Shown: piece by piece, positions 1-64,000 of the stretch | Position numbering within the stretch: position 1 is the stretch's first letter | Layout: the number at the start of each line of letters is the position of its first letter | DNA from: Halobacteriovoraceae bacterium | GTDB taxonomy: Bacteria; Bdellovibrionota; Bacteriovoracia; Bacteriovoracales; Bacteriovoracaceae | Assembly: GCA_002711995.1 (NCBI GenBank) | Contig: PASN01000019.1 | Coordinates: 62,001 to 126,000, forward strand | Direction of reading: 5' to 3' | DNA: 64,000 bases | The notes under the pieces: model-generated | Seen by the model: the letters and a program-made list of their open reading frames with translations, nothing else | Databases searched by the model: none | Told to the model about the DNA's origin: nothing | Made by a program: the position numbers and the translations under genes

Positions 1-94
1 TCCCATCTGTTTCAAATCCGCTGTTATAACCATCTTGGGAAAAAACGCTCAGAGACATAAAACTAAGAAGTACCAATAGTAAAAAATGTTTCAT
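1..94 (-). CDS. Secreted protein of unknown function (N-terminus only, runs off the window)
   Basis: Only the first 31 codons are inside the window. They encode a clear Sec signal peptide: MKHF, then the hydrophobic run LLLVLLSFMSLSVF, then a likely signal peptidase I site near S-Q-D. An AGGAGA ribosome-binding site lies at about 101-107, just upstream of the ATG (complement of 92-94), which supports this start. The mature part visible (DGYNSGFETDG) matches nothing I recognise. The protein is exported; its role cannot be judged from this fragment. Confidence 0.75.
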   Translation of the reverse strand, partial: MKHFLLLVLLSFMSLSVFSQDGYNSGFETDG

Positions 95-188
95 TTATAT
101 TCTCCTGTTTATGTTTTAGCTGATTATTAAACATTTCCTTTTTTATCTTCGCAGCTATCATGACCTGAGTGTAGAGCCTTTGAGCGGA

Positions 189-400
189 TTACAAGGGGGT
201 GTTAGGAATCTAACAGGTAGCTGTGTTTCCGGGTGGTTAGTTACATTCAGTTACGTCTGTTTGACCAGTATTGGACATTGGTGACCGGAAATGACCATTT
301 AAGGAAACGTCAATAAAAGGCTATCTTGCAGCAAAGGGGACCTTAGAGCGGGTTCTAAGTAGTTTTAGGTTTAAGCCTCGGCGTAACAAGCACGAGGCCC
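189..400 (+). repeat. Most complete copy of a dispersed noncoding repeat (about 210 bp)
   Basis: The 431-bp spacer at 95-525 has no convincing gene. Segments of this stretch reappear, diverged, in later spacers. 189-217 matches 6556-6584 at 24 of 29 positions. 240-286 matches 2198-2244 at about 40 of 47. 282-322 matches 5387-5428 at about 33 of 41 with one gap. 317-397 matches 4286-4366 at roughly 70 percent. The segments keep their order here, so this looks like the parental, near-complete copy. Its right end contains the hairpin and T-run of a rho-independent terminator although no plus-strand gene precedes it, so the element may itself be transcribed. No coding potential was seen. Confidence 0.7.
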
Positions 401-410
401 CCTTTTTTTA
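375..410 (+). terminator. Rho-independent terminator at the end of the repeat
   Basis: GCCTCG (375-380) pairs with CGAGGC (393-398) around a 12-nt loop and is followed by CCCC and a run of seven T. It points rightward with no plus-strand gene upstream, so it would end either a transcript of the repeat or antisense transcription into the convergent LysR gene. Confidence 0.65.
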
Positions 411-525
411 TTCTTGTTTTAAAGTTCCCTAGAAATCAATTTCTCCAAGTCATTTACAAAGAAACATTTTGAGATTTGCTTTAGGTTGTTGTCCTTTAGT
501 ACCGTTTCTTATTGGGGTCAGGACT

Positions 526-1407
526 TTACTTTTGAAAACTCGAGGTTAAATGCTCTTTAAAAGCCTGAACCTTCTTTGGGAGTATTCTGTACTTTTTTTG
601 GACAAAAGAAAAAGTTATCGGGAGAGTAAAATTTGAAACTTCCAATTCCTTTAGCAGACCCTGCTCTAGCTCTTTGTGAACTAAATATCTTGGCATAAAG
701 GTTATTCCCAGCTCGGCAAGGAGGGACTGTTTGAGGGTGTCGAAGCTTTCTGACTCTATCCTTGCAGGCGCCCGCTTCAAATATTTTCCAAGCTTTCTTT
801 CAACTTCTTGGTAACAGTAATCAAGCCGAAGTGGATAGGAAAGAAAAGGGGATTTTGATAACTCGCTTGGTTTTAGCTTGTTCGGCATTTTCATTCTCGC
901 ACTCGCCACTAGAATAAGTTCGCAATGATAAAAGGGGACAGACTCAATTCCTTTGTCATCAGGAACCTCTGAGACTACAGCACAATCCAGCTCTAGCGTC
1001 TTTATTTTTTCAAGAATTTGGTCAGTGGGTGAGTAGTCATAGGAAATGTTTATATCTTTATAGCGTTGAAGAAACTCGTTTAGAATTGGCGATAGTAAGT
1101 AAGAAGAAGCTGTGGTGTAAGTGCCAATTCTTAGTTGCCCTGACGGAACATTCAAATCATTTATAATATCCAAAGTCTCGCGCTCCCAGTCCAGTAGCAT
1201 ACTTGCTCTCTCGTGGAGCTTTACTCCTTCCTCTGTAAGAATCAGTCCTCTGTTGTTTCGTTCAAACAGCTTTATACCGAGATCGCTCTCTAAAGCCTGA
1301 ATCTGCAAGCTTAGTGCTGGTTGGGATAAATGTACCAAAGAGCAAGCTTTTGAAATATTCTTGGTTAACGCAACTGCTTGAAAGTACTTAATTCTATTAA
1401 GGTCCAT
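526..1407 (-). CDS. LysR-family transcriptional regulator
   Basis: The 293-residue length is typical of LysR proteins. The N-terminal winged helix-turn-helix (residues 1-60) has the classic pattern: MDLNRIKYFQAV, then ISKACSLVHLSQPALSLQI, then ALESDLGIKLFERNNRGLILTEEG split across the second half. Residues from about 90 to 285 form the periplasmic-binding-protein-like effector domain. It is divergent from the DJ-1/PfpI gene across a 101-bp spacer with short ATACC/GGTAT inverted repeats, the usual layout for a LysR regulator and its target. Control of the neighbour and of its own promoter is therefore likely but inferred; the co-inducer is unknown. Confidence 0.9.
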   Translation of the reverse strand: MDLNRIKYFQAVALTKNISKACSLVHLSQPALSLQIQALESDLGIKLFERNNRGLILTEEGVKLHERASMLLDWERETLDIINDLNVPSGQLRIGTYTTASSYLLSPILNEFLQRYKDINISYDYSPTDQILEKIKTLELDCAVVSEVPDDKGIESVPFYHCELILVASARMKMPNKLKPSELSKSPFLSYPLRLDYCYQEVERKLGKYLKRAPARIESESFDTLKQSLLAELGITFMPRYLVHKELEQGLLKELEVSNFTLPITFSFVQKKYRILPKKVQAFKEHLTSSFQK

Positions 1408-1423
1408 GGTATTGCCTTTTCTT

Positions 1424-1434
1424 ATACCAGGTAT
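1424..1434. promoter_or_regulatory. Candidate LysR operator
   Basis: ATACC-A-GGTAT is an 11-bp inverted repeat in the spacer between the divergent LysR and DJ-1 genes. A further GGTAT half-site lies at 1408-1412. Position and symmetry fit LysR-type binding, but no consensus can confirm it. Confidence 0.35.
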
Positions 1435-1508
1435 TTTAACTTTAAATTTTTCAAATATCTAATGAGCAAGTAAATATGACACATTCTTAATCGAAACTAG
1501 GAGGATAT

Positions 1509-2141
1509 ATGAAATTTACAGCTCTATTCTTAACATTAATGACTTCCATGGCCTGCTTAGCAAAAACTGACAGCAAAAAAATACTCATGATGGTTTCTGA
1601 GGGCTTTTATGCCCCTGAATACTATGTACCTCTAGAGGCATTTAAAGAGGCCGGGCATACAGTCACAACGGCAACCAAGTATCCTAGACCAACAAAGCCT
1701 GATGAGAGGCAAGTGTCATCTTATCCTGCTGTTATGGGAGATATCACTTTCAAAGGAATTAATGTTGATGACTATGATGCCATCGTTTTTGCGGGAGGCA
1801 ATGGTGCCTGGGAGGACTTCTTCCCAAATGAAGATGTTCATAAGGCCCTAGCTAATTTCATGCATGAAGGAAAAGTTGTAGCACTTTTGTGCTCTTCCAC
1901 TGGACTTTTAGGTGTTGCAAACAACTTAAGTGGAACTGGGCATCCTGTAGCACAAGGTAGGAGAGTTACTGGATATAAAAGAGTTAAGGGACTATTAGTC
2001 CAGATGGGTAGAGTGAATTATTCAGCTGGGGAGGAAGATAAACCTTACGTTGTCGTAGATGGAAACCTTGTGACTGGCAGGGACCCATTTTCATCTGAAT
2101 TGTTTGCCCAGAAGGTCCTATACGTTTTGAGTGGCAAATAA
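1509..2141 (+). CDS. Exported DJ-1/PfpI-family protein (type 1 glutamine amidotransferase fold)
   Basis: Residues 1-19 are a signal peptide (MKFTALFLTLMTSMACLA), so the protein is exported. The mature part is a DJ-1/PfpI domain. It has the N-terminal strand KILMMVSEGFY with the conserved acidic residue, the strand DAIVFAGGNGAWEDF, and a nucleophile elbow VVALLCSSTGLLG whose cysteine is residue 128. Near the end is the family signature TGRDPFSSE. An AGGAGGA ribosome-binding site at about 1500-1506 fixes the start. Such proteins act as chaperones, deglycases, amidases or peptidases, and the sequence does not separate these. It is divergent from a LysR gene that may control it. An imperfect hairpin (2161-2187) follows the stop but lacks a T-run. 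Confidence 0.85.
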   Translation: MKFTALFLTLMTSMACLAKTDSKKILMMVSEGFYAPEYYVPLEAFKEAGHTVTTATKYPRPTKPDERQVSSYPAVMGDITFKGINVDDYDAIVFAGGNGAWEDFFPNEDVHKALANFMHEGKVVALLCSSTGLLGVANNLSGTGHPVAQGRRVTGYKRVKGLLVQMGRVNYSAGEEDKPYVVVDGNLVTGRDPFSSELFAQKVLYVLSGK

Positions 2142-2197
2142 ATGCTACCTCGCTTTCATTAGGTCCTGTGTTCTTCTCGCAGGGCCTGTGCTTGAGA

Positions 2198-2244
2198 GTT
2201 ACATTTAGTTACGCCTGTTTGACCAAAAATGAACATTTGTGACC
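2198..2244. repeat. Partial copy of the dispersed repeat
   Basis: Matches 240-286 at about 40 of 47 positions, including a stretch where 25 of 27 agree and which begins GTTACAT. It lies between the DJ-1 gene and the next secreted-protein gene, outside coding sequence. Confidence 0.7.
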
Positions 2245-2359
2245 TGAGCATTTCAAAAATACCCAAGTCGCAGTTAAAACTTTAGATCGGTTTATGAGTA
2301 AAGGTACTATGCTGCTTTAGCGTGTGCCTATTAAATTCATTAGGCTAGCGAGCGAGCCC

Positions 2360-3154
2360 TTAATTTTGAATGGCCTCATAAGCAGGGGAGCTATATTCCT
2401 TGATCTCTTTATTGCTTAGGTCCAATGGTTGGCTAAGCTCCTTTTGGGATTTTCTTACCAAGTGGGTTCTACAAAGCCCCGCAATGTTTATTAAGCTTTT
2501 TAGCTTTTCCCCAATTGCTTTACCGTCTTTGGCTAGACTTTTTACATGGCTAAATGGATTGTCGCTAACTACACCAGCTTTTTGGAGGACATTTAAATTA
2601 TGTTCCTCTTCAGACATTGCTTCATTTATATAACGACTAGGAATGGTTTTTAGAACCTGAAAGGTTGAATCGCAGGATGCCTGGCACTGTCTAGCTTTTC
2701 CTATAAATCCTCCTCGTAGAACGTTTGATGTCCTAAGGTATTTACAAAAATTTGTGCTGGCCGTAGAGCACTGGGTCCCTTCCGTTGTTTTCACGCATTC
2801 GGTTCTCGAACTAGCATATTTCGTAGTTGGATCTATTTTTATATGGTGGACTATTTTGTCTCGTGAGTCTGGAATACTATTGGTAATACCCTGTAGTGTA
2901 CCAGTCTTGGTGTAATAAAAATCAGAAACCTGAGCAGGGATGTTATTGCCGAATTTTTCAGTATATTTAAAATGAAGGGGGTTGGACTCGTCTATTTCCC
3001 AATTCTCGTTGTTCGACGAAACTTTTGGCTTTTGATCTACTCCTATAAATGGCTGCATAAAGAGAGTAGATGATGAAAGATCGATGTCTATGCTTTTCGC
3101 ATTCGCAAGTGTGGATGTGGCCATAATGAAGATTAATATGCTTTTACTGTTCAT
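2360..3154 (-). CDS. Secreted protein of unknown function
   Basis: The 264-residue protein starts with a signal peptide (MNSKSILIFIMATSTLANA) behind a GGGAG ribosome-binding site. I do not recognise the family. The mature chain has a cysteine cluster in its middle (TECVKTTEGTQC, NFCKYL, ARQCQASCDS) and one further cysteine in GLCRTHLV, consistent with a disulphide-stabilised exported protein. The C-terminal third is charged and probably helical. It is a single gene on the same strand as the next two unknown or hydrolase-type secreted genes, with a repeat copy behind its 3' end. Confidence 0.65.
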   Translation of the reverse strand: MNSKSILIFIMATSTLANAKSIDIDLSSSTLFMQPFIGVDQKPKVSSNNENWEIDESNPLHFKYTEKFGNNIPAQVSDFYYTKTGTLQGITNSIPDSRDKIVHHIKIDPTTKYASSRTECVKTTEGTQCSTASTNFCKYLRTSNVLRGGFIGKARQCQASCDSTFQVLKTIPSRYINEAMSEEEHNLNVLQKAGVVSDNPFSHVKSLAKDGKAIGEKLKSLINIAGLCRTHLVRKSQKELSQPLDLSNKEIKEYSSPAYEAIQN

Positions 3155-3273
3155 AGTTTACTCCCTTTATAGGCTTTTCGGATGATAGTTTAAAAACATA
3201 ATGGGTTTTAACCTCTAGGTGCTAAGTGCTCTCTTCCGTTAATCTAGAGCTTGTATCGAACAATAAAAAAGAG

Positions 3274-4173
3274 TTATTCTATCCTAAACTCGGAACAATC
3301 AATGCTTCCGTAAGTGTCTTCTAACTCTTCTTCGAGCTCTTTTGATAGATGTTTTGATATATTATGAACCTTCTTGCTGAGGCAATAACTAAGTTCAACC
3401 ACATTTAGCTCTAGGCCAACTGCTATGTCTTGGTATTGTTTATGATTTTCGAGAATAATAACTGCAAGTTCATCCGCGTTGTCGTAATAAACATCCAGCA
3501 TGTAGTCTGATGAAAAAAGTACTAATTCAAATCCGCAAGTGGCGGGGGTGCTTAGGAGAGGCTCTTGTAAGACAATCTCCAGTTTATTTCTTTCCGCATC
3601 GTATTGCTCTTGAGGGGAAAGATTGAAGTCCAATGATACTGTTTCCATATTCGCGTCGAGGATTCCCAAAAGATTGTTGGAAAAATATATGTCTTCCTCA
3701 GAGTAGAACACTTCCCCAGGAGGGGTGCCAAAGGCAGGGGTGCGCGGATCTAGGATTGCACTTTTCAAAGTCGTATTTTCTAACTTCAATTTAACTGCAA
3801 CTTTTAATTTTGATAGAGCATCTTCTATTTTTTTGTATTCCCTAGGGTAGGATTCGGATAACAATAAAAGAATATCTTGTGATTTAAAGCACTCGTAGCT
3901 TTTGCATACAGTATCATCCAATTGAACTTCTATTGGATCAAGCCTTAGGTGTGAATCTTCACTAGACCCAATTGGGATAGCGTAAACCTCCAACTCAATA
4001 ACCGATTCTTTCATAAGGCTTTGAGGTGACATGAAAAAATTCGGTCCTCCACAATTTACTTTTAGGTTAGTAAGAGCCTGTTCCTTGTGAGATTCTGATA
4101 TCTCACAAGGAACAGGCTCTTGCCCATGTGCTGTAAATGTTAATATGGCCATCAAAACGTAAAACCTTAACAT
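3274..4173 (-). CDS. Secreted protein of unknown function with an internal palindrome
   Basis: The 299-residue protein begins with a signal peptide (MLRFYVLMAILTFTAHGQ). No known domain is apparent. The mature part alternates acidic stretches with predicted beta strands and ends in a very acidic tail (SKELEEELEDTYGS). Codons 18-34, just behind the signal peptide, are built on a perfect 22-bp inverted repeat (4072-4093 against 4100-4121). The messenger would therefore fold into a very stable hairpin early in the reading frame. The gene is single and divergent from the M35 peptidase gene. Confidence 0.6.
   Translation of the reverse strand: MLRFYVLMAILTFTAHGQEPVPCEISESHKEQALTNLKVNCGGPNFFMSPQSLMKESVIELEVYAIPIGSSEDSHLRLDPIEVQLDDTVCKSYECFKSQDILLLLSESYPREYKKIEDALSKLKVAVKLKLENTTLKSAILDPRTPAFGTPPGEVFYSEEDIYFSNNLLGILDANMETVSLDFNLSPQEQYDAERNKLEIVLQEPLLSTPATCGFELVLFSSDYMLDVYYDNADELAVIILENHKQYQDIAVGLELNVVELSYCLSKKVHNISKHLSKELEEELEDTYGSIDCSEFRIE
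4072..4121. repeat. Perfect 22-bp inverted repeat inside a coding sequence
   Basis: The left arm (4072-4093, AAGAGCCTGTTCC...) and the right arm (4100-4121) are exact reverse complements around a 6-nt loop, TCTGAT. It lies at codons 18-34 of the secreted-protein gene on the minus strand. No T-run follows on either strand, so it is not a standard terminator. Confidence 0.95.
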
Positions 4174-4285
4174 GCAACTTTATCGGAAATTTGGAGGTAA
4201 AGATTGAATCCTTATATGAATTAATATTACCTAACTTAAGGGACAGTAAAAATTAGGTTTATTAGGTCTTTAAGCATTCATAACT

Positions 4286-4366
4286 AAGGCTACGCTATAA
4301 CAGAAGGGGCTATGGAGCGGACTCTTAGTGGTGTTAAGTTTAAGCCCAGAAAAAACAAGCAGGAGT
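4286..4366. repeat. Partial copy of the dispersed repeat, upstream of the M35 gene
   Basis: Matches 317-397 at roughly 70 percent identity. Shared blocks include AAGGCTA, AGGGG, GAGCGG, GTTTAAGCC and AACAAGCA. The terminator hairpin of the first copy is not conserved here. It lies in the leader region of the metallopeptidase gene. Confidence 0.65.
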
Positions 4367-4427
4367 GGGGATAAAGCTAAGTTCCGGCAAGTTAAAGCAT
4401 TTACCGGAGCTGGTCGAAAAGAAGTAT

Positions 4428-5273
4428 ATGGACTTGAATAAAAATATACTTTTATTTTTTACCACCTCAGTTTTGCTCGCACTATGCTTTTCTAAAGGCT
4501 CTTTCGCAGAGGTTGATTCGACTCTACATGGTACGGTCCTTTCAGTTTCTCATCATCTGAAACAGCTCAACGAAGCTTTGGAACCTGAGATAACTGGAAC
4601 TTGTGGCGATAAATCAGATGTTCCAACGTATGAGGGTTGTAATGATGACCAAAAGTTGAAGCTTGCCTTAGTCCATGGAGAAGCTAAGAGAAAAATGGAA
4701 AGACTTTTTATAGACGTTCTAGCTTATGAAGGTAAAAACCTAACAAGCAAACATTCAAAAGATCTGGAAAAGATAAAGAAAGTTTTTCTTTGCATGAAAG
4801 AGAAAATTAGCGAAATTACTTACTCCTGTAGAATTGCATCAGGAGAATGCATTGGAAAGGAGTTAGCATCCGTTCCTGGATATCCAATGCCTATAATGAA
4901 ATTATTAGTAAAAAAAATTAGCTTGTGTCCCAGTTTTTTCAGCGTGAACAAAACCAGAGGGGTGGGGGCTATCGTGCATGAACTGTCCCATCTTTGTGGT
5001 GCCGAGGACTACGTATATTTTGTTTCTGGCGAAAAAGATGGAAAGTATTCAAGCAATGGAGTACCTGTTTACTTTCTTGGTAATGGCGATGGGCCATACC
5101 CATACTCCAGAAAGATTCCTCTTTATATTTATAGAACAAAAAGAATACCAGGAAACCCAAAGCTAAATAGCGGTAAAACCAAAGAGGCCAAACTCTACCT
5201 TACTCACCAAAATGCGGATCATTATAATTATTGGGTTACTAAGGGCTTTTGTTTACCTGGACTAGATTGTTGA
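4428..5273 (+). CDS. Secreted M35 (aspzincin, deuterolysin-like) zinc metallopeptidase
   Basis: The ATG at 4428 is preferred to the in-frame ATG at 4365 because it begins a proper signal peptide (MDLNKNILLFFTTSVLLALCF). Counting from it, HELSH (residues 184-188) is the HExxH zinc site with Glu185 as the catalytic base. It is followed by GAEDYVYF, which matches the aspzincin GTxDxxYG motif and makes Asp194 the third ligand. Near the C-terminus, NADHYNYW matches the NADxYxYF motif of the lysine-specific M35 peptidases. Eight or more cysteines suggest disulphides. M35 enzymes are exported proteases, best known from fungi and a few bacteria. In a predator it could digest prey protein (inference). 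It is monocistronic, with a repeat copy in its leader. Confidence 0.8.
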   Translation: MDLNKNILLFFTTSVLLALCFSKGSFAEVDSTLHGTVLSVSHHLKQLNEALEPEITGTCGDKSDVPTYEGCNDDQKLKLALVHGEAKRKMERLFIDVLAYEGKNLTSKHSKDLEKIKKVFLCMKEKISEITYSCRIASGECIGKELASVPGYPMPIMKLLVKKISLCPSFFSVNKTRGVGAIVHELSHLCGAEDYVYFVSGEKDGKYSSNGVPVYFLGNGDGPYPYSRKIPLYIYRTKRIPGNPKLNSGKTKEAKLYLTHQNADHYNYWVTKGFCLPGLDC

Positions 5274-5386
5274 CTTTTACCAACATCTCTAGTTTCTTTT
5301 GTATTGGAAGCTCAACGTCCCTGGGGCCCTAGGCGGGGGAGAGAAGTATCCTTAACTTCCTCTATTTGAACAATATTGAGCTTCAA

Positions 5387-5428
5387 TGATCAGAAATGAA
5401 CATTTGAGAAAAACGTTACTAAAAGTCT
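5387..5428. repeat. Partial copy of the dispersed repeat
   Basis: Matches 282-322 at about 33 of 41 positions with one inserted base. It overlaps the last few codons of the isochorismatase-fold gene (stop at 5419 on the minus strand), so the element may have supplied that gene's present 3' end. Confidence 0.6.
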
Positions 5429-6459
5429 GTTTGATTATCCAGCAAAGCATTTAGTACATTTATATCATTGATCTCATAAAATCTTAGAGGAAAGTCTTCT
5501 TTGTATCGATCACTATACGGGTAGATATAGCTCTCATAGTTGAAGTCTGCAATTCCATTGGTAAATGCGCTCACTTGGATATTTCCCAGAGAGATTGCGC
5601 CCCAAATGCTTTCGCGAACGCAAGCACCTCCATTTGCCCCCATTACAACCACTTCGTTTATATCATTTTCGTTGAAAAAGTGGGTGAGAGCTTTACTGCT
5701 TGTGCTACCGAAGTCTAGCATTCCATTCTTATTCTTTTCAAAATAATATGCTCTATCGTAGTCTTCTAGGGCATTCAAGATCCTTTGATCTGTCCTGCCA
5801 AGGCCACTCGTCTCAACAACAATGATTGGTTGATTAAATGCTTTCGCAATTTCGACCGCTTGAATTTGATTTTTAAAAAGAGCTTTTAATTTTTTCGCAT
5901 TACTTGGTTCGTCTGGATTCCCACCTCTCAGGGTCATATAGACCGGTTGCATATCAATAATAACGAGAGCTACCTCTCCTGAATTGAAATGGATGGAGCT
6001 TACCCGGCAGACCTCCTCTATAGACTTAATACCAAACCACCCTGAAACGTCCTCTTGAGAGCAGGTAATTTCATAAACTGGCAGAGTTTCACTATCATAC
6101 GGTTTTGCCTGAACTATCGTCTTTCCATCATATGTCTCTGATCCTAAAATTACGGGGTCAGAAGTCAAAAGCGCTAACGTTTGAGCACTAGATCTTATGG
6201 ACATGATACGAATTATACTTTTATTAATGGTTTCGCTATTTTGAGGATTTAAGAGGGAGTCAGCAACTTGCACGCCTGATATCTCACTGATAACATTATG
6301 GAGGGCACTCCAGTTATCAATTGTATTTATCCCACCTGAATTATTCGCAACGACGAAAACAAAATCTCTTAATGCATCTTTTGATTTTAACTTAGTCTGT
6401 TCACTAGCTGATATGGCCAACGAGCAAAGGAGAATGAATCCAGTAATTAGCGTTCTCAA
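5419..6459 (-). CDS. Exported isochorismatase-family cysteine hydrolase
   Basis: The 346-residue protein starts with a signal peptide (MRTLITGFILLCSLAISA). Residues 160-330 are an isochorismatase-like hydrolase domain. Asp169 sits in VALVIIDMQ, a lysine in FEKNKNG (242 or 244) is in the expected place, and the nucleophile Cys280 is in GANGGACVRES, giving the Asp-Lys-Cys triad. Residues 20-160 form an N-terminal region with no known domain. Family members hydrolyse isochorismate, nicotinamide, carbamoyl compounds and related amides; the substrate here is unknown. Export is unusual for this family and fits a scavenging or predatory role (inference). The 3' end overlaps a repeat fragment. Confidence 0.8.
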   Translation of the reverse strand: MRTLITGFILLCSLAISASEQTKLKSKDALRDFVFVVANNSGGINTIDNWSALHNVISEISGVQVADSLLNPQNSETINKSIIRIMSIRSSAQTLALLTSDPVILGSETYDGKTIVQAKPYDSETLPVYEITCSQEDVSGWFGIKSIEEVCRVSSIHFNSGEVALVIIDMQPVYMTLRGGNPDEPSNAKKLKALFKNQIQAVEIAKAFNQPIIVVETSGLGRTDQRILNALEDYDRAYYFEKNKNGMLDFGSTSSKALTHFFNENDINEVVVMGANGGACVRESIWGAISLGNIQVSAFTNGIADFNYESYIYPYSDRYKEDFPLRFYEINDINVLNALLDNQTDF

Positions 6460-6555
6460 CGTTTATCCTTATCTTCAAAAAGTGAAGAGTAAATAGTAAA
6501 TTCTTTTTTTAATTCTCTCAATTTTCTTGATGTCATAGTAGAGTCTTGTAGAAAC

Positions 6556-6610
6556 TTACATGGGAGTGTCAGTAAACTAACAGGGGATTTAATTATATTT
6601 AGTAACATCG
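6556..6610. repeat. Partial copy of the dispersed repeat
   Basis: 6556-6584 matches 189-217 at 24 of 29 positions (shared core CTAACAGG). It is followed by ATATTTAGTAACATC, which resembles the next block of the element as found at 2201-2215. The segment between is shortened relative to the first copy. Confidence 0.55.
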
Positions 6611-6632
6611 CATTAGGAAGCTTTAGACAGGT

Positions 6633-6839
6633 TTATTGACCTTTTTCTAGGTACTCTTGCATCAGCTCTTTAATTCTTGTGGTGTAAGGACGTTTTTCAA
6701 TTTCACATTTTAATTTGAATGCCTCTAAGAGGTCAGGGTCTATCTTCATTGAAATAAGCTTTGGCTTTTTTACCTTTTTGGCCTTATTCAACTCTCTCAT
6801 AGATTCCAGCCATTGTATTCTTTTGGTGGCGTCTTTCAT
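6633..6839 (-). CDS. Small ribbon-helix-helix-like protein (candidate antitoxin/regulator)
   Basis: This is a 68-residue basic protein. Residues 29-66 (ISMKIDPDLLEAFKLKC, then EIEKRPYTTRIKELMQEYL) have the strand-helix-helix pattern of CopG/Arc-type DNA-binding proteins, preceded by a lysine-rich segment. Its ATG overlaps the stop of the upstream nucleotidyltransferase gene by four bases (ATGA), so the two are translationally coupled. The pair follows a perfect 22-bp palindrome. By analogy with toxin-antitoxin modules this protein would be the DNA-binding partner that represses the operon; this is inference from size, fold pattern and layout. Confidence 0.7.
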   Translation of the reverse strand: MKDATKRIQWLESMRELNKAKKVKKPKLISMKIDPDLLEAFKLKCEIEKRPYTTRIKELMQEYLEKGQ

Positions 6840-7291
6840 TTTGAAAGCTCCTTAATGTCCAAAAGGTCTTTCTCACGGCCAGATTCTTTTTTCATGGCTA
6901 TGAGATCATCTTTTGAAATAACTTTAAAGATCATATCCCCAACTTTGAATTTCTCAGCCTTAAAGTCACTCACATCATGGGTAATAAGAATATCAACTTG
7001 GTCTGTTGGGTCCTCCTCGCTATAGAAATTCCAGGCGATCATGTTTCTATTTTGAATATACTCTTCTCTGAATTTGAATACTGAAGCAGCATCAATTGGA
7101 AGCTTGGAAACCATACCAAGACCATTCAAAATTTTTTCTACTTTTTTGAGGTTGGCTAGGGTTAACTTGATGATTAAGTCGATGTCGACAGTGTTTCTAG
7201 AATAGCCATGAAAGTTAACGGCGTAGCCTCCAACAATCATGTAGTTTATCTTTGCAGCTTTTAATTCTGTTACAATCTCACTTAGTTTCAT
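6836..7291 (-). CDS. Nucleotidyltransferase-fold protein (MNT/AbiEii-like), possible toxin
   Basis: The 151-residue protein has the minimal nucleotidyltransferase signature. YMIVGGYAVNFHGYSRNTVDIDL contains GG, the following R-T and the metal-binding D-x-D; a later acidic strand, DQVDILITHD, supplies the third acidic residue. Proteins of this type (PF08843/DUF6036-like) occur as partners in two-gene toxin-antitoxin or abortive-infection modules, and also as orphan genes. The start at 7291 is directly behind the palindromic operator. It is first in a two-gene operon with the ribbon-helix-helix gene, overlapping by four bases. The C-terminal part (FKVISKDDLIAMKKESGREKDLLDIKEL, in two stretches) is also typical of this family. 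Confidence 0.75.
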   Translation of the reverse strand: MKLSEIVTELKAAKINYMIVGGYAVNFHGYSRNTVDIDLIIKLTLANLKKVEKILNGLGMVSKLPIDAASVFKFREEYIQNRNMIAWNFYSEEDPTDQVDILITHDVSDFKAEKFKVGDMIFKVISKDDLIAMKKESGREKDLLDIKELSK

Positions 7292-7296
7292 GGTTT

Positions 7297-7318
7297 TAGT
7301 ATATACCGGTATATACTA
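7297..7318. promoter_or_regulatory. Perfect 22-bp palindrome, candidate autoregulatory operator
   Basis: The half-sites TAGTATATACC and GGTATATACTA abut exactly with no mismatch, six bases upstream of the start codon at 7291. The site contains TATACT-like -10 sequence, so a bound repressor would block transcription of the nucleotidyltransferase/RHH pair. The RHH protein is the obvious candidate ligand. Confidence 0.75.
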
Positions 7319-7393
7319 TTGGGCAAGTGGTTTGTCTGAAGGTAAACCCGCGGGGTGGGCCTAGCATTTAAATTCATTTTGCTACACTTGAGA

Positions 7394-8521
7394 TTAGTTT
7401 AAATTCACCTCTAAGCCTTTAGTCTTATTGGTTTTAACAGGTAAAAAGGTGTCTTCCACTTTGTTGGTAATCGTTCTATCTGAGTTATCCACTTCATTTC
7501 TCCCTATTTTTCTTAGGAGGCTTTCCGGGTTAAGGTTTCCAATTAGATTCACCTCATCTTTTGAAAAGGCCTTCTTAAATTTGTTTATAGCATTATTGTT
7601 GTAATTGAAATTGTCGCTGCCAAATAGAACTCTCTCCAGGCCAAACCTTTTCCAAGCGTCCATCATTTCATCATGATCTGCTGCTGAGGTTTCTAAGTAT
7701 AAGTTCTTTAACTTAGCACCGTGCTTTTTCTCTAGACCTAATAGATAGTCAACCTTTTGAGGCTCAGACATAGAGTGGGCAAGTACGAAGTTCATATTTG
7801 GATACTTTTTTGCCAGCGAGAAAACATATTTAATTTCGTTAAATTCACCTTCTGGAACCTCTGTGTCGATATGCCATAAAATAACGGGATTATTCTTAGA
7901 AATAACTTTAAAAGTTTCTTCGACTACTTCTTGTGCATTACTCTGTCTAAGGAGCTCTTTGTTTTCGTTCGCGTAAAAGTGAATTTTTAACCCCTTCATA
8001 CCTGGAAGGTTTAAACAGTCAGAGACTCTCTTAACTGCATCGTCCTTCTCCCAGCTGTAGTTTAGTCCGCAGATGCCAATAAACTTACCTGGATGTTTTT
8101 GGGTCAGTTCTGAGGTACGTTGATCGAATGGAGTAATGAGGTTTTCGTTTTTATTCCAGTGGACGTTTTTCGGGCCATGATTGTGGCCTTCATGATTTCC
8201 TGTTTTACTTTCCTTCCTAATATCAAAGCTTGGCGAAATTAGGAGTGCTGTCTGGACTTGGTCGTCTTTTATGAAGTCTTTATAGGATAACATGTCCATT
8301 TCATCGATGGATTGTTGAGAGCAGTCTATGGCCTTATAACGAAACATTTCCCCGTCGGATTCAATAACCTCTGCCCATACATCTTCGCACGGAGGTTCTG
8401 CAATGCCTAAAAACCCATCATGCTCTGGAAAGTAGTGAAGGTGAGCATCCAGTGAAATTTTAGCAGTTTGCGCAAAACTAAAAAATGAGAATAAAATAGA
8501 TACTGTCAGAATTTTAAACAT
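7394..8521 (-). CDS. Exported amidohydrolase-family (PF04909-like) metal-dependent hydrolase
   Basis: Residues 1-18 are a signal peptide (MFKILTVSILFSFFSFAQ). The mature part is a TIM-barrel amidohydrolase. HxH occurs at residues 27 and 29 (LDAHLHYF), metal or active-site histidines occur in KGLKIHFYA, VILWHID and FVLAHSMS, and the late aspartate in VLFGSDNFN is the typical catalytic position. A short histidine-rich insertion (GNHEGHNHGPKNVHW) may bind metal or be a loop. This superfamily includes decarboxylases, lactonases and hydrolases; the substrate cannot be named. An exported member is uncommon. It is monocistronic and neighbours other exported hydrolases. Confidence 0.75.
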   Translation of the reverse strand: MFKILTVSILFSFFSFAQTAKISLDAHLHYFPEHDGFLGIAEPPCEDVWAEVIESDGEMFRYKAIDCSQQSIDEMDMLSYKDFIKDDQVQTALLISPSFDIRKESKTGNHEGHNHGPKNVHWNKNENLITPFDQRTSELTQKHPGKFIGICGLNYSWEKDDAVKRVSDCLNLPGMKGLKIHFYANENKELLRQSNAQEVVEETFKVISKNNPVILWHIDTEVPEGEFNEIKYVFSLAKKYPNMNFVLAHSMSEPQKVDYLLGLEKKHGAKLKNLYLETSAADHDEMMDAWKRFGLERVLFGSDNFNYNNNAINKFKKAFSKDEVNLIGNLNPESLLRKIGRNEVDNSDRTITNKVEDTFLPVKTNKTKGLEVNLN

Positions 8522-8610
8522 TTCATTCGTTCCTTGGCAGAATTAAGTCGCTGTAATTACAAGTGATGTCTTACTGTCTAGCTATATTGAAGCAAGGTGG
8601 GTGCCAAGTG

Positions 8611-8633
8611 GGATGCTAAAGTTTAGAGCATCC
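8611..8633. repeat. Hairpin in the spacer behind the putative papain-fold gene
   Basis: GGATGCT (8611-8617) and AGCATCC (8627-8633) form a 7-bp perfect stem around a 9-nt loop, between two minus-strand genes. No T-run follows on the minus strand, so it is not a clear terminator. Confidence 0.4.
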
Positions 8634-8665
8634 GTGAAAAAGCCGAATGCTTAGGAAAGTTTGTC

Positions 8666-9832
8666 CTATTTTTTGGGAAGGTCCTTAGAATCTATTGCTT
8701 TTTTTAAGATTTCATATGCTGGAGCATATCTAGAGTCATAGATAAATCCGCCTTCAGGTATCGTTTCAATGAGGTTTTGAAAAAGGTATCTGTACTTTCG
8801 CCTTATTTCCCCCCTTGAGTCGAGAATCACGCTCGAAAGCTCGTCCATCTTTTTAAATCTTGTTAAAATAGGGGAGAGATCAAAGTTATCAACCTTGTCT
8901 TTCAATACTAATAGTTGAAAGAATAGACCCATTCCAATTTCTGTATTTGTGGACAGAAAGTTTTGCAGCTCCCTTGTTGGTTTTATACCTCTGTTAAGCT
9001 TAAAAATCATTGAGCGGATATTTTGAATGTGATCATCACATTCTTTACGAATTTTTGCCTTGTTATTTTTGTAATCTTCCTCATGTCTGGGTAGTGTAAG
9101 CTCGGTGCCCACGCCCCAATTTATGGCCTGAGGAAATCCAAGGCCTGCCATTAAAAGAACGTCTTTAGTATACCCACCACAATTGTAGCCTAGGAAGTCA
9201 TAGGATTGCTCAAAACCACGGTCTATGCACATTAGTCTTTCTATTGCCAAGTCAACCGGCTCGTAGCTTTTTATGGGGATGTTATGACAAACAAGACCGC
9301 CCTTTTCTACTTGGTCTCTTAATTCATAGCTTCCAGCTGTAGAGTCAGTGGTCTCGTATAACTTCTCGTCAATTATCGCTCCTAGGTGAAACATTGGATT
9401 CACTAGGTGCATGGGTGTTACTTCGCTGGTAAGATTACTCACAAGATTTGAGCTACACAGCCTTATTCTACTGGTTTTGGGGTATGAGGCGTAATTTACA
9501 TTTTTAATTAACCCGACAGTGTCTGATACCGCGTCGTGAATAACTCCTGGAATGTTGGACAGTCCATCTGAGAGTTCATAAGCACTTTTGGTTGGATCAA
9601 ACGGGAGTCTCGCTGTTCCTATTATTGTTTTTGTGGCCCTTTGACTAAGTCTTGATGTAATAATGTCCTCAAAAGTGTACCCCATAAGCCTTGGAGCATA
9701 TTGCAAGACTGACTCAAAGCTAGACTCGGTTGTTTCTCCCCACAACTTCTTAATTGCTTTGTCTGCCTCAGCTCCAATGGCCGTAGTTAGGAAAATTAGC
9801 GTGAATGTTGAAGTTTTAAGCATCATAAACAT
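8666..9832 (-). CDS. Secreted protein, possible permuted papain-fold (NlpC/P60-like) peptidase or amidase
   Basis: The 388-residue protein starts with a signal peptide (MLKTSTFTLIFLTTAIGA; ATG at 9832, or three codons later at 9823). A histidine in NPMFHLGAIIDEKLYE (residue 149) precedes a cysteine in GYNCGGYTKDVLLMAG (residue 218). This order and spacing resemble the permuted papain-like amidases of the YiiX/LRAT type, where His comes before Cys in a YNC motif. That assignment is a suggestion, not a firm match. Residues 235-388 are helical and charged. The gene overlaps the 3' end of the upstream secreted-protein gene by 17 bp, so the two form an operon. Confidence 0.65.
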   Translation of the reverse strand: MFMMLKTSTFTLIFLTTAIGAEADKAIKKLWGETTESSFESVLQYAPRLMGYTFEDIITSRLSQRATKTIIGTARLPFDPTKSAYELSDGLSNIPGVIHDAVSDTVGLIKNVNYASYPKTSRIRLCSSNLVSNLTSEVTPMHLVNPMFHLGAIIDEKLYETTDSTAGSYELRDQVEKGGLVCHNIPIKSYEPVDLAIERLMCIDRGFEQSYDFLGYNCGGYTKDVLLMAGLGFPQAINWGVGTELTLPRHEEDYKNNKAKIRKECDDHIQNIRSMIFKLNRGIKPTRELQNFLSTNTEIGMGLFFQLLVLKDKVDNFDLSPILTRFKKMDELSSVILDSRGEIRRKYRYLFQNLIETIPEGGFIYDSRYAPAYEILKKAIDSKDLPKK

Positions 9833-10580
9833 TTACGCAATTATACAAAAGTACTGTTTCGACGAATTCCTTAATGGTACTTCTTGGAATCTGAAAGTTG
9901 TTATTGGCCTCAATTTCAGAAATCTTTTTATAATAAGATAGGAATAGCTCTTCAGATAAATCCTCTCCACAGTAACGTTTTCCAAAGCTAACAAAGCTCA
10001 TCGGTGAATCCATGTATCTAAACTTTACAAGTTCATTATTATATTCCTCTAAGTTGGCATAGATTTCAGAATTCTCTTCTTTTAAAGTGGACAGTAATTG
10101 AGACAGCGCTTTTAAATCCACTGCTGATATTGGATCTCCAAAACCTGCTCTACCATCAATAGTAGCATTAAGCTTTAAGCTTGCAGTGTCTAATATGTCT
10201 TTTTCCATTCTCATGTTGTAATTCTCAATAGCAAGAACCCCCAAGGCCGGCATCCAAAACAAATAAGCTGGTGGAACAAAAAAAGAAGCAGCTGTGACTA
10301 ATGTAGTGACTGCGGTTGCCCCATTGCTCAAAATGATACTTGATGATAAATCATCTGATTCTTCACTCATTTGGTGTAATTTATTTTTTAGTGCAGGGAT
10401 ATAAATCCCTTCTTCTGGTCCTACGTTAACGCAATTTGCTGTTTCAACGTCTAGGCAGGCACTGAGAAAAAAATGATTTTTTTCGCCACCGGTTGCTACA
10501 AGATTGTACATAGCACTCGAGCTAGAATAAGCAGCAAAGGAATTAAAAAGAATAATTCCAGTAATAATCAATTTTTTCAT
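9816..10580 (-). CDS. Secreted/membrane-associated protein of unknown function
   Basis: The start at 10580 is chosen over an upstream ATG at 10634. It has an AAGGGG ribosome-binding site just upstream and begins a signal peptide (MKKLIITGIILFNSFAAYSS). A second hydrophobic segment near residues 90-120 (TTLVTAASFFVPPAYLFWMPALG) may be a membrane segment. The rest is helical with no recognised domain. Two cysteines occur early in the mature chain (SACLDVETANC) and two later. It is first in an operon with the overlapping possible papain-fold protein, so the two products may act together. Confidence 0.6.
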   Translation of the reverse strand: MKKLIITGIILFNSFAAYSSSSAMYNLVATGGEKNHFFLSACLDVETANCVNVGPEEGIYIPALKNKLHQMSEESDDLSSSIILSNGATAVTTLVTAASFFVPPAYLFWMPALGVLAIENYNMRMEKDILDTASLKLNATIDGRAGFGDPISAVDLKALSQLLSTLKEENSEIYANLEEYNNELVKFRYMDSPMSFVSFGKRYCGEDLSEELFLSYYKKISEIEANNNFQIPRSTIKEFVETVLLYNCVNVYDA

Positions 10581-10771
10581 GCATAACCCCTTTTTTAAAT
10601 TTTGTTTAGAATAAAACAAACCCGGGCCCTGCAATACTTAAGGTGAAAAAAATTCTGTCCTGTATAAGAATTAGACAATTAATTAGCACTATAATGTTCT
10701 AGCCGATTCTCTTACTTAAGGCATTAGAATCACAAATAAATGGCAGGGGGGTTATTAAGATTGGTTTGTAG

Positions 10772-10846
10772 AAGTGAATATCACTTGGGTTCACACTGGA
10801 CACATTACTGGGCCGTCCAAAGTTTAGACAAGGAAGTGGCCTTGTC
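10772..10846. promoter_or_regulatory. Two inverted repeats upstream of the DUF2254 gene
   Basis: The 322-bp spacer 10581-10902 holds no gene. It contains AAGTGA-ATA-TCACTT (10772-10786) and GACAAGG-AAGTGG-CCTTGTC (10827-10846), both perfect. They may be regulator sites or RNA hairpins in the leader of the plus-strand gene; nothing else was seen in the spacer. Confidence 0.4.
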
Positions 10847-10902
10847 AAAGAAGATTAAATTTATCGATAATTAGCGATAACTTTAGAATTATAGGTATAT
10901 TA

Positions 10903-12267
10903 ATGCGCAAACTTCTTATTAAATTCAAAGATCGACTCACTTCCAGTTATTGGTTCTTTCCCTCTACTTTGTTTTTTATGGCCCTTGTTGGTGCTTTGCT
11001 TACCCTTAATTTGGATTTCAATCATAAAAAGGAAATTGGAAATTTTCTAAAGAATGTCTTCTTTCTAAAAGAACTTTCCCTAAGTACTGTCAGAACTTAT
11101 TTAGGTACTTTGGTTGGGGCAGTTATAACCGTTGTGGGTGTCGTATTTTCTTTAACTATTTTAACGGTCTCAACTGCATCCAGTCAGTTTGGTCCAAGGA
11201 TTCTTAACAATTTTATGAGGGATAGAGGGAATCAAGTCACATTAGGTGTTTATACGTCTACTTTTGTATATGCTTCCACCATTCTCATTTGTTTATATGA
11301 AGACCCAGAACTAGCGTTTGTTCCATATTTATCTATTTTTGTATCTTATCTTTTGGCCTTGTCTTGTATTGGTTTTTTAATTTATTATATCCACCATATT
11401 CCAAACTCCCTTCGTATTGAAAGTATCGTTTACAAAATTGCAACCCAGACTATTGATATGATCGATAAAAAATTTCCAGAGGAGGAAAGGCTTAAGAATA
11501 TGGATGTATTGGATTCTCCTAAAAAGGTTGAAGAATATAAGGAGCTGGAGTCAAATTTATCCTTTGAAACCTACTCAAATAGTGTTGGATACGTTCAAGC
11601 AATTGATTTAGAAGGAATTACTTCATGGGCCAAAGATGAGGATATTCAGTTGTGTTTAAACCAGAGACCAGGTGATTTTAGTAATGGTCGAGTAGTGCTT
11701 GCCAGAGCATCTGTTGAGCTCAGTAATAAACAAAGACAAGAATTGAATGAATTTTATGCCTATGGGGAAGGGAGGACTCTACCACAAAATTTAATGTATC
11801 TTTTTAGCCAACTTATTGAAGTTGCAGTAAGGGCATTGTCTCCCGGGATAAATGATCCAATTACGGCCATGAGTTGTATTGATTGGATGGAGGCAGCACT
11901 TTTGAAGATGATTGATAAGGATACGAAGTACTCAGTTATAAGGGATGAGAACTCTGTTGCTCGTGTTTTAATTAGGCCTTTATGTACCGAGGAAATCTTT
12001 GAGCATCTGAACAAAGGGTTGTCTCAGTATGTTGCGACCAGTTACTCAACTTCTATGCATTGGATGTCTTCATTAAACAGAATGCATTTGGCGGCCAAGT
12101 CTTCAGGACAACGCAAGGCGATTGAGCACTGTGCTAGGATCCTTTACAGTTCATGTCGTGATACTGTGAGTGTTCAAAGTGAACTGCATAAAATGCACAG
12201 AGTATTCCAGGCCTTTAGTGATCTAGGTGTTGAGCACCGATCAGGTACTACAAATCCTATTCAATAA
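10903..12267 (+). CDS. DUF2254 family integral membrane protein
   Basis: The 454-residue length and sequence fit DUF2254 (PF10011). Two N-terminal membrane segments (about 18-38 and 64-90) lead into the hallmark ILTVSTASSQFGPRILNNF, then MRDRGNQVTLGVYTSTFVY. Two more membrane segments follow near 117-165. The cytoplasmic C-terminal half carries the conserved SPGINDPITAMSCIDW. The biochemical function of the family is not established. No cotranscribed partner is certain; the SIS-domain gene follows 34 bp after the stop. Confidence 0.88.
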   Translation: MRKLLIKFKDRLTSSYWFFPSTLFFMALVGALLTLNLDFNHKKEIGNFLKNVFFLKELSLSTVRTYLGTLVGAVITVVGVVFSLTILTVSTASSQFGPRILNNFMRDRGNQVTLGVYTSTFVYASTILICLYEDPELAFVPYLSIFVSYLLALSCIGFLIYYIHHIPNSLRIESIVYKIATQTIDMIDKKFPEEERLKNMDVLDSPKKVEEYKELESNLSFETYSNSVGYVQAIDLEGITSWAKDEDIQLCLNQRPGDFSNGRVVLARASVELSNKQRQELNEFYAYGEGRTLPQNLMYLFSQLIEVAVRALSPGINDPITAMSCIDWMEAALLKMIDKDTKYSVIRDENSVARVLIRPLCTEEIFEHLNKGLSQYVATSYSTSMHWMSSLNRMHLAAKSSGQRKAIEHCARILYSSCRDTVSVQSELHKMHRVFQAFSDLGVEHRSGTTNPIQ

Positions 12268-12301
12268 ATTTAAAAGATCTTTTTTCCAAAATTTTAGAAA
12301 A

Positions 12302-13795
12302 ATGAACTATCATAAACCTATGAAAGAGTTCCTTGAGTTGTATAAAGATTTTAATCTTGGAAAGCTGACTACCGAGTCCTTTCACGATGACACTAAAAAC
12401 CTGTCCTTTGTGGCACAGGAAGACTTACCACAAGCTATAAAAAAGCTGGCAAACGTTGATGACCAAGCACTAGAGCACTTGATTCCCAAGCTAGAAGAGA
12501 TTTTTGAGTTGTCGGAAACTATCCACTCTGTATTAAGAGCTGGTAAAAAAATATTCTTTGGCGGTTGTGGGGCAACTGGAAGGTTATCGATTGCCTTGGA
12601 AACATTTTGGAGAAGGATGAATCCAGGCAATGATCAAGTTGTCTCATTTATGGCCGGCGGCGACTACGCTTTAGTGAAGTCTGTCGAAAGCTTTGAGGAC
12701 AATTCATCTTTTGGGGCAAGACAGCTAAAAGAGTTGGGGCACCAGCAAGGAGATCTTTTTGTTGGGGTCACAGAGGGTGGTGAAACATCTTTTGTTATCG
12801 GTGCAACGATTGAGGCAAGTAAGTCAGGAAATACTTGGTTTCTGTACTGTAATCCAGACTCTGAATTAAGTGGGATTTCACGTAGTCGAGAGATTCTCGA
12901 AAATAAAAGTATAAATAAGCTCAATTTAAGCGTTGGGCCTATGGCAATTTCTGGGTCAACTAGGATGCAAGCGAGCACCGTACAGATGTTGGCCTTGAGC
13001 TTCGCTTTATTCTTCCCAGAAAAAGAGATAAAAAAATTTAAACAAAAAGCATTAGAAGAAATTAATAACTTAAAGATGTTGGACGCCCAGTTCCTTTCAA
13101 CCTTTATTGAGCTCGAGGAACTGGTTTATAAGAGCAAAGGTCATGTTAACTACCTTAGTAACGCTGCAAATGCGATTACTATTCTTACAGATACTACTGA
13201 GCGATCGCCAACCTTTAACTTAATTCCTTTTGAGCAATCATCTTTGGGACCAAGATCTCTTAGCTTTTTAACGATTGCGGGGGAGCCAGCTTCTGAGTCT
13301 GCATGGAGTTCGATTCTTAATCGCACGCCCCGGGGACTTAATTGGCAGGATCTTTCAAGAAAACTTGATTTAGATGAGATATACAAATTTGATTTCTCTA
13401 ACAAGGTTTTGGATAGAAGGCCTGGTGAAGTTTTTAAAGTTTTGGGCGATGAGCGTAGCTTGAGCTTTGAATTTAGGAATGCCGCCTTTAATTTGAGACT
13501 GCCTTCAGATGAATTCGTTATTAATCAGATCGCTTTAAAAATGTTAATGAATATACACTCCACTCTTGTCATGTGTCGAATGGATAGGGTCTATGGAAAT
13601 ATGATGACTTATGTGCGACCAAGTAATTATAAGCTTGTTGATAGGGCCACGCGGTACGTACTTGAAATCGCCTCAAGGCAAAATGTTGAGTTGGACTACT
13701 TAACTGTCGCCACTGATATTATTGAAAGATCGGGTAATGCAAAGGGGGAGGAGTCTGTTGTTTTGGAAAGCTTGGATCTATTCTTAAACAAATAG
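12302..13795 (+). CDS. SIS-domain protein of the MurQ / glucokinase-regulatory-protein type
   Basis: The ATG at 12302 gives 497 residues; a GTG 75 bp upstream would overlap the previous gene and is less likely. The protein has MurQ/GKRP signatures: GGCGATGRLSIALETF in the phosphosugar-binding loop, VGVTEGGETSFVIGA, and GPMAISGSTRMQASTVQ. MurQ itself (about 300 residues) cleaves the lactyl ether of MurNAc-6-phosphate. This protein is longer and probably contains a second, more diverged SIS-like half, as in GKRP. A role in recycling peptidoglycan sugars, for example from prey walls, is plausible but inferred. It converges on queF-tatA with a hairpin between. Confidence 0.75.
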   Translation: MNYHKPMKEFLELYKDFNLGKLTTESFHDDTKNLSFVAQEDLPQAIKKLANVDDQALEHLIPKLEEIFELSETIHSVLRAGKKIFFGGCGATGRLSIALETFWRRMNPGNDQVVSFMAGGDYALVKSVESFEDNSSFGARQLKELGHQQGDLFVGVTEGGETSFVIGATIEASKSGNTWFLYCNPDSELSGISRSREILENKSINKLNLSVGPMAISGSTRMQASTVQMLALSFALFFPEKEIKKFKQKALEEINNLKMLDAQFLSTFIELEELVYKSKGHVNYLSNAANAITILTDTTERSPTFNLIPFEQSSLGPRSLSFLTIAGEPASESAWSSILNRTPRGLNWQDLSRKLDLDEIYKFDFSNKVLDRRPGEVFKVLGDERSLSFEFRNAAFNLRLPSDEFVINQIALKMLMNIHSTLVMCRMDRVYGNMMTYVRPSNYKLVDRATRYVLEIASRQNVELDYLTVATDIIERSGNAKGEESVVLESLDLFLNK

Positions 13796-13800
13796 GAAAG

Positions 13801-13827
13801 TGTGCCCCCCTTTTTTAAGAGGGCACA
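13801..13827. terminator. Hairpin between convergent genes
   Basis: TGTGCCC (13801-13807) pairs with GGGCACA (13821-13827) around a 13-nt loop, directly between the stop of the SIS gene and the stop of tatA. There is no long T-run outside the stem, so it is at best a modest bidirectional terminator. Confidence 0.5.
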
Positions 13828-13835
13828 ATTGAGAC

Positions 13836-14012
13836 TTAGGCCTCTTCTTTTTTGTTTTCTTCTTTTGAGTCATCTGGTGAGTTTAGACCCTTTTTAAAGT
13901 TGGTGATAGCACTTCCCATTGATCTTCCAAGTTGAGGGAGTCTTTTTCCTCCAAAAAGTAGAACGACAACAAACGCGATAATTACTAATTCTGTAGTTCC
14001 TAAACCGAACAT
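13836..14012 (-). CDS. tatA: TatA/E-type twin-arginine translocase subunit
   Basis: This 58-residue protein has a short N-terminus (MFGLGTTE), one membrane helix (LVIIAFVVVLLF), the FGGKRLPQLGRSMGSAI hinge and amphipathic helix, and a charged tail (DDSKEENKKEEA). That is the standard TatA layout; the FG and LP residues of the hinge are conserved. TatA oligomers form the route through the inner membrane for folded twin-arginine substrates. An AGAGG ribosome-binding site precedes the ATG. It lies 12 bp behind queF and is probably cotranscribed. No tatB or tatC is in the window. Confidence 0.93.
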   Translation of the reverse strand: MFGLGTTELVIIAFVVVLLFGGKRLPQLGRSMGSAITNFKKGLNSPDDSKEENKKEEA

Positions 14013-14024
14013 CTTAAACCTCTT

Positions 14025-14573
14025 TTAGTATACTTTCGAAAGATCTGTTGAGTACTTCCCTGGGGAGTAGGATAGAAATCTTTCTTCTTTAATTCTTTTA
14101 TATTTTGCTTGGGAGTTGGATCTTGATGAAAATGGAAAGATTGCAATTCCGCCTCTTGGGGTAAACTCGCCAATAACTTCAATATACTTTGGTTTCATTA
14201 GGTCATAAAGATCGTTGCATATCTTTTGAATGCAATCCTCATGAAAGTCTCCATGATTTCTGAAGCTGAATAGATATAGCTTAAGAGACTTTGACTCAAC
14301 CATGGTTTTGTCAGCAACGTAATTGATGAAAACCTTTGCAAAGTCAGGCTGGCCAGTCTTCGGACAAAGAGAAGTGAACTCAGTGCAAACAAAAGTGGTC
14401 CAAGCGTCAAACTTAGGGTTTTTGTTCGGAAAAGACTCTAAAACTTCTGGAGCGTAGTTTTGGCTATACTCTGTCTTCTCACTTCCAAGAAGAGTCACAC
14501 CCTTTAGTTCTTTGTCAGTTCTTTGTTTATTAGACTTAGATTTGGCCTTTTTGGCTATTTTTTTTGCTGGCAT
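14025..14573 (-). CDS. queF: NADPH-dependent 7-cyano-7-deazaguanine (preQ0) reductase
   Basis: QueF reduces preQ0 to preQ1 in queuosine synthesis. This 182-residue protein is the short, unimodular form. The key region is TTFVCTEFTSLCPKTGQPDFA: Cys70 is the expected nucleophile in the SLCP motif, with Asp77 nearby. FRNHGDFHEDC carries the conserved His and Glu. VIGEFTPRGGIAIFPF is the family's C-terminal motif. The first 25 residues are a lysine-rich extension. It is upstream of tatA and divergent from the ferrochelatase fusion across 216 bp. Confidence 0.93.
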   Translation of the reverse strand: MPAKKIAKKAKSKSNKQRTDKELKGVTLLGSEKTEYSQNYAPEVLESFPNKNPKFDAWTTFVCTEFTSLCPKTGQPDFAKVFINYVADKTMVESKSLKLYLFSFRNHGDFHEDCIQKICNDLYDLMKPKYIEVIGEFTPRGGIAIFPFSSRSNSQAKYKRIKEERFLSYSPGKYSTDLSKVY

Positions 14574-14789
14574 TTTTAATCCGTGATTTGATGTCTTAGT
14601 GTAACTTAACTTCTATATTATTTTTCATAAAAAATAAACCATTTACGCATATGCCCACAAACCTGCGAAAAAAAGTATTGATCTGGGTTAGGGTATGGGG
14701 CAAGTGTCTGAAATCTATTTCTTTTTAAGTTTGCCTTTATATCTAATTTTAGGAAAAATAGAGCTAATTTCATATCAATAAAGGCGAGT

Positions 14790-17150
14790 ATGTTTAGAAA
14801 GACAAAAGTTATCATTGGTCAATTAGGCTCACCTAAATCTGTGGATACAAAAGATGTAAGGGCCTATTTAAAGGAATTTCTTGGAGATCCGCGTGTTGTG
14901 GATATCAATTCACTATTATGGAAAATCATTTTAAACCTATTTGTGCTTCCCTTTAGGCCTAAAAAGAGTGCCGAGGCCTACTCTAGAATATATGAAAACG
15001 GCAAATTTCCTTTGATTGAGAATACAAAGCAGTTCACCAGCGCAGTTGGAGAACATATTGATGATAACCTTGAGATAAACCATGCCTTCCTTTTAAGCTC
15101 GCCTAGAGTGAGTGACGTTATCGACGAATGGGAAACAGAAGACTCTAGCGAAAGGGCCGACAGGGTCGTGGTTCTTCCACAATTCCCTCAATACTCTGAG
15201 TCAACAGTGGCAAGCGTTTACGATCAATTGGGAAAGGACTTGGGCACTAGGGTTAATATCCCATCAGTGACCGTAATTAGCTCCTACCACAAGCTCAAAG
15301 CATTCATTGATTTGGGTGCTAAAAAAATTCAAAATTATTTAGACAAGGAAAATCCAGAAGAGCTTTTAATCTCATTCCATGGAATACCACTTAGAAGAGT
15401 TCTTCAAAAGAAGGATGAGTATTACTTTCACTGCTATGAGACTTTTCATCTTTTGAAGCAAAAGCTTAATTACCCAGAGGACAAAATCCACATGGTTTTT
15501 CAGAGTCGATTTGGCTCAGAGCAGTGGCTGGGACCTGCAACAGATGAATACGCCATAGATCTCGTTGAGAAAGGCTCCAAAAAAATTGCATGCTATTGCC
15601 CAAGCTTTGTTGTTGATTGTCTCGAGACCACGGATGAGATTGGAAATGAGCTAAGGGAAGAAGTTGAAGAGGCCGGTGGCGAGCTTATCTTCATTGAGTG
15701 TTTAAACGATGATGCCGATTGGGCCAAAGATTATGCTCATTTTATAAATGTACTTTGCAATGGTTCTCAAAAAGAACTTGATGAACTTTTTTATAAGACC
15801 GATGAAAAAGAGCTGAGAAGGAGTCTTCCAGAGCAAAAACAAAAAAGCCCTCCGATGGAGCCAGAAGCAAAAAAGAACGTAAAGCTAGTATTCTTGACTC
15901 TGTTCCTAGACTTGGTGGGGTTTTCAATCATTTTTCCCATGTTTCCGGCCCTTGCAAAATTCTATCTTGAAAACGATTCAAATAATGCAATTCTTCATGG
16001 CTTCTTTGGGCAACTTGAGGCATTTGGCTCCATAGGTCAGGCGAGCATGAGCTCTGTGGCATTATTTGGTGGAGCTTTGGGCGCGCTTTATAGTTTGTTG
16101 CAGTTCTTTGCATCTCCATTTTGGGGGCGGCTGTCCGATAGGATTGGAAGAAGACCAGTTATGCTTTTCTCTATTTTTGGTCTGTTCTTAAGTTATGTTC
16201 TTTGGATCTTCTCTGGCTCATTTACTTTGCTGCTAGTTGCAAGAGTGCTAGGTGGACTTATGGCCGGAAACCTTTCTGTGGCCACTGCTATTGTTGCAGA
16301 TGTGACCTCAAGTGAGAACCGCTCGAAAGGTATGGCCTTTGTGGGGATTGCCTTTGCTCTTGGATTTATATTTGGACCTGCCATTGGTGGGCTATTGAGT
16401 ATGATTGACTTGACTCAGATTAACCCAGGCCTGATTGCATATGGTATTAATCCTTTCTCTGTCCCAGCTGCTTTTGCTGCAATTTTAGGCCTTATAAATT
16501 TTGTGCTCATCTTTTCAAAGTATAAAGAAACTCTAAAAGAAAAGAACACGACCAAAAGAACCTCCAACCCGCTTAAGCTTTTAAAACCTTTGCCATATCC
16601 AGGGGTGAACAGAGCGAATCTGGGATATTTCCTATTTATAACCCTGTTCAGTGGGATGGAATTCACCCTTACTTTTCTTGCTGTTGAGAGACTTGCTTAC
16701 ACGCCCATAGAAAACGCATATATGTTTATTTTTATAGGCCTGGTCATCGCTTTTACTCAAGGTGGATATGTAAGAAGGAAGGCCAGCTCCGTTGGAGAAA
16801 AATCCATGGCAATTAGAGGTCTGGCTATGATTATTCCAGGGCTTTTGGCGGTGAGCTTTGCTACAAACTCTTTTATCCTTTATGTAGGCCTTTTGTTTTT
16901 GGCAATTGGCAGTGCTATGGCCATACCAACTTTGACAAGCCTTGTGTCTTTGTACACTCCTGTAGACTCACAGGGTGAGGCCTTGGGGGTGTTCAGATCT
17001 TTAGGCTCATTAGGAAGAGTTTTTGGACCTGCATTCGCAAGTGTCATGTACTGGAAGATGGGCTCTGGAGCCCCTTATATTGTGGGAGCAATATTAATCT
17101 TATTGCCAATCATCGTCCTTAGAAAGCTTCCAGAAGTAGAAAAAGCTTAA
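14790..17150 (+). CDS. hemH: Ferrochelatase fused to a major facilitator superfamily transporter
   Basis: Residues 1-345 are a complete ferrochelatase, which inserts iron into porphyrin. It begins KTKVIIGQLGSP, has catalytic His197 in LISFHGIPLRR, then FQSRFGSEQWLGP and CYCPSFVVDCLETTDEI with catalytic Glu279; the His-Glu spacing of 82 is as in known enzymes. After a charged linker (about 346-370) an MFS transporter follows to residue 786. It has about 12 membrane helices, first FLTLFLDLVGFSIIFP, and the TetA-type motif A RLSDRIGRRPV near 450. No stop or frameshift separates the halves. The transporter could move a porphyrin, haem or iron compound (inference). The 3' end overlaps the convergent UbiA-like gene by 32 bp. 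Confidence 0.9.
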   Translation: MFRKTKVIIGQLGSPKSVDTKDVRAYLKEFLGDPRVVDINSLLWKIILNLFVLPFRPKKSAEAYSRIYENGKFPLIENTKQFTSAVGEHIDDNLEINHAFLLSSPRVSDVIDEWETEDSSERADRVVVLPQFPQYSESTVASVYDQLGKDLGTRVNIPSVTVISSYHKLKAFIDLGAKKIQNYLDKENPEELLISFHGIPLRRVLQKKDEYYFHCYETFHLLKQKLNYPEDKIHMVFQSRFGSEQWLGPATDEYAIDLVEKGSKKIACYCPSFVVDCLETTDEIGNELREEVEEAGGELIFIECLNDDADWAKDYAHFINVLCNGSQKELDELFYKTDEKELRRSLPEQKQKSPPMEPEAKKNVKLVFLTLFLDLVGFSIIFPMFPALAKFYLENDSNNAILHGFFGQLEAFGSIGQASMSSVALFGGALGALYSLLQFFASPFWGRLSDRIGRRPVMLFSIFGLFLSYVLWIFSGSFTLLLVARVLGGLMAGNLSVATAIVADVTSSENRSKGMAFVGIAFALGFIFGPAIGGLLSMIDLTQINPGLIAYGINPFSVPAAFAAILGLINFVLIFSKYKETLKEKNTTKRTSNPLKLLKPLPYPGVNRANLGYFLFITLFSGMEFTLTFLAVERLAYTPIENAYMFIFIGLVIAFTQGGYVRRKASSVGEKSMAIRGLAMIIPGLLAVSFATNSFILYVGLLFLAIGSAMAIPTLTSLVSLYTPVDSQGEALGVFRSLGSLGRVFGPAFASVMYWKMGSGAPYIVGAILILLPIIVLRKLPEVEKA

Positions 17151-17895
17151 TTAATATTAGTCCGTCCACAAAGTAGAGGTAGTATAGGTCGCTAGACCTT
17201 TCATTTGCAGTGCTAATGAGTGCGATACCTAATATTAAAAAAATAGTCAGTAAGAGTATGGATAGATCTGTGAACACTAAAAGCAGCAACACAGAGGCCA
17301 AAAGCGAAGACAGAGAAAGCATCTTTGCTGCCAATGCTCCATAACGGTTCGCGAATGTTTTGATATTTTGTCTTAAGTCATCTTGTACGTCTCTCAAATC
17401 GAAAAGCAAACACAAAGAAAAAATAAAGAGAAAGCACTCAATAGTAGGTAGGACTGTGTAAGTTCCAAAAACAGGAAAGGCACAAGTCATGGCCCACACA
17501 TATGAGATTAGAAAAGGCTTAAAAAAAGGAATGGATCTTAATCCTTTTCTTAGCACAACGCCCTCATACAGCAATGACAATAAAAGCAAATGAGAAAAGT
17601 TCAGAATATCTTTTAGGCCTAAAAATTGACTAAGAAGGCCAATTCCAATTGTTGAAGCTCCTATCAAAATCCATAACGTTTTTTGCTTGGCCTGTATCCA
17701 CCGTCCTCTCTCCGAGGTGGGAGGTCTTTTAAGCAACGGCAAAATTTGAACAATGTTATAGGAAATGAAGGTGCCTAAACCTATTATTATTGTTCTTGGA
17801 ATGTGAATCGATTCTCCTATAAATTGGTAGAATAGAGAAAGTGAAATTGCGGCCAAAGAAATATAAAGGCTGGAAAAGGCAACCGCTTTGAACAT
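17119..17895 (-). CDS. UbiA-like integral membrane protein, possibly catalytically degenerate
   Basis: The 258-residue protein has eight or nine predicted membrane helices. LLFDLRDVQDDLRQNIKTFANRYG corresponds to the second Asp-rich motif and following region of UbiA prenyltransferases. The place of the first motif reads SYNIVQILPLLKRPPTSERGRW and lacks the usual N/DxxxD aspartates. This suggests a divergent or non-prenylating branch. It starts directly after the stop of the M14 lipoprotein gene, with no gap, and is presumably cotranscribed with it. Its last 32 bp overlap the end of the convergent ferrochelatase-MFS gene. Confidence 0.7.
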   Translation of the reverse strand: MFKAVAFSSLYISLAAISLSLFYQFIGESIHIPRTIIIGLGTFISYNIVQILPLLKRPPTSERGRWIQAKQKTLWILIGASTIGIGLLSQFLGLKDILNFSHLLLLSLLYEGVVLRKGLRSIPFFKPFLISYVWAMTCAFPVFGTYTVLPTIECFLFIFSLCLLFDLRDVQDDLRQNIKTFANRYGALAAKMLSLSSLLASVLLLLVFTDLSILLLTIFLILGIALISTANERSSDLYYLYFVDGLILIKLFLLLEAF

Positions 17896-18960
17896 TTAGT
17901 TGTGTGAGTGGTTGCCGCTATACTTTCTTTCACCAGAATCGGTATCTAGTGGTGGTACGACCATGTCATGCTGTATTGCGTGGTGGATGGCGCTTCTGAA
18001 CATGTTGTAGTACCTGTCCGTTTTGTGCCAATCAGAGTTTGGAAGCTCTAAAGTAAAGGTTGGTATTCTTTTTTCATTACCGGCCCAATTTCCCAAACTT
18101 CCTGTGAAGAATGGGTAGTCGCTTATTTTGTATTTTCCGGCCTTGTCACTCATTTCCTCTAATAGCTTCTTGGCAACGATCCCTTTTTTCTGAGTAAATG
18201 AGGGGCCATCATAGTCAAGAAGAGTTAATGGTGCGTGAACACTGATGATCTTATTTGGTTTGTAGAGGTTTATAAGATTTACCTGAAAAATTGTCTCCTG
18301 CTCACTGAGAGCGTACTTGCCAGGAAACCTTCTTGGATCGGATCCGTACCTTCTTTTCCAAAGCCTTTTAGCGTTGTTGACCCAGTCTTTGGTGGGAAAA
18401 TTTCTGTTAACATCCACACCCCGAGCGTTTGTTCTCGTAGGCCTTGATCTAAAGAAAGAGTCAGGGGCCACTAGGGGAGCTATCACGATTAAATTGTCGC
18501 CAATAACCTCTGGATTGTTCTTTAAATCATCCATTAGATCGTAACAAAATTTCACAGGAGTTATCTCGTCCCCATGGACACCGCACATCACCAATGTGAC
18601 GTTCATGTCCACTTTCTTCCTTTTCTCCTCGTCACCGAAAACAAACCAAACTATTGGATTGCCCCAGAAAGAGTTCCTTACATGGTGCCAAGTGTAGTCG
18701 TGACAGCCACTTTTACCCCATTCATATTTATTGAAAAACTTATTGGTCTTGTCGCAATAGGTTTTAACCTTTTGGCTGTTCTCTTTGGTTTTAACAACAT
18801 AAACCTCTGGCCTGGGGGCCTTTTCTATTTTTTTAGTCTCCGCTTCTATTTCAACTGCGGTGTTTTCTTTATCGCCATCAGTTATTGACGTGAGAATGGG
18901 TTTAATATTGGAGCAGCTTACAAATAAGGCCGACAAAAATACTATAATTGCTTTCAACAT
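17896..18960 (-). CDS. Lipoprotein M14-family zinc peptidase (MpaA / carboxypeptidase-like)
   Basis: The N-terminus is a lipoprotein signal (MLKAIIVFLSALFVSC) with Cys16 for lipidation. Residues 120-330 are an M14-type fold. The zinc site starts with His129 and Glu132 in CGVHGDE. The substrate-binding segment is TNARGVDVNRNFP (Asn185, Arg186), the third ligand is His242 in ISVHAP, and PTFTLELPNSDW supplies the late catalytic-type glutamate. M14 members of this branch include MpaA, which cuts gamma-D-Glu-Dap in murein peptides. A role in processing cell-wall peptides at the envelope is plausible; specificity is not proved. Confidence 0.83.
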   Translation of the reverse strand: MLKAIIVFLSALFVSCSNIKPILTSITDGDKENTAVEIEAETKKIEKAPRPEVYVVKTKENSQKVKTYCDKTNKFFNKYEWGKSGCHDYTWHHVRNSFWGNPIVWFVFGDEEKRKKVDMNVTLVMCGVHGDEITPVKFCYDLMDDLKNNPEVIGDNLIVIAPLVAPDSFFRSRPTRTNARGVDVNRNFPTKDWVNNAKRLWKRRYGSDPRRFPGKYALSEQETIFQVNLINLYKPNKIISVHAPLTLLDYDGPSFTQKKGIVAKKLLEEMSDKAGKYKISDYPFFTGSLGNWAGNEKRIPTFTLELPNSDWHKTDRYYNMFRSAIHHAIQHDMVVPPLDTDSGERKYSGNHSHN

Positions 18961-19022
18961 GCGTGTTCCTATAAAGTTCGGTTTATTGTATTAGATTTAG
19001 ATTAAACCTTAAAGTATAAAGA

Positions 19023-19769
19023 ATGATGAATACAGCCCTAATAATTACTTCAAATCCTGAGCTAGAAAGTGTGAGTTTTCTTCGCGCCGCCGCAGAACAG
19101 GCCGGAATGAAGGCCAAAGTTGCAGAGAGCTATCAAAAAGCAGACCTGGTAATACATAGAAAGTATGGGATGGACTACAGTGACCTAGACATTGATGTCC
19201 TACAGAGGGAAGGAGCAAATACTTTAAACCCAGTAGCATTTCAACGAATCTGTAGAGACAAATGGATTCAACATCAGTGGCTATTGGATAATGAGTTGAA
19301 TGCTTTGGAAACCTATAAACTTCCAAATCAACCAGATAAGGAAGGTGCCTGGGTTTTAAAGACTATTAGGGGGATGCAAGGCAGAGGAGTAACGAAGTTT
19401 GACAGTCTGGAAGAGCTCCTGATTTCAATTTCAAGTTTGAAAGATCAAAATTACATCGTGCAAAAAGGACTGAACTTCTCCTCAGAGTTTAGGTGTGTCT
19501 TTATTGGTGATCGCAGGTTTTGGTTTGAAAAGACAGGAGGAAACCTTTTTAAGGGCGGCAGCGCTCAAAAAGTTACAAGGCCTGGCCAAAGATTAGAGGA
19601 TATGGCCGATGTTATTTTCAATCAATTAAGTCCTCGCTTTGCAGCAGTGGATTTTCTAGAATTTGAGGGAGAATTGTATCCAATCGATCTCAATTGCTAC
19701 CCAGGCGTTGAGTTGATAAAAGATGAGATGGATTCGGTTGTTGGGATGTTAAAAAGGGCAGTCAAATGA
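19023..19769 (+). CDS. ATP-grasp (RimK-like) ligase
   Basis: The 248-residue protein has the ATP-grasp core. WVLKTIRGMQGRGVTKF is the nucleotide-binding loop. EFRCVFIGDRRFWFEKTGG and AAVDFLEFEGELYPIDLNCYPG hold the metal-binding acidic residues, with the late D-x-N pair typical of RimK-like ligases. Such enzymes form amide or peptide bonds through an acyl phosphate; the substrates here are unknown. Its stop overlaps the start of the DUF523 gene by four bases (ATGA), so the two are coupled. It is divergent from the M14 lipoprotein gene. Confidence 0.75.
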   Translation: MMNTALIITSNPELESVSFLRAAAEQAGMKAKVAESYQKADLVIHRKYGMDYSDLDIDVLQREGANTLNPVAFQRICRDKWIQHQWLLDNELNALETYKLPNQPDKEGAWVLKTIRGMQGRGVTKFDSLEELLISISSLKDQNYIVQKGLNFSSEFRCVFIGDRRFWFEKTGGNLFKGGSAQKVTRPGQRLEDMADVIFNQLSPRFAAVDFLEFEGELYPIDLNCYPGVELIKDEMDSVVGMLKRAVK

Positions 19770-20221
19770 AGATATTGGTCAGTTCGTGCTTGCTAGGACA
19801 AAACGTCCGTTATGACGGTGGTAACTGCTTTATGAACAGTAGTTGGATTGCTAGATTGGCCGCCTCGGATCAAATAGTCTCACTCTGTCCTGAAGTTGCA
19901 TCTGGAATGAGCGTTCCTCGAGCCCCAATCGAGCTGAAAAATGGTGAGGTTGTGGATGAAAGCGGAGTTGTCATTACTGAAAAATTCAGATCTTTAGTGG
20001 ATAACCTAGAAGCATTCATAAATGATAACTCCATATCGATGGCGATTATGAAGGACAAAAGTCCCAGTTGTGGAGTCAGACAAATCTATGATGGATCTTT
20101 CTCTGGCACATTAATAGAGGGGCAGGGGCTAATTTCGAAGGAACTCGCCAAGTATGTGCCTGTATTTTGCGAAAATGAGCTCTATGAGGCCGAAAAGTAC
20201 TGGAATACTCTTAAAATTTAG
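19766..20221 (+). CDS. DUF523 family protein (YbbK-like)
   Basis: The 151-residue length and motifs match DUF523. The N-terminus is ILVSSCLLGQNVRYDGG, followed by VSLCPEVASGM and KDKSPSCGVRQIYDG, each with a conserved cysteine. The cysteine pattern suggests a redox or metal/cluster role, but no activity is established for the family. It is translationally coupled to the ATP-grasp ligase upstream, which suggests a shared pathway. Confidence 0.87.
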   Translation: MKILVSSCLLGQNVRYDGGNCFMNSSWIARLAASDQIVSLCPEVASGMSVPRAPIELKNGEVVDESGVVITEKFRSLVDNLEAFINDNSISMAIMKDKSPSCGVRQIYDGSFSGTLIEGQGLISKELAKYVPVFCENELYEAEKYWNTLKI

Positions 20222-20305
20222 AGGTGCCACAAATTATTGCCAAAAAGCTAAAGAATTTGGATTGATTCTCCGATCTATAAGACAGATTTGTTTTAAGGAG
20301 AATCT

Positions 20306-22255
20306 ATGTTTACAAGTTTTGAAGAATTTAAGTTCTTTCAGTCTTTTAGAATTCCTGTTGAGAAAGGGGACGAAGTAAGGTGCCTCATTGAGTATGAAAA
20401 CGAACTAGGGCAGTTTGAGTATATCAAAGATGCCACTTTGGCCGATGTTTCCGTTACGGGGATCGGTTTTATTTCAAGCTCAAGACTCGGAGTGGAAACA
20501 AACATTAGAATCTCACTGCAATTCAAAAGACTTCGCATTGATGTGGAAGGGCATGTTGTAAGATCTTTTGGCTACGAGCTGGAAGAGGACAAGATGCTTT
20601 ACGGAATTGAGGTCGATAAAGACGATCAAAAAAATATGAGACGCTTTATAGAGCAATACGTAACCAGCTTCTCTCCTGATAGAGCGAGAGGATGTCTGGC
20701 CAATATGGCGTTAAGTGAGAGATACAAAAAGGCCACAGAGTCTTTTGAAGTATTTTCACTAATGCTTTCACTCTTTAAAGACATTACCGCATTTGGATCT
20801 CAAGAAGGCTTTCTGAACAACATGCTGGAAGAGATTTCAAGAATCTTGAACGCCCAAAGAGCGTCAATATTTTTAATTAATCCAAAAACCAATGAGCTGG
20901 AAGCTGCGGCCGCGCTAGGGATCGATAAAGATCTTTTGAAGTTTGACTATCGTAAGGGAATTGCAGGAAGTGTTTTTACAACAGGCGTTCCTTTAAATAT
21001 TGACTGTGAAACTGACAAGGTTCGTTTTAGCGAAGAAGTGGATGCCAAAACTGGTTTTTCCACAAGGTCCATCCTTTGTTCTCCGCTTACAAATAGAGAG
21101 GACAAAGTCATTGGGGTTATTGAGGTTCTTAACAAAAGAAACGAAGATCGATTCACAATGGAAGATGAAAAAATGATGAAGGTTTTGGCCTTGATCTTTT
21201 CCTCTGTGTTTCACAATTACAATCCAATCTCTGAGAAGTCGCTTATCAGGAGGTTTTCAACTCCTTACGACAGGGAATATGCTTATATTGGAAGATCTCC
21301 ACAAACAAATGAGATTAGAAAATCCATTGTTCAGCTTAAGGATATCGACACACCACTTCTTATAAAGGGAGAGTTTGGAACTGGCAAAAAGCTCCTTGCA
21401 AGAATTATTCACAATGAAGGCAAAAGAGGGCTTGAGAAGTTTGAAGTCATACCATGCAAGGGTGTTGATCAAGAAGAGCTTGAAAGAAAGCTCTTTGGAA
21501 GCGATGAAGAATCAAGTCTTATGGAAGTGTGCAGGGGTGGCACTGTAGTGCTGCATGAAGTGGGACACATGCCATTGAGCTTGCAAACAAAACTTGTAAA
21601 AGTTCTTAAAGATAGAAGAGTGCCTGGAAGTCAAATGACTTTGGACGCTAGAGTCATATTCACTTCAAGCGTTGACCTGGAAAAGCTAACAAAAGAGGAA
21701 GGGGAATTTAACGAAGATCTCTTAGATATGGCGCTTTCGTCCATTTTAGAAGTGGCTCCGTTAAGAAAAAGAGTTCAAGATGTTGAGGACCTACTTTCAT
21801 ACTTCTTAAGAAAAGAGTGTAGAAAGCAGGGGCTTTTACTAAAGGAATTCTCTGATGAAGTGAAAGAAGAGCTAAAAACATATGACTGGCCTGGAAATGT
21901 TCACGAGCTTCAAAAAGCTGTGGAGAAAGCGGTGCTTTACAATCCAAAGGCGCATATAATCTCTAAAATTAAAAACGGAGCGGCTCCGATTGTTGATCTC
22001 TCAAAAGCGTCAATCAAAGGCCTGGACACCATACCATTTGCTAGAGATTACACTATCTCTCTTAAAGACAGGGTGGCGCTCGTGGAAAGAGAAATGATCT
22101 ACGCTGAAATCAAGCGAAACAAAGGCAATAAGTCCAAGGCCGCCAAGGCAATGGGCATATCTAGAGAGGCCTTAAGAAAGAAACTTCTCATCTCAGACAA
22201 AGTCTACGACGAGCTCTCAAAAAAGAATCAATCAGAAGACTCATCAGCAGCATAG
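20306..22255 (+). CDS. PilZ-GAF-AAA+-Fis regulator resembling a sigma-54 activator, degenerate
   Basis: The 649-residue protein has four parts. An N-terminal PilZ-like domain (about 10-120) suggests c-di-GMP sensing. A GAF domain (about 165-300) contains ILNAQRASIFLINPKTNEL. The AAA+ domain (about 325-545) resembles NtrC-type activators: GEFGTGKK at 355-362 is the Walker A motif and YDWPGNVHELQKAVEKAV is the family C-terminal motif. A Fis-type helix-turn-helix (NKSKAAKAMGISREALRKKL) ends it. The GAFTGA loop that touches sigma-54 is missing, and Walker B reads VVLHEV, with His417 in place of Asp. It may be a sigma-54-independent regulator or a non-hydrolysing one. An AAGGAG site precedes the ATG and a strong terminator follows. 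Confidence 0.85.
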   Translation: MFTSFEEFKFFQSFRIPVEKGDEVRCLIEYENELGQFEYIKDATLADVSVTGIGFISSSRLGVETNIRISLQFKRLRIDVEGHVVRSFGYELEEDKMLYGIEVDKDDQKNMRRFIEQYVTSFSPDRARGCLANMALSERYKKATESFEVFSLMLSLFKDITAFGSQEGFLNNMLEEISRILNAQRASIFLINPKTNELEAAAALGIDKDLLKFDYRKGIAGSVFTTGVPLNIDCETDKVRFSEEVDAKTGFSTRSILCSPLTNREDKVIGVIEVLNKRNEDRFTMEDEKMMKVLALIFSSVFHNYNPISEKSLIRRFSTPYDREYAYIGRSPQTNEIRKSIVQLKDIDTPLLIKGEFGTGKKLLARIIHNEGKRGLEKFEVIPCKGVDQEELERKLFGSDEESSLMEVCRGGTVVLHEVGHMPLSLQTKLVKVLKDRRVPGSQMTLDARVIFTSSVDLEKLTKEEGEFNEDLLDMALSSILEVAPLRKRVQDVEDLLSYFLRKECRKQGLLLKEFSDEVKEELKTYDWPGNVHELQKAVEKAVLYNPKAHIISKIKNGAAPIVDLSKASIKGLDTIPFARDYTISLKDRVALVEREMIYAEIKRNKGNKSKAAKAMGISREALRKKLLISDKVYDELSKKNQSEDSSAA

Positions 22256-22258
22256 CTT

Positions 22259-22287
22259 AAGGCCTCTTCCGAGGCCTTTTTTATTTT
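22259..22287 (+). terminator. Rho-independent terminator
   Basis: AAGGCCTC and GAGGCCTT form an 8-bp perfect stem around TTCC, followed by TTTTATTTT. It ends the transcript of the PilZ-GAF-AAA+ gene before cdaA. Confidence 0.9.
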
Positions 22288-22342
22288 AGATTTCTCCATA
22301 AATATCCGATAGATAAGATATAAATTTGTTTACGGATGCGCT

Positions 22343-23152
22343 TTGAACTATTTAATAGGTTTCATTGGAAATTTTACCGCGACGGACTTTTTGGATATCG
22401 CCATTGTGGCGTTCATCCTTTACCGTTTCCTGCTTATTGTACAGGGGACTAGGGCCGTTCAAATGCTTTTAGGCCTAGCTGCCCTGGCCACTTTGTATTG
22501 GTTCAGTCTTAGCTATGAGCTTTATTCGCTAAATTGGATTTTAAATCACTTCTTTGACTACTTCTTTGTGATTCTAATTATTCTTTTCCAAGATCAGATA
22601 CGCTCTGCTCTAGTAGCGTTTGGAGAGGCCAAGATTATTGGGCGGAGAAAAAGAACTCGCTATAATGTTCAGATTGAAGAAGTTGTGACGGCCTCAACCG
22701 CCCTGAGTAGAGAGAAGACTGGCGCTTTGATTGTTTTTGAAAAGAACCATGGCCTTTTAAACTATTCACTTACCGGGACTAGACTGGATTGTCGCGTGCA
22801 TTCAGATATCCTGTATTCAATTTTCCAATCAAATTCACCTTTGCATGACGGCGCAGTGATCATCTATGAAAATAGAATTCAAAGCGCCGGCTGCTTTTTG
22901 CCACTTTCTAAAAATGTGGAAATAGACTCCCATTTGGGAACTAGACATAGGGCCGCATTGGGAATTACTGAAGTGAGTGACGCTGTTGTATTGGTTGTTA
23001 GTGAGGAGACTGGCAGGGTAAACCTGTGCCACAACGGTCAGTTCTTTTATATGAAAAACGAGGAAGCGCTTCGAAAACATCTTAGACAACTTCTTGTAAC
23101 CGAGAGGTCTGAAGGCCTTGAGGATCTTAGCGAAGCTAGGAGAAGTGTATGA
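22343..23152 (+). CDS. cdaA: Diadenylate cyclase CdaA (membrane-bound, makes c-di-AMP)
   Basis: The product condenses two ATP into c-di-AMP at the inner membrane. Three membrane helices fill residues 15-90. The DisA_N catalytic domain carries the DGA motif (LHDGAVII, Asp169) and the RHR motif (GTRHRAALGI, residues 201-203). The start codon is TTG. The stop overlaps the cdaR start by four bases (ATGA). The order cdaA-cdaR-glmM is the conserved arrangement known from Firmicutes, which links c-di-AMP to cell-wall precursor supply. Confidence 0.93.
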   Translation: MNYLIGFIGNFTATDFLDIAIVAFILYRFLLIVQGTRAVQMLLGLAALATLYWFSLSYELYSLNWILNHFFDYFFVILIILFQDQIRSALVAFGEAKIIGRRKRTRYNVQIEEVVTASTALSREKTGALIVFEKNHGLLNYSLTGTRLDCRVHSDILYSIFQSNSPLHDGAVIIYENRIQSAGCFLPLSKNVEIDSHLGTRHRAALGITEVSDAVVLVVSEETGRVNLCHNGQFFYMKNEEALRKHLRQLLVTERSEGLEDLSEARRSV

Positions 23153-24069
23153 GCATGGACGCCAAGAAGAAGCGTAAACATGTCCTAAAAGGCTTCTCTG
23201 TCTTTTTCGCATTCTTTTTATGGTTGTACGTCTTAAGCAGCGCCCAGACCAAAGGTGAGAAGATCGTTAAACTTGAATACAAGGCCCCTGTGGGATACTC
23301 GGTCAAAAACCAGCCGGTGGGGGAAATTACATACGCGATTTCTGGGCCTAGAGTGTTTGTGCGATCAATCATGTCCGATGATGAAAAACTCGTAGTAGAC
23401 CTTAAAAAGATATTTGAGAAAAACAAAACAAGATATGAAATCAATGTGGCCGAGCTTGGGATGACTTTTCCCTTTGGTGTTGAGTTAACTAGAGTTGAGC
23501 CAAGTCGATTGATTGTAAAGCTTGAGAAGTCCTTAATAAAAGAAGTTCCTGTAAGAAAGATGATTATAGGGGAGGTCCCCAGCGATCATAAAATGGTGGG
23601 CTCAAGCGTCGAGCCAAAAAAAATCTTGGTGGAGGGACCAATCTCGCTTGTCCGAAAATTAAAGTATGTTGAAACCGGTCCAATAGAGTTGAATGGCCTT
23701 ACTGGGGATTCCAGCTTGAAGGTACCTTTGCAAGGCCCAGATGAGCGAATTATGCTTGAGCAAGAGTTTGTTGAATTCAAGTACACAATTCATCCGACTA
23801 GAGCGAATATGATTCTTAAGAATATACCTGTGAAGTTTTTAAGTTCAAAGCTTATCAAAGAGGTGGATAGGCGAAGCGTTAATCTTATGGTATTAGCGGA
23901 TAATAAGGAAAAGTTTAAATACGGAACAAAAGATATTAATGTCATCGCTGAAGTCCCAGACAATGCCAGAGGCAAAGTGGAAATCCCTTTGGTGGCAAAG
24001 CTTCCTCCGGGGCTTCACCTGTTGGAGATTCAGCCAAGTTCAATATCTGTAGAAGTGGAAGGAAAATAA
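23149..24069 (+). CDS. cdaR: YbbR-domain protein (CdaR), regulator of CdaA
   Basis: One N-terminal membrane helix (about residues 12-30, FSVFFAFFLWLYVLSSA) anchors an extracytoplasmic chain of YbbR repeats. These are beta-rich, each with a KxxxVEGP or ISGPxxxVRSI type motif; ISGPRVFVRSI and ILVEGPISLVRKL are clear examples. The 306 residues fit three or four YbbR units. In other bacteria CdaR binds CdaA and modulates its activity. Coupling to cdaA by ATGA and placement before glmM support this role. Confidence 0.88.
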   Translation: MSMDAKKKRKHVLKGFSVFFAFFLWLYVLSSAQTKGEKIVKLEYKAPVGYSVKNQPVGEITYAISGPRVFVRSIMSDDEKLVVDLKKIFEKNKTRYEINVAELGMTFPFGVELTRVEPSRLIVKLEKSLIKEVPVRKMIIGEVPSDHKMVGSSVEPKKILVEGPISLVRKLKYVETGPIELNGLTGDSSLKVPLQGPDERIMLEQEFVEFKYTIHPTRANMILKNIPVKFLSSKLIKEVDRRSVNLMVLADNKEKFKYGTKDINVIAEVPDNARGKVEIPLVAKLPPGLHLLEIQPSSISVEVEGK

Positions 24070-24071
24070 TT

Positions 24072-25433
24072 ATGAGCAGAAAGTTGTTTGGAACTGATGG
24101 TATTAGGGGCAGGGCCAATGTTTATCCGATGACTGGAGAGATTGCCTTTGCGCTTGGAAGAGCGGCCACCAGCTATTTTCAAAAGAAAACAAAATCTAAG
24201 AAACCATTAATTATTATTGGCAAAGACACTCGACTGAGCTGCTACATGCTTGAGCAGGCATTCTCTGCAGGTGTGTGTTCACAGGGTGGAAGAGCGATAC
24301 TGACAGGCCCCATGCCAACCCCTGGCGTTGCATTTGTAACCCAGTCAATGAGAGCTGATGCGGGAGTCATGATCTCGGCCTCTCACAACGCTTTCTACGA
24401 CAATGGGATAAAACTCTTTGATAGAACTGGACATAAGCTGCCTGACTCGGTGGAGCTGGAGCTTGAAAATATGGTTCTTAATCCAGAGCTTATCGACATT
24501 AAATTGGATGACCAACTCGGTAACGCAAAAAGGCTTGATGAGGCCATGGGCAGATATATTGTCCAGGTTAAAAGCGCTTTTAGTTCAGACTACAACTTGG
24601 AAGGAATGCGTCTTATTGTTGATGGCGCCAATGGAGCAGGCTATAAGGTTGCGCCACTAGCGTTTAGAGAGCTAGGGGCGGAAGTAATCTCAATTGGAAA
24701 TTCACCGGATGGCACAAATATCAATAAAGGTGTAGGAGCGCTACACCCTGAAACCTGTGCTGAAAAGGCGCAGTTATACAGAGCTGACCTTGGAATTTGT
24801 CTCGATGGCGATGGAGACAGAATCGCAATTATTGATGACAAAGGCAGAGTGGTTGACGGGGACAAGCTGATGGGTGTTCTTGCAAAGTTCCTTAAAGACA
24901 CTGACTCATTGAATGGTGTCAATGAAATCGTTGGGACCGTAATGACAAACTTTGGACTTGAAAAATACTTTGAAAAAGTTGGATTAAAGCTATTTAGAAC
25001 CAAGGTTGGTGATCGCTATATTGTTGAAAGAATGTTGCAGTCTGGTTCTTGCTTTGGCGGAGAGCCGAGTGGACACTTGGTGTTTAAGAAGCACACAACC
25101 ACAGGTGACGGCATATTGGCGGCGCTAAAGGTTATAGAGTGCGTTAAACATTACGACAAACCACTTTCCTCGCTTTTGGATGAAATTGAACTGTACCCTC
25201 AAATCATGAAAAACGTGAGTGTTAAAGAAAAGAAACCGTTTGAAGAGCTTCCTGAGGTTGAAAAGGCGGTTGAGAAAGTAAACAAAACACTTAAAGGCAC
25301 AGGAAGGGTGCTGCTGCGTTACAGCGGGACAGAGAACTTGGCCAGAGTTATGGTAGAGGGTGAAGATGAAGCGCTGGTAAGAGAGTGCTGTGATGAACTT
25401 GTGGAAGTTGTAAAAACCAGCTTGGCTAAATAG
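24072..25433 (+). CDS. glmM: Phosphoglucosamine mutase
   Basis: GlmM converts glucosamine-6-phosphate to glucosamine-1-phosphate for UDP-GlcNAc synthesis in the cytoplasm. The 453-residue protein begins RKLFGTDGIRGRAN. It has the phosphoserine loop GVMISASHNAFYDNGIKLF (Ser104), the metal loop LDGDGDR, the sugar-recognition loop GGEPSGHL and the phosphate-binding RYSGTENLARVM. All expected motifs are present. It lies two bases after cdaR and ten before pdxJ, so it is inside one operon. c-di-AMP synthase/GlmM interaction is known in other bacteria. Confidence 0.97.
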   Translation: MSRKLFGTDGIRGRANVYPMTGEIAFALGRAATSYFQKKTKSKKPLIIIGKDTRLSCYMLEQAFSAGVCSQGGRAILTGPMPTPGVAFVTQSMRADAGVMISASHNAFYDNGIKLFDRTGHKLPDSVELELENMVLNPELIDIKLDDQLGNAKRLDEAMGRYIVQVKSAFSSDYNLEGMRLIVDGANGAGYKVAPLAFRELGAEVISIGNSPDGTNINKGVGALHPETCAEKAQLYRADLGICLDGDGDRIAIIDDKGRVVDGDKLMGVLAKFLKDTDSLNGVNEIVGTVMTNFGLEKYFEKVGLKLFRTKVGDRYIVERMLQSGSCFGGEPSGHLVFKKHTTTGDGILAALKVIECVKHYDKPLSSLLDEIELYPQIMKNVSVKEKKPFEELPEVEKAVEKVNKTLKGTGRVLLRYSGTENLARVMVEGEDEALVRECCDELVEVVKTSLAK

Positions 25434-25442
25434 GAGAGATCT

Positions 25443-26189
25443 ATGTCCAGATTAGGTGTTAACATTGACCATGTTGCTACTCTTAGACAGGCCAGAGGGG
25501 AGCATTACCCTTCTATTACGGAAGCGGCAAGAATCTCTTTAGAGGCCGGAGCCGATCAAATTACCATTCATTTAAGAGAAGATAGAAGGCATATTCAAGA
25601 CCCGGATGTAAACGCGGTGAAGCTTGTGACCCAAAGATATGGAAAACCATTAAACCTTGAGCTAGGCGTGGACCCAGGAATTATAGAAATTGCTGTCGAC
25701 ACAAGACCTGACTGGATTTGTATTGTTCCTGAGAAAAGAGAAGAGAGAACAACAGAGGGTGGCCTCAACCTTTTGGATGATGAGAATTACCAGAAAGTGA
25801 AGGCCGCTTGTGAAAAATTCAAAAAAGAAATCCCGGGTGTTAAAATCTCACTATTCGTTGAAGCTGATCGTAAAACCTTAGAAAAGTGTGTTGAACTTAA
25901 CATCGACGCAGTCGAAATCCATACTGGCGACTATGCCCAGGCGTTTCTTCAGGACAATCCTATTGAAGACTTCATAGAGCGGTTTAGAAGTGAGAAAGAA
26001 TTTATAGAGTCAAAAAATATTGGGTATCATGCTGGGCATGGCCTAACCGACGAAAGCCTTGTTCCTTTGGCCGAGAATAAGTTGTTTGCTGAATACAATA
26101 TTGGCCACTGGATTATCTGTGATGCTGTGTTTTCAGGGCTGGAAAGCTCAGTAAAGAAGCTGATTGAGGTTTTGGAAAGTAATAAATAA
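25443..26189 (+). CDS. pdxJ: Pyridoxine 5'-phosphate synthase
   Basis: PdxJ closes the pyridoxine ring from deoxyxylulose-5-phosphate and aminoacetone-phosphate. The 248-residue TIM-barrel protein starts with the family signature LGVNIDHVATLRQARG, continues GADQITIHLREDRRHIQD, and has VEIHTGDYA and YHAGHGL in the expected places. A GGAGA ribosome-binding site lies before the ATG. It is in the operon between glmM and nnr. Confidence 0.97.
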   Translation: MSRLGVNIDHVATLRQARGEHYPSITEAARISLEAGADQITIHLREDRRHIQDPDVNAVKLVTQRYGKPLNLELGVDPGIIEIAVDTRPDWICIVPEKREERTTEGGLNLLDDENYQKVKAACEKFKKEIPGVKISLFVEADRKTLEKCVELNIDAVEIHTGDYAQAFLQDNPIEDFIERFRSEKEFIESKNIGYHAGHGLTDESLVPLAENKLFAEYNIGHWIICDAVFSGLESSVKKLIEVLESNK

Positions 26190-26201
26190 AACGGAGTTCC
26201 C

Positions 26202-27809
26202 ATGAGGATTGTCGATATAAACGAGATGAAAGACATTGAGATCCGCGCTCAAAAAGAGTTTGGTTTTGACGAGCGCTTGATCATAGAGAACGTTGGTTCC
26301 AAAGGCGCTAGCGTCATTGAGAGCAAAATACTCTCTAAATTTCGAAACAGCGAGATCATCTTTTTGATTGGCCGAGGCAACAATGGAGCGGATGGTCTTT
26401 CCGTGGCAAGACACCTAACAAGTTTAGGCAGAAAGGTTAGGGCCTTTATGCTGTTTGGAGAAGACAGCACCAGCGATGAGTTGAAAGTGCAATTGGAGAT
26501 GGCGAAGTCCTTCGGCGTTAAAGTCAACATGATTGAAGATATTGAGCAGCTTGCAAGCTATTGCTCACAGGTTTCAGGAAGCATCATATTTATTGATGCA
26601 ATTTTTGGAACGGGAGTAAGATTGCCGATGTCCAACTTTCTTTATGAAGTGGTGGACTTTGTAAACAGCAACAGCTCTTACACGATCTCAATTGACATTC
26701 CATCGGGAGTTGAAGGCGACACAGGTTTTATTCAAGGCAAGGCAATTAGCGCGGATCTGACTTTGGCCGTGGCCCTTCCTAAGCTTGGATATTACGAAGC
26801 TGACGGGGTTAGACTGGTTGGAGATGTGGAAGTGCTTAGGGTAGGCTTTCCGAGAGTCTTGCTAACAGAAGGAAATAAGCGTCTTCTAAACTTAGAAGAC
26901 GTGGTGGATCCTTCCAGCAAGCGTGACAAGTTTGCAGACAAAAAAGTCTTTGGACATCCTCTATGTTTGGGTGGGTCTCATGGACTTACCGGAGCTCTTG
27001 TGATGGCCTCTCAGGCCGCTTTGAAAACAGGGGCCGGACTTGTTACAGCAGCTACTTGGGAACCACAATATAAGGAGTTAATGGATAGACTCATTCCAGA
27101 GATCATGACTGGGTATCTACCACTTGATGTGTCCAAATGGCCTCGACTAATCAAAGATCTAAATAAATACTCTTCTATCGTTATTGGCCCTGGTCTCGCT
27201 AGGTCAACAAGGGCACGGAGACTGACCCTTGAGATATTAAATAATTTTGATGGCCCAGTTGTTCTTGATGCTGACGCTATTAACGTTCTAAAGCTTAACG
27301 AAGACAAGGGAGCCTTTACAGTTAGGAATGCTCCCACGGTTATTACGCCTCACTTTGGAGAGTTCTCCCGCTTTTGCAATATTGAATACTCAGAGCTTGA
27401 AAGGCGACCGGTGCAGCACCTGCAAGACTTGGTTGAGCAGATCAATTGCTCGGTAATCTTAAAAGGGCCATGCACTTATATGGGCCTTAGTGATGGCAAT
27501 GTGTTCTTTAACTACTATCCAAACGATGGAATGGCGACTGGCGGAGTTGGTGATGTTCTAGCGGGCATACTTGCAGGCCTTTTAGGCCAGGAGCCTGAGT
27601 TGAAAGATAAAAGCATCTCCTTAAGCGATAGATACAAAGTCTTTAATCAGACCTTGGGTATGAGCGTGCTTGCCCATACGATGTCTGGACACTTTGCAGC
27701 TGAAAAGCACGGAGTTAGGGCCATGACTGCGTCTTCGCTGATAGATTGCTTTTCAAAGACATTCCAAGAGCTTGAAAGTCAGATGGATAAAATTATTTAT
27801 GGAGAATAA
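26202..27809 (+). CDS. nnr: Bifunctional NAD(P)HX epimerase/dehydratase (nicotinamide nucleotide repair)
   Basis: The N-terminal half (about residues 1-210) is the NAD(P)HX epimerase: LIGRGNNGADGLSVARHL and SIDIPSGVEGDTG. The C-terminal half (about 225-535) is the ADP/ATP-dependent dehydratase: LGGSHGLTGALVMASQAAL, then IGPGLARS, VLDADAINVL and the nucleotide-binding MATGGVGDVLAGILAGLL. Together they repair hydrated NAD(P)H. The fusion of both halves is the common bacterial form. It sits 12 bp after pdxJ and two before tsaE. Confidence 0.95.
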   Translation: MRIVDINEMKDIEIRAQKEFGFDERLIIENVGSKGASVIESKILSKFRNSEIIFLIGRGNNGADGLSVARHLTSLGRKVRAFMLFGEDSTSDELKVQLEMAKSFGVKVNMIEDIEQLASYCSQVSGSIIFIDAIFGTGVRLPMSNFLYEVVDFVNSNSSYTISIDIPSGVEGDTGFIQGKAISADLTLAVALPKLGYYEADGVRLVGDVEVLRVGFPRVLLTEGNKRLLNLEDVVDPSSKRDKFADKKVFGHPLCLGGSHGLTGALVMASQAALKTGAGLVTAATWEPQYKELMDRLIPEIMTGYLPLDVSKWPRLIKDLNKYSSIVIGPGLARSTRARRLTLEILNNFDGPVVLDADAINVLKLNEDKGAFTVRNAPTVITPHFGEFSRFCNIEYSELERRPVQHLQDLVEQINCSVILKGPCTYMGLSDGNVFFNYYPNDGMATGGVGDVLAGILAGLLGQEPELKDKSISLSDRYKVFNQTLGMSVLAHTMSGHFAAEKHGVRAMTASSLIDCFSKTFQELESQMDKIIYGE

Positions 27810-27811
27810 TC

Positions 27812-28279
27812 TTGTCAGAGAAATTGGTTAGAGAATGGAAAAAGGTTTTTGCGGCTGACTTGCCATATGTAGCGCACGAGTTGAAAGAGGCCGTTAAACC
27901 TAAGGCGTTAATCCTACTGGATGGGCCAATGGGAGCGGGTAAAACTACTTTTGCAAAAAGTTTTATAAGCGATGACGAAACACTTAGTCCAAGCTATGCA
28001 GTACTGTCTGAAACCAACACAGTTTTGCATGCTGACTTCTATCGATTAAAAGAACCTGAGGAAATTTATCATTTAGAGCTTCAACTTTACTTAGAAGATA
28101 AAAATTATTTTTTAGTTGAGTGGGGGAAAACCTACTTAAGCACTATACTTAAAGAAGTGCCTGAAGAGTTTGATTTATATTGTCTGGAAATAGAGGTAAA
28201 TAGTCAGGCCCAAATTGAAGACGAAGATAAGTCTAGCTTTAGTAGAAACTTCTTTCTGAAGAAGCTTGAGGGGTACTAA
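27812..28279 (+). CDS. tsaE: tRNA threonylcarbamoyladenosine biosynthesis ATPase TsaE
   Basis: TsaE is the ATPase that helps the TsaB-TsaD complex make t6A37 in tRNA. The 155-residue protein has the P-loop LDGPMGAGKTTFAKSF, a switch-like SPSYAVLSET and the HADFYRLKEPEE segment conserved in TsaE. FLVEWGKTYL is the C-terminal family motif. The start codon is TTG. The nnr-tsaE pairing is common in bacteria. It is the last gene of the cdaA operon. Confidence 0.93.
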   Translation: MSEKLVREWKKVFAADLPYVAHELKEAVKPKALILLDGPMGAGKTTFAKSFISDDETLSPSYAVLSETNTVLHADFYRLKEPEEIYHLELQLYLEDKNYFLVEWGKTYLSTILKEVPEEFDLYCLEIEVNSQAQIEDEDKSSFSRNFFLKKLEGY

Positions 28280-28306
28280 ATTTCGACTGAGCGCAAAAGT
28301 CGGAAA
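28277..28306. terminator. Inverted repeat behind tsaE, weak terminator candidate
   Basis: AATTTCGACT pairs with AGTCGGAAATT with one bulged base around an 8-nt loop. No T-run follows, so factor-independent termination is doubtful. The rest of the 294-bp spacer before the IscR-like gene holds its promoter. Confidence 0.35.
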
Positions 28307-28424
28307 TTACTTCCACGCGCATCCAAAAACTCCATGTTTACATATCGCAACAAATGAATAATTTCAATAATTTATGGCCATTTTGAAATGTAAGTTCTTT
28401 TTAATATTTCTTTAGTAATTAACA

Positions 28425-28454
28425 GTTGACGTCAACAACCAAAAAGAGTGATAA
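28425..28454 (+). promoter_or_regulatory. Sigma-70-type promoter with a palindrome over the -35 box
   Basis: TTGACG (28426-28431) and TGATAA (28449-28454) are spaced by 17 bp, a near-consensus promoter for the IscR-like gene. The -35 lies inside the 12-bp perfect palindrome GTTGACGTCAAC (28425-28436), a natural site for repression, perhaps by the IscR-like protein itself. The leader to the ATG would be about 110 nt. Confidence 0.7.
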
Positions 28455-28573
28455 TTTTTATTGTGATATTTACCGGATTGAAAATTTCGGTCGAATATTA
28501 GCACGGACTCTAAGGAAGAAGATGTCCCAACTAAAACAAAAATTATGTTTAATCAGATTATGGAGGATTTACA

Positions 28574-29143
28574 ATGAGACTTACATCAAAAGGCCGTTAC
28601 GCAGTAAGAGCTATGCTTGACCTGACTTTTCACTCAAGCGGTAACCCGGTTAGATTGCAAGAAATTTCCACAAGACAAGCTATCTCTCTTCACTACCTAG
28701 AGCAGCTTTTTAGAAAGCTAAGAACTGGTAGAGTTGTTAAGTCTGTAAGAGGACCAGGTGGTGGTTACGTTTTAGCTAGATCAATGGACGAAATTACTAT
28801 TAAGGACGTTCTTGAATGTGTTGGTGAAAACATTAACCCAGCAAAAGATATTCTTGGAAACCCAAGCTCTGGTGTTGAGGTTAGACCTAACGAAGGTGAA
28901 GCTGCAAAAGTTAACACTACTGAGTTCAACCTAACTCGTAACTTTTTCCAAAACCTTGGTATTCTAATGCAAGAATACTTGAGCACAACTACTCTTGGCG
29001 ATCTTCAAAGAAAGTCTAGAGAAGCTGGTATGGGCGCTCAGGGAACTGAAAACAGAGAAGCTTCAGAAGCTCAAAGCTCTAATATGGGCCAAACAAGCTC
29101 TGAGTCTGTAATCAGACCAAATATTGGAGAGATTAACCAGTAA
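28574..29143 (+). CDS. Rrf2/IscR-family regulator lacking the iron-sulphur cysteines
   Basis: Residues 1-80 are a well-conserved Rrf2 winged helix: MRLTSKGRYAVRAMLDL, then ISLHYLEQLFRKLR, VRGPGGGYVLAR and ITIKDVLECVGE. IscR holds a [2Fe-2S] cluster with three cysteines between about 92 and 104. Here that region reads NPAKDILGNPSSGVEV and has none; Cys82 is the only cysteine in the protein. Residues 100-189 are a polar tail of unknown role. A GGAGG site precedes the ATG. The next gene, two bases on, is a cysteine desulfurase, as in isc operons, so control of cysteine/sulphur metabolism is likely, by a cluster-independent signal. Confidence 0.85.
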   Translation: MRLTSKGRYAVRAMLDLTFHSSGNPVRLQEISTRQAISLHYLEQLFRKLRTGRVVKSVRGPGGGYVLARSMDEITIKDVLECVGENINPAKDILGNPSSGVEVRPNEGEAAKVNTTEFNLTRNFFQNLGILMQEYLSTTTLGDLQRKSREAGMGAQGTENREASEAQSSNMGQTSSESVIRPNIGEINQ

Positions 29144-29145
29144 TT

Positions 29146-30279
29146 TTGAAAAATAGATTTTATCTGGATTATAATGCTACATCCCCTTTTTCTACGAGCT
29201 TCAAAAGCTATTTAGAGAAAGGGGATTTTCCTTTTGCCAACCCGGCATCGATACACACCTCTGGAAAATTTTCTCGAAAGTGTCTGAATCAAGTAGAAGA
29301 CTTTCTATTTAATTTATTTGACCTGGACGCTTCCGAATATCATTTAGTTTTCCACTCTGGAGCAACTGAAGGAATTCGCTCGTTTTTTGAAGCTGCCCAA
29401 GAGGGTGACGCGATGTTTTATTGCGAGAGTGATCATCCCGCGACAATCTCAAGTGCCAAAGCTCTAGAAGAGCGGGGCGTGGAAACGATCCCCATGTCTA
29501 TTTCTTCTAGCGGGGACTTTGAGTTGGAGCACAATATTGAGCTGATTAAGAGTTGGAAGACCAAAAATAAGGGCAGGGCCTTTGCAAACTTTCTATATGT
29601 ACACAATGAAACGGGTGTTCGTTGGAGCCTTGAGGACGCCCTGTCGCTGAAAGAGAAAGCCGATTGTTTTGTGCATGTGGATTCCACTCAGTCTCCTGGA
29701 AAGATCATTAACTGGGAGCGTTTAAGCACTGGATTGGATGCGTACACTTATTCAGCTCACAAGTTTGGCGCTATGAAAGGAATTGGGTTTAGCTTTGTTA
29801 GAAAAGCTTTTCCTTTTAAACCTTTAATGAAAGGCGGAGCTCAACAATCGGGCCTTAGAGGTGGAACCGAAAATGTTTTAGGTGCCATATCCATTAAACT
29901 TGCTTTGGAAGATATCCAAGGTTTGGATCTTTCAGCTATTGAGGTCTTGCGGAACAAGCTCGAACAGCTTGTTCTTAACCGTGAGGATGCCATTGTTGTT
30001 GGCAAGGATTCTAAATACGGTAGAGCTGTGAATACATTAAACTTCATAATAAAGTCCAAGAAGGCCGACATTTCTCTAATACAGTTTGATATGGCAGGCC
30101 TTGATATCAGTAGTGGATCCGCCTGCTCAGCTGGCTCAGTTGAGCCCTCAAATACATTGATCTCAATGGGACTAAGAGATTACGCAAAAAACGGACTACG
30201 TGTATCTTTAGGTCAGTGCAACATAGGTCATGAAAAAGAGATTCTAAAAAAATTCGAACAAGTCATAAAAAGATTATGA
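29146..30279 (+). CDS. Cysteine desulfurase (NifS/IscS-like)
   Basis: This PLP enzyme takes sulphur from cysteine and donates it for Fe-S clusters or thiolation. Motifs seen are the PLP-stacking His97 in CESDHPATIS, DSTQSPGK, the PLP lysine Lys206 in YTYSAHKFGAMKG, GGAQQSGLRGGTEN, and the catalytic Cys327 in SSGSACSAGSVEPS. The 377 residues are normal for the family. The start is TTG, two bases after the IscR-like gene, and its stop overlaps the next gene's ATG. No iscU scaffold follows, so the acceptor is not shown. Confidence 0.92.
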   Translation: MKNRFYLDYNATSPFSTSFKSYLEKGDFPFANPASIHTSGKFSRKCLNQVEDFLFNLFDLDASEYHLVFHSGATEGIRSFFEAAQEGDAMFYCESDHPATISSAKALEERGVETIPMSISSSGDFELEHNIELIKSWKTKNKGRAFANFLYVHNETGVRWSLEDALSLKEKADCFVHVDSTQSPGKIINWERLSTGLDAYTYSAHKFGAMKGIGFSFVRKAFPFKPLMKGGAQQSGLRGGTENVLGAISIKLALEDIQGLDLSAIEVLRNKLEQLVLNREDAIVVGKDSKYGRAVNTLNFIIKSKKADISLIQFDMAGLDISSGSACSAGSVEPSNTLISMGLRDYAKNGLRVSLGQCNIGHEKEILKKFEQVIKRL

Positions 30280-31052
30280 AATCATTTCTTATTGGAAGTC
30301 TTCCTTTTGAGAGTGTTGAAGAGGCAATAGATTATGTGTTCTCTTTTGATGTGCCCACTTTGCCAAACTTGCCTCAGTTGTATGAGGATGAGTTTATGCT
30401 GAACCAGGCCTTTGAGTGTTTGGAAGGCTACTCATTTACAGGAGCCGCGGTGAAAGTTGACAGTCAAAAGAAGAGCTCTCTTTTAAGTTTCAGCGCTAAA
30501 AGTGAATTCTTTGAAAGGCTTGGTTCAACATATAAGTGGCAAGCATGCGGTCCTTTAACGCTCTTGTCCGCTTTAGACCATCATACAAAGTCTGAAGAGA
30601 TCTTGGACAATTACCTGGACCAATTAATTGCAACTCAAAAAGAGTTTAATATATTAAGCAGTGACCCGTTTTTGTTTTTATTGGACGAGCCTGTTCTTGC
30701 ATTTTGTGAAGACAACATAGATGTTTTAAAGAGGTTTATATCCAAGCTGAAAAGTTCATCCACTTTAAAGCTCGGTAGGGTTGGAATACATGCATGTTCA
30801 AAGGTAAGTCTTAGCACTCTACAAACTTTAGGCCTTGAGCTTTATGCTTTAGACCCCTCTCTTTATAGCTCTGATGAGATGAAGGAATTACAGAAGTCAC
30901 TAGGTTCCAGGCTTGTGTATACTCCAGTGAGCTCCAAAGGGGCCGAAATCAATTATAGGCCACACGAGGAAGAGTATAGTGCTCCAAGTTGCGGTGGAGC
31001 TTTGTCTTCTAAAATGGAAATGGATAATATAAAAAAGATTCTAAGAAGCTAG
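30276..31052 (+). CDS. Short MetE/UROD-fold protein with zinc-ligand triad
   Basis: The 258-residue protein resembles the C-terminal barrel of cobalamin-independent methionine synthase: IGSLPFESVEEAIDYVF at the start, YKWQACGPLTLLSAL, FLFLLDEPVLAF and VGIHACSK. His172 and Cys174 in the H-x-C motif plus Cys239 in APSCGGAL match the zinc ligands of MetE. It is much shorter than MetE (about 750) or archaeal MetE core proteins (about 310). A methyl transfer to a thiol is plausible, but the substrate is unknown. It is coupled by ATGA to the desulfurase gene and its stop overlaps that of the convergent gene by four bases. Confidence 0.6.
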   Translation: MKSFLIGSLPFESVEEAIDYVFSFDVPTLPNLPQLYEDEFMLNQAFECLEGYSFTGAAVKVDSQKKSSLLSFSAKSEFFERLGSTYKWQACGPLTLLSALDHHTKSEEILDNYLDQLIATQKEFNILSSDPFLFLLDEPVLAFCEDNIDVLKRFISKLKSSSTLKLGRVGIHACSKVSLSTLQTLGLELYALDPSLYSSDEMKELQKSLGSRLVYTPVSSKGAEINYRPHEEEYSAPSCGGALSSKMEMDNIKKILRS

Positions 31053-31687
31053 TCCTTTAAATCATCAAGGTTAACATCACTTGCTATGTTTACACCTCGG
31101 GAAAGCTTCTCCTTAGGCTCTTCTTTGATAAATGGGAATCTTACCTGTTCAACATCATTATATTCTTCGTCATAAGCGATAACGATTGTTTTAGGAACAA
31201 ACTGTTGCAGCGATGAATAGTAGTAATCAGCTGGCAGTGATTCAAGCATGGCCTTCATTTGCTCATCTTCTTCATCAACGAAGTAGTCTCCAAACGGCTT
31301 TTTGGTGGCGTTTTTTACAATAAGGGCACCTTTGACCTTTTCTTTTGGAAGCTCATTTGTATTGGCCCAGGTTGAGAGATTGAAAAAATCCAAGTGGAAT
31401 ACTGATCCACCATACTTAAACTTTCTTGGAAGGGCTAAGCTTTGCATGAATCTTCTACTTGATTGATCTTTGGACTTCTTTTGCAGCTTATCCAGTAGAT
31501 AACTGTCTTCAACTCTAATAATGTAGTGTCCAGCTTCTTTAGTGGATTTGTACAGTAGGTACTGAAACCCAATGCTAAACAGAGTGTAAAGCTTTTGCTG
31601 TGCCAAGTGAATATGAGCGGATTCGGTGTTTACAAGCGTTTTAACACCTTCATACAGTATTTCTTTTGATAAATCACGATAAGACAT
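31049..31687 (-). CDS. Protein of unknown function
   Basis: The ATG at 31687 (MSYRDLSKEILYEG) is preferred because the 25 residues encoded upstream to 31762 look unlike a protein start and include a Pro/Cys-rich stretch. The 212-residue chain has no signal peptide and is charged; it is predicted to mix helix and strand. I recognise no domain. Its tail (KEEPKEKLSRGVNIASDVNLDDLKD) is acidic and probably disordered. It is convergent with the MetE-like gene and divergent from fusA. Confidence 0.6.
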   Translation of the reverse strand: MSYRDLSKEILYEGVKTLVNTESAHIHLAQQKLYTLFSIGFQYLLYKSTKEAGHYIIRVEDSYLLDKLQKKSKDQSSRRFMQSLALPRKFKYGGSVFHLDFFNLSTWANTNELPKEKVKGALIVKNATKKPFGDYFVDEEDEQMKAMLESLPADYYYSSLQQFVPKTIVIAYDEEYNDVEQVRFPFIKEEPKEKLSRGVNIASDVNLDDLKD

Positions 31688-31805
31688 GGGCAGTATTATT
31701 AATGAAAAAGGTCTAAAAGCGCAAGGTGATTTTGGGCAATGAAGCATTTTAATCCGATTCAAATATTAAGGTTAAAATAATGCTGGATTAAAGGCTGTAA
31801 TTTGA

Positions 31806-31834
31806 TTGACTCTTATTGGATTTTTTCTTAAGAT
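31806..31834 (+). promoter_or_regulatory. Sigma-70-type promoter of fusA
   Basis: TTGACT (31806-31811), a 17-bp spacer and TAAGAT (31829-31834) lie 60 bp upstream of the fusA ATG. The match to consensus is good, as expected for a translation factor gene. Confidence 0.65.
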
Positions 31835-31893
31835 TCCGATAAATTTGCAAAAAATTAACGCGAAGTAATAACTTTATACCCGTTGGAGAAAGA

Positions 31894-34056
31894 ATGAAAA
31901 ACTTACCAAAGACGAGAAATATTGGGATTTCGGCCCATATTGACTCGGGAAAGACGACACTAACAGAAAGAATTCTCTTCTACTGTGACATGATTCACAA
32001 GATTGAAGACGTTCGTGGCGGCAGTGACGGCGCAAAAATGGACCACATGGAGCTAGAGAAAGAGAAGGGGATTACAATCACTTCAGCGGCTACTACTGTT
32101 CACTGGCATGGTTTTGACAAAAAAGGCATCACTTTTGCTGAAGGTGACGGCAAGTCAATCAAAATCAATATTATCGATACTCCGGGCCACGTTGACTTCA
32201 CAGTTGAAGTTGAGAGATCTCTAAGAGTTCTAGATGGTGCGATTCTAGTTCTTTGTTCTGTTTCTGGTGTTCAGGCACAATCAATTACAGTTGATAGACA
32301 GATGAAAAGATATAACGTTCCAAGGCTTGCTTTCCTTAACAAGATGGACCGTATGGGTGCTGGCGCAGACAAAGGTGCAAGAGAGCTTAAAGAGAAGCTT
32401 CACCTTAACGCTGTTCTTATGCAAATCCCTATTGGTGCTGAGGAAAACTTCGAAGGTGTTGTAGACCTTATCACTAAAGAGGCTTACTACTTTGATGGTT
32501 CAAACGGTGAAAACGTTAGAATTGAAGAGTGTCCAGCTGACCTAGTGGACCTAATGGAAGAGAAAAGAGCAGAGATGCTTGATGAAGTATCTGCATTTGA
32601 CGATGAAATCATGGAAAAATACCTTGAAGGTGAAGAGCCAACTATCGAGGAAATCCACAAGTGTGTTAGAGCTGGTGTAAACTCTCTTGAGTTAGTTCCT
32701 GTTTACATGGGTTCTGCATTTAAGAATAAAGGTGTTCAACCACTACTAAACGCTGTTGCTAGATACCTTCCTTCACCAGTTTCTTGTGTTAAGCCTACTG
32801 GTATCAAAGAAACTAAGGGTGGCGAAGAAAAAATCACTCTTGAGCCAGACTTTGAAAAACCACTTGTTTGTATGGCATTTAAAATTACTGACGAGCAGTT
32901 TGGTCAGTTGACTTACACAAGAGTTTACCAAGGTAAGATTACTAAAGGTGACACTGTTTGGAATACAAGAACTGGTAAAAAGGTTCGTGTAGGTAGAATG
33001 GTTAGAATGAACTCTAACGATAGAGAAAATATTGAAATGGCCGGAGCAGGCGATATTATCGCAATGGTTGGTGTTGACTGTGCTTCTGGTGACACATTTG
33101 TTGGATCTGACGACCTACTTGATATCTCTTGTGAAGGAATGCACGTTCCAATTCCAGTTATCGAGCTTTCCATTAAGGCAAAAGATAAAGATCAGCAGGC
33201 GAAAATGTCTAAAGGTCTTAACAGATTTAGAAAAGAAGATCCTACATTCCACGTTTTCACTGACGAAGAATCTGGTGAGACAAGAATTGCAGGTATGGGT
33301 GAGCTTCACCTTGAAATTTATGTAGAGCGTCTAAAGCGTGAGTACAAAGCTGATGTAGAAGTTGGTGCTCCTCAGGTTAACTACAGAGAGACAATTAGAA
33401 CTGAAGCCGCTTTTGATTACACTCACAAGAAGCAAACTGGTGGTTCTGGTCAGTTTGGTCAAGTTGTTGGTGTTATCAGACCACTTACTGATGACAAGAA
33501 AGAAAGAGAAGATCAAAACTTTAAGTTTAACAACAATATTAAAGGTGGATCAATTCCTTCTGAATTTATTGGTGCTTGTGAAAAAGGTTTTGAAGACATC
33601 ATGGAAAAAGGTCCATTGGCCGCATTCCCACTTATCAACGTTGAAGTTGACCTAAACGACGGTAAGTACCACGATGTTGACTCCTCTGATATGGCGTTTA
33701 GAATTGCATCTCGTCAGGCAATGAGACAAGGTATCTCTAAAGCTGACGCTGTTCTTCTTGAGCCATTCATGCAAGTTCAAGTTGAAACTCCAGATGATTT
33801 CCAAGGTTTCGTAATTGGTGACCTTTCTTCTAGACGTGGTATCATCCAAGGTTCAGAAGCTGGACATGGTGGAGAGACTATTGTTAACGCTCAGGTTCCT
33901 CTATCTGAAATGTTTGGTTACTCAACTGACCTAAGGTCTGGTACAGCTGGTAAAGCGACTTACTCTATGGAATTTGCTGAATACAAAGAGTGTCCATCAA
34001 ACATTCAAGCTGAAGTAATCAAAGCTAGAGAAGAAAAACTTGCTAACGATGATTAA
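31894..34056 (+). CDS. fusA: Elongation factor G of the spd/mitochondrial (EFG1) type
   Basis: EF-G is the translocase GTPase of the ribosome. Motifs are complete: [15 protein letters not shown] (G1), [10 protein letters not shown] (G2), [15 protein letters not shown] (G3), NKMDRMGAG (G4). The N-terminus [16 protein letters not shown] with [13 protein letters not shown] matches mitochondrial EFG1/spdEFG1 rather than standard bacterial EF-G (usually AHIDAGKTTTTERI and MDWMEQE). The 720 residues include a 12-residue insertion before the G3 strand ([12 protein letters not shown]). Codon choice is strongly biased, suggesting high expression. It stands alone, outside any str operon, with its own promoter and a strong terminator. 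Confidence 0.93.
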
Positions 34057-34081
34057 TCAAAAATAAGCATTCACTTGCTAG

Positions 34082-34110
34082 AAGGGGCCTAACAAGGCCC
34101 CTTTTTTTTT
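34082..34110 (+). terminator. Rho-independent terminator of fusA
   Basis: AAGGGGCC and GGCCCCTT pair perfectly around TAACAA, followed by a run of T to 34110. This strong terminator also abuts the 3' end of the convergent secreted-protein gene. Confidence 0.93.
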
Positions 34111-34111
34111 G

Positions 34112-36685
34112 CTATCGAATGTCTTTTGCTCTTAAAAGCCAGTACATAATGTGCATATCAAGCCCTGCAATGTTCCCTCGCTTAATACGGGAGTTTATAT
34201 TTAGGGGAGTGAATGGGTCTCTTTGCCATAGAAAGTCTAAAGAATAATTTCTAAATCGTGGGGGAATGGCCGCAGGGACTTTGTACCTTTTCTCACCACT
34301 AAGTGTGTAAGCGATGGTTAGCTTGTCAGAGTATATCTTTGCGAGTTCCTTTTCATCTTCGGTTGCCATGCCCATATTGTGTGCTCTGTAAAATGCGCCG
34401 TTGTAGTTTTCATGTATCTCCTCTTTCATTGAGTAGAAGTCCAAGTCGATTCCAAAGCTCTGGGCGGTAACATATCTGATTGCGCTGAAATATGGGTTTT
34501 TATGATGTCCTATATAGTGTTCAAAGATTTTTATGCCTTTTGAAAAGTGTCCTTGAAGCTGCTCATCTTCCAGGATGTTCGAGAGAGTCAGATATAGGGT
34601 GTGCTTAAGATTGTAGTTATAGTACTCATCAAGAGGTTCAAGACTTGAAATAAAGTCAAGAAACCAAACCATTTTGGCCAATGGCAGGTACTTAATATAC
34701 TGGGCCTGATAAGTTTCATCTTCAGGAAACATTATCTTTCCCGCCAATAGGTAAGTGAGTTTGTGAAGTCCTATTCCCGCGTAATGGGCAGGTAAGGTTC
34801 TTGGCTCACTTTCATCAAATAGATTGCCAGGGTGATCCTCAAACACTATCCAGTTTGTATGAATCAAGTAGTCTAAAAGGTGTTTAAAAATTCTTTTGGC
34901 CTTGTCCCTGGTGTGCGGGTCATGGACATACATGAAGGTGTTTATGAGTCCTGTCATGACTCCCATATATTGGTCCCTGCTTACACCTTGGTAGCCTTGG
35001 AAACTATGCCAGTATTCACCTTCAATTAGCTTGCTTCTAAATGTTTGAAGTCTACCTTCACGTTCAAGTTGCTCATACCAACGGCTGCTTTCTGGTATAG
35101 CGCTTCTTGATAAAGGCCCAGCTCCATTGACCGTGGCAAGTACATTTATTTTATCCAGGAGAAGCTGTATACGTTCTAGGTCCTGTCCACTCTGGGTCAC
35201 TGAGTATTTTAACGCCATAGAGGTGAGAAAGGTTCCAGTCCAAATGGCGCCGTCCATACCAATGGTTGCTCTATCATACTCCAAGCTATCAAGGTCTAAT
35301 TGTTGGTAGTCCTTCCAAGTAAGCTTGTCTTCATTTCTTAATACTGGATTTTGCAGAGTGGAGTCTGCTAGATGGTGGCGAAACATTTTATCTTCGATCT
35401 TTTGAATTATTTGTTCTTTGTTTTCAACTGGTGCCGAATATGGGGCCAAAACCTCCATCTCTTTCCCGAAAGGGTTTTTGGATGCATTGACAAGTTTTTC
35501 TAAATCTTCTTTTAAATCTTCTTTGAGTGTGTCCGCCACAACTTCTCTAAGTTTTTTTGAAAGAGGGTCAAAGGTTTTCTCTATAGCGCTAATAATTAGA
35601 TTTAGTATGTCATTGCTAAAATCAATGTCGACGGAGCCTTTTACTTTTACTTCATTAGGAATAGTTACCTCAACCGAGCCATCTTCTTGCGGACTAACGT
35701 GGATTAAGTTAGACACTTTTAAGTTTTTAATGGTGACCGAGATATTCGTGGTCTTTCTAAAGTACTTCGTTTGTGCTCTGACTCTAAACTTAACCTTTAA
35801 ATAAATCCCACTTTCTCCGGCGGGGTAGGCAAGCTCAACTGTGTTTCCATCCACTAGGTCAATTCCTGGTGTGGCATCTAGAAGATTGTGTTTAAACTCT
35901 AAAAATTCCAAGACCTGTATGTCATCGTCTTTGGTGTCTGAGATTAAGTCTTGTGCCGCAATATTCACCTGCTTTGTAAGTTCTGTGTTTAGGTCATCCT
36001 CGAAATATAGAATTAACTCTTTAAGATCGTTGTTAAAAACTTCTAAATCTTTCGGGTGGAGAGGCCCTTTTAGAGAATAGGGCCTTGAAGCTCTGGCCTT
36101 ATGAGCGATGCGAGAGTTCTCAAATACAATCTTTGAATGAGTGGAATTTTGATCCGTTATTAAATAATAGTCGTAGCTACTATCGGCCGAAGATCCAATT
36201 TTAGTTTTGCTATCAAACTGTTTCGGGCCTGAGGTTTTGCCGGTGATTCCTTTAGGAGATTCCACTTTTGGCATGGGAATTTTTACCATCAAAGATAGGG
36301 CGGATTTCGCAACCTTATTAAGCTCGTTTATGCGTGAGCCTTCAATCAAAGCAACCAATGGTAGAAGCGGGTTCTTAGAGGACACGGCGACTTTATAAAA
36401 CTTGTTTCCGGAATTGAATTCTGCATCCTCTTTTGAAAAAGCATTTACCAATTCAAAATATATTGGGGTGTAATTATACCCTTCAGTTGCAATTAAAAGT
36501 CTAATCTGGGCATAATCCAGAGCATTGCTGCAGCTTGCATCCAATACTAAACCTTTGCTTTTAAGTCCTAAGGTCTTAGACTTCACAAGGTGCTTCTCCA
36601 CGATAGCCAATGGGACAGAGTAGTCAGGACAACTTGCCCAAAGCTTGGAAATTGAAAAGATTAAGATAAAAAACAATTTATTCAT
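34112..36685 (-). CDS. Large secreted protein of unknown function
   Basis: The ATG at 36685 begins a signal peptide (MNKLFFILIFSISKLWAS); a GTG 21 bp upstream is less likely. The mature protein is about 840 residues. The first third is beta-rich and contains lysine-rich segments; residues near 380-430 are amphipathic helix (LREVVADTLKEDLKEDLEKLV). The C-terminal 400 residues are helical with aromatic pairs, including GVSRDQYMGVMTGLINTFMYV and YSLDFLWQRDPF. This pattern is reminiscent of alpha/alpha-barrel glycan enzymes, but I cannot name a family. It may be periplasmic or secreted to prey (inference). It is monocistronic and ends right at the fusA terminator. Confidence 0.65.
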   Translation of the reverse strand: MNKLFFILIFSISKLWASCPDYSVPLAIVEKHLVKSKTLGLKSKGLVLDASCSNALDYAQIRLLIATEGYNYTPIYFELVNAFSKEDAEFNSGNKFYKVAVSSKNPLLPLVALIEGSRINELNKVAKSALSLMVKIPMPKVESPKGITGKTSGPKQFDSKTKIGSSADSSYDYYLITDQNSTHSKIVFENSRIAHKARASRPYSLKGPLHPKDLEVFNNDLKELILYFEDDLNTELTKQVNIAAQDLISDTKDDDIQVLEFLEFKHNLLDATPGIDLVDGNTVELAYPAGESGIYLKVKFRVRAQTKYFRKTTNISVTIKNLKVSNLIHVSPQEDGSVEVTIPNEVKVKGSVDIDFSNDILNLIISAIEKTFDPLSKKLREVVADTLKEDLKEDLEKLVNASKNPFGKEMEVLAPYSAPVENKEQIIQKIEDKMFRHHLADSTLQNPVLRNEDKLTWKDYQQLDLDSLEYDRATIGMDGAIWTGTFLTSMALKYSVTQSGQDLERIQLLLDKINVLATVNGAGPLSRSAIPESSRWYEQLEREGRLQTFRSKLIEGEYWHSFQGYQGVSRDQYMGVMTGLINTFMYVHDPHTRDKAKRIFKHLLDYLIHTNWIVFEDHPGNLFDESEPRTLPAHYAGIGLHKLTYLLAGKIMFPEDETYQAQYIKYLPLAKMVWFLDFISSLEPLDEYYNYNLKHTLYLTLSNILEDEQLQGHFSKGIKIFEHYIGHHKNPYFSAIRYVTAQSFGIDLDFYSMKEEIHENYNGAFYRAHNMGMATEDEKELAKIYSDKLTIAYTLSGEKRYKVPAAIPPRFRNYSLDFLWQRDPFTPLNINSRIKRGNIAGLDMHIMYWLLRAKDIR

Positions 36686-36818
36686 AAAGAAATATGTAGC
36701 AAGCACACTGCCAGCTGAAACCGACCTAATTTTGATCTGAACTATAAAAAGTGTTTAGAGTTTTTACGGCCGCTAAAACGTCTTATGGCCTTTTTAGTTT
36801 AGTTAAGTTTGACCACAT

Positions 36819-36834
36819 AAAACTTATAAGTTTT
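36819..36834. promoter_or_regulatory. 16-bp perfect palindrome upstream of a LysR gene
   Basis: AAAACTTA and TAAGTTTT abut to a 16-bp perfect palindrome 47 bp before the LysR start at 36882. It lies in the 196-bp spacer between divergent genes, a typical LysR autoregulatory location. Confidence 0.5.
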
Positions 36835-36881
36835 TCTAATAGGTTCTAGACAAATTCTATTGGGCGTGTTTTTATGCATTT

Positions 36882-37778
36882 ATGATTGAATCTTCGCAAT
36901 TACAAGTTCTTATGGCCCTAACTAAGGCCGAAAGCCTCTCTCAGGCGGCTGAGTCTCTTGGTATAACACAGTCTGCCGTAAGTCAGAATATCAAGACCTT
37001 AGAGTCAAAGGTTGGCTTTTCCGTTATCACCCGTCAGGGTAAAAAAATGGTTTTAACGCCTGGAGGGAGAAAGCTAGCCAAGCTTTCAAAAAACTACTCC
37101 AAGCGTTTTGAAGACATGATTAGTGAGATTCAGCAGGAAAAAAACAAAATCATTGGTGGTGTTACCCTTGGCACCATGTTTGGGATAGGAAAAAGCTGGG
37201 TAGCTACGAGACTGATTGATTTCGCTGGTCACTTTTCAGAATTGAACGTTAAGGTTCAGATGGACTATCCAGATAAGCTGATCCGAGAATTTGAAAATAG
37301 AGATATTGATTGCTTGATTCTTCCAAGTCATTTGACTCCAGCGCATTCCGAGTCTGAAATTTTACATAACGAGATGTCCACATTGGTTTTCCCTAAGGGC
37401 CTAAACATCAACAGTGAAACTGGATTGAAAGAAATTATTGAGCAACCTTTGATATTCTTTGAAGAGAAAGATCACCTTTTTTACACCTGGTGCAAACAAA
37501 GGTTTGGACAGGTTCCAAGAGGAGCTTCTCCTCGTCTTGTGGTGAACGCCTTTGGACAGATCCTTCAAGCGGTTAATGAAGGATTAGGTATTGCTGTTGT
37601 TCCGACTCATGTTTTAAGAAGATCTTATTTTAAGAACAAAGTGGGACAGTTAGGAAAAGAGGACTATGTTCAATCGAGCGTTTTCAATTTTATTTATCAC
37701 CCAGAAGATAAGAACAGCCTAAAAATAGATACTCTTTATGATTTCTTGTTAAAAGAAGTCGATAATCTAAATCTTTAA
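36882..37778 (+). CDS. LysR-family transcriptional regulator
   Basis: The 298-residue protein has the LysR helix-turn-helix at residues 18-40 (LSQAAESLGITQSAVSQNI, then KTLESKVG) and an effector-binding domain from about 92. No pathway is obvious from its sequence. It is divergent from the large secreted protein and ends one base before the tRNA nucleotidyltransferase-like gene, so it is probably cotranscribed with that gene. A 16-bp palindrome upstream may be its own operator. Confidence 0.9.
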   Translation: MIESSQLQVLMALTKAESLSQAAESLGITQSAVSQNIKTLESKVGFSVITRQGKKMVLTPGGRKLAKLSKNYSKRFEDMISEIQQEKNKIIGGVTLGTMFGIGKSWVATRLIDFAGHFSELNVKVQMDYPDKLIREFENRDIDCLILPSHLTPAHSESEILHNEMSTLVFPKGLNINSETGLKEIIEQPLIFFEEKDHLFYTWCKQRFGQVPRGASPRLVVNAFGQILQAVNEGLGIAVVPTHVLRRSYFKNKVGQLGKEDYVQSSVFNFIYHPEDKNSLKIDTLYDFLLKEVDNLNL

Positions 37779-38945
37779 ATGAAAGAGCTAGCTCTATTTC
37801 ACTCTAAACTTCCTAAAGATGTTTTAGCCTTTTTAAATAAAGTTAGCGAGCAGGGTTTTAAGTCGGGCATAATTGGTGGATGCACCCGGGACTGGTTGAG
37901 AGAAAAGACTCTTTCTCACGATGTTGATGTTGAACTTAGGCCAACAGAGGATCTTGAGGAAAGGGAGCTTCTTTCAAAATTTAAAAGTCTCATTGAATTG
38001 CTAAGCAAAGACTATAGTGTTTATGAAAAAGGCTATAATGTTCACGAGGTTTCTGTAGGAGAATACAGCTTAGAGCTTGGACTTCCAAGGCTTGAAATTT
38101 TCAATAATACTGTGGGCCATTCAAATTTTACTGCTAAGTTTGTAAGCGATATGGATTACTCCAATGGCTTCAAGAGAAGAGACTTCACTCTAAATGCAAT
38201 TATGTTTGAGTATTACGGCGGCCAGTGGAGATTGGTGGATCCTCTTAATGGAGTTCAAGATTTAAAGCTTGGGCTTTTGAGGGCCTGTGACAATGTGAGT
38301 TTTGTTAAAGATCCTGTCCGCTTTCTAAGGGCGGTGAGGTTTAGTGTTAAGCTTAATTTGGAGATGGAATTGTCTTTAATTGCTCTGCTTAAAAATATGG
38401 AGCTATCTCTTAATTCTCACTATCTAAGATTGGAAACTCAAAAAGGCCAAAAGCCTCTAACCATGCTGTCCGTCTGCTGCGAACTCCGTCCCTCTGTTTT
38501 TCCATTTGAGTTTCTATCAAAGCATCAAATACTTATTGAAGAGTATGAGAGAAGTTTTAGGATGGGGGAGCTCAAGCAACACATCGCTCAGTGCCTTTTT
38601 TTAACATTGCCACAAAGGCAAGCGGTTCTAAAATTTTTAGAGCTGAAACAAAAGTCGATTGTTGAAATAAACCTTAAAGAAATTAACCTTGGTAAAATAA
38701 AGAGCTTAAGTTTGGCAGACCTGTCTAATTTAAGTTGGAGTTCACAAATGCTTCAGCTGATCGCAAAGGCGGGGGAGTTTGATCAAAAAAAACTCGACTG
38801 GATTTTGAAAGAAGAAGGTGTGGAGTTTGGAGTTGACTTTCTTGAGAAGTATGAGGAGCCGAAAATTGAAATTCCTAAAGAGGTGCCAAATAAATTAAAG
38901 AACTATTATCTGCTCCAAGAAAAAACAAAAATCTTAACAAGCTAA
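37779..38945 (+). CDS. Class II tRNA nucleotidyltransferase / poly(A) polymerase-like protein
   Basis: The head domain has all class II signatures: SGIIGGCTRDWLRE, the metal-binding DVDVE, FKRRDFTLNAIMFE, VDPLNGVQDLKLGLLRAC and KDPVRFLRAVRFSVKL. The 388 residues without an HD domain suit an A-adding, CC-adding or CCA-adding enzyme, or poly(A) polymerase; sequence reading alone cannot decide. The C-terminal half is divergent. The ATG immediately follows the LysR stop. A small lipoprotein gene follows 13 bp after the stop. Confidence 0.85.
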   Translation: MKELALFHSKLPKDVLAFLNKVSEQGFKSGIIGGCTRDWLREKTLSHDVDVELRPTEDLEERELLSKFKSLIELLSKDYSVYEKGYNVHEVSVGEYSLELGLPRLEIFNNTVGHSNFTAKFVSDMDYSNGFKRRDFTLNAIMFEYYGGQWRLVDPLNGVQDLKLGLLRACDNVSFVKDPVRFLRAVRFSVKLNLEMELSLIALLKNMELSLNSHYLRLETQKGQKPLTMLSVCCELRPSVFPFEFLSKHQILIEEYERSFRMGELKQHIAQCLFLTLPQRQAVLKFLELKQKSIVEINLKEINLGKIKSLSLADLSNLSWSSQMLQLIAKAGEFDQKKLDWILKEEGVEFGVDFLEKYEEPKIEIPKEVPNKLKNYYLLQEKTKILTS

Positions 38946-38958
38946 GATGGAAGAGCTT

Positions 38959-39306
38959 ATGAAACTTGCTAGTGCGCTTATGATTCTTTGTCTATTTGGT
39001 TGCAACCAGAGCTATCAGTACTCCGGCACCTTTCACAAAAACCAGTGTTTAAAAGGCGCAAGCTACATCCTTATAAATGGTGAAAAACTGGCAGTTGGAA
39101 GAGGGTCAAACAACGACTTTCAAGAAGTGCTGCAGCGTTTATCCAGGGGCAAGAAGGTGGATTTTAATCCGGTTTCAAAATCTGGGTGTGAAAAGGTGTA
39201 CTCCCTAAAGTTAAATGGCCAAATAAAGGATGAGAGCTCACTTACAGGCTATGGCAATGATGAGGTGCGTAGAGTGATTCATGTCCAAGAATTTTCTTTC
39301 CAATAA
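38959..39306 (+). CDS. Small lipoprotein of unknown function
   Basis: The ATG at 38959 is chosen over 38947 because GGAAGAG just upstream is a good ribosome-binding site and the sequence then begins a lipoprotein signal (MKLASALMILCLFGC, lipidated cysteine at residue 15). The mature part of about 100 residues contains two further cysteines (NQCLKG and SGCEKV) that may pair, and is beta-rich. I recognise no family. It follows the nucleotidyltransferase-like gene closely and is probably in its operon. Confidence 0.7.
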   Translation: MKLASALMILCLFGCNQSYQYSGTFHKNQCLKGASYILINGEKLAVGRGSNNDFQEVLQRLSRGKKVDFNPVSKSGCEKVYSLKLNGQIKDESSLTGYGNDEVRRVIHVQEFSFQ

Positions 39307-39331
39307 GTCCCTGAAATTAGTCTAAGCTTAT

Positions 39332-39360
39332 TTTACTATGAACCTTTTAGTGTGTATGAT
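39332..39360 (+). promoter_or_regulatory. Sigma-70-type promoter of the 4-hydroxyphenylpyruvate dioxygenase gene
   Basis: TTTACT (39332-39337), 17 bp, TATGAT (39355-39360), 33 bp before the ATG. Reasonable match to consensus. Confidence 0.5.
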
Positions 39361-39393
39361 CCCACAAAATTCTAACGCAAAAATGAGGTGACT

Positions 39394-40443
39394 ATGAGTG
39401 GTGAAAATCATTTGAATTTAAGAGGCATTGAATTTACTGAGTTTAGCTCGGAAGACCCTTCTGCCTTACATAAACTATTTTTGGCCTTTGGCTTTTCCAG
39501 ACTTGCTAGACATGAGCAAAAAAAAATAGACCTTTATCAGCAAAACGACATTGTATTTCTTTTGAACTACGAGCCACAATCTTTTGGAACGGATTTTTAT
39601 AAAGAACACGGGCCATGTGTAAGCTCAATGGGTTGGAGAGTTGACGACGCAAACTTTGCTTTTGAAAAAGGTGTTGAAAGAGGCGCCACCAAAGCTGAAA
39701 GCGCTGGTGATTACAAAAGTGAAGGCAAAGAGATTCCAGCAATCAAAGGGATTGGAGACAGTCTTATTTACTTCATCGACAATTTTAAAGATGAAAAACG
39801 CTACGAAAAAATGGGTTTTGTACCATTAGAAAATCCAGATATTGTCCCTGATCTAGGTTTTGAGTTTGTTGACCACCTAACGAATAACGTTGAGCAGGGT
39901 ACCATGAAGAAGTGGTCTGACTTTTATAAAGACATTTTTGGTTTTACTGAAGTTAGATACTTCGACATTAAAGGTGTTAAAACTGGACTTACTTCTTATG
40001 CGCTTAGATCGCCTGATGGAAGCTTCTGCATTCCAATCAATGAGGGGTCTGATAAAAAATCCCAAATTAATGAATACCTTGAAGAGTACAAAGGAGCTGG
40101 TGTTCAGCATATCGCTTTGGCCACTAAGGATATCATCAAGTCTGTATCTGCTTTAACTAAAGAAGGTGTGGACACTTTGGACATGGACGATCAGTACTAC
40201 CAAGAAGTTTTTGAGCGTGTTCCAAATGTAACTGAAGATCATAAGAAACTTCAAGAGCTGCAAATCTTGGTTGATGGTGACGACGAGGGATACCTTCTTC
40301 AAATCTTTACCAAAAATGTTATTGGTCCAATCTTCTTTGAAATCATTCAAAGAAAGAATCACCTAGCGTTTGGAGAGGGCAACTTTGGAGCACTTTTCAG
40401 ATCAATAGAAAGAGATCAACAAAAACGCGGCTACTTAGACTAG
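39394..40443 (+). CDS. hpd: 4-hydroxyphenylpyruvate dioxygenase
   Basis: The enzyme converts 4-hydroxyphenylpyruvate to homogentisate in tyrosine breakdown. The 349-residue protein has two glyoxalase-like halves. The iron ligands are visible: His161 (FVDHLTNNV), His239 (GVQHIALAT) and Glu316 (FFEIIQRK). The C-terminus FGALFRSIERDQ is typical. The ATG at 39394 is used; an in-frame GTG six bases earlier is part of the GAGGTG ribosome-binding site. It has its own promoter and a 10-bp-stem terminator. No homogentisate dioxygenase lies nearby, so the product's fate (degradation or pigment/quinone precursor) is not shown. Confidence 0.95.
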   Translation: MSGENHLNLRGIEFTEFSSEDPSALHKLFLAFGFSRLARHEQKKIDLYQQNDIVFLLNYEPQSFGTDFYKEHGPCVSSMGWRVDDANFAFEKGVERGATKAESAGDYKSEGKEIPAIKGIGDSLIYFIDNFKDEKRYEKMGFVPLENPDIVPDLGFEFVDHLTNNVEQGTMKKWSDFYKDIFGFTEVRYFDIKGVKTGLTSYALRSPDGSFCIPINEGSDKKSQINEYLEEYKGAGVQHIALATKDIIKSVSALTKEGVDTLDMDDQYYQEVFERVPNVTEDHKKLQELQILVDGDDEGYLLQIFTKNVIGPIFFEIIQRKNHLAFGEGNFGALFRSIERDQQKRGYLD

Positions 40444-40453
40444 CCTTTAATAT

Positions 40454-40484
40454 CGAGAGGTCTTTAACTAGACCTCTCGTATTT
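40454..40484 (+). terminator. Rho-independent terminator behind the dioxygenase gene
   Basis: CGAGAGGTCT and AGACCTCTCG form a perfect 10-bp stem with loop TTAACT, followed by TATTT. The stem is strong, the T-run short. Confidence 0.75.
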
Positions 40485-40608
40485 GACCTTGTATGGCCTA
40501 TATCTTGGCCATATCATTCATTTTTATAAATTCCCGCAGTGTTCATATGCATAAAATCCCAATTTAATAGTGGATGTAATTTGTTTTTAATGAACAAGGA
40601 GTGGGACA

Positions 40609-40917
40609 ATGAAGACAATTCAACTATTTCTGATGATGACTATGTTGCTTGGTGTTGGAGCGTGTGCTGGCGGTCCACAAGATGAAAGCTTTGGACAGGC
40701 CATAGACTCTGCTGCCATCACCACGAGAGTGAAAACACAGCTCTTAAAAGATGAAGATGTGTCGGGGACAGATATAAATGTCGACACGTTTAAGCAGACT
40801 GTTCTTTTGAGTGGATTTGTTAGAAGTAAATCCGAAAAGAATAGGGCCGAAAGAATTGCAGCTCAGGTTCAGGGCGTGGACAGAGTTACAAACAATATTG
40901 TTGTTAAGGGCGAATAG
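40609..40917 (+). CDS. BON-domain lipoprotein (OsmY-like)
   Basis: The N-terminus is a lipoprotein-type signal ending LLGVGAC. Residues 35-101 are one BON domain: DSAAITTRVKTQLLKDEDVS, split before GTDINVDTFKQTVLLSGFV, then AAQVQGVDRVTNNIVV. BON proteins bind phospholipid or bridge envelope layers and are often stress-induced. An AAGGAGTGGG ribosome-binding site precedes the ATG. It converges on the Nif3 gene; the two stop codons are adjacent with no spacer. Confidence 0.88.
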   Translation: MKTIQLFLMMTMLLGVGACAGGPQDESFGQAIDSAAITTRVKTQLLKDEDVSGTDINVDTFKQTVLLSGFVRSKSEKNRAERIAAQVQGVDRVTNNIVVKGE

Positions 40918-41682
40918 TTAGGCCGGATTGTCACTCGGGATGTAAAAGCACTCAAGTTCAGGGTGCTTTGATTCCAAGAGGTTCATAATTTCCTGCACGC
41001 CAAACTGCTCAGTTGCGTTATGGCCGCCTGCGAAGAAATGCACGTTGCCTTCTTTGGCCTCATGCCAATCGTGTTCAGATATTTCTCCAGTTAGGTAGGC
41101 ATCAAGGCCATCTGCTTGGGCGCTTAACCAGTCGGAGTTTGCTCCTCCTGTGATAATGCCCATTGACTCAATCTTTTCTTCGCTAGGGCAGCTGTGGATT
41201 ACTGAGTGTCCAAGAATAGCTTCCAGCTTACTCTTTAACTGGGCAGGGCCTAAAGGTTGTTTGAAGCGCGCCTTCACACCAAGAGGACTGCCTTTTCTGT
41301 CACCAAAAGGCTCAAAGTTTTCCATTTCAAGCTTCTTAGCTATTGCTGCGGCGTTTCCGTATTCAATATGAGCATCAAGGGGCAAGTGGTAGCCCAGAAG
41401 GTTGATATCATTTTTTATAAGAGGAGTAACTCTTTTCCCAAATGCGTTTGTTATAGTTCGAGGCCCATGAAAGCTCCAAAATAGCCCATGATGCACTATC
41501 ATTGCGTCGGCCTTCTTTTCGCACGCCTTCTCTATGGATTCTCTTGTGGCCGAAACAGCAAAAGCTATTTTTTTGACTTCCTCTTTTCCCTCTATTTGAA
41601 GTCCATTTGGGCCATAGTCGCTAAAAGTTTTCACATTTAAAAGATTATCCAAGAATTTAACAAGTTCGTCGCGTTTTACCAT
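40918..41682 (-). CDS. Nif3 / DUF34 family metal-binding protein
   Basis: The 254-residue protein starts with FLDNLLNVKTFSDYGPNGLQIEG, then has the metal ligands in MIVHHGLFW and GYHLPLDAH, and FAGGHNATEQFGVQ near the C-terminus. These are the Nif3 (GTP cyclohydrolase I type 2-like) signatures with a dinuclear metal site. The exact cellular role of the family is unsettled. It is the compact form without the PII-like insertion. It is divergent from the MscS-like gene across 67 bp. Confidence 0.9.
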   Translation of the reverse strand: MVKRDELVKFLDNLLNVKTFSDYGPNGLQIEGKEEVKKIAFAVSATRESIEKACEKKADAMIVHHGLFWSFHGPRTITNAFGKRVTPLIKNDINLLGYHLPLDAHIEYGNAAAIAKKLEMENFEPFGDRKGSPLGVKARFKQPLGPAQLKSKLEAILGHSVIHSCPSEEKIESMGIITGGANSDWLSAQADGLDAYLTGEISEHDWHEAKEGNVHFFAGGHNATEQFGVQEIMNLLESKHPELECFYIPSDNPA

Positions 41683-41749
41683 AATTGTACCAGTCTTCTT
41701 TTTATATTTTTAATAGCTTAACAGCTCTTCTTTTTTTATACTATAGCAC

Positions 41750-43444
41750 ATGAGAAATGGATTTTTACTGCCCCTATTGTTGTGTCTAGCGTTATTTTCC
41801 ACAAATGTTTTTGCAGAAGAAGATAAGGAAGAAACCAAGCTAGAAAAAAAGTTTGAGCAAATCAAAACCGAGCGTCTAAAAAGAATAAGAAGAGAGTTGG
41901 TGCAACTCCAAAGCAATATCTTTTTGGCCAAGAAGAAAATTACTGAAGAACAAGATCTTGTCATAAGGCTAAAACTCGAAAGTGAACTAGACAAGCTCCA
42001 GTCGGAATATGAAAGTAAGCGGTTTGAGTTCATTGAAACGGCCACTAACATTAATCTTAGAAAAGCGGACCAAAGACCGGAAGAGACGAACCTATCCAAA
42101 GATATCAAAGATATTGTTGATCCGTTAATTGATGGAATAAAAAAGATATCTGAACGCCCAAGAGCTATTCAGCAACTGAAAGAAAGAACAGAGAAATTGA
42201 ATGAAAAGCTTGAAGCTGCGAGGACCGCAGAGCAGAAATTGGAAGAGTTTGCAAAAAGCAACAAGCAAAAACAGCTAAAGAGGGCCATAGACAAATCCAT
42301 TAAGGCCGTAAACGAGGTTAAGAAATCCGTGAGGATAGAGCTTGAAGACACTCAGTTTAAACTTCTTAAGATGGAGACTGCTGAGGGAGGGCTATTCTCA
42401 AATGTTTCTTACGCTATTTTTGACTTCTTCAAGACCAAAGGAAAAAACTTAATTCTTGCTCTTGCGGTTTTTCTAGGGCTGTACTGGCTTCTCGGAATGG
42501 GGCAGGACCGTTTTATTTCCCTTTTTATGATAAGAATGGGCAAAGCTGTGGACCACCCTGGACAGGTTCACTGGGTCAAGCGCCCCCTTAAAGTTTTTTA
42601 TTCAATATTCACTTTTGTGGCGGCGCTGTTTATTGCGGTCGCGACTTTGTACCTTTTAAATGACTGGGTACTTGTAACGTTCATAGTGCTTCTTCTCTTT
42701 GGAATCGTTTGGAGCTCAAGGAACTATCTCCCACAATATTTTGAACTGTTTAAAATCGTTTTAAATTTTGGAGCTGTGAGAGAAGGGGAGCGTTTAGTTT
42801 TTAACGGCCTTCCTTGGAAAGTGAAAACTCTTGGATACTACTGCAGACTGGTTAACCCGGCCCTAAGTGGCGGCACATTGAGGGTGAACTCCAAACTGCT
42901 TTTAGAGTCTTATTCCCGTCCTGTAGGTGACTCGGAGCCATGGTTTCCAACAAGAAAAGACGATTGGGTTGAACTGAGTGATGGAAGCTTTGGAAAGGTG
43001 ATGATGCAGTCACCTGAGTATGTGAGCTTAAAACTCATCGGAGACCAGGTTAAAACGATAGCTACTCAGGACTTTTTAGCTTTAAATCCAATAAATTTAT
43101 CAAACGACTTTGGGATCGAAGTTGTCTTTGGTGTGGATTATGCTCACCAGGAAGTAGTGTTGTCCGATGTGGTTAAAAACTTTAAAAACCATGTCCAAAC
43201 TAGGTTGCAAGAAGAGTTTGAAGCTGACAAAGATGACTTTCAGGCAATGGCCGTGGAGTTCAAGCAGGCCGGAGCAAGCTCATTGGATGTGCGAATCTTT
43301 TTAAAGTGCAGAGGAAAACTCGCTTCTAGAAAGCCTTACTTTGAGCGAAAGCTTAACTCTTTTTTAGTGGAAGCATGTAATAAGTTTGGTTATGTTATTC
43401 CTTTTAACCAATTAACTGTGCACCACGCTAATAAAAATGATTAA
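41750..43444 (+). CDS. MscS-like mechanosensitive channel protein with periplasmic coiled coil
   Basis: A signal peptide (MRNGFLLPLLLCLALFSTNVFA) leads into about 200 residues of charged coiled coil in the periplasm (KLEKKFEQIKTERLKRIRREL and similar). Three or more membrane helices lie near 235-330 (LILALAVFLGLYWLLG; VFYSIFTFVAALFIAVATLYLL). The C-terminal part resembles the MscS beta domain (VREGERLVFNGLPWKVKTLGYY, then GGTLRVNSKLL) and the alpha-beta domain. This suits a large MscS/MscK-type channel that relieves turgor. The pore helix is not a close match, so a channel-derived sensor is possible. The stop overlaps the next gene by eight bases. Confidence 0.75.
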   Translation: MRNGFLLPLLLCLALFSTNVFAEEDKEETKLEKKFEQIKTERLKRIRRELVQLQSNIFLAKKKITEEQDLVIRLKLESELDKLQSEYESKRFEFIETATNINLRKADQRPEETNLSKDIKDIVDPLIDGIKKISERPRAIQQLKERTEKLNEKLEAARTAEQKLEEFAKSNKQKQLKRAIDKSIKAVNEVKKSVRIELEDTQFKLLKMETAEGGLFSNVSYAIFDFFKTKGKNLILALAVFLGLYWLLGMGQDRFISLFMIRMGKAVDHPGQVHWVKRPLKVFYSIFTFVAALFIAVATLYLLNDWVLVTFIVLLLFGIVWSSRNYLPQYFELFKIVLNFGAVREGERLVFNGLPWKVKTLGYYCRLVNPALSGGTLRVNSKLLLESYSRPVGDSEPWFPTRKDDWVELSDGSFGKVMMQSPEYVSLKLIGDQVKTIATQDFLALNPINLSNDFGIEVVFGVDYAHQEVVLSDVVKNFKNHVQTRLQEEFEADKDDFQAMAVEFKQAGASSLDVRIFLKCRGKLASRKPYFERKLNSFLVEACNKFGYVIPFNQLTVHHANKND

Positions 43445-43763
43445 AAAAAGCGAGCTCGAAAGAAATCTTTCAACTAATTTCAACTTCGACTTGGTGGTGG
43501 ATGAGAGAGGTCTGGACTCTGAAAGTGCATACCTTGACTACTTGAAAGAAAAGCTTGCTTTTAGAGTCAAGCACTTCATTCAAACTGATTTGGACAAGCT
43601 TTTACAGGCCCTTTATAGAATTGATGTCAATGACAGGGAGACCGATGCGGCATTCAATCTTGGAGAGATAAACAAGGTCAGTCTTAAGTTGGCCGAGCTG
43701 ATAATTAAACGCCAACTCCAAAAGCTTGAATACTCTAAAGAGTTTTATAAAAACGAGGAATAA
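43437..43763 (+). CDS. Small protein of unknown function, coupled to the MscS-like gene
   Basis: This 108-residue cytoplasmic protein is acidic-basic mixed and predicted all-helical (DSESAYLDYLKEKLAFRVKHFI; LKLAELIIKRQLQKLEYSKEF in part). It has no signal peptide and no recognised domain. Its start lies eight bases inside the MscS-like gene, and the HPt gene begins one base after its stop, so all three form an operon. It may be an adaptor between the channel-like protein and the HPt protein; that is speculation from position only. Confidence 0.65.
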   Translation: MIKKSELERNLSTNFNFDLVVDERGLDSESAYLDYLKEKLAFRVKHFIQTDLDKLLQALYRIDVNDRETDAAFNLGEINKVSLKLAELIIKRQLQKLEYSKEFYKNEE

Positions 43764-43764
43764 T

Positions 43765-44085
43765 ATGACCTTTAAATTTACCACCACAGATGATGTTTCT
43801 AGTCTTCATGAAAGCATTGCCAAATTTGTTCCTCGATATATTGAAAACCGTAAAAACGATTACCAAGAATTTCTTGGCTACATTGAATCAGAAGATATGC
43901 AAAGTATAAGGGACTACTGCCACAAAGTGGTGGGAACCGCTAAAAGTTATCATTTTCATCAGTTAGAGGAAATTACAAAAGCTATTCAAAAGCATGCCCG
44001 CGAACAGGACCTTGATTCGATAAGGCCTATCCTTCCACACTACGATGTTTACATGCGTGAATTGTTCGAGAAATACCTGCCATAA
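43765..44085 (+). CDS. Stand-alone HPt-like phosphotransfer protein
   Basis: The ATG at 43765 is behind an excellent CGAGGAA ribosome-binding site. The 106-residue all-helical protein has IRDYCHKVVGTAKSYHFHQLEEI, where His53 followed by K-x-x-G matches the HPt active-site pattern (HxxKG-like). Size and position fit a histidine phosphotransfer domain that relays phosphate between response regulators. No kinase is adjacent; the hybrid kinase at 48.9 kb is a possible donor. It is the third gene of the MscS-like operon. Confidence 0.7.
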   Translation: MTFKFTTTDDVSSLHESIAKFVPRYIENRKNDYQEFLGYIESEDMQSIRDYCHKVVGTAKSYHFHQLEEITKAIQKHAREQDLDSIRPILPHYDVYMRELFEKYLP

Positions 44086-44165
44086 GGCATCACCCAATTT
44101 CAATAAATAGGTTACAAAACACCCTATTTTTTGTATAGTTTGCCTAAGTAAAGACAGGAATATCT

Positions 44166-46019
44166 ATGCAAGAACAACAACCTCAAGAAGTTGAAAATAT
44201 AGTAATTAGGTTCTCTGGAGACTCCGGAGACGGAATGCAACTCACTGGCGGTCAATTTTCCGCCACAAGTGCCCTAATGGGTAACGACATAAGCACTTTT
44301 CCCGATTTTCCCGCCGAGATTAGGGCCCCTCAAGGCACTGTTGCCGGGATTTCAGGCTTCCAAATTAACTTTGGCGCCACTGAGATTAACACGCCGGGAG
44401 ACAGTCCGGACATCTTAGTTGCCATGAACCCTGCGGCATTGAAAGCAAACCTCGAAGATCTAAAAAGAGGCGGTGTCATAATCGTCAATGAAGATGCTTT
44501 CACCAGCGGAAATTTTAAGAAGGCGGGGCTTGAAGACAACCCATTGGACTGGAAAGAGCTTGGCAGCTATGAAGTTATTAAGGTTCCCATCACATCTCAA
44601 ACAAAAGAAGCTTTAAGCGAGTTGGATCTAGACACCAAGTCTAAGACTCGGTGTAAAAACTTTTACGCGTTGGGTATGACATACTTTATGTACCATAGGG
44701 AGCTTGAGCCAACGATTCGCTGGATAGAGCATAAGTTTAAGGGCAAGCAGGAGCTGATTGAGGCAAATATTACCGCTTTAAAGGCCGGCTATAACTTTGC
44801 TGACACGATTGAGCTAACAGGACATCGATATAAAGTAAAACCTGCTACAATCGAAAAGGGTACCTATCGTCAGATTAATGGTAACACGGCCACAGCATGG
44901 GGCTTTATTTGGGCCGCGGAAAATGCTGGCATCAATCTATTTTTAGGATCATACCCAATTACTCCCGCATCCGATGTATTGCATGAGCTTTCAAAGCATA
45001 AAAACCATGGTGTTATGACGTTTCAGGCCGAAGATGAAATTGCGGCCGTTTGTTCTTCCATAGGAGCGAGCTTTGGTGGCGCTTTGGGAATCACCACTTC
45101 TTCAGGGCCGGGAATCGCATTAAAGTCAGAAGCAATAAATTTGGCAGTCATGCTTGAGCTGCCTTTGGTTGTAGTAGACATTCAAAGGGGTGGCCCTAGT
45201 ACGGGACTTCCAACCAAGACTGAACAGTCTGATTTAAATATGGCAATGTACGGCAGAAATGGCGAAAGTCCTATGGTTGTGCTTGCCGCTAAAAGTCCTA
45301 GCGATTGTTTTGATATGGCCTTTGAGGCCGCAAGAATCACTCTTGAGCACATGACTCCTGTTATGCTTCTTACAGATGGTTTTATCGCCAATGGGTCTGA
45401 GCCATGGAAAATACCAGACGTGAGAACGGAGTTTAGGCAAATTAAAACCAAACTTGTTGGGCCTGAAGATTATAAAGATAAAGAATTCTTCCCTTACGAT
45501 AGGGACGAGGAGACCTTAGTAAGAAATTGGGCAATTCCAGGAACTCCTGAACTTATGCATCGTGTGGGTGGACTTGAGAAGGAAGATCGCACTGGCAATG
45601 TGTCTTATGATCCTGCCAACCATGAATTGATGGTTCGCACTAGACAAAATAAAGTGGATAAAATCGCTGATCACATTCCAGAGCAAGAAGTTCTGGGAGA
45701 AACAGAAGGTGACCTTCTTGTTGTGTCCTGGGGTGGCACCTATGGAGCAACTTATCAGGCGGTAAATCAAATGAGGGCGAAGGGCGCGAGTGTGAGCCTT
45801 ATGCACATGAGATATTTAAGTCCAATGCCAAAAAATGTATCTGATATCCTAGGTGGATTTAAAAAGATCGTTGTTGCCGAGCTTAACAATGGTCAACTAA
45901 AAGGTCTGTTGAACTCCCGCTTTAACTGTAATGCTAAGGGATACAACAAGGTTCAGGGCAAGCCATTTATGATTAGAGAGCTTACCCAAATGATTGATAG
46001 AGAACTGGAAGAGTTATAA
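44166..46019 (+). CDS. korA: 2-oxoacid:ferredoxin oxidoreductase, alpha subunit (gamma-alpha fusion)
   Basis: The 617-residue protein begins with the gamma-type domain (VIRFSGDSGDGMQLTGGQFS, about 10-190). The alpha (pyrimidine-binding) domain follows, with FLGSYPITPASDVLHELSKH and MTFQAEDEIAAVCSSIGASF, and a C-terminal transketolase-like domain. With the next gene it forms the two-subunit KorAB type, which converts 2-oxoglutarate and CoA to succinyl-CoA with ferredoxin. Substrate is inferred from architecture; pyruvate or branched-chain oxoacids are less likely. The gap to korB is two bases. Confidence 0.92.
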   Translation: MQEQQPQEVENIVIRFSGDSGDGMQLTGGQFSATSALMGNDISTFPDFPAEIRAPQGTVAGISGFQINFGATEINTPGDSPDILVAMNPAALKANLEDLKRGGVIIVNEDAFTSGNFKKAGLEDNPLDWKELGSYEVIKVPITSQTKEALSELDLDTKSKTRCKNFYALGMTYFMYHRELEPTIRWIEHKFKGKQELIEANITALKAGYNFADTIELTGHRYKVKPATIEKGTYRQINGNTATAWGFIWAAENAGINLFLGSYPITPASDVLHELSKHKNHGVMTFQAEDEIAAVCSSIGASFGGALGITTSSGPGIALKSEAINLAVMLELPLVVVDIQRGGPSTGLPTKTEQSDLNMAMYGRNGESPMVVLAAKSPSDCFDMAFEAARITLEHMTPVMLLTDGFIANGSEPWKIPDVRTEFRQIKTKLVGPEDYKDKEFFPYDRDEETLVRNWAIPGTPELMHRVGGLEKEDRTGNVSYDPANHELMVRTRQNKVDKIADHIPEQEVLGETEGDLLVVSWGGTYGATYQAVNQMRAKGASVSLMHMRYLSPMPKNVSDILGGFKKIVVAELNNGQLKGLLNSRFNCNAKGYNKVQGKPFMIRELTQMIDRELEEL

Positions 46020-46021
46020 AT

Positions 46022-47011
46022 ATGACTGAAGTAAAAAAGCTGACTAAGAAAGATTTTTCAAGTGACCAGGAGATAAAGTGGTGTCCTGGATGTGGGGATT
46101 ACGCTATTTTGTCCGCCGCTCAAATGGCGATGGCGCAGATAGGTAAAGAACCCTCCCAAGTTGCCGTTATATCCGGGATTGGGTGCTCTTCAAGGTTCCC
46201 TTACTATATGTCGACATATGGGATGCACTCAATACACGGCAGAGCTCCCGCTTTTGCTACAGGTTTAAAACTTCAGAATCCAGACCTAAGTGTGTGGATG
46301 ATCACAGGTGATGGAGATGGCCTTAGTATTGGAGGGAACCATCTTGCTCATATAATAAGAAGAAACGTAAATATCAATATTATTCTTTTTAACAATGAAA
46401 TATATGGCCTTACCAAGGGGCAATATTCTCCAACCTCACAAAAAGGTTTAAGCACAAAGTCCACTCCATACGGGTCAGTTGATAGGCCATTCTCCCCACT
46501 GAAATTTGCACTTGGAGCTGGGTCCACCTTTTTTGCAAGAACGATGGACACCGACCCAAAACATATGATCGAAGTCTTTAAGGCCGCGGACGCTCACGAG
46601 GGGTGTAGCGTGATTGAGGTCTATCAGAACTGTGTAATTTTCAATGATAAGGTTCATGACCAATTCACCAATAGAAAAACCAGAGACGAGCATACTGTGC
46701 GAGTGGTCCCTGGACAACCAATGGTTTATGGTGCGAACAAAGACAAGGGTGTAAAACTTGAAGATTTCTCCCTTGTTGCAGGAGAGTTTAACGATGAGTC
46801 TGAACTTGTTGTTCATGACCCTTCAAAGCCATCTTTAGTTCATATGTTAAGTGAAATGAAAGACGTTGTGCCTATGGGGATTCTAAATCAGAGAGATGGT
46901 GACTCAGTTTATGATAGAGATGTTCACGCTCAGATGAAGGATGTTTTATCTCAAAAAGAAAAAGGCAAGATCGAAGATCTTCTTTATACTGGTGATGTTT
47001 GGGAGGTTTGA
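46022..47011 (+). CDS. korB: 2-oxoacid:ferredoxin oxidoreductase, beta subunit
   Basis: This is the thiamine-diphosphate subunit. Cysteines for a [4Fe-4S] cluster are in KWCPGCGDYAI and SGIGCSSRFP. The ThDP signature is MITGDGDGLSIGGNH to IILFNNEIYGLTKGQYSPT, and YGSVDRPFSPLKFALG is conserved in KorB. The 329 residues are normal. It is coupled to korA. Its 3' end overlaps the convergent membrane-protein gene by 28 bp. Confidence 0.94.
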   Translation: MTEVKKLTKKDFSSDQEIKWCPGCGDYAILSAAQMAMAQIGKEPSQVAVISGIGCSSRFPYYMSTYGMHSIHGRAPAFATGLKLQNPDLSVWMITGDGDGLSIGGNHLAHIIRRNVNINIILFNNEIYGLTKGQYSPTSQKGLSTKSTPYGSVDRPFSPLKFALGAGSTFFARTMDTDPKHMIEVFKAADAHEGCSVIEVYQNCVIFNDKVHDQFTNRKTRDEHTVRVVPGQPMVYGANKDKGVKLEDFSLVAGEFNDESELVVHDPSKPSLVHMLSEMKDVVPMGILNQRDGDSVYDRDVHAQMKDVLSQKEKGKIEDLLYTGDVWEV

Positions 47012-47722
47012 TCCTCTCCGGTCACCAAGTTGAACTGGAAGTATACGATCTCAAAAAAGTAGCTTAAAAACCCAAGCGGAATTAAGTAGTAGCCAACTCC
47101 TGAGGTCATTAAAAAATCATTAAATTTTGCGATAAAACTCACAGCAACTCCGGCCATTATAAGTCGATCTATTCCAACTAGCTTGATGCGAGAAAATTGT
47201 AAAAGTAAATAAAGATTGGCGATCAACGTTAGTGCCGTTCCAGATAAGCTTATCAGTCTCGTTGTCTCTGTTGGCCTAATGCTTTCAACCACGGATTGCA
47301 AAAAATAGTTGTCTGGCGTGGGTCCATCAAATGAATAAAAGCTTCCACTTTGCCCCATGAAGCACTCCACAACTGCCAAAAAGATAGCACCTAAGACTCC
47401 TGCTAAACATCCCTTTAAAAGTGTGAGGCCCCATCTGCCTATTCCGAACCTCTTTGTGATGATATCAACATATAGTAAAATCGCGGAATAGTTAAAAAAG
47501 GCGCAAAGGGTGAAGAGTATAACTTTGTTGTTTAAGTTTTCCACGTAGTAGAGATAGGCCGGTCCGCTGGCCAAAAAAAAACGCGCAAAATATTAAAAGT
47601 GCTAGCTTGAAGGACTCGATATTTTTTTTCTTTATGAAGTTTACGACACTAGACATGAAGAAAAATAGATAGAGTCCTGAAAAAGAACTTATTATTGAAG
47701 CGTAAAGATAACTCAAGGTCAT
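46984..47722 (-). pseudogene. Seven-helix membrane protein gene split by a frameshift in a T9 run
   Basis: From the ATG at 47722 the frame gives MTLSYLYASIISSFSGLYLFFF and continues to FCAFF, then leaves the membrane-protein pattern and stops. A second frame starting about 47574 (TTGGCC, LASGPAYLYYVENL) runs 195 residues with further membrane helices to the stop at 46984. The junction is a homopolymer of nine A on the plus strand (47573-47581), nine T in the coding strand. One T fewer would join both frames to a 245-residue protein with about seven helices. It is either a disrupted gene, a phase-variable gene, a slippage site or a sequencing error. The family is not recognised. Confidence 0.7.
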
Positions 47723-47775
47723 GGCGTATTCTGCCTAGGGTACAAGGTTTGTACAACTTAAGTTTTATAAAGCCA

Positions 47776-47805
47776 TAAAAAAACAGCCCTTCATTCGAGG
47801 GGCTG
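47776..47805 (-). terminator. Rho-independent terminator of the candidate small RNA
   Basis: On the minus strand CAGCCC...GGGCTG is followed by TTTTTTTA. No minus-strand protein gene ends here, which is why a noncoding transcript is proposed. Confidence 0.75.
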
Positions 47806-47925
47806 CTTTGCGCTTTCGCGTTAAAACTTGTTTTCATTGATTCTTTGAGAGGGAAACCAATGAGGATGTGTGTGTGCCTTTTTTCCTAAAAGGCGAAGGA
47901 CACACTACACACTTTAACAAACGTT
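47776..47925 (-). ncRNA. Candidate structured small RNA with promoter and terminator
   Basis: No gene fits 47723-47979, but the minus strand shows a transcription unit. A TTGATA box (complement of 47953-47958) and, 17 bp on, TGTATT predict a start near 47923. A GTGTGT/ACACAC plus GCCTTTT/AAAAGGC hairpin covers 47868-47912. A CATTG/CAATG pair spans 47835-47862. A CAGCCC/GGGCTG hairpin at 47784-47805 is followed by seven T on the minus strand, a good terminator. The transcript would be about 150 nt. No known RNA family is recognised, and transcription is not proved. Confidence 0.45.
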
Positions 47926-47979
47926 GAACAATACAATCTTTCAATAAGCCTATATCAAAATTATATGTAAAATATCCCA

Positions 47980-48858
47980 ATGAAATGGCTGAATTATCAC
48001 CACCTTTTATACTTCCGAGAAATTGCAAAAGAGGGCTCAATAGCCAAAGCTAGTGAAAAGCTGTTGGTAGGCCAGCCAGCGCTGAGCCACCAATTAAAGC
48101 AACTTGAAGAGAGTCTAGGGGTACTGTTGTTTGAGCGTAAAAACAGGAAGCTCTCTTTGACTGACGCTGGAAAGAAGGCCTTGGTTTACGCTGAGGAAAT
48201 TTTTAATAAGGGGGAGGAGTTTTTAGATTCTTTCCAGTCCAAAACCTATTCTCACAAAAGATTAAGAATAGGGGCCTTGGCAGGGATTCCGAAGGCGATG
48301 GTTTCAAAGCTTGTGGAGTTTGCCCTTGAGCAGGACCCAGACATCAATATTCTAACTTTTGAGGCCGAGTGGGAGGATCTGTCAAAAAAGCTGCAGTCAC
48401 ATGAATTAGATATCGTTCTTAGCAATAAGGCCTCTCCTCGCGGCAAAAATCTTAAAAACTATCTTGTGGGGGAAAGTCAAATTGGGGTCTATGGACATAA
48501 AAAGTTTGAAAGTCTTTCCATAGATTTCCCTCAATCATTAGAGGGCGCCCCATTTGTGATGCAAACAGAGCAGTCAAAACTTCGCTCTGATATCGAAAGT
48601 GAGTTGGAAACGCTAAAGGTCTCTTATAATTTGCGGGCGCAGTGCCAGGACTATGGAGTAAAAAAACTCTTGGCCGCGCAGGGAGTCGGTCTCGTTTTTT
48701 TACCGGAGCTTGCAATGCGGGTGTTTGAGATAGAGACCAACTTGGTCAAAATTGGCACTTTAGAGAACATAAAGGAAAAGTACTGGCTTATATCCGGTGA
48801 CAAAGTTGTCCAGGATCAACTTACTGATAAAATTTTAGAAATGTTTAAGTACGATTGA
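47980..48858 (+). CDS. LysR-family regulator, NhaR-like
   Basis: The 292-residue protein begins MKWLNYHHLLYFREIAKEGS, close to the NhaR pattern (MxNYNHLYYFWxVAKEGS). The helix-turn-helix follows (AKASEKLLVGQPALSHQLKQL) and then the effector domain from about 92. NhaR activates sodium/proton antiporter and adhesin genes in other bacteria; no antiporter is nearby, so the target is unknown. It is divergent from the candidate small RNA, which it could control (inference). Confidence 0.87.
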   Translation: MKWLNYHHLLYFREIAKEGSIAKASEKLLVGQPALSHQLKQLEESLGVLLFERKNRKLSLTDAGKKALVYAEEIFNKGEEFLDSFQSKTYSHKRLRIGALAGIPKAMVSKLVEFALEQDPDINILTFEAEWEDLSKKLQSHELDIVLSNKASPRGKNLKNYLVGESQIGVYGHKKFESLSIDFPQSLEGAPFVMQTEQSKLRSDIESELETLKVSYNLRAQCQDYGVKKLLAAQGVGLVFLPELAMRVFEIETNLVKIGTLENIKEKYWLISGDKVVQDQLTDKILEMFKYD

Positions 48859-48932
48859 AAACATTGCCCTCTGCTCAAGCTCACGTTTTACCCTTAAAAT
48901 TTATTAAATACCTTCAACAGGAATAATACAAC

Positions 48933-51290
48933 ATGCTCGACTTTTTTAGAGTTTTTGAAACAAATCCAAGACCAGTGTTTGTATTTGATTCAGCTAAAAA
49001 CATTGTTTACCAAAATGAAGTGGCCAAAGATCAATTGAGTTTTGGGACGAATAAGAACTCTCAAATAGATAAATCCAAAAACATTCAAAGTAAAACTCAA
49101 CAATGTATAGATGGAAAAGGTCCATGTGAGATCAAAGAGCTTTCTTTTGAATCTAGAAAGTATAAGGCAGTTTTTAATAGTGCTGAAATTGAAGGCTCTC
49201 ATTTTGTTGTTTTAATGTTGGAAGAGATCGTGGATCAAACATCCAAAAATGAAAATGAATTGGATCACTATGAGAGAGCTCTTAACACATTAGGCACCAT
49301 AGCTAGAAATACAGACTTGGAGTGGAATCAAAAAATCAGATTTGGACTTGATGCTGCCATTAATTTTTTGGAGCTTCCACTTGCGATTATTAGTAAAATC
49401 AAGGAAGACTCTTATACGGTCCTCATGTCCAGCGCATCAGATGGAGAGTCAATTGCTCCCGGAACAAAATTTGAATTGGAAGGCACATATTGTGACGTTA
49501 CGTGGAAAAACCAAAGTATAGTTAGCACTATAAATGCTGGCAGAGATCCAGTGTTTAAAAATCATCCAAGCTTCATAAACTTTAAATTGGAAAGCTATCT
49601 TGGCGTACCTTTAATTGTTAACTCCAGGCCTTACGGCACGCTAAACTTTTCATCTCCTGGAGTAAAAAAGAATCCATTTTCCAAGGGGGAGATTGAGTTT
49701 GTCAGAATTCTTGCAAAGTGGATAGAAGCTGTTCTTGAATCCCATGAAAGAGAGAGGGTTCATAAGCATTTAACAAGTCAGAGCGAAACTGTTCAAACGC
49801 TCTTTGAAGGTGTTTTTAATGAGAGTCCAATTGGCATTGCGGTCGCCTCTGCTGAGAGAAAGCTTCAGCTTGCGAATAAGTCATTTTTAAAGTTGTATGG
49901 CCTAAAGGAGGAGGAGGTCTTCGGCAGGTGCACTTCAACTCTCTATGCTGATCCGGAAGAATATGGGCGTCAGGCCTCTCGTTTTTCAAAAAATAATAAA
50001 GAAATTGATTCGAATTCATATGTCGTAAAGTATAGAAGAAGCGATGGATCTTTTTTTATGGGGGAGACCATAGGGTACCCAGTCCATAACAAGGAGGGAG
50101 CTGTTCTAGGTTTCATAGCCCAAGTTATAGATAAGACTGAAGATATTAAGCGCAAGAAGGAGCTTGATGAGCAGAGGTTTGTGGCGCAACAAAACTCCAA
50201 GCTTGCCGCTATTGGCGAGCTTGCCGCCGGTGTTGGACATGAAATAAATAATCCGCTTCAGATTATAAATGGACATCTTGGAATGATACTCAGAAAGGTG
50301 GACAGGTCTTCTTCACTAGGTGCAGGCCTTGAAAAGATGAACTTTGCCCTAGACAGGATTGCCAAAATTGTGGGAGAGCTCAGAACGTTCTCAAGAATGG
50401 ATGAAAGTGGCAGCTCTTTTAATGTTGTGGACGCTATAAAAGAAACATTCTTTTTATTAAACCAATTGTATCTGAACCAAGGAATTACACTTGAGCTTGA
50501 AAGTGATATTGACTCTCTCATTGTCCATGGCAATCGAGGAAAATTTCATCAAGTGATAGTTAATCTACTTAGCAATGCGCGCGATGCCACTGAGGGGCAA
50601 GATCATAGACTTATTAGGGTGACGGTATCCAGAGATGGAGAGTTTGCAAAAGTTGTTGTAAAAGACAATGGGCAGGGAATAAAGAAAGAAGATATGGAGA
50701 ACATATTTAACCCATTCTTTACCACTAAAGCTCCCAACGTTGGAACAGGAATTGGCCTGGCGGTTACACATAGAATTGTTAAGGAACATGGTGGAGAAAT
50801 TCACTGTCAAAGTCTGCCTGGACGTGGCTGTGAATTCACGGTGATGTTGCCTGAATTAATTGATAAGGTTCAGGATCGTGAAGTTTTGGATTCTAAAACA
50901 TTTTTAAGCAATGCTTTGCCCTTTAAGTCCATTCTTATTGTGGATGATGAAGAAGATATTGGTGAAGTTCTAGAAGAGTTTTTTGAAGAAGAGGGTGTCG
51001 AGACCACTCTGGTTAATAGCGCTGAAAAGGCCCTAAAGGTTTTAAGTGAAGATAAGAATTACGACCTGGTTCTATCAGATATGCAAATGTCAGGTATGAG
51101 TGGCCTTGAGCTCTTTGAGATCCTTAAAGTTATGGATCCGACTATCAAGAAAGCGCTAATGACTGGCGGAGTTGATCTTGGAGCGGACAAAGAAGAGAAG
51201 ATTTCAAAAATTGCGGATACTATTATTTTAAAGCCTTTCTCACCTGAAAACGCTTTGGAAAGGTTGGTTAAATTGTTTACCACTTCGTAA
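48933..51290 (+). CDS. Hybrid sensor histidine kinase (PAS-GAF-PAS-kinase-receiver)
   Basis: The 785-residue cytoplasmic protein has a short PAS-like region (1-110), a GAF domain (about 125-280), a second PAS with PAC (about 295-410), a HisKA domain with His436 in GELAAGVGHEINNPLQ, and a HATPase (VIVNLLSNARDATEG; VKDNGQGIKKEDMENIFNPFFTT; GTGIGLAVTHRIV). A receiver domain ends it (ILIVDDEEDIGEVLEEF, acceptor Asp716 in LSDMQMSG, and KPFSP). There is no membrane segment, so it senses an internal or diffusible signal. No response regulator gene adjoins; a stand-alone HPt is 5 kb away. Confidence 0.92.
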   Translation: MLDFFRVFETNPRPVFVFDSAKNIVYQNEVAKDQLSFGTNKNSQIDKSKNIQSKTQQCIDGKGPCEIKELSFESRKYKAVFNSAEIEGSHFVVLMLEEIVDQTSKNENELDHYERALNTLGTIARNTDLEWNQKIRFGLDAAINFLELPLAIISKIKEDSYTVLMSSASDGESIAPGTKFELEGTYCDVTWKNQSIVSTINAGRDPVFKNHPSFINFKLESYLGVPLIVNSRPYGTLNFSSPGVKKNPFSKGEIEFVRILAKWIEAVLESHERERVHKHLTSQSETVQTLFEGVFNESPIGIAVASAERKLQLANKSFLKLYGLKEEEVFGRCTSTLYADPEEYGRQASRFSKNNKEIDSNSYVVKYRRSDGSFFMGETIGYPVHNKEGAVLGFIAQVIDKTEDIKRKKELDEQRFVAQQNSKLAAIGELAAGVGHEINNPLQIINGHLGMILRKVDRSSSLGAGLEKMNFALDRIAKIVGELRTFSRMDESGSSFNVVDAIKETFFLLNQLYLNQGITLELESDIDSLIVHGNRGKFHQVIVNLLSNARDATEGQDHRLIRVTVSRDGEFAKVVVKDNGQGIKKEDMENIFNPFFTTKAPNVGTGIGLAVTHRIVKEHGGEIHCQSLPGRGCEFTVMLPELIDKVQDREVLDSKTFLSNALPFKSILIVDDEEDIGEVLEEFFEEEGVETTLVNSAEKALKVLSEDKNYDLVLSDMQMSGMSGLELFEILKVMDPTIKKALMTGGVDLGADKEEKISKIADTIILKPFSPENALERLVKLFTTS

Positions 51291-51371
51291 AATCTAATTT
51301 GAAAATACACTTTTTTGAAATTTTTTAAGGCACTCCAAAGTGATAAAATTCACTTAAGCATGGAGGCGCGT

Positions 51372-51569
51372 ATGAAGATAAAACTTACTCAAATAGGACT
51401 ATTGCTTGGAGCTGGTTTGTTTGCAGTAACTTGCGCCAGCGGGCCTAAAGATTACCAGGTTGAACTTGTTGATGAACCGACACCGAAAATGATGCAGGAA
51501 GAACAAAGCAAGGTTAAAACTTACGACCGATTCCCTTACCTCGATTGGAGAGGGGCAGAAAGGCAATGA
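51372..51569 (+). CDS. Small lipoprotein of unknown function
   Basis: The ATG at 51372 follows GGAGG (51362-51366) at good spacing, so the upstream in-frame ATG codons (from 51315) are not used. The 65-residue product has a hydrophobic signal (LTQIGLLLGAGLFAVTCAS) with a probable lipidation cysteine, and a short polar tail (YDRFPYLDWRGAERQ at the end). No family is recognised. Its stop is eight bases from the stop of the convergent prfC gene; a 6-bp hairpin covers the gap (51572-51592). Confidence 0.65.
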   Translation: MKIKLTQIGLLLGAGLFAVTCASGPKDYQVELVDEPTPKMMQEEQSKVKTYDRFPYLDWRGAERQ

Positions 51570-51577
51570 GTGAATCC

Positions 51578-53191
51578 TTAGTGGTGGGATTCTATGTAGT
51601 CCGAGTTCTTGAAAAACTTAACATCAGGATACTTTTCCTGACATAATTTTAAATCCCACTCTGATTTCACGCCGTAACACTTTCTATCTTTGCCATCAAA
51701 CAGTATATTGGATGAGTACTGTTTACTAAAAGCGTCTTCCTGCTTTTTATCTACAAACTTCAACCATCTTACGCCTATGAATGGTGTTCCCTCATAGTCG
51801 GCCCTAACATTGTACTCATCTTCCAATCTAAATTTAACGACTTCAAACTGAAGCATCCCAACAGCGCCAAGCATTTTCTCCTGAGTTGCAGGACGCAGAA
51901 AGGTTTGAACGGCTCCCTCTTCAGAAAGTTGTTTAAGGCCTTTGTCTAAGTGTTTTGCTTTAAGTGGATCCTTTAGGGATACTTTGCGGAAAAGCTCAGG
52001 TGCAAAGCTTGGTATGCCAGTGTAGCGAAACTTTTTGCCATGAGTGAATGTGTCCCCAATTTGGTATTTGCCTGTATCGTGAAGACCAATAATATCTCCA
52101 GGGTAGGCGTAGTCCACAAGTTCTCTATCTCTTGCTTGGAAGATTTGAGGGGCTGCGATCTTAACTTCTTTTTGAGTTCTCACGTGGTAAAGCTTGGTGT
52201 TTCTTTCAAACTTTCCGGAGCACACACGCATAAATGCAATTCTGTCTCTATGCTTCTTGTCCATGTTTGCCTGGATTTTGAATATGAATCCAGAAAAATT
52301 CTTATCTTTCGGATCGACAATCACTTCCTCAGAGTCTGAATCAAAAGGAGGCAGCAATGCTTTACGAGGTTTTGGAGCGGGAGCCTTTGAAGTAATCATG
52401 TCCAACACTTCTTTGACACCAAAGTTATAGAGGGCAGATCCAAAGAAGACTGGAGTTTGAATGCCAGCAAGGTACTCTTCAACATTGAACTCTGGAATAA
52501 GCTCCTCAACCATCATAAGGTCTTCTTCCAGCTTATCTCTAAGTGTTTCACCAATAAACTCCACAACCTCAGGAGAGTTAAGATCTGAAGCGTCAATAAT
52601 CTTAGGCTCAAATGGGTTCTTTTGACCCTTGAAAGAGCGGATGCTTTTCGTCGCAATGTCATAGACTCCTTTGAAGTCCACTCCAGCGCCAACTGGCCAA
52701 GTCATTGGAACGCATTGAATACTTAGCTCTTTTTCGACGTTGTCTATGAGCTCAAATGGGTCAAGGGAGTCACGATCGTACTTGTTCATAAACGTAACGA
52801 TGGGAGTGTCACGCAGGCGGCAAACTTCCATTAACTTTTGAGTTTGTTCCTCTACGCCCTTAGCGGAGTCAATCATCATTAGAACAGATTCCACGGCAGT
52901 CAAAGTTCGATAAGTGTCCTCACTGAAGTCTTTGTGACCTGGAGTGTCTAAGAGGTGCACGTATCGATCATTGTAGATGTAACTCATGACGGATGAGGTT
53001 ATGGAAATTCCCCTGTCCTGCTCCATTTGCATCCAGTCTGACTTTGCATAGTCACCTGATTTAGATTTTACCATTCCGCTTTGATCCCTAACAACACCAC
53101 CGAACCATAGTAGTTTCTCGGTAACCGTGGTTTTACCGGCATCCGGGTGGGAAATAATCGCAAATGTGCAGCGTTCTAAATCTTTACTCAT
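51578..53191 (-). CDS. prfC: Peptide chain release factor 3
   Basis: RF3 is the GTPase that recycles RF1/RF2 from the ribosome. The 537-residue protein has AIISHPDAGKTTVTEKLL (G1), MEQDRGISITSSVM (G2), LDTPGHKDFSEDTYRTL (G3) and FMNKYDRD (G4). The last usually reads NKLDRD; here Tyr replaces Leu. The rest continues through QLSEEGAVQTF and AVGMLQFEVVKFRLEDEY as in RF3. It is not EF-G, as shown by KDFSEDTYRTL. It is monocistronic and convergent with a small lipoprotein gene. Confidence 0.95.
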   Translation of the reverse strand: MSKDLERCTFAIISHPDAGKTTVTEKLLWFGGVVRDQSGMVKSKSGDYAKSDWMQMEQDRGISITSSVMSYIYNDRYVHLLDTPGHKDFSEDTYRTLTAVESVLMMIDSAKGVEEQTQKLMEVCRLRDTPIVTFMNKYDRDSLDPFELIDNVEKELSIQCVPMTWPVGAGVDFKGVYDIATKSIRSFKGQKNPFEPKIIDASDLNSPEVVEFIGETLRDKLEEDLMMVEELIPEFNVEEYLAGIQTPVFFGSALYNFGVKEVLDMITSKAPAPKPRKALLPPFDSDSEEVIVDPKDKNFSGFIFKIQANMDKKHRDRIAFMRVCSGKFERNTKLYHVRTQKEVKIAAPQIFQARDRELVDYAYPGDIIGLHDTGKYQIGDTFTHGKKFRYTGIPSFAPELFRKVSLKDPLKAKHLDKGLKQLSEEGAVQTFLRPATQEKMLGAVGMLQFEVVKFRLEDEYNVRADYEGTPFIGVRWLKFVDKKQEDAFSKQYSSNILFDGKDRKCYGVKSEWDLKLCQEKYPDVKFFKNSDYIESHH

Positions 53192-53278
53192 GACCTATCC
53201 GTTTAAATTCTGATTTTTGTGCTCGTAATATAAGCTGTTTGATGCTCGTAGTAAAGGCTGAGTTTATGCTGAAAAGGC

Positions 53279-54979
53279 CTAGGCCAAAGCAATATCAACC
53301 TTTTTATCGCCCTGAAGATTGCTATTTCCGGGGTTGTATCTATTCGGAGAGATCACATTGTGTGGATCAAGCGCACTCTTAATTAGAGAGCATGTTTTCC
53401 AGTGGATGTGATTGGGATCTAGCTTTTCTATTTGTTGATCAATATTTAAACGGTATGGAATGAAACCAAGCTTTCTTCCTTCTTCAAAAAGCTCATCAAT
53501 GCATGCCTTGGCGGCCTCAACAGACTCTGGATCGTTTTTATTGAAAAGAATAGGGATTGTTGAGTCTATACAGTCGTAATGAAGAACTGTAAGTGTAATC
53601 AACGGCTCTACCTTGTGCTTGGAAGCGACTCTTCTAATGAAATTAATATATTCATTCACTTTGTGGTTTTTCATTGGCACCAATGGCGCGTACCAGAGTA
53701 GACCACAATCATCTTTTGATGGGTTTAATTCCCGGTTTAAATCTGGGGACATGTTTGCATTTTTCCAGTAGGCAAGGGGAAGGGCCATCTGTCTAGGAAT
53801 GCCAAGCATGATCCTGTTCCCTTCTTTTACATTTTCGATATTATGTCTAAGCGTTTTTAATAGGCCAAAAGGAAACGCGCTGCTAACCATATCTCCAATT
53901 TTAAAGAGAAGGCTGTTTGAGAATAAAATTAGGCCTAATGGCCTTGAGAGCTTTTTAATCCGTTTTTTTACAACATCCACCACGCACTCATTGCCGTATA
54001 TGGAGCCAACAATGACCCATTCGGGAAGAAGGTTCTTTTTGGTTAAGGATTTGATTTGTTCTTCACTCAACAGCTTTTGATTGTCGGGCCCGTTTGGATT
54101 CTCTCCATTCATTGCTATTAATCGCCTTTTATCCATTAGGTTTATGGCCGGAACAATTCCTTCAAACTCTGAAAGAGTTTCTCTTATGAAGTCCAATGCA
54201 TCATCTAGTTTAGAATGATCGTTAACCTTAATTGCAAAAGAGGTGAAGTTTTTTGGTTTCTTGGCGAGCCTTATTGTTCCCTCTGTAATGATTGCAAAGC
54301 TAGACTGCGTGAATAACCCTTCCATGTAAGGGCCTAGGCCCCATTTAAAAGTATCGTCCACAAACTTTTCATCGGACATGTCCAGGCCCTTTATGGCGGA
54401 GTGATAAATATAATCTTTTTCATCGGCGCCCCAGAGTTCTGGGTTTGGAATAATTCCCCTTAAAGCGTTAACTGCCATGAAGTGGTCAACATGGGGAGTG
54501 AGTCCGTAGCCTCTCTCTATCGCATTCGCTAACACACTAACTGTTGGACCAGCTCCCGTGGCGGGACACATGTATTCCCATCCATTTTCTTCGAGAAAAT
54601 TGTAAAGTTGTTGCTGAGTCACGCCGGGACCTATGTTTACAAGCCCTAAATCCTTGTCCACTGCGACTATTTTATTCATATGGGATAAGTCTAGGACTAC
54701 AACATCTCTGTTATCGCCATGCCCCACACTGCCATAACCCCAGTTTTTTCCTGAACCTATAGGTTGAATAGAAAAGTCGTGGGCAATGGCCAACTTAATA
54801 AGGGACTTTATGTCTTGAGGCTCAGTTAAAGAAATACTCGCGCACAGAACAGGGTGGGATGATATAGTGTTTTTATTAAAGCTAAATTCTGCACTGCTTC
54901 TATCTAAGATTAGATCTGGTGATAGGTGAGGAAAAGAGTCTGTAAGAAGCTTGATTAGTTTATTCATTAACTTTACCAT
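53279..54979 (-). CDS. FAD-linked oxidase of the vanillyl-alcohol oxidase type
   Basis: The 566-residue protein has a PCMH-type FAD-binding domain: IQPIGSGKNWGYGS, the strand VVVLDLSHMNKIVAVDKD, LVNIGPGVTQQQLYNFLEENG and ATGAGPTVSVLANAIERGYG. A cap domain follows and the chain ends DPHNVISPNRYNPGN, as in p-cresol methylhydroxylase/vanillyl-alcohol oxidase relatives. It oxidises a small, probably aromatic or hydroxylated, substrate; which one is unknown. No signal peptide. ATG codons at 54979 and 54967 are both possible. It is paralogous to the gene at 59157 and divergent from the STAS gene. Confidence 0.82.
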   Translation of the reverse strand: MVKLMNKLIKLLTDSFPHLSPDLILDRSSAEFSFNKNTISSHPVLCASISLTEPQDIKSLIKLAIAHDFSIQPIGSGKNWGYGSVGHGDNRDVVVLDLSHMNKIVAVDKDLGLVNIGPGVTQQQLYNFLEENGWEYMCPATGAGPTVSVLANAIERGYGLTPHVDHFMAVNALRGIIPNPELWGADEKDYIYHSAIKGLDMSDEKFVDDTFKWGLGPYMEGLFTQSSFAIITEGTIRLAKKPKNFTSFAIKVNDHSKLDDALDFIRETLSEFEGIVPAINLMDKRRLIAMNGENPNGPDNQKLLSEEQIKSLTKKNLLPEWVIVGSIYGNECVVDVVKKRIKKLSRPLGLILFSNSLLFKIGDMVSSAFPFGLLKTLRHNIENVKEGNRIMLGIPRQMALPLAYWKNANMSPDLNRELNPSKDDCGLLWYAPLVPMKNHKVNEYINFIRRVASKHKVEPLITLTVLHYDCIDSTIPILFNKNDPESVEAAKACIDELFEEGRKLGFIPYRLNIDQQIEKLDPNHIHWKTCSLIKSALDPHNVISPNRYNPGNSNLQGDKKVDIALA

Positions 54980-55126
54980 TGCTGAGTTGATACTGCTTTG
55001 ATTCTGATCGGATTACTCGGGTATAACTTTAGGTTATTTATTGAGATTTTAAATAAGTGACTAATTTCATTAATTTAGTATAATATTCCTAACTTATTCA
55101 TCTATACCAAAAATCAAGGAATGATT

Positions 55127-55576
55127 ATGGAATTCTCACAAAACGACGCAAATCTTACCTTGGCCATGCCGGGCCCTAGAGTTGATGAAAACTTTGACCC
55201 AGATATAAGTAAAAAGTTTGAAGGTAAGGAAGTGGTATTTGATTTCTCAAATCTAAACCTTATGAATTCAACTGGAATTCGTGAATGGCTTCTACTTTTG
55301 GAAAACCTTAAAGATAGAAAAATTACCTATAAAAACTGTCCCAAAATATTTGTTCTAGTGATGAACATGGTAAAAGGTGTGGTTTCTGAAAACGTGACCG
55401 TGGAAAGTTTTTATGTTCCATTTTACGACCCTGAAACGGATGATGAGATCGATGTTCTCATGAGTCCCGCAGACATTGGGCAAAACCTTGAAGTTCCAGA
55501 ACAGAAAACTAAAGATGGAAGGCCATTGGAGTTCGACGATGTTGCTGAAAAGTACTTTCAATTTCTAAAGATGTAG
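55127..55576 (+). CDS. STAS-like (anti-sigma antagonist type) protein
   Basis: The ATG at 55127 suits the AAGGA site; another ATG lies six bases upstream. Residues 25-85 have the STAS pattern of strand, loop and helix: KEVVFDFSNLNLMNSTGIREWLLLL holds a central serine-threonine pair where such proteins are phosphorylated. The C-terminal 60 residues contain DPETDDEIDVLM and an acidic helix. It lies one base before a membrane SpoIIE phosphatase, so the pair forms a partner-switch-like unit: the phosphatase would dephosphorylate the STAS protein. The cognate anti-sigma kinase is not in the window. Confidence 0.75.
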   Translation: MEFSQNDANLTLAMPGPRVDENFDPDISKKFEGKEVVFDFSNLNLMNSTGIREWLLLLENLKDRKITYKNCPKIFVLVMNMVKGVVSENVTVESFYVPFYDPETDDEIDVLMSPADIGQNLEVPEQKTKDGRPLEFDDVAEKYFQFLKM

Positions 55577-55577
55577 A

Positions 55578-57284
55578 ATGAAGTTAAAAGTTAAGTTTCA
55601 AATCCTAGTACTCACTGCCCTGACTGTGCTCGGGGCGATTTCTATCTATAACACCATAAATATTTACATTGACGATAAAAAAGCATTTGTAAGCGAAGTA
55701 GCCCTAAATTCAATGGCGTCTTCTAAAAAGCAAGTCTTGTTTTATGAATTATTGGTTAACGGCATTTTCACCAAATTTGAAGCAGAATTGGCATCATCTG
55801 GAAAACCAGGAGAACTTAGTTCAAAGCAAGACCTTATTAAGTGCATCTATAAATTTAACAAAAACCAGCTGACTGCCAAGAACTGTCAATCAGACACAGG
55901 AACTTTTGATTTAAAAGAGTTGAATGAGGCCGTTATTCAAAATAAGGGCAAACTTGTGGATGGCATTTCGCTTTTGGATGGGAAATACGTCGCTTATACG
56001 AACTCAAAGGCGCCGGTCAAATTTGTTTCCATTTCACTAGTGTCCGAGTTTGTCGCCTTTACTGTTGATAATTTAGGCGCCCATGGATTCGAGTTTAGAA
56101 ATGGGGAGATGTTTCTCGCTGATGGGGTTTCTGAGAGTGCTGCCAAATTGGCAAAGGGTGAGAGCATTGAACTTAAAGAGACTGAAGATAGCTTTATTGC
56201 AAGCTTTAAACTGACTGATTTAGGTCTCAGTCAAGTTAAGGTTATTGAGAAGTCCCTAATGCTTAGATCTCTTTACACGTTTATAGAGACTGGTGTCCAA
56301 ATCACCCTTATCCCCATTGGTGTGTTTATCGTCATAAGCCTTTTTTGGGTAAATAAGATCGTCAACCCTCTTAAAACTTTGACAGCTATTACTGAGAAGA
56401 TCTCAAAAGGTGATTTCACAAATAAAGTTAGCATCAAAACCAAAGATGAGTTTAAAACCCTTGGGGACTCTTTCAACTACATGCAGGATCAACTCGCAAC
56501 CTATATCGAAGGTGAAAAAGAAAAGGTTCGCCTTGAAAAGGAAATGCAGGTAACCAAAGTTATTCAAGATTCTTTTTTCCAAGACAATGAATATGTAGGC
56601 AAGGAACTTCAGGTTAGTGGCTTTTACAAGGCCGCCAGCGAGTGCGGGGGAGATTGGTGGGGTGTAACAAACATCTCCGGCAAGGACTTTATTCTCATAG
56701 GGGACGCCACTGGTCACGGGGCACCTGCGGCGATGATCACTGCTGTAGTTTATAGCTGCATTAAAACAATTAAAAACACAGTTGGAAAAAATGAGAGTTT
56801 GACTCCCGCGGATGTTTTAACTCATCTCAACCACGCAATAAATAATGATTCTCACAATTACAACATGACCTTCTTTGTATGCTCATGGGAATCAGACTCA
56901 CGAACCCTTGAGTTTGCCAATGCAAGCCATAATCCTCCATTCCTTCTACACTTGAACTCCGGTAAAACAAGACAAGACATTAGGCCCTTGTCTGGTGATA
57001 TTGGAAAGAGACTGGGAGAGGCGGCAGACTCAACTTATAAGAATGAAAAAGTTGCTGTCAAAGAGGGAAAACACATTCTTTTTGGATACACCGATGGCAT
57101 CACAGAGCTAGAGAATGTCGATGGAAAGCAATACGGAGATGGTCGACTGATTCGAACCTTTTTGAAACTGGTAAAAGAAGATGTGGACCAGTTTGGAGAA
57201 AAACTCGCCAAAAATTTGGATGACTACCAAGGCGAGATGGAGTTGCTTGATGATGTCACTTTCTTCAAGGCAATTATTGGATAA
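55578..57284 (+). CDS. Membrane-anchored SpoIIE-type (PP2C) serine phosphatase
   Basis: The 568-residue protein has an N-terminal membrane helix (8-28), a periplasmic sensor region (to about 230), a second helix (VQITLIPIGVFIVISLFWV), a HAMP domain (KIVNPLKTLTAITEKISKGDF) and a SpoIIE phosphatase domain from about 330. The metal-binding aspartates are in ECGGDWWGV, LIGDATGHGAPAAM and LFGYTDGITELEN, as in RsbU-type phosphatases. It would relay an envelope signal to the STAS protein encoded upstream. The next gene starts with no gap, so all three are one operon. Confidence 0.92.
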   Translation: MKLKVKFQILVLTALTVLGAISIYNTINIYIDDKKAFVSEVALNSMASSKKQVLFYELLVNGIFTKFEAELASSGKPGELSSKQDLIKCIYKFNKNQLTAKNCQSDTGTFDLKELNEAVIQNKGKLVDGISLLDGKYVAYTNSKAPVKFVSISLVSEFVAFTVDNLGAHGFEFRNGEMFLADGVSESAAKLAKGESIELKETEDSFIASFKLTDLGLSQVKVIEKSLMLRSLYTFIETGVQITLIPIGVFIVISLFWVNKIVNPLKTLTAITEKISKGDFTNKVSIKTKDEFKTLGDSFNYMQDQLATYIEGEKEKVRLEKEMQVTKVIQDSFFQDNEYVGKELQVSGFYKAASECGGDWWGVTNISGKDFILIGDATGHGAPAAMITAVVYSCIKTIKNTVGKNESLTPADVLTHLNHAINNDSHNYNMTFFVCSWESDSRTLEFANASHNPPFLLHLNSGKTRQDIRPLSGDIGKRLGEAADSTYKNEKVAVKEGKHILFGYTDGITELENVDGKQYGDGRLIRTFLKLVKEDVDQFGEKLAKNLDDYQGEMELLDDVTFFKAIIG

Positions 57285-59087
57285 ATGATAAAACTCGAAA
57301 AAATTGATCTTCTATCCATCAGTATTGCAGTATTATTCATAGCTGCTGGAGCGCTATTTAGCTTGGATGAGGAACAAGAGCACTTTCAAAAATCTCAACC
57401 CGTAGCCGAAGTCTCTCAAAAGAAAGGGGAGGTTAAACTAGGCCATTCCAGAACTCTTGTTTGGACAGAGGCAGCCGAAGGATCTCTTCTTGAAGAGGGA
57501 GACAAGGGATACACCAAAACTAATTCTTCTGTTGAACTGCAATTCTCTGATTTTAATATCAATGTCGCACCAAACTCTCTAGTTCTTGTGGAACAAAGCA
57601 ATAATCAAGAATTAGAGTTGAATCTGGTCAAGGGTAGGATCCAGGTATCCAACACCAAGAAAAAAACAAAGTCTAATAAGTCCAAAAGACGCAAAGTCAA
57701 AAAGGTTAGCAAAAAGCTAAATGTTGCAGGAACCAGCGTTGAGCTCTCCAATAAAAATGAAAGTGTGATCACAGTGGAGAATATTGAGAAGAAAGTGTTT
57801 TTCTCCCAGGATAAAGGGGAGAGTACTGTTGGAAACAGTATCAAGCTGACTCGGAATGAATCCTTAAAAAAGGATTTAGAGAAAAAGGCACAGGCCATTT
57901 TAGAAAGACTCAAAGCAGAAGAGTTGAAGAGGCAAAAAGAAATTGCAAAAAAGGAACAGCTAAGAAAGCTTGAAGAAGAGAGACGAAGAAAAGAGATGGA
58001 ACGGCTTGCAGCGCTCGAACTAGAAAGGCAAAAAGAGCTCGAGCGACTGGCCGAAATTGAGAGGAAAAAAGAAGAAGAAAGGCTAAGAAAAGAGGAGCTT
58101 GAAAGGCAGAAGAGGCTAGCTTTAATAGAAAGGAAGAAGCGCCTTGAGCGAGAGAGGGAAAAAAGAAGGCTTGAGCTTGAGAGAAAAAAAGAAGAAGAAA
58201 GACTTAGAAAAGAAGAGCTTGAAAGACAGGAGAGACTCGCGTTAATAGAAAGAGAAAAACGTGAGGAGCGAGAGAGGGAAAGAAGAAGACTTGAGCTTGA
58301 AAGGAAGAAAAAGCTGGCCGCCCAAAAGGAAAGGGAGCGAAAAGAGAGACTTAGAAAAGAGCAGGAAAAGGCAAGGATTGAACAGGAAAGACTCAAGGAA
58401 CTAGAGGAGAAAAGGCTGGCCCTGGCCCAGGCCATAAAAAAGAAAAAAGAGAGAGTTGAAAGAATTGCCAAGCGCAGGGAAAGGTTGGTTCCTGGAACAT
58501 TAAAATTTAACAACATATTCATGAACTATGGCCTTCGAAGCAATGAACTTGACGAAAGCGGTGGAGATTTCAATTTTACCGGAGCTGCATTGGAGCTTGG
58601 TGCCCAAAGTATATGTACAAAGTGTTATAAAGGCCTTGATTACTCGCTTGAGGCATCCCTTGAAATCTTTGAAGTTATTAGCACTGACACTTCAGGAGAT
58701 AATAAGACTCAAAGGCCAGTTGATTTAAACTCAAGCGTCTCTGTGAAGCTCAAGGGAGGACTGCGAGCCATTTTAGGCCTCAAGTACAGCTCGATTCTTA
58801 ATATTGAAAATGATGACCTTAAAGCAGCTTCCAGGGGCAGTCTTCCTTTGGGAATAGGTTATTTTAAAAATACCGAGGACTGGTTTGGCTCCATCTCGTA
58901 TACGGGGGACTACCTTGTAGGGATTAAGAGCTCCAATTTAAACCTCGATGTTGAGTATCGCCTGTCATGTGTATTCATAGAGAGAGAGTGCGGACTATAT
59001 GGGCAGTTTAGAAGTTATAGCTTCTCAGATGGTGATCTGAAATACTCGGGTAATAGGTCCTCTGTAGGCGCCAGGCTGTTTTGGTAA
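57285..59087 (+). CDS. FecR-like domain protein with a very long charged helix and a beta-rich C-terminus
   Basis: The 600-residue protein has an unusual layout. One membrane helix (about 8-27, ISIAVLFIAAGALFSL) leads to a FecR-like beta domain (about 35-185; VSQKKGEVKLG, LEEGDKGYTKTNSSVELQF) interrupted by a Lys/Arg-rich stretch (126-148). Residues 193-401 are an uninterrupted E/R/K-rich helix, about 31 nm if straight, with two 40-residue tandem units. Residues 403-600 are beta-rich, with two cysteine pairs, and end GARLFW, the aromatic ending of outer-membrane barrels. It could span from inner to outer membrane (inference). It follows the SpoIIE gene with no gap. Confidence 0.85.
   Translation: MIKLEKIDLLSISIAVLFIAAGALFSLDEEQEHFQKSQPVAEVSQKKGEVKLGHSRTLVWTEAAEGSLLEEGDKGYTKTNSSVELQFSDFNINVAPNSLVLVEQSNNQELELNLVKGRIQVSNTKKKTKSNKSKRRKVKKVSKKLNVAGTSVELSNKNESVITVENIEKKVFFSQDKGESTVGNSIKLTRNESLKKDLEKKAQAILERLKAEELKRQKEIAKKEQLRKLEEERRRKEMERLAALELERQKELERLAEIERKKEEERLRKEELERQKRLALIERKKRLEREREKRRLELERKKEEERLRKEELERQERLALIEREKREERERERRRLELERKKKLAAQKERERKERLRKEQEKARIEQERLKELEEKRLALAQAIKKKKERVERIAKRRERLVPGTLKFNNIFMNYGLRSNELDESGGDFNFTGAALELGAQSICTKCYKGLDYSLEASLEIFEVISTDTSGDNKTQRPVDLNSSVSVKLKGGLRAILGLKYSSILNIENDDLKAASRGSLPLGIGYFKNTEDWFGSISYTGDYLVGIKSSNLNLDVEYRLSCVFIERECGLYGQFRSYSFSDGDLKYSGNRSSVGARLFW
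58061..58300 (+). repeat. Two tandem 120-bp units in the charged-helix region
   Basis: 58061-58180 and 58181-58300 align without gaps. Each encodes 40 residues beginning ERKKEEERLRKEELERQ and then RLALIER. A partial third unit (KRKK-like) follows. The DNA differs at scattered third positions, so the duplication is not very recent. Confidence 0.85.
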
Positions 59088-59156
59088 CTTAATAAATAAG
59101 TCTCAAAAAACATCTTTATATTCCGATAGGTTGTAAAACTTTATAAGGTGCAACCA

Positions 59157-60689
59157 ATGGAAAAGACTCTTCAAGATTTTTATTTCAAGACATACGTATA
59201 CGAAAATGTCACTAATTACGGCACTAAGAATTTACAAGAAGTAATTCCTGAAGACTTGGAAGAGCTTCAGGAGATAGTTCAAATCGCAATTAGGGACAAC
59301 ACTAGAATCTATCCTGTAAGCACTGGCTTTAATTGGGGGATGGGTTCCAAAATCCCTGTTGATAGAAAAAGTATTGTAATTAACTTATCAAAACTAAACA
59401 AGATTTTAGAATACGACGAGAAAAATGGCGTCGTAGTTTTAGAACCAGGGGTAACCCAGGAACAGCTTTCAGACTTTTTAAAAGAGAAAGGATCTCCCTT
59501 CTACCTTGATGTAACAGGATCCTCCAAGGAGACCAGTGTTGTGGGAAACACCCTTGAAAGAGGTATCTCCTACAACTCTTTGCGAGTGGAAAGTGTTATG
59601 GGGCTTGAGGTTTTAACGGGAAAGGGTGACTTCTTAAAGACTGGAAACTGGCGTTTGGAGAACACAAAGACAAAGCATAGTTATAAGTTTGGCGTTGGCG
59701 CCGATCTAACAGGGCTTTTCTTTCAATCAAATTTTGGGATTGTTACTAAGATGGCCTTTAAGTTAAAAAGGTTTCAAGAGGCCTATTACTCTGTTCAGCT
59801 TAAGTTTAAAAGCTTGGAGGATGTGTCCAATTGCCTTGATGTCTACTCAGAGCTTTTTGAAGAAGGAACCATTAACTCAATATTTCATATTGCCAATACT
59901 GAGCGCGCCCAAGGGGCGGTTGTTCCTTTCATGCGTAAAGTTTTAAAAGAAAATGGGTGCGATCATGGAGAAGAAAGGGCAAAAGACCTTTTCATGAAGG
60001 TTATCAATTCTCCTTGGGTTGCTTCAGGTATTATTTGTGGAAATAATGACGAGGCAAAGTACAAGGTCAAGAGATTAAAAAGAAAGCTCAAGCGGTATGC
60101 CAAGATCGAAATTATGAATGTAAAATTCATAGAAAGAGTTTTTAAAATTTTAAGTCCTTTTAAAAAACTGGGTATATACAATGTTCTTCTTGGCACCAAG
60201 CCTTTTAGATTTTTGTACTTTGGCGAAGCAACAAACGCGGCCTTGGGAAGTGTTCTAAATCACGATACCTTTTTAAAGCATGAGAAGCTAGCTGAGATGG
60301 TGGATGGTGCGGAAAAGGGTTTTTCGTACTGCCTACCGATAACAGACCTATCTAAACAATCATGTTTAGAAATGGTGGAGATTATCAAGACTACCGCTAA
60401 AGAGTATTCTTTGGATCCTTCCATTACACTTAATCCGCTTCTGGCCAACGTTCTTGAAGCGGTGGTAAGTGTGGAATATCCACGAGAAGATTCTAAAAAG
60501 GCGCGGGAGTGTGTGCGCCTTATGCAAGAAAGGTTGAATAGAGAAGGTCACTACAGTTACAGAACTAATATCAAAGACATGGATCTCTATTTTTCTGATA
60601 AAAATTATTTGAACTATCTAAGAGAAGTTAAGAAGGCCTTTGATCCAAATGGCCTTATTTCTCCCGGTAGGTATTTGCCCGAAAGATAA
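59157..60689 (+). CDS. FAD-linked oxidase of the vanillyl-alcohol oxidase type
   Basis: The ATG at 59157 has AAGGTG upstream; the in-frame GTG at 59148 is part of that site. The 510-residue protein has an FAD-binding PCMH domain: IYPVSTGFNWGMGS, SIVINLSKLNKILEYDE, VVVLEPGVTQEQLSDFLKEKG and TSVVGNTLERGISY. It ends AFDPNGLISPGRYLPER. It is a paralogue of the gene at 53279-54979; both lack signal peptides. Substrate unknown, probably a small hydroxylated or aromatic compound. It follows the FecR-like gene by 70 bp and may be cotranscribed. A weak hairpin (60695-60710) follows. Confidence 0.82.
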   Translation: MEKTLQDFYFKTYVYENVTNYGTKNLQEVIPEDLEELQEIVQIAIRDNTRIYPVSTGFNWGMGSKIPVDRKSIVINLSKLNKILEYDEKNGVVVLEPGVTQEQLSDFLKEKGSPFYLDVTGSSKETSVVGNTLERGISYNSLRVESVMGLEVLTGKGDFLKTGNWRLENTKTKHSYKFGVGADLTGLFFQSNFGIVTKMAFKLKRFQEAYYSVQLKFKSLEDVSNCLDVYSELFEEGTINSIFHIANTERAQGAVVPFMRKVLKENGCDHGEERAKDLFMKVINSPWVASGIICGNNDEAKYKVKRLKRKLKRYAKIEIMNVKFIERVFKILSPFKKLGIYNVLLGTKPFRFLYFGEATNAALGSVLNHDTFLKHEKLAEMVDGAEKGFSYCLPITDLSKQSCLEMVEIIKTTAKEYSLDPSITLNPLLANVLEAVVSVEYPREDSKKARECVRLMQERLNREGHYSYRTNIKDMDLYFSDKNYLNYLREVKKAFDPNGLISPGRYLPER

Positions 60690-60760
60690 TTAGCTGCCAT
60701 TGAATTGGCAATCGCTTTTATGTTTTAAAGAGTAGGGCCTAATTGGCAAGGGAGTCCTCA

Positions 60761-61675
60761 TTGGCCGTTAGTTTAAAAAAGAATCTCTTGAAGACAGATC
60801 AAAAAATAGCTTCTCATACTGAGCAGTTTAAGTGTCTTTATACCAGTAGTGCCGCATTGCTTGCGCGCATGAAAGAGTGTGGTTTCAAACTTGAAGCTAG
60901 GGAGGAGCTCTTTCGAATTGTTCATACTCTCAAGGGAAATGTGGGCGCTTTCTATATGGATGATCTAGCAGAGTATCTGCATGAAGTTGAAGCAGAACTT
61001 GCTAGCAAGTCTTATCCTGAAGTTTTAGAAATTATAAACATTGTGGAAAAGACATTTGCGGATGTCATCGCTAGAAATTCATCATACTTAAACCTAAATG
61101 ATTGGAAACCTTCTCTACCTAGTGAAGGATATGAAAGGCCTTCTCGTGCCTTAGTCTTTCTTAGTGACTATGCTCTTAATCTAAGCAAAGAGGCCAATAA
61201 GAAATTAAATCCAATTTCTATAGAGGACTTCGGTGTTATAATAAGAAAAGATTTTTTACAAGAATTTCAGCTCTATGCGACTCATTTAATAGGAAACAGC
61301 ATAGGCCATGGTATTGAAGATGCTCTTGAAATGGAGAGGTTGGGAAAAGAACCACAAGGCAGCATCCACATTTCTTTTAAGGAAAATAAAAAAAATCTTC
61401 TGATCTGCTTTTCCGATGATGGACGAGGCCTTGATTTATCTTTGTTTAAAGGACATTTAGTTAGTCAAAATAATTCAGTTGTTGAAATTCCCAACCACCT
61501 TTTTCAAAATAGGTTGAGTGGAAGCAAACGGATCTCCAAGACAAGTGGAAGAGGTGTGGGAGTTAGTGCTTTTCTTGAATTTATTCATAAGCGTGGGGGC
61601 GAAGTGAAAGTTTTCACAAGCACTGGATCGTTTTGTAGATTTGAAATCAAATTGTTCAACTTTTTCGAAGAATAA
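60761..61675 (+). CDS. Minimal CheA-like protein (HPt plus kinase ATPase domain)
   Basis: The TTG at 60761 sits six bases behind AAGGGAG (60748-60754), so it is preferred to the TTG at 60743. The 304-residue product has an N-terminal HPt domain with His55 in RIVHTLKGNVGAFYMDDL. A CheA-type ATPase domain follows: LYATHLIGNSIGHGIEDAL (N box), FSDDGRGLD (G1) and TSGRGVGVSAFLEFIHKRGGEV (G2). The dimerisation and CheW-like domains of CheA are missing. It may be a compact phosphorelay kinase or act with other partners. No receiver or CheY gene is adjacent. Confidence 0.8.
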   Translation: MAVSLKKNLLKTDQKIASHTEQFKCLYTSSAALLARMKECGFKLEAREELFRIVHTLKGNVGAFYMDDLAEYLHEVEAELASKSYPEVLEIINIVEKTFADVIARNSSYLNLNDWKPSLPSEGYERPSRALVFLSDYALNLSKEANKKLNPISIEDFGVIIRKDFLQEFQLYATHLIGNSIGHGIEDALEMERLGKEPQGSIHISFKENKKNLLICFSDDGRGLDLSLFKGHLVSQNNSVVEIPNHLFQNRLSGSKRISKTSGRGVGVSAFLEFIHKRGGEVKVFTSTGSFCRFEIKLFNFFEE

Positions 61676-61769
61676 TCGAAAAGTTACTTAAAGATAAGGA
61701 ATTACTGGGGTTGTATTCCCTAATCATTATCCCTTCATCAGATAAATCTAAAAGTTAATAGGAGCTTTT

Positions 61770-62606
61770 ATGAAAGTTGGTATTCAAGGTGTAAAGGCTT
61801 CCTTTCATGACCTGGCCGCAAGAAAGTATTTTAGTAAAGCTCCTGATTTGGAACTTATTGAACATTTGAGTTTTCCAGACCTTTTAGATGGACTTAAGAG
61901 TAAAGACCTTGATTTCGCAGTGATGGCCGTGGAGAATGCTATAGCTGGGAGCATTCTTTCAAACTATGGACTAATGGAAAACCATGATTTTAAGATTGTG
62001 GGTGAGGTTTTTGTAAAAATTGAAATGGCCTTGCTTGGGCATAAGCACTCCGATATACAAAATATAAAAGTAGTTAAGTCACATCCTATGGCCTTGCTTC
62101 AATGTCAGAAATACCTTCGGAGTCTTCCAAATGTGCAATTGGTAGAGAGTGATGACACCGCACAAAGCGCAAAAGATATTGTAGTGAATGGAGAGGTGCA
62201 TACCGCAGCGGTAGCTAGTGTTCTGGCTGGAGACGAGTATGGACTAAAAGTTTTAAAGAAAAATATTGAGACAGACTCCGCTAATTTTACAAGGTTTTTA
62301 GTTTTATGCAGGAAGGAAGACTTTAAGCAAGTTGAATCTGCAAACAAGTCCTCCATTCGTTTTGAAGTTAAGCACGACCCAGGCAGCTTGGCCAAGGTGC
62401 TTGCTATTTTCGACGCCTATGAAATCAATATGACTAAGATTCATTCTTTGCCTATTTTGGGAAGGCCGTACCATTACGCCTTTCATGTTGATTTGGAATG
62501 GAGCAGCTTAGATGATTATACAAGCGCAATAAAATGGCTTGAAGGAAGGGCATTAAACTTTTCATCCTACGGGGAATACAAGAGCGGTGAAAAGGTGCTG
62601 TTATGA
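61770..62606 (+). CDS. pheA: Prephenate dehydratase
   Basis: This enzyme makes phenylpyruvate from prephenate in phenylalanine synthesis. The 278-residue protein has the catalytic domain (KVGIQGVKASFHDLAA; VMAVENAIAGSI; VVKSHPMALLQC; ANFTRFLVL, with the conserved TRF) and a C-terminal ACT domain (RFEVKHDPGSLAKVLAIFDAYEINMTKIHSLP) for feedback control. No chorismate mutase domain is fused. A TAGGAGC ribosome-binding site precedes the ATG. Its stop overlaps the aminotransferase gene by four bases; tyrA follows, forming an aromatic amino-acid operon. Confidence 0.95.
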   Translation: MKVGIQGVKASFHDLAARKYFSKAPDLELIEHLSFPDLLDGLKSKDLDFAVMAVENAIAGSILSNYGLMENHDFKIVGEVFVKIEMALLGHKHSDIQNIKVVKSHPMALLQCQKYLRSLPNVQLVESDDTAQSAKDIVVNGEVHTAAVASVLAGDEYGLKVLKKNIETDSANFTRFLVLCRKEDFKQVESANKSSIRFEVKHDPGSLAKVLAIFDAYEINMTKIHSLPILGRPYHYAFHVDLEWSSLDDYTSAIKWLEGRALNFSSYGEYKSGEKVLL

Positions 62607-63763
62607 AATTGGCGGAAAGAGCTCAGAAGACTCCAGAGTACTACTTCTCAAAGAAGCTTAAAGAGGTTGCATCCCTTAGAGAGCAAGGGAGAGATATAAT
62701 AAACTTAGGTATTGGCAGTCCTGACCACCCCACGTCAGAGAAGGTTATTCAAGGCCTGATAGATAGTGTAAAGTCACCATCATCCCACGGCTACGCCCCT
62801 TATGGTGGTTTACCAAGTCTTAAAAGCGCAATAAAAAATTGGCACGCAAAACATTTTGGAACCGAGCTAAATGAACAAACTCAAATTCTTCCATTGGCCG
62901 GATCAAAGGAAGGAATCGTATTGCTTTCTTTGGCATTTCTTAATCCAGGGGATGAGGTTTTAGTGCCAGATCCTGGCTATCCTGCTTACGGCTCCATTGC
63001 AAATATGATAGGGGCGAATGTGGTAAAATACGACCTAACGTCCGATAATCACTGGCTCCCTGACTTTTCACAACTTGAAAACCTTGTGGGGGAAAACACT
63101 AAGCTTATGTGGATCAACTATCCTCATATGCCGACAGGAACTGATGCTGGTGAAGAAACCTTTAAAGAGTTATTAAAGTTTGCAAAGAAACACAATATAT
63201 TTCTATGCAATGACAATCCATATTCTCTTGTTGGGAATTCCAAAAAGCATGTTAGTATACTTTTAAGCGACACCGACCAATCCAATTGCGCGGAGCTTAA
63301 CTCACTTAGTAAATGTCTTAACATGGCCGGTTGGAGAGTTGGAATGTTGCTTGGTTCACCGGAGCTTATTGAGGCCGTCACTAGAATAAAAACCAATATG
63401 GATTCAGGCATGTTTATACCAATTCAAGAAGGGGCCATCGAAGCTTTGAAACTGGATGATATCTGGTACGAAGAAAACAACAAACTTTATGCCACTAGAA
63501 GGGACCTTGCTTTTAAGATTTGCGACTTGTTGGACCTTTCATACGAGGATGACCAGGTTGGAATGTTTGTATGGGCAAAGGTGAAAAATGACGAAATGGA
63601 AGTCGCCAATATTGTCGACGATCTTCTTTATAAAGCTGGCGTATTCTTAACCCCTGGTTTTATTTTTGGAAAAAATGGTGAACGGCACATAAGGATTTCT
63701 CTTTGTGCTTCAGAAGAAAAACTCATAGAAGCTTATGATAGAATTAAGGAAGTGGTGAAATGA
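62603..63763 (+). CDS. PLP-dependent class I/II aminotransferase (aspartate/aromatic type)
   Basis: The 386-residue protein has INLGIGSPDHPT at the start, YAPYGGLPSLKSAI, VLVPDPGYPAYGS, the cofactor-binding NDNPYSLVG and the PLP lysine in SLSKCLNMAGWRVG, ending HIRISLCAS. Class I/II aminotransferases of this kind use aspartate, aromatic amino acids or LL-diaminopimelate. The position between pheA and tyrA points to transamination of prephenate or phenylpyruvate/4-hydroxyphenylpyruvate (inference). It overlaps both neighbours by four bases (ATGA). Confidence 0.88.
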   Translation: MKLAERAQKTPEYYFSKKLKEVASLREQGRDIINLGIGSPDHPTSEKVIQGLIDSVKSPSSHGYAPYGGLPSLKSAIKNWHAKHFGTELNEQTQILPLAGSKEGIVLLSLAFLNPGDEVLVPDPGYPAYGSIANMIGANVVKYDLTSDNHWLPDFSQLENLVGENTKLMWINYPHMPTGTDAGEETFKELLKFAKKHNIFLCNDNPYSLVGNSKKHVSILLSDTDQSNCAELNSLSKCLNMAGWRVGMLLGSPELIEAVTRIKTNMDSGMFIPIQEGAIEALKLDDIWYEENNKLYATRRDLAFKICDLLDLSYEDDQVGMFVWAKVKNDEMEVANIVDDLLYKAGVFLTPGFIFGKNGERHIRISLCASEEKLIEAYDRIKEVVK

Positions 63764-64000
63764 GGGTCGCAATTGTAGGACTAGGTCTTATTGGAGGCTC
63801 ATTGGCCAAAGATCTCAGGGCCAAGGGGATATGCCAGGAAATTCATGGAGTAGACTCTAGCCAGGAAAATTCAGACAAGGCCTTGGAGTTGGGACTTGTG
63901 GACAATGTCGCCACACTCGAGGATGCCTCTAGTAATTGTGATTTAATCATCCTTTGCACGCCAGTCAACGCTGTAGTTACTCTTTTACCCCAAATTTTGG
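63760..64000 (+). CDS. tyrA: Prephenate dehydrogenase (N-terminal part, runs off the window)
   Basis: The first 80 codons are present. They encode a Rossmann fold start RVAIVGLGLIGGSLAKDLRAKG, then IHGVDSSQENSDKALELGLVD, and LIILCTPVNAVVTLLPQIL, the typical TyrA N-terminus. TyrA oxidises prephenate or arogenate for tyrosine synthesis. The ATG at 63760 overlaps the aminotransferase stop by four bases, so it belongs to the pheA operon. The C-terminal part is outside the window. Confidence 0.93.
   Translation, partial: MRVAIVGLGLIGGSLAKDLRAKGICQEIHGVDSSQENSDKALELGLVDNVATLEDASSNCDLIILCTPVNAVVTLLPQIL

Follow-up and report, generated by a model that had tools for sequence, protein, structure and literature searches.

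Organization of the locus

The window referred to in this work is the whole stretch of DNA that was analysed, 64,000 nucleotides from a Halobacteriovoraceae bacterium with a genome of 3.7 Mb in 23 contigs. Genes for a STAS-type protein, a membrane HAMP-SpoIIE phosphatase and a protein with a FecR domain, a long charged segment and a barrel-like end (here termed the strut protein) were found to follow one another in the same direction (Table 1). The gap between the STAS and SpoIIE genes is a single base, and the ORF of the strut protein begins at the base immediately after the SpoIIE stop codon. A preliminary description of this DNA had placed the strut gene directly after membrane SpoIIE and STAS genes, and its account of the gene order, the ORF and the order of the domains agreed with the coordinates, the ORF listing and Pfam. 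An ORF on the minus strand (57605-58522) was discounted as an incidental result of the repetitive E/R/K codons.

Table 1. Coordinates of the features identified in the window
Feature	Position	Strand	Evidence or remark
STAS-type anti-sigma-antagonist-like protein, 151 aa	55121..55576	+	NSTGIREW, conserved Ser
Membrane HAMP-SpoIIE (PP2C-type) phosphatase, 568 aa	55578..57284	+	Motifs GGDWWG, DATGHG, YTDG and DDVTF present
Putative FecR-helix-barrel strut protein (P0001), 600 aa	57285..59087	+	ORF; Pfam; 103 bits with the module FecR profile
N-terminal membrane helix, residues 9-27	57309..57365	+	Sequence; uncleaved anchor inferred from family
FecR domain PF04773, residues 77-164	57513..57776	+	Pfam
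Putative charged single alpha-helix spacer, residues 193-401	57861..58487	+	Charge patterning
Tandem duplication of 120 bp, 2.1 copies, within the helix	58057..58313	+
Predicted C-terminal outer-membrane beta-barrel domain, residues 403-600	58491..59084	+	Model, structural matches, strand alternation
C-terminal beta-signal SVGARLFW	59061..59084	+	Sequence
Hpt-HATPase (CheA-like) protein, possible kinase arm	60743..61675	+	Module membership not shown

The window meets two criteria of the gene module described below, namely a HAMP-SpoIIE phosphatase beside an anchored FecR protein and a STAS protein with a conserved serine in an NS-x-G motif. An oxidoreductase gene is situated between the strut gene and the gene for the Hpt-HATPase protein. 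Profile searching identified no cognate HATPase kinase in the window, with only a weak match found elsewhere in the genome.

The operon is flanked by two related FAD-binding oxidoreductase genes (53279-54979 on the minus strand and 59148-60689 on the plus strand) that are 26% identical and for which no relative was found in the other module loci. In some relatives (L111, L113, L127) the module lies between the gene for EF-G and a LysR/poly(A)-polymerase gene pair; in the window these genes are located approximately 20 kb away, around an unrelated gene for an 857-aa protein (31894-38945).

FecR domain and inferred N-terminal anchor

The FecR-like domain put forward in the preliminary description was identified as PF04773 (E 9e-6), with a score of 26.5 bits against a Pfam gathering cut-off of 24. 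Only about eight residues precede the membrane helix, and a cytoplasmic anti-sigma domain is absent from the protein. There is also no ECF sigma factor gene adjacent to the strut gene, its neighbours being those for SpoIIE and an oxidoreductase.

Examination of the N-termini of 71 FecR proteins of the module showed that an AxA cleavage motif follows the hydrophobic stretch in only two, while an acidic residue stands just before this stretch in 44. We read these N-termini as uncleaved inner-membrane helices, a prediction that supports the inner-membrane anchor previously suggested for the strut protein. The protein of the window does possess an AxA-like motif (AGA) after its hydrophobic stretch, and this N-terminus, taken alone, could also be compatible with a cleavable signal peptide. 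The anchor of the window protein therefore rests on its relatives.

A second FecR protein, with a signal peptide and a beta-rich barrel-like end, is encoded in the same genome (L001, G000:C8, 139-1974). Its gene is located directly behind ExbB-ExbD genes, an arrangement that is conserved in a species of the same genus (L013).

The predicted charged helix and the spacers of related proteins

The segment of 209 residues that follows the FecR domain is 67% charged (57 E, 45 R, 37 K) and lies inside a run of 219 residues without proline or glycine. In charge autocorrelation the segment gave strong negative values at i+3 (z -4.6) and at i+4 (z -3.8), and its hydrophobic residues followed no period of 3, 4 or 7. 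On these grounds the segment has the appearance of a single alpha-helix rather than of a coiled coil, as far as can be judged from its composition and patterning. The coiled-coil reading was rejected on the absence of hydrophobic periodicity, and the SAH criterion (opposite charges at i+3/i+4, no heptad hydrophobics) was met. At 0.15 nm per residue the predicted length of the helix is 31 nm, and the charge patterning agrees with the E/R/K-rich single helix of about this length proposed in the preliminary description. Part of the helix arose through tandem duplication (Table 1).

This type of spacer is specific to the window protein; its relatives use four to seven Ig/FN3-like modules, recognized from weak Pfam matches to Ig-like families and from repeated aromatic-Trp motifs. 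Peak charge density in the window protein reaches 48 E/K/R per 60 residues, that of the next member being 34 and the median 20. The spacers of the relatives are 396-717 residues long and fall in length classes despite their divergent sequence, with clusters at 652-717 aa (31 of 46) and 396-488 aa (12 of 46). Taking each Ig/FN3-like module to be about 90 residues and 3.5 nm, which is our own estimate, these clusters would correspond to approximately 25 and 16 nm. It is not claimed that the helix replaced such modules within the genus; the SpoIIE of the window forms a long branch in the SpoIIE tree, and its placement is uncertain.

The predicted C-terminal barrel

A shared beta-barrel domain of approximately 200 residues was found at the C-terminus of 46 FecR proteins. 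Modelling of this domain from 45 sequences gave a ten-stranded barrel (pLDDT 95.7, pTM 0.89), and the 50 PDB matches listed for the model were all outer-membrane barrels, with OpcA as the best (E 4e-8, TM 0.72-0.74) and OmpT/Pla also ranking high. That the family domain is an outer-membrane barrel can be held with little doubt. A match of FecA to the family barrel profile, obtained among solved chains, was only at E 0.09 and was not used.

In about five loci (L090, L123, L124, L132, L141) the FecR protein lacks a barrel and a neighbouring gene encodes an exported protein with a barrel-like end. These split-off genes have ordinary signal peptides and beta-rich ends; L090 scores strongly against the family barrel profile (38 bits), and L141, L124, L123 and L132 show only weak or marginal similarity. 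A separate gene appears to supply the barrel in these loci, a prediction that would fit the pattern of fission and fusion expected of interacting parts. Other family members are short FecR proteins without a barrel (e.g. L094, L111).

For the window protein the barrel is less certain. The in/out alternation of residues 403-600 scored 2.38 against 1.52 +/- 0.19 for shuffled sequences, a value reached by none of 2000 shuffles, and the strict beta-signal of the BAM type with which the protein ends was found in only 16 of 1585 ORFs of 150 or more amino acids in the fetched loci. Both observations bear out the beta-rich, barrel-like end with an FW terminus that had been noted earlier. Structure prediction of this region, proposed in the preliminary description as a check and here built with an alignment of the family's barrels, gave ten long antiparallel strands in a barrel fold at moderate confidence (pLDDT 69, pTM 0.59), and all 33 PDB matches of the model at E<=1e-3 in Foldseek were outer-membrane barrels. 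Searches of 129 family genomes gave no relative of the window barrel at E<=0.001, and none of significance was found in the scanned contigs of named genomes. The family barrel profile failed to pick it up, and when aligned to the family it scored only modestly above block-shuffled controls (z 2.7). Weak matches, among them BamA-like and SecD-like proteins, were attributed to chance. We consider it likely that residues 403-600 form an outer-membrane barrel; with no close relatives, no match to the family profile and a model of moderate confidence, this barrel is the weak link of the case. Neither of the results that would have refuted the preliminary description, a soluble C-terminal domain or a cytoplasmic protein, is indicated by the data.

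Conservation of the gene partnership

Forty loci (L104-L143) were fetched by SpoIIE similarity alone, and in 38 of these a membrane-anchored FecR gene was found directly beside that of SpoIIE; the two loci lacking it (L106, L114) are both cut at contig ends. The full set of STAS, SpoIIE and FecR occurs in 39 of the 52 module loci. In most module loci the partner switch is completed by a HATPase, encoded separately or as a fusion with SpoIIE. The exceptions are the window and 18 further loci, a number of them truncated at contig ends, in which no HATPase was found. Based on these gene neighbourhoods, the partnership of FecR and SpoIIE is real and old, and the search for the three-gene order that had been advised returned FecR beside HAMP-SpoIIE throughout the family, usually with STAS and HATPase. 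The FecR gene is usually divergent from that of SpoIIE; the window, with all three genes in the same direction, is unusual. Named family members, identified by a STAS search, belong mostly to Bacteriovoracaceae / Halobacteriovorax.

The same type of FecR gene was also found beside genes for HAMP-PAS-Hpt-HATPase (L091, L092) and HAMP-HATPase (L086) proteins, and divergently beside one for a HAMP guanylate/adenylate cyclase (L098, 3505-7080). What is conserved is therefore the sensor half, which suggests that FecR works with this half whatever the output, as far as gene order can indicate.

Genes for two secreted proteins, one of them Gly-rich, were identified near FecR in many relatives (35 and 30 loci; for example L088, 8160-9296 and 9348-11066) and are absent from the window. 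STAS and SpoIIE genes without FecR were observed in Myxococcales contigs (L206, L222), on which basis the Bdellovibrio-like lineage may have added the FecR arm.

Proposed mechanism and alternative explanations

The domain order, the character of the helix, the barrel fold of the family and the conserved gene partnership are supported by sequence and modelling. In the mechanism that we propose, the N-terminal helix would stay in the inner membrane with the FecR domain next to it in the periplasm, the rigid charged helix of some 31 nm would cross the periplasm, and the ten-stranded C-terminal barrel would sit in the outer membrane. A change there (damage, altered spacing or a ligand bound to the barrel) would be transmitted along the strut and reach the FecR domain, which would alter the periplasmic/HAMP sensor of the adjacent SpoIIE; SpoIIE would in turn change the phosphorylation of STAS and with it the partner switch. 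We regard such a single-chain strut between the membranes, its FecR end acting on the SpoIIE sensor and STAS partner switching, as probable, with considerable room for doubt. Anchoring in both membranes has good support from sequence; double insertion itself remains inferred in the absence of any experiment, and the same is true of contact with SpoIIE, of the direction in which the signal travels, of its stimulus and of its final target. Of the coupling of the outer membrane to partner-switch signalling proposed in the preliminary description, the conserved position of FecR beside HAMP-SpoIIE was borne out, with the signalling step remaining inferred only. For the family as a whole, chances appear about even that these proteins are an undescribed class of single-chain receptor in Bdellovibrio-like bacteria, in which an inner-membrane helix and a ten-stranded outer-membrane barrel are joined by an exchangeable rod (an Ig/FN3-like chain or SAH) and report the state of the outer membrane or the envelope spacing directly to interchangeable HAMP outputs (phosphatase, kinase, cyclase).

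Were the N-terminus cleaved, the protein would instead sit in the outer membrane by its barrel and extend a long periplasmic helix, capped by a FecR head, to the peptidoglycan or inner membrane, similar to connectors of the outer membrane to the cell wall; it could still touch SpoIIE without being anchored in both membranes. The AGA motif of the window protein is consistent with this, as are the typical signal peptides of its paralogue L001 and of the same-genus counterpart in L013. However, the motif is rare among the module N-termini, most of which keep the acidic residue before the hydrophobic stretch, and it is the split-off barrel genes that, by contrast, carry ordinary signal peptides. 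We consider cleavage unlikely, but it deserves to be kept in view.

It is also conceivable, and less probable again, that the strut serves mechanically, only setting the distance between the membranes or bearing load, and that its adjacency to SpoIIE reflects co-expression and not signalling. The narrow length classes of the family spacers and a long charged helix, as found in structural rods, would suit such a part, but genes of the strut type adjoin HAMP sensors of several output types, and members without the barrel or a long spacer (L094, L111, L113) keep SpoIIE, which points to coupling of FecR to the sensor. Very little weight is given to the remaining possibility, a periplasmic beta-domain on an inner-membrane-anchored helical stalk that binds a partner in the outer membrane or cell wall. 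TolA has the same order of membrane helix, long helix and globular end (PMC12204202), and the model of the window barrel is of moderate confidence only; against this stand the beta-signal, the strand alternation, the best structural matches (outer-membrane barrels only) and the high-confidence barrel of the family.

Comparison with known systems

Should the proposed two-membrane strut be confirmed, it would represent a natural covalent link between the membranes, with helix and beta-barrel in one chain, and would raise the question of how Sec and BAM handle its two ends. With a rod that occurs in two materials and could be lengthened or shortened, it would allow a direct test of whether bacteria measure the width of their periplasm. 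Partner switching would also gain an input from the envelope, in a lineage some of whose members prey on other bacteria and have a life cycle in which the periplasm and outer membrane are central, and the strut could inform the cell of events at its outer membrane.

No description of this protein family was found in the literature searched, and as far as we are aware, without an exhaustive search, no natural protein combines an inner-membrane helix with an outer-membrane beta-barrel. Type IV secretion systems contain a single polypeptide, VirB10/TrbI, that is inserted in both membranes, as is proposed for the strut protein. VirB10 crosses the outer membrane by helices (PMC11845990), which belong to a secretion channel, whereas the strut protein is predicted to use a beta-barrel and is encoded in a signalling locus.

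The FecA-FecR-FecI system resembles the strut in that an outer-membrane barrel and an inner-membrane protein with a FecR domain (PF04773 in the strut) pass a signal across the periplasm. It differs in that the strut has barrel and FecR domain in one chain (in neighbouring genes in the split versions), has almost no cytoplasmic part to act as an anti-sigma domain, and has a HAMP-SpoIIE phosphatase and STAS protein as neighbours in place of an ECF sigma factor.

TolA and TonB share with the strut an N-terminal membrane helix, a middle part that spans the periplasm and a C-terminal domain acting at the outer membrane (PMC12204202). Their middle part can be helical, proline-rich or disordered (PMC12204202), so that related proteins have rods of different materials, as in the strut family. 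In contrast, the strut is predicted to end in a barrel inserted in the membrane rather than in a binding domain, and a FecR domain is added. The window gene list has no TolQ/TolR or ExbB/ExbD genes beside the strut gene, and membership of the TolA family was rejected because neither Pfam nor NCBIfam gave a match.

SlpA of Deinococcus and related connectors of the outer membrane to the cell wall likewise combine a C-terminal outer-membrane barrel and a helical spacer (approximately 29 nm in SlpA) in one chain (PMC9388160). SlpA binds peptidoglycan via SLH domains and has a trimeric coiled-coil spacer and a 30-strand barrel (PMC9388160), unlike the strut, which is predicted to have a charged single helix and to be anchored in the inner membrane. 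Finally, in the Rcs system the state of the outer membrane is sensed at the inner membrane in a manner dependent on the width of the periplasm (PMC5771553). Such sensing is proposed for the strut also, with the differences that RcsF is a separate lipoprotein and that the output of Rcs is a phosphorelay.

Follow-up and report, generated by a model that had tools for sequence, protein, structure and literature searches.

The window analysed in this work, a stretch of 64,000 nucleotides from a Halobacteriovoraceae bacterium, encodes a 600 amino acid (aa) protein in which a tandem repeat lies within a long, highly charged helix, and the locus raises the questions of whether this repeat is a length-variable element, as the initial annotation claimed, and of what a protein of this architecture might do. 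The reading that we prefer, to which we assign a probability of about one half, is that the protein is an envelope-spanning tether, a divergent member of a group of FecR-spacer-barrel proteins, whose rod couples the outer membrane to a FecR/SpoIIE/STAS switch and in which the duplication is old and fixed. The features on which the analysis is based are as follows:

55121-55576, forward strand: STAS-like gene, the first of a three-gene run (BLAST to the STAS genes of relatives, E 1e-14 to 1e-31)
55578-57284, forward strand: membrane HAMP-SpoIIE (PP2C-type) phosphatase (Pfam SpoIIE E 1.9e-29, HAMP 5.8e-11)
57285-59087, forward strand: 600-aa protein with membrane helix, FecR domain, charged helix and beta-rich C-terminus (open reading frame list, Pfam, single-sequence AlphaFold2)
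57309-57362, forward strand: N-terminal hydrophobic helix, residues about 9-26, probable inner-membrane anchor (prediction, alignment)
57513-57776, forward strand: FecR domain PF04773, residues 77-164 (Pfam E 9.1e-6, 26.5 bits, cut-off 24)
57861-58478, forward strand: single uninterrupted predicted helix, residues 193-398 (AlphaFold2)
58057-58176, forward strand: repeat unit 1, 40 codons
58177-58296, forward strand: repeat unit 2, 40 codons, 84% DNA identity to unit 1
58506-59084, forward strand: beta-rich C-terminal domain, residues 408-600, ending in GARLFW, probable outer-membrane barrel (strand alternation, aromatic end)

The three genes of the run (viz. STAS, SpoIIE, and tether) are co-directional and separated by 1 and 0 bases, the stop codon of SpoIIE abutting the ATG of the tether gene; the STAS-like gene also has a weak Pfam STAS-like match that falls below the cut-off. 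Proteins of related design are found in the bacterial family to which the window belongs, where tethers of 700-1060 residues combine an anchored FecR domain, an Ig-like spacer and a C-terminal barrel-like domain. From 61 loci we retained 50 full-length tethers, i.e., those in which one open reading frame (ORF) matched both end profiles, leaving out 11 loci (the window, L067, L071, L072, L073, L074, L075, L076, L106, L136, and L137); the counts given below are of proteins, of which several belong to related species and two to a single genome (G079), and they are not independent events. The pairing of the FecR tether with SpoIIE is conserved in these relatives: SpoIIE is divergently adjacent in 48 of the 50, and the remaining two (L118 and L132) lie at contig ends with under 700 bases upstream. 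A STAS gene is located downstream of SpoIIE in the relatives' loci, and the window tether gene shares with them the adjacent STAS and SpoIIE genes, although it is co-directional with SpoIIE where theirs are divergent. In L068, the single locus scanned for this by Pfam, a PAS histidine kinase with a receiver domain and a response regulator also lie downstream of SpoIIE.

The homology of the window protein to these tethers lies in its anchor and FecR domain. The N-terminal 196 aa alone have FecR matches (E<=1e-3) in 23 of 59 genomes, its own included, and the single-sequence matches in the 22 foreign genomes range from E 3.5e-9 to 1e-3, with a best foreign match of 2.3e-12 in a wider set; profile A2, which includes the window protein, is not counted here as evidence of homology. 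The closest N-terminal relatives include ORFs in which no barrel is recognised, the closest of all (G067) among them. Both genomes of the same genus encode the canonical tether with its Ig-like spacer (L081 and L082) and lack the window locus, their SpoIIE is 33% identical to that of the window, and the FAD gene that lies beside the window tether is absent from both; for these reasons the window operon may have an outside origin or may have diverged rapidly. Two FAD-linked oxidase genes, 27% identical to each other, flank the three-gene run on its two sides (59148-60689, forward strand; 53279-54979, reverse strand). Two genes downstream of the tether gene is an Hpt plus HATPase kinase (60743-61675, forward strand), and a similar kinase adjoins FecR proteins in L072, L075, and L076.

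The N-terminus of the window protein is probably an inner-membrane anchor: AlphaFold2 predicts a helix at residues 9-35, and this helix aligns with the anchors of the relatives. An AGA motif at residues 21-23, directly after the hydrophobic stretch, leaves cleavage possible, and it is the point in favour of another reading, in which a signal peptide is removed from the N-terminus and the protein belongs to the outer membrane, its helix and FecR domain reaching back to the peptidoglycan or to the SpoIIE sensor, so that the outer membrane would be tethered to a partner other than the inner one. We regard this reading as doubtful, at perhaps half the weight of the tether, since such a motif is found in the N-terminal helices of only 2 of the 50 relatives by the same pattern (8 of 50 in a loose A.A test) and since 35 of the 50 have in common with the window protein an aspartate in the n-region, where this residue is unusual for a signal peptide. 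The FecR domain which follows the anchor scores 26.5 bits against the PF04773 cut-off of 24, and its region of the AlphaFold2 model has a pLDDT below 50.

Between the FecR domain and the C-terminus, where the family tethers have Ig-like domains, the spacer of the window protein is a charged helix. The predicted helix comprises 206 aa, or about 31 nm at 0.15 nm per residue, within a stretch of 219 aa that is charged and free of Pro and Gly; 65% of the helix is Glu, Arg, Lys, or Asp, and its net charge is +25. No heptad periodicity of hydrophobic residues was detected in it, and with so high a charge content this makes a single charged helix likelier than a coiled coil. With its composition, its lack of heptads and its predicted helix the segment is a candidate single alpha-helix (SAH) domain, a class that is defined also by stability as a monomer; a PDB sequence search with the charged helix returned no match. 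The segment could nevertheless be a coiled coil, or a charged segment that binds nucleic acid or protein, with a repeat that is merely compositional, as helix can be overpredicted when charged repeats are modelled from one sequence and a net charge of this size could bind teichoic-acid-like polymers, nucleic acid, or peptidoglycan. This seems to us unlikely, the hydrophobic residues having no heptad period and the similarity of the repeat units lying far above that of shuffled codons: without gaps and over 120 nt, the helix matches itself best at offset 120 (0.842), and the maxima were 0.583 in 1000 codon shuffles (0 of 1000 reaching the observed value) and 0.608 in 500 shuffles of four-codon blocks. 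A long charged helix was found in the window protein only; in 100 other FecR-family ORFs no charged stretch exceeds 57 aa. No orthologue with the charged helix was found in 129 genomes of the family and order, in 59 relatives, or in contig scans, the last of which yielded nothing related to the tether and, for SpoIIE, a single fragment.

The beta-rich C-terminal domain has an alternating-hydrophobicity score of 11.26, compared with 9.44 for the 95th percentile of 366 other ORFs and a mean of 9.12 for the barrels of the relatives. Its last residue is aromatic (tryptophan), and its last ten residues are outscored by 33 of 474 background ORFs; an AlphaFold2 model of the C-terminus alone has a pLDDT of 29 and is unusable as evidence. 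Profile A3, which was built from the relatives' barrels with the window protein excluded, finds matches in 55 of 368 genomes of the phylum, 54 of them in the window's bacterial family, and has no match in a PDB sequence search. In the window's own genome it does not match the window C-terminus even at E<=10, and a direct comparison gives just 4.5 bits, so that on sequence grounds this domain may be a barrel unrelated to those of the relatives, or may be no barrel. We infer both its identity as a barrel and the anchoring of the protein in the two membranes. The bridging of the membranes by the helix, which had been suggested at the outset, is plausible because the long helix sits between the probable anchor with its FecR domain and the beta-rich C-terminus; the variability in length that had been attached to this suggestion is unsupported.

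The repeat itself is a tandem of exactly two copies, head-to-tail, gap-free, and with the 120-bp unit length that had been described for it; it is the same array, in another phase, that had been placed at 58061-58300, and Tandem Repeats Finder reports it in the window at 58057-58313 with a period of 120 and 2.1 copies. In a codon-framed comparison the units encode 40-residue blocks, as annotated, of which 35 residues (87.5%) are identical. They are located inside the one long predicted helix, for which block pLDDT values of up to 95 were obtained, and the earlier figure of about 6 nm of helix per unit holds (40 residues x 0.15 nm = 6.0 nm). The identity of the units has sharp boundaries, falling to background level directly outside them on both sides, and no third copy or remnant is detectable in either flank of the helix. 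The best 60-nt matches of the flanks to the repeat (35/60) are no better than what 10/60 and 18/60 codon shuffles attained, and more than two copies were rejected on this ground. Smaller internal repeats (families D2-D6) are short, and we treat them as composition.

The two units have 19 differing bases out of 120, and their longest common identical run is 17 nt. By codon, 23 are identical, 12 carry synonymous changes and 5 non-synonymous changes, giving (NG86) a dN of 0.07 and a dS of 1.11, the latter a rough value because it is based on 40 codons (bootstrap 95% 0.50-3.0). As dS is about 1.1, dN is 0.07, and the shared run is no longer than 17 nt, the duplication looks old, with its protein sequence kept, and does not look like a slipping array; its age is an estimate from the divergence of the units. 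RecA recombination needs some 20-30 identical bp, and the number of differences and the shortness of the run make frequent loss of a unit by this route unlikely. The description of the repeat as length-variable is therefore unsupported, and a variable repeat number was rejected, the units being too diverged and no second genome with the helix having been found. A live length-tuning element, in which gain and loss of copies in the population would alter the reach of the helix, is mechanically possible given the helix and the exact in-frame unit, and it has a model in Escherichia coli tolA, where the repeat number varies among strains and RecA-dependent contractions reach up to 6.9e-5 (PMC3477136), but with just two diverged copies, a dS near 1.1, no third copy or remnant, and no second helix-bearing genome found for comparison, it is very improbable for this protein. 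The duplication would instead represent a single, ancient lengthening of the helix that selection has maintained ever since, with no active length switch, and as one old lengthening event the repeat carries little weight by itself.

Spacer length does vary among the relatives, and for the family as a whole the general idea of a variable spacer thus receives some support, apparently through domain number and not through the repeat. The spacers of the 50 tethers fall into two classes, of 337-427 residues (15 proteins) and 536-653 residues (35 proteins), and the difference of about 200 residues between the classes would correspond to two Ig-like domains, a number estimated from length. Pfam Ig-type matches were obtained in 2 of 5 tethers scanned (L065 and L068).

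The tether that we favour would start from a helix in the inner membrane, have its FecR domain in the periplasm, extend through a stiff, charged helix some 31 nm long in place of the Ig-like spacer run of the family tethers, and end in a beta domain in the outer membrane. The rod would link the FecR domain, which lies beside the SpoIIE phosphatase, to the position of, or the load on, the outer membrane, and the phosphatase would in turn set STAS phosphorylation (partner switching); this mechanism and the direction of the signal are deduced from anatomy and gene order. If this is correct, both membranes are joined by a single polypeptide that is anchored in each, has a rigid rod whose length can be counted, and lies next to its own phosphatase switch, which would provide a clean system for asking how envelope spacing is sensed, and the relatives would constitute natural spacer variants in two length classes and two materials.

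Among known systems, the FecR-Ig-barrel tethers of the family (e.g., L065 and L081) share with the window protein a membrane helix at the N-terminus, a FecR domain, a long spacer, a C-terminal beta domain that ends in an aromatic residue, and STAS/SpoIIE neighbours, but the window protein differs from them in that its putative barrel is not detectably related, its gene is co-directional, and it is without the internal site described below. The FecR domain is also shared with FecR of the FecIRA system, where it carries outer-membrane signals inward; in the window protein about 8 residues precede the membrane helix, which leaves no cytoplasmic anti-sigma domain, and the neighbour is a phosphatase and not a sigma factor. 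SlpA and OmpM each combine a barrel in the outer membrane with a long stalk in the periplasm, a build that the window protein would share. Both of them bind peptidoglycan, and neither is known to us to have an inner-membrane helix, a FecR domain, or a connection with SpoIIE. Domain II of TolA from gamma-proteobacteria resembles the proposed build of the window protein in its inner-membrane anchor, its charged helix that crosses the periplasm, and its in-frame helix repeats. The TolA helix is Ala-rich and motor-driven, and to our knowledge TolA has no FecR domain or barrel. The window protein has no match to a TolA domain in Pfam or NCBIfam, and no tol genes adjoin it; tolA repeats vary in number, and the window repeat, observed in a single genome, has two copies. 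The spacer material of TolA switches between proline-rich and helical forms (PMC12204202), and the change from Ig-like domains to helix in the window protein resembles it. Signalling by the rod is proposed by analogy with the distance dependence of Lpp and RcsF in E. coli, where spacer lengths decide whether a signal crosses the periplasm (PMC5736177); these, unlike the window protein, are separate lipoproteins with no repeat and with another signalling system.

Most of the tethers of the relatives (loci L064-L083 and L100-L139, e.g., L070, L082, and L114) also contain an internal site that resembles a signal peptidase I site. In a first, looser test the site was weakly indicated (35 of 50 proteins, 21.7 expected in shuffles); under a tighter pattern, a short hydrophobic stretch followed by A-x-A, which was set post hoc after the hits were known, it is present in 44 of 50 tethers as against 4.25 expected. 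An example is LLNYLISKAHA, and the site precedes the last Ig-like domains, its median distance to the C-terminus being 392 residues. The tighter pattern is found in 34 of 38 proteins that were not profile seeds and, as controls, in 2 of 50 N-terminal anchors and in 4 of 41 other FecR-family ORFs, one of which (L149) is a truncated tether. The window protein does not have the site. In the relatives, either signal peptidase I cleaves at this site or a fusion has left it behind as a scar. A wider proposal, which we put forward tentatively, is that the family tethers are two-membrane polyproteins, made from one gene as a FecR-Ig half in the inner membrane and an Ig-barrel half in the outer membrane, that would be cut at the conserved internal site by signal peptidase I after export, with the halves reporting on the envelope to the SpoIIE/STAS switch; the window lineage would have lost the cut and had its Ig run replaced by the 31-nm helix, resulting in an uncut rod that joins both membranes. 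Proteins of this kind are not described in the parts available to us of the literature on FecR with SpoIIE, Bdellovibrio, Bacteriovorax, or periplasm-spanning Ig domains and on internal signal peptides.

Some further observations concern the relatives. The tether of G019 (L067:6438-9204, reverse strand) is split into two ORFs at the position of the site, with an overlap of a few bases, and the second ORF begins with its own signal-peptide-like stretch. In the window's own genome (C16), L136:5416-6435 (reverse strand) encodes a stand-alone protein of 340 aa that begins like a signal peptide, contains a single Ig-like stretch, and has a barrel akin to those of the relatives' tethers. Genes that carry long collagen-like G-x-y runs are located near the tether in 8 of the 20 loci L064-L083 (viz. 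L064, L065, L066, L068, L077, L079, L080, and L083); the collagen-like gene of L065 has a Pfam Collagen match, and these genes often adjoin a secreted-looking protein of 344-397 aa.
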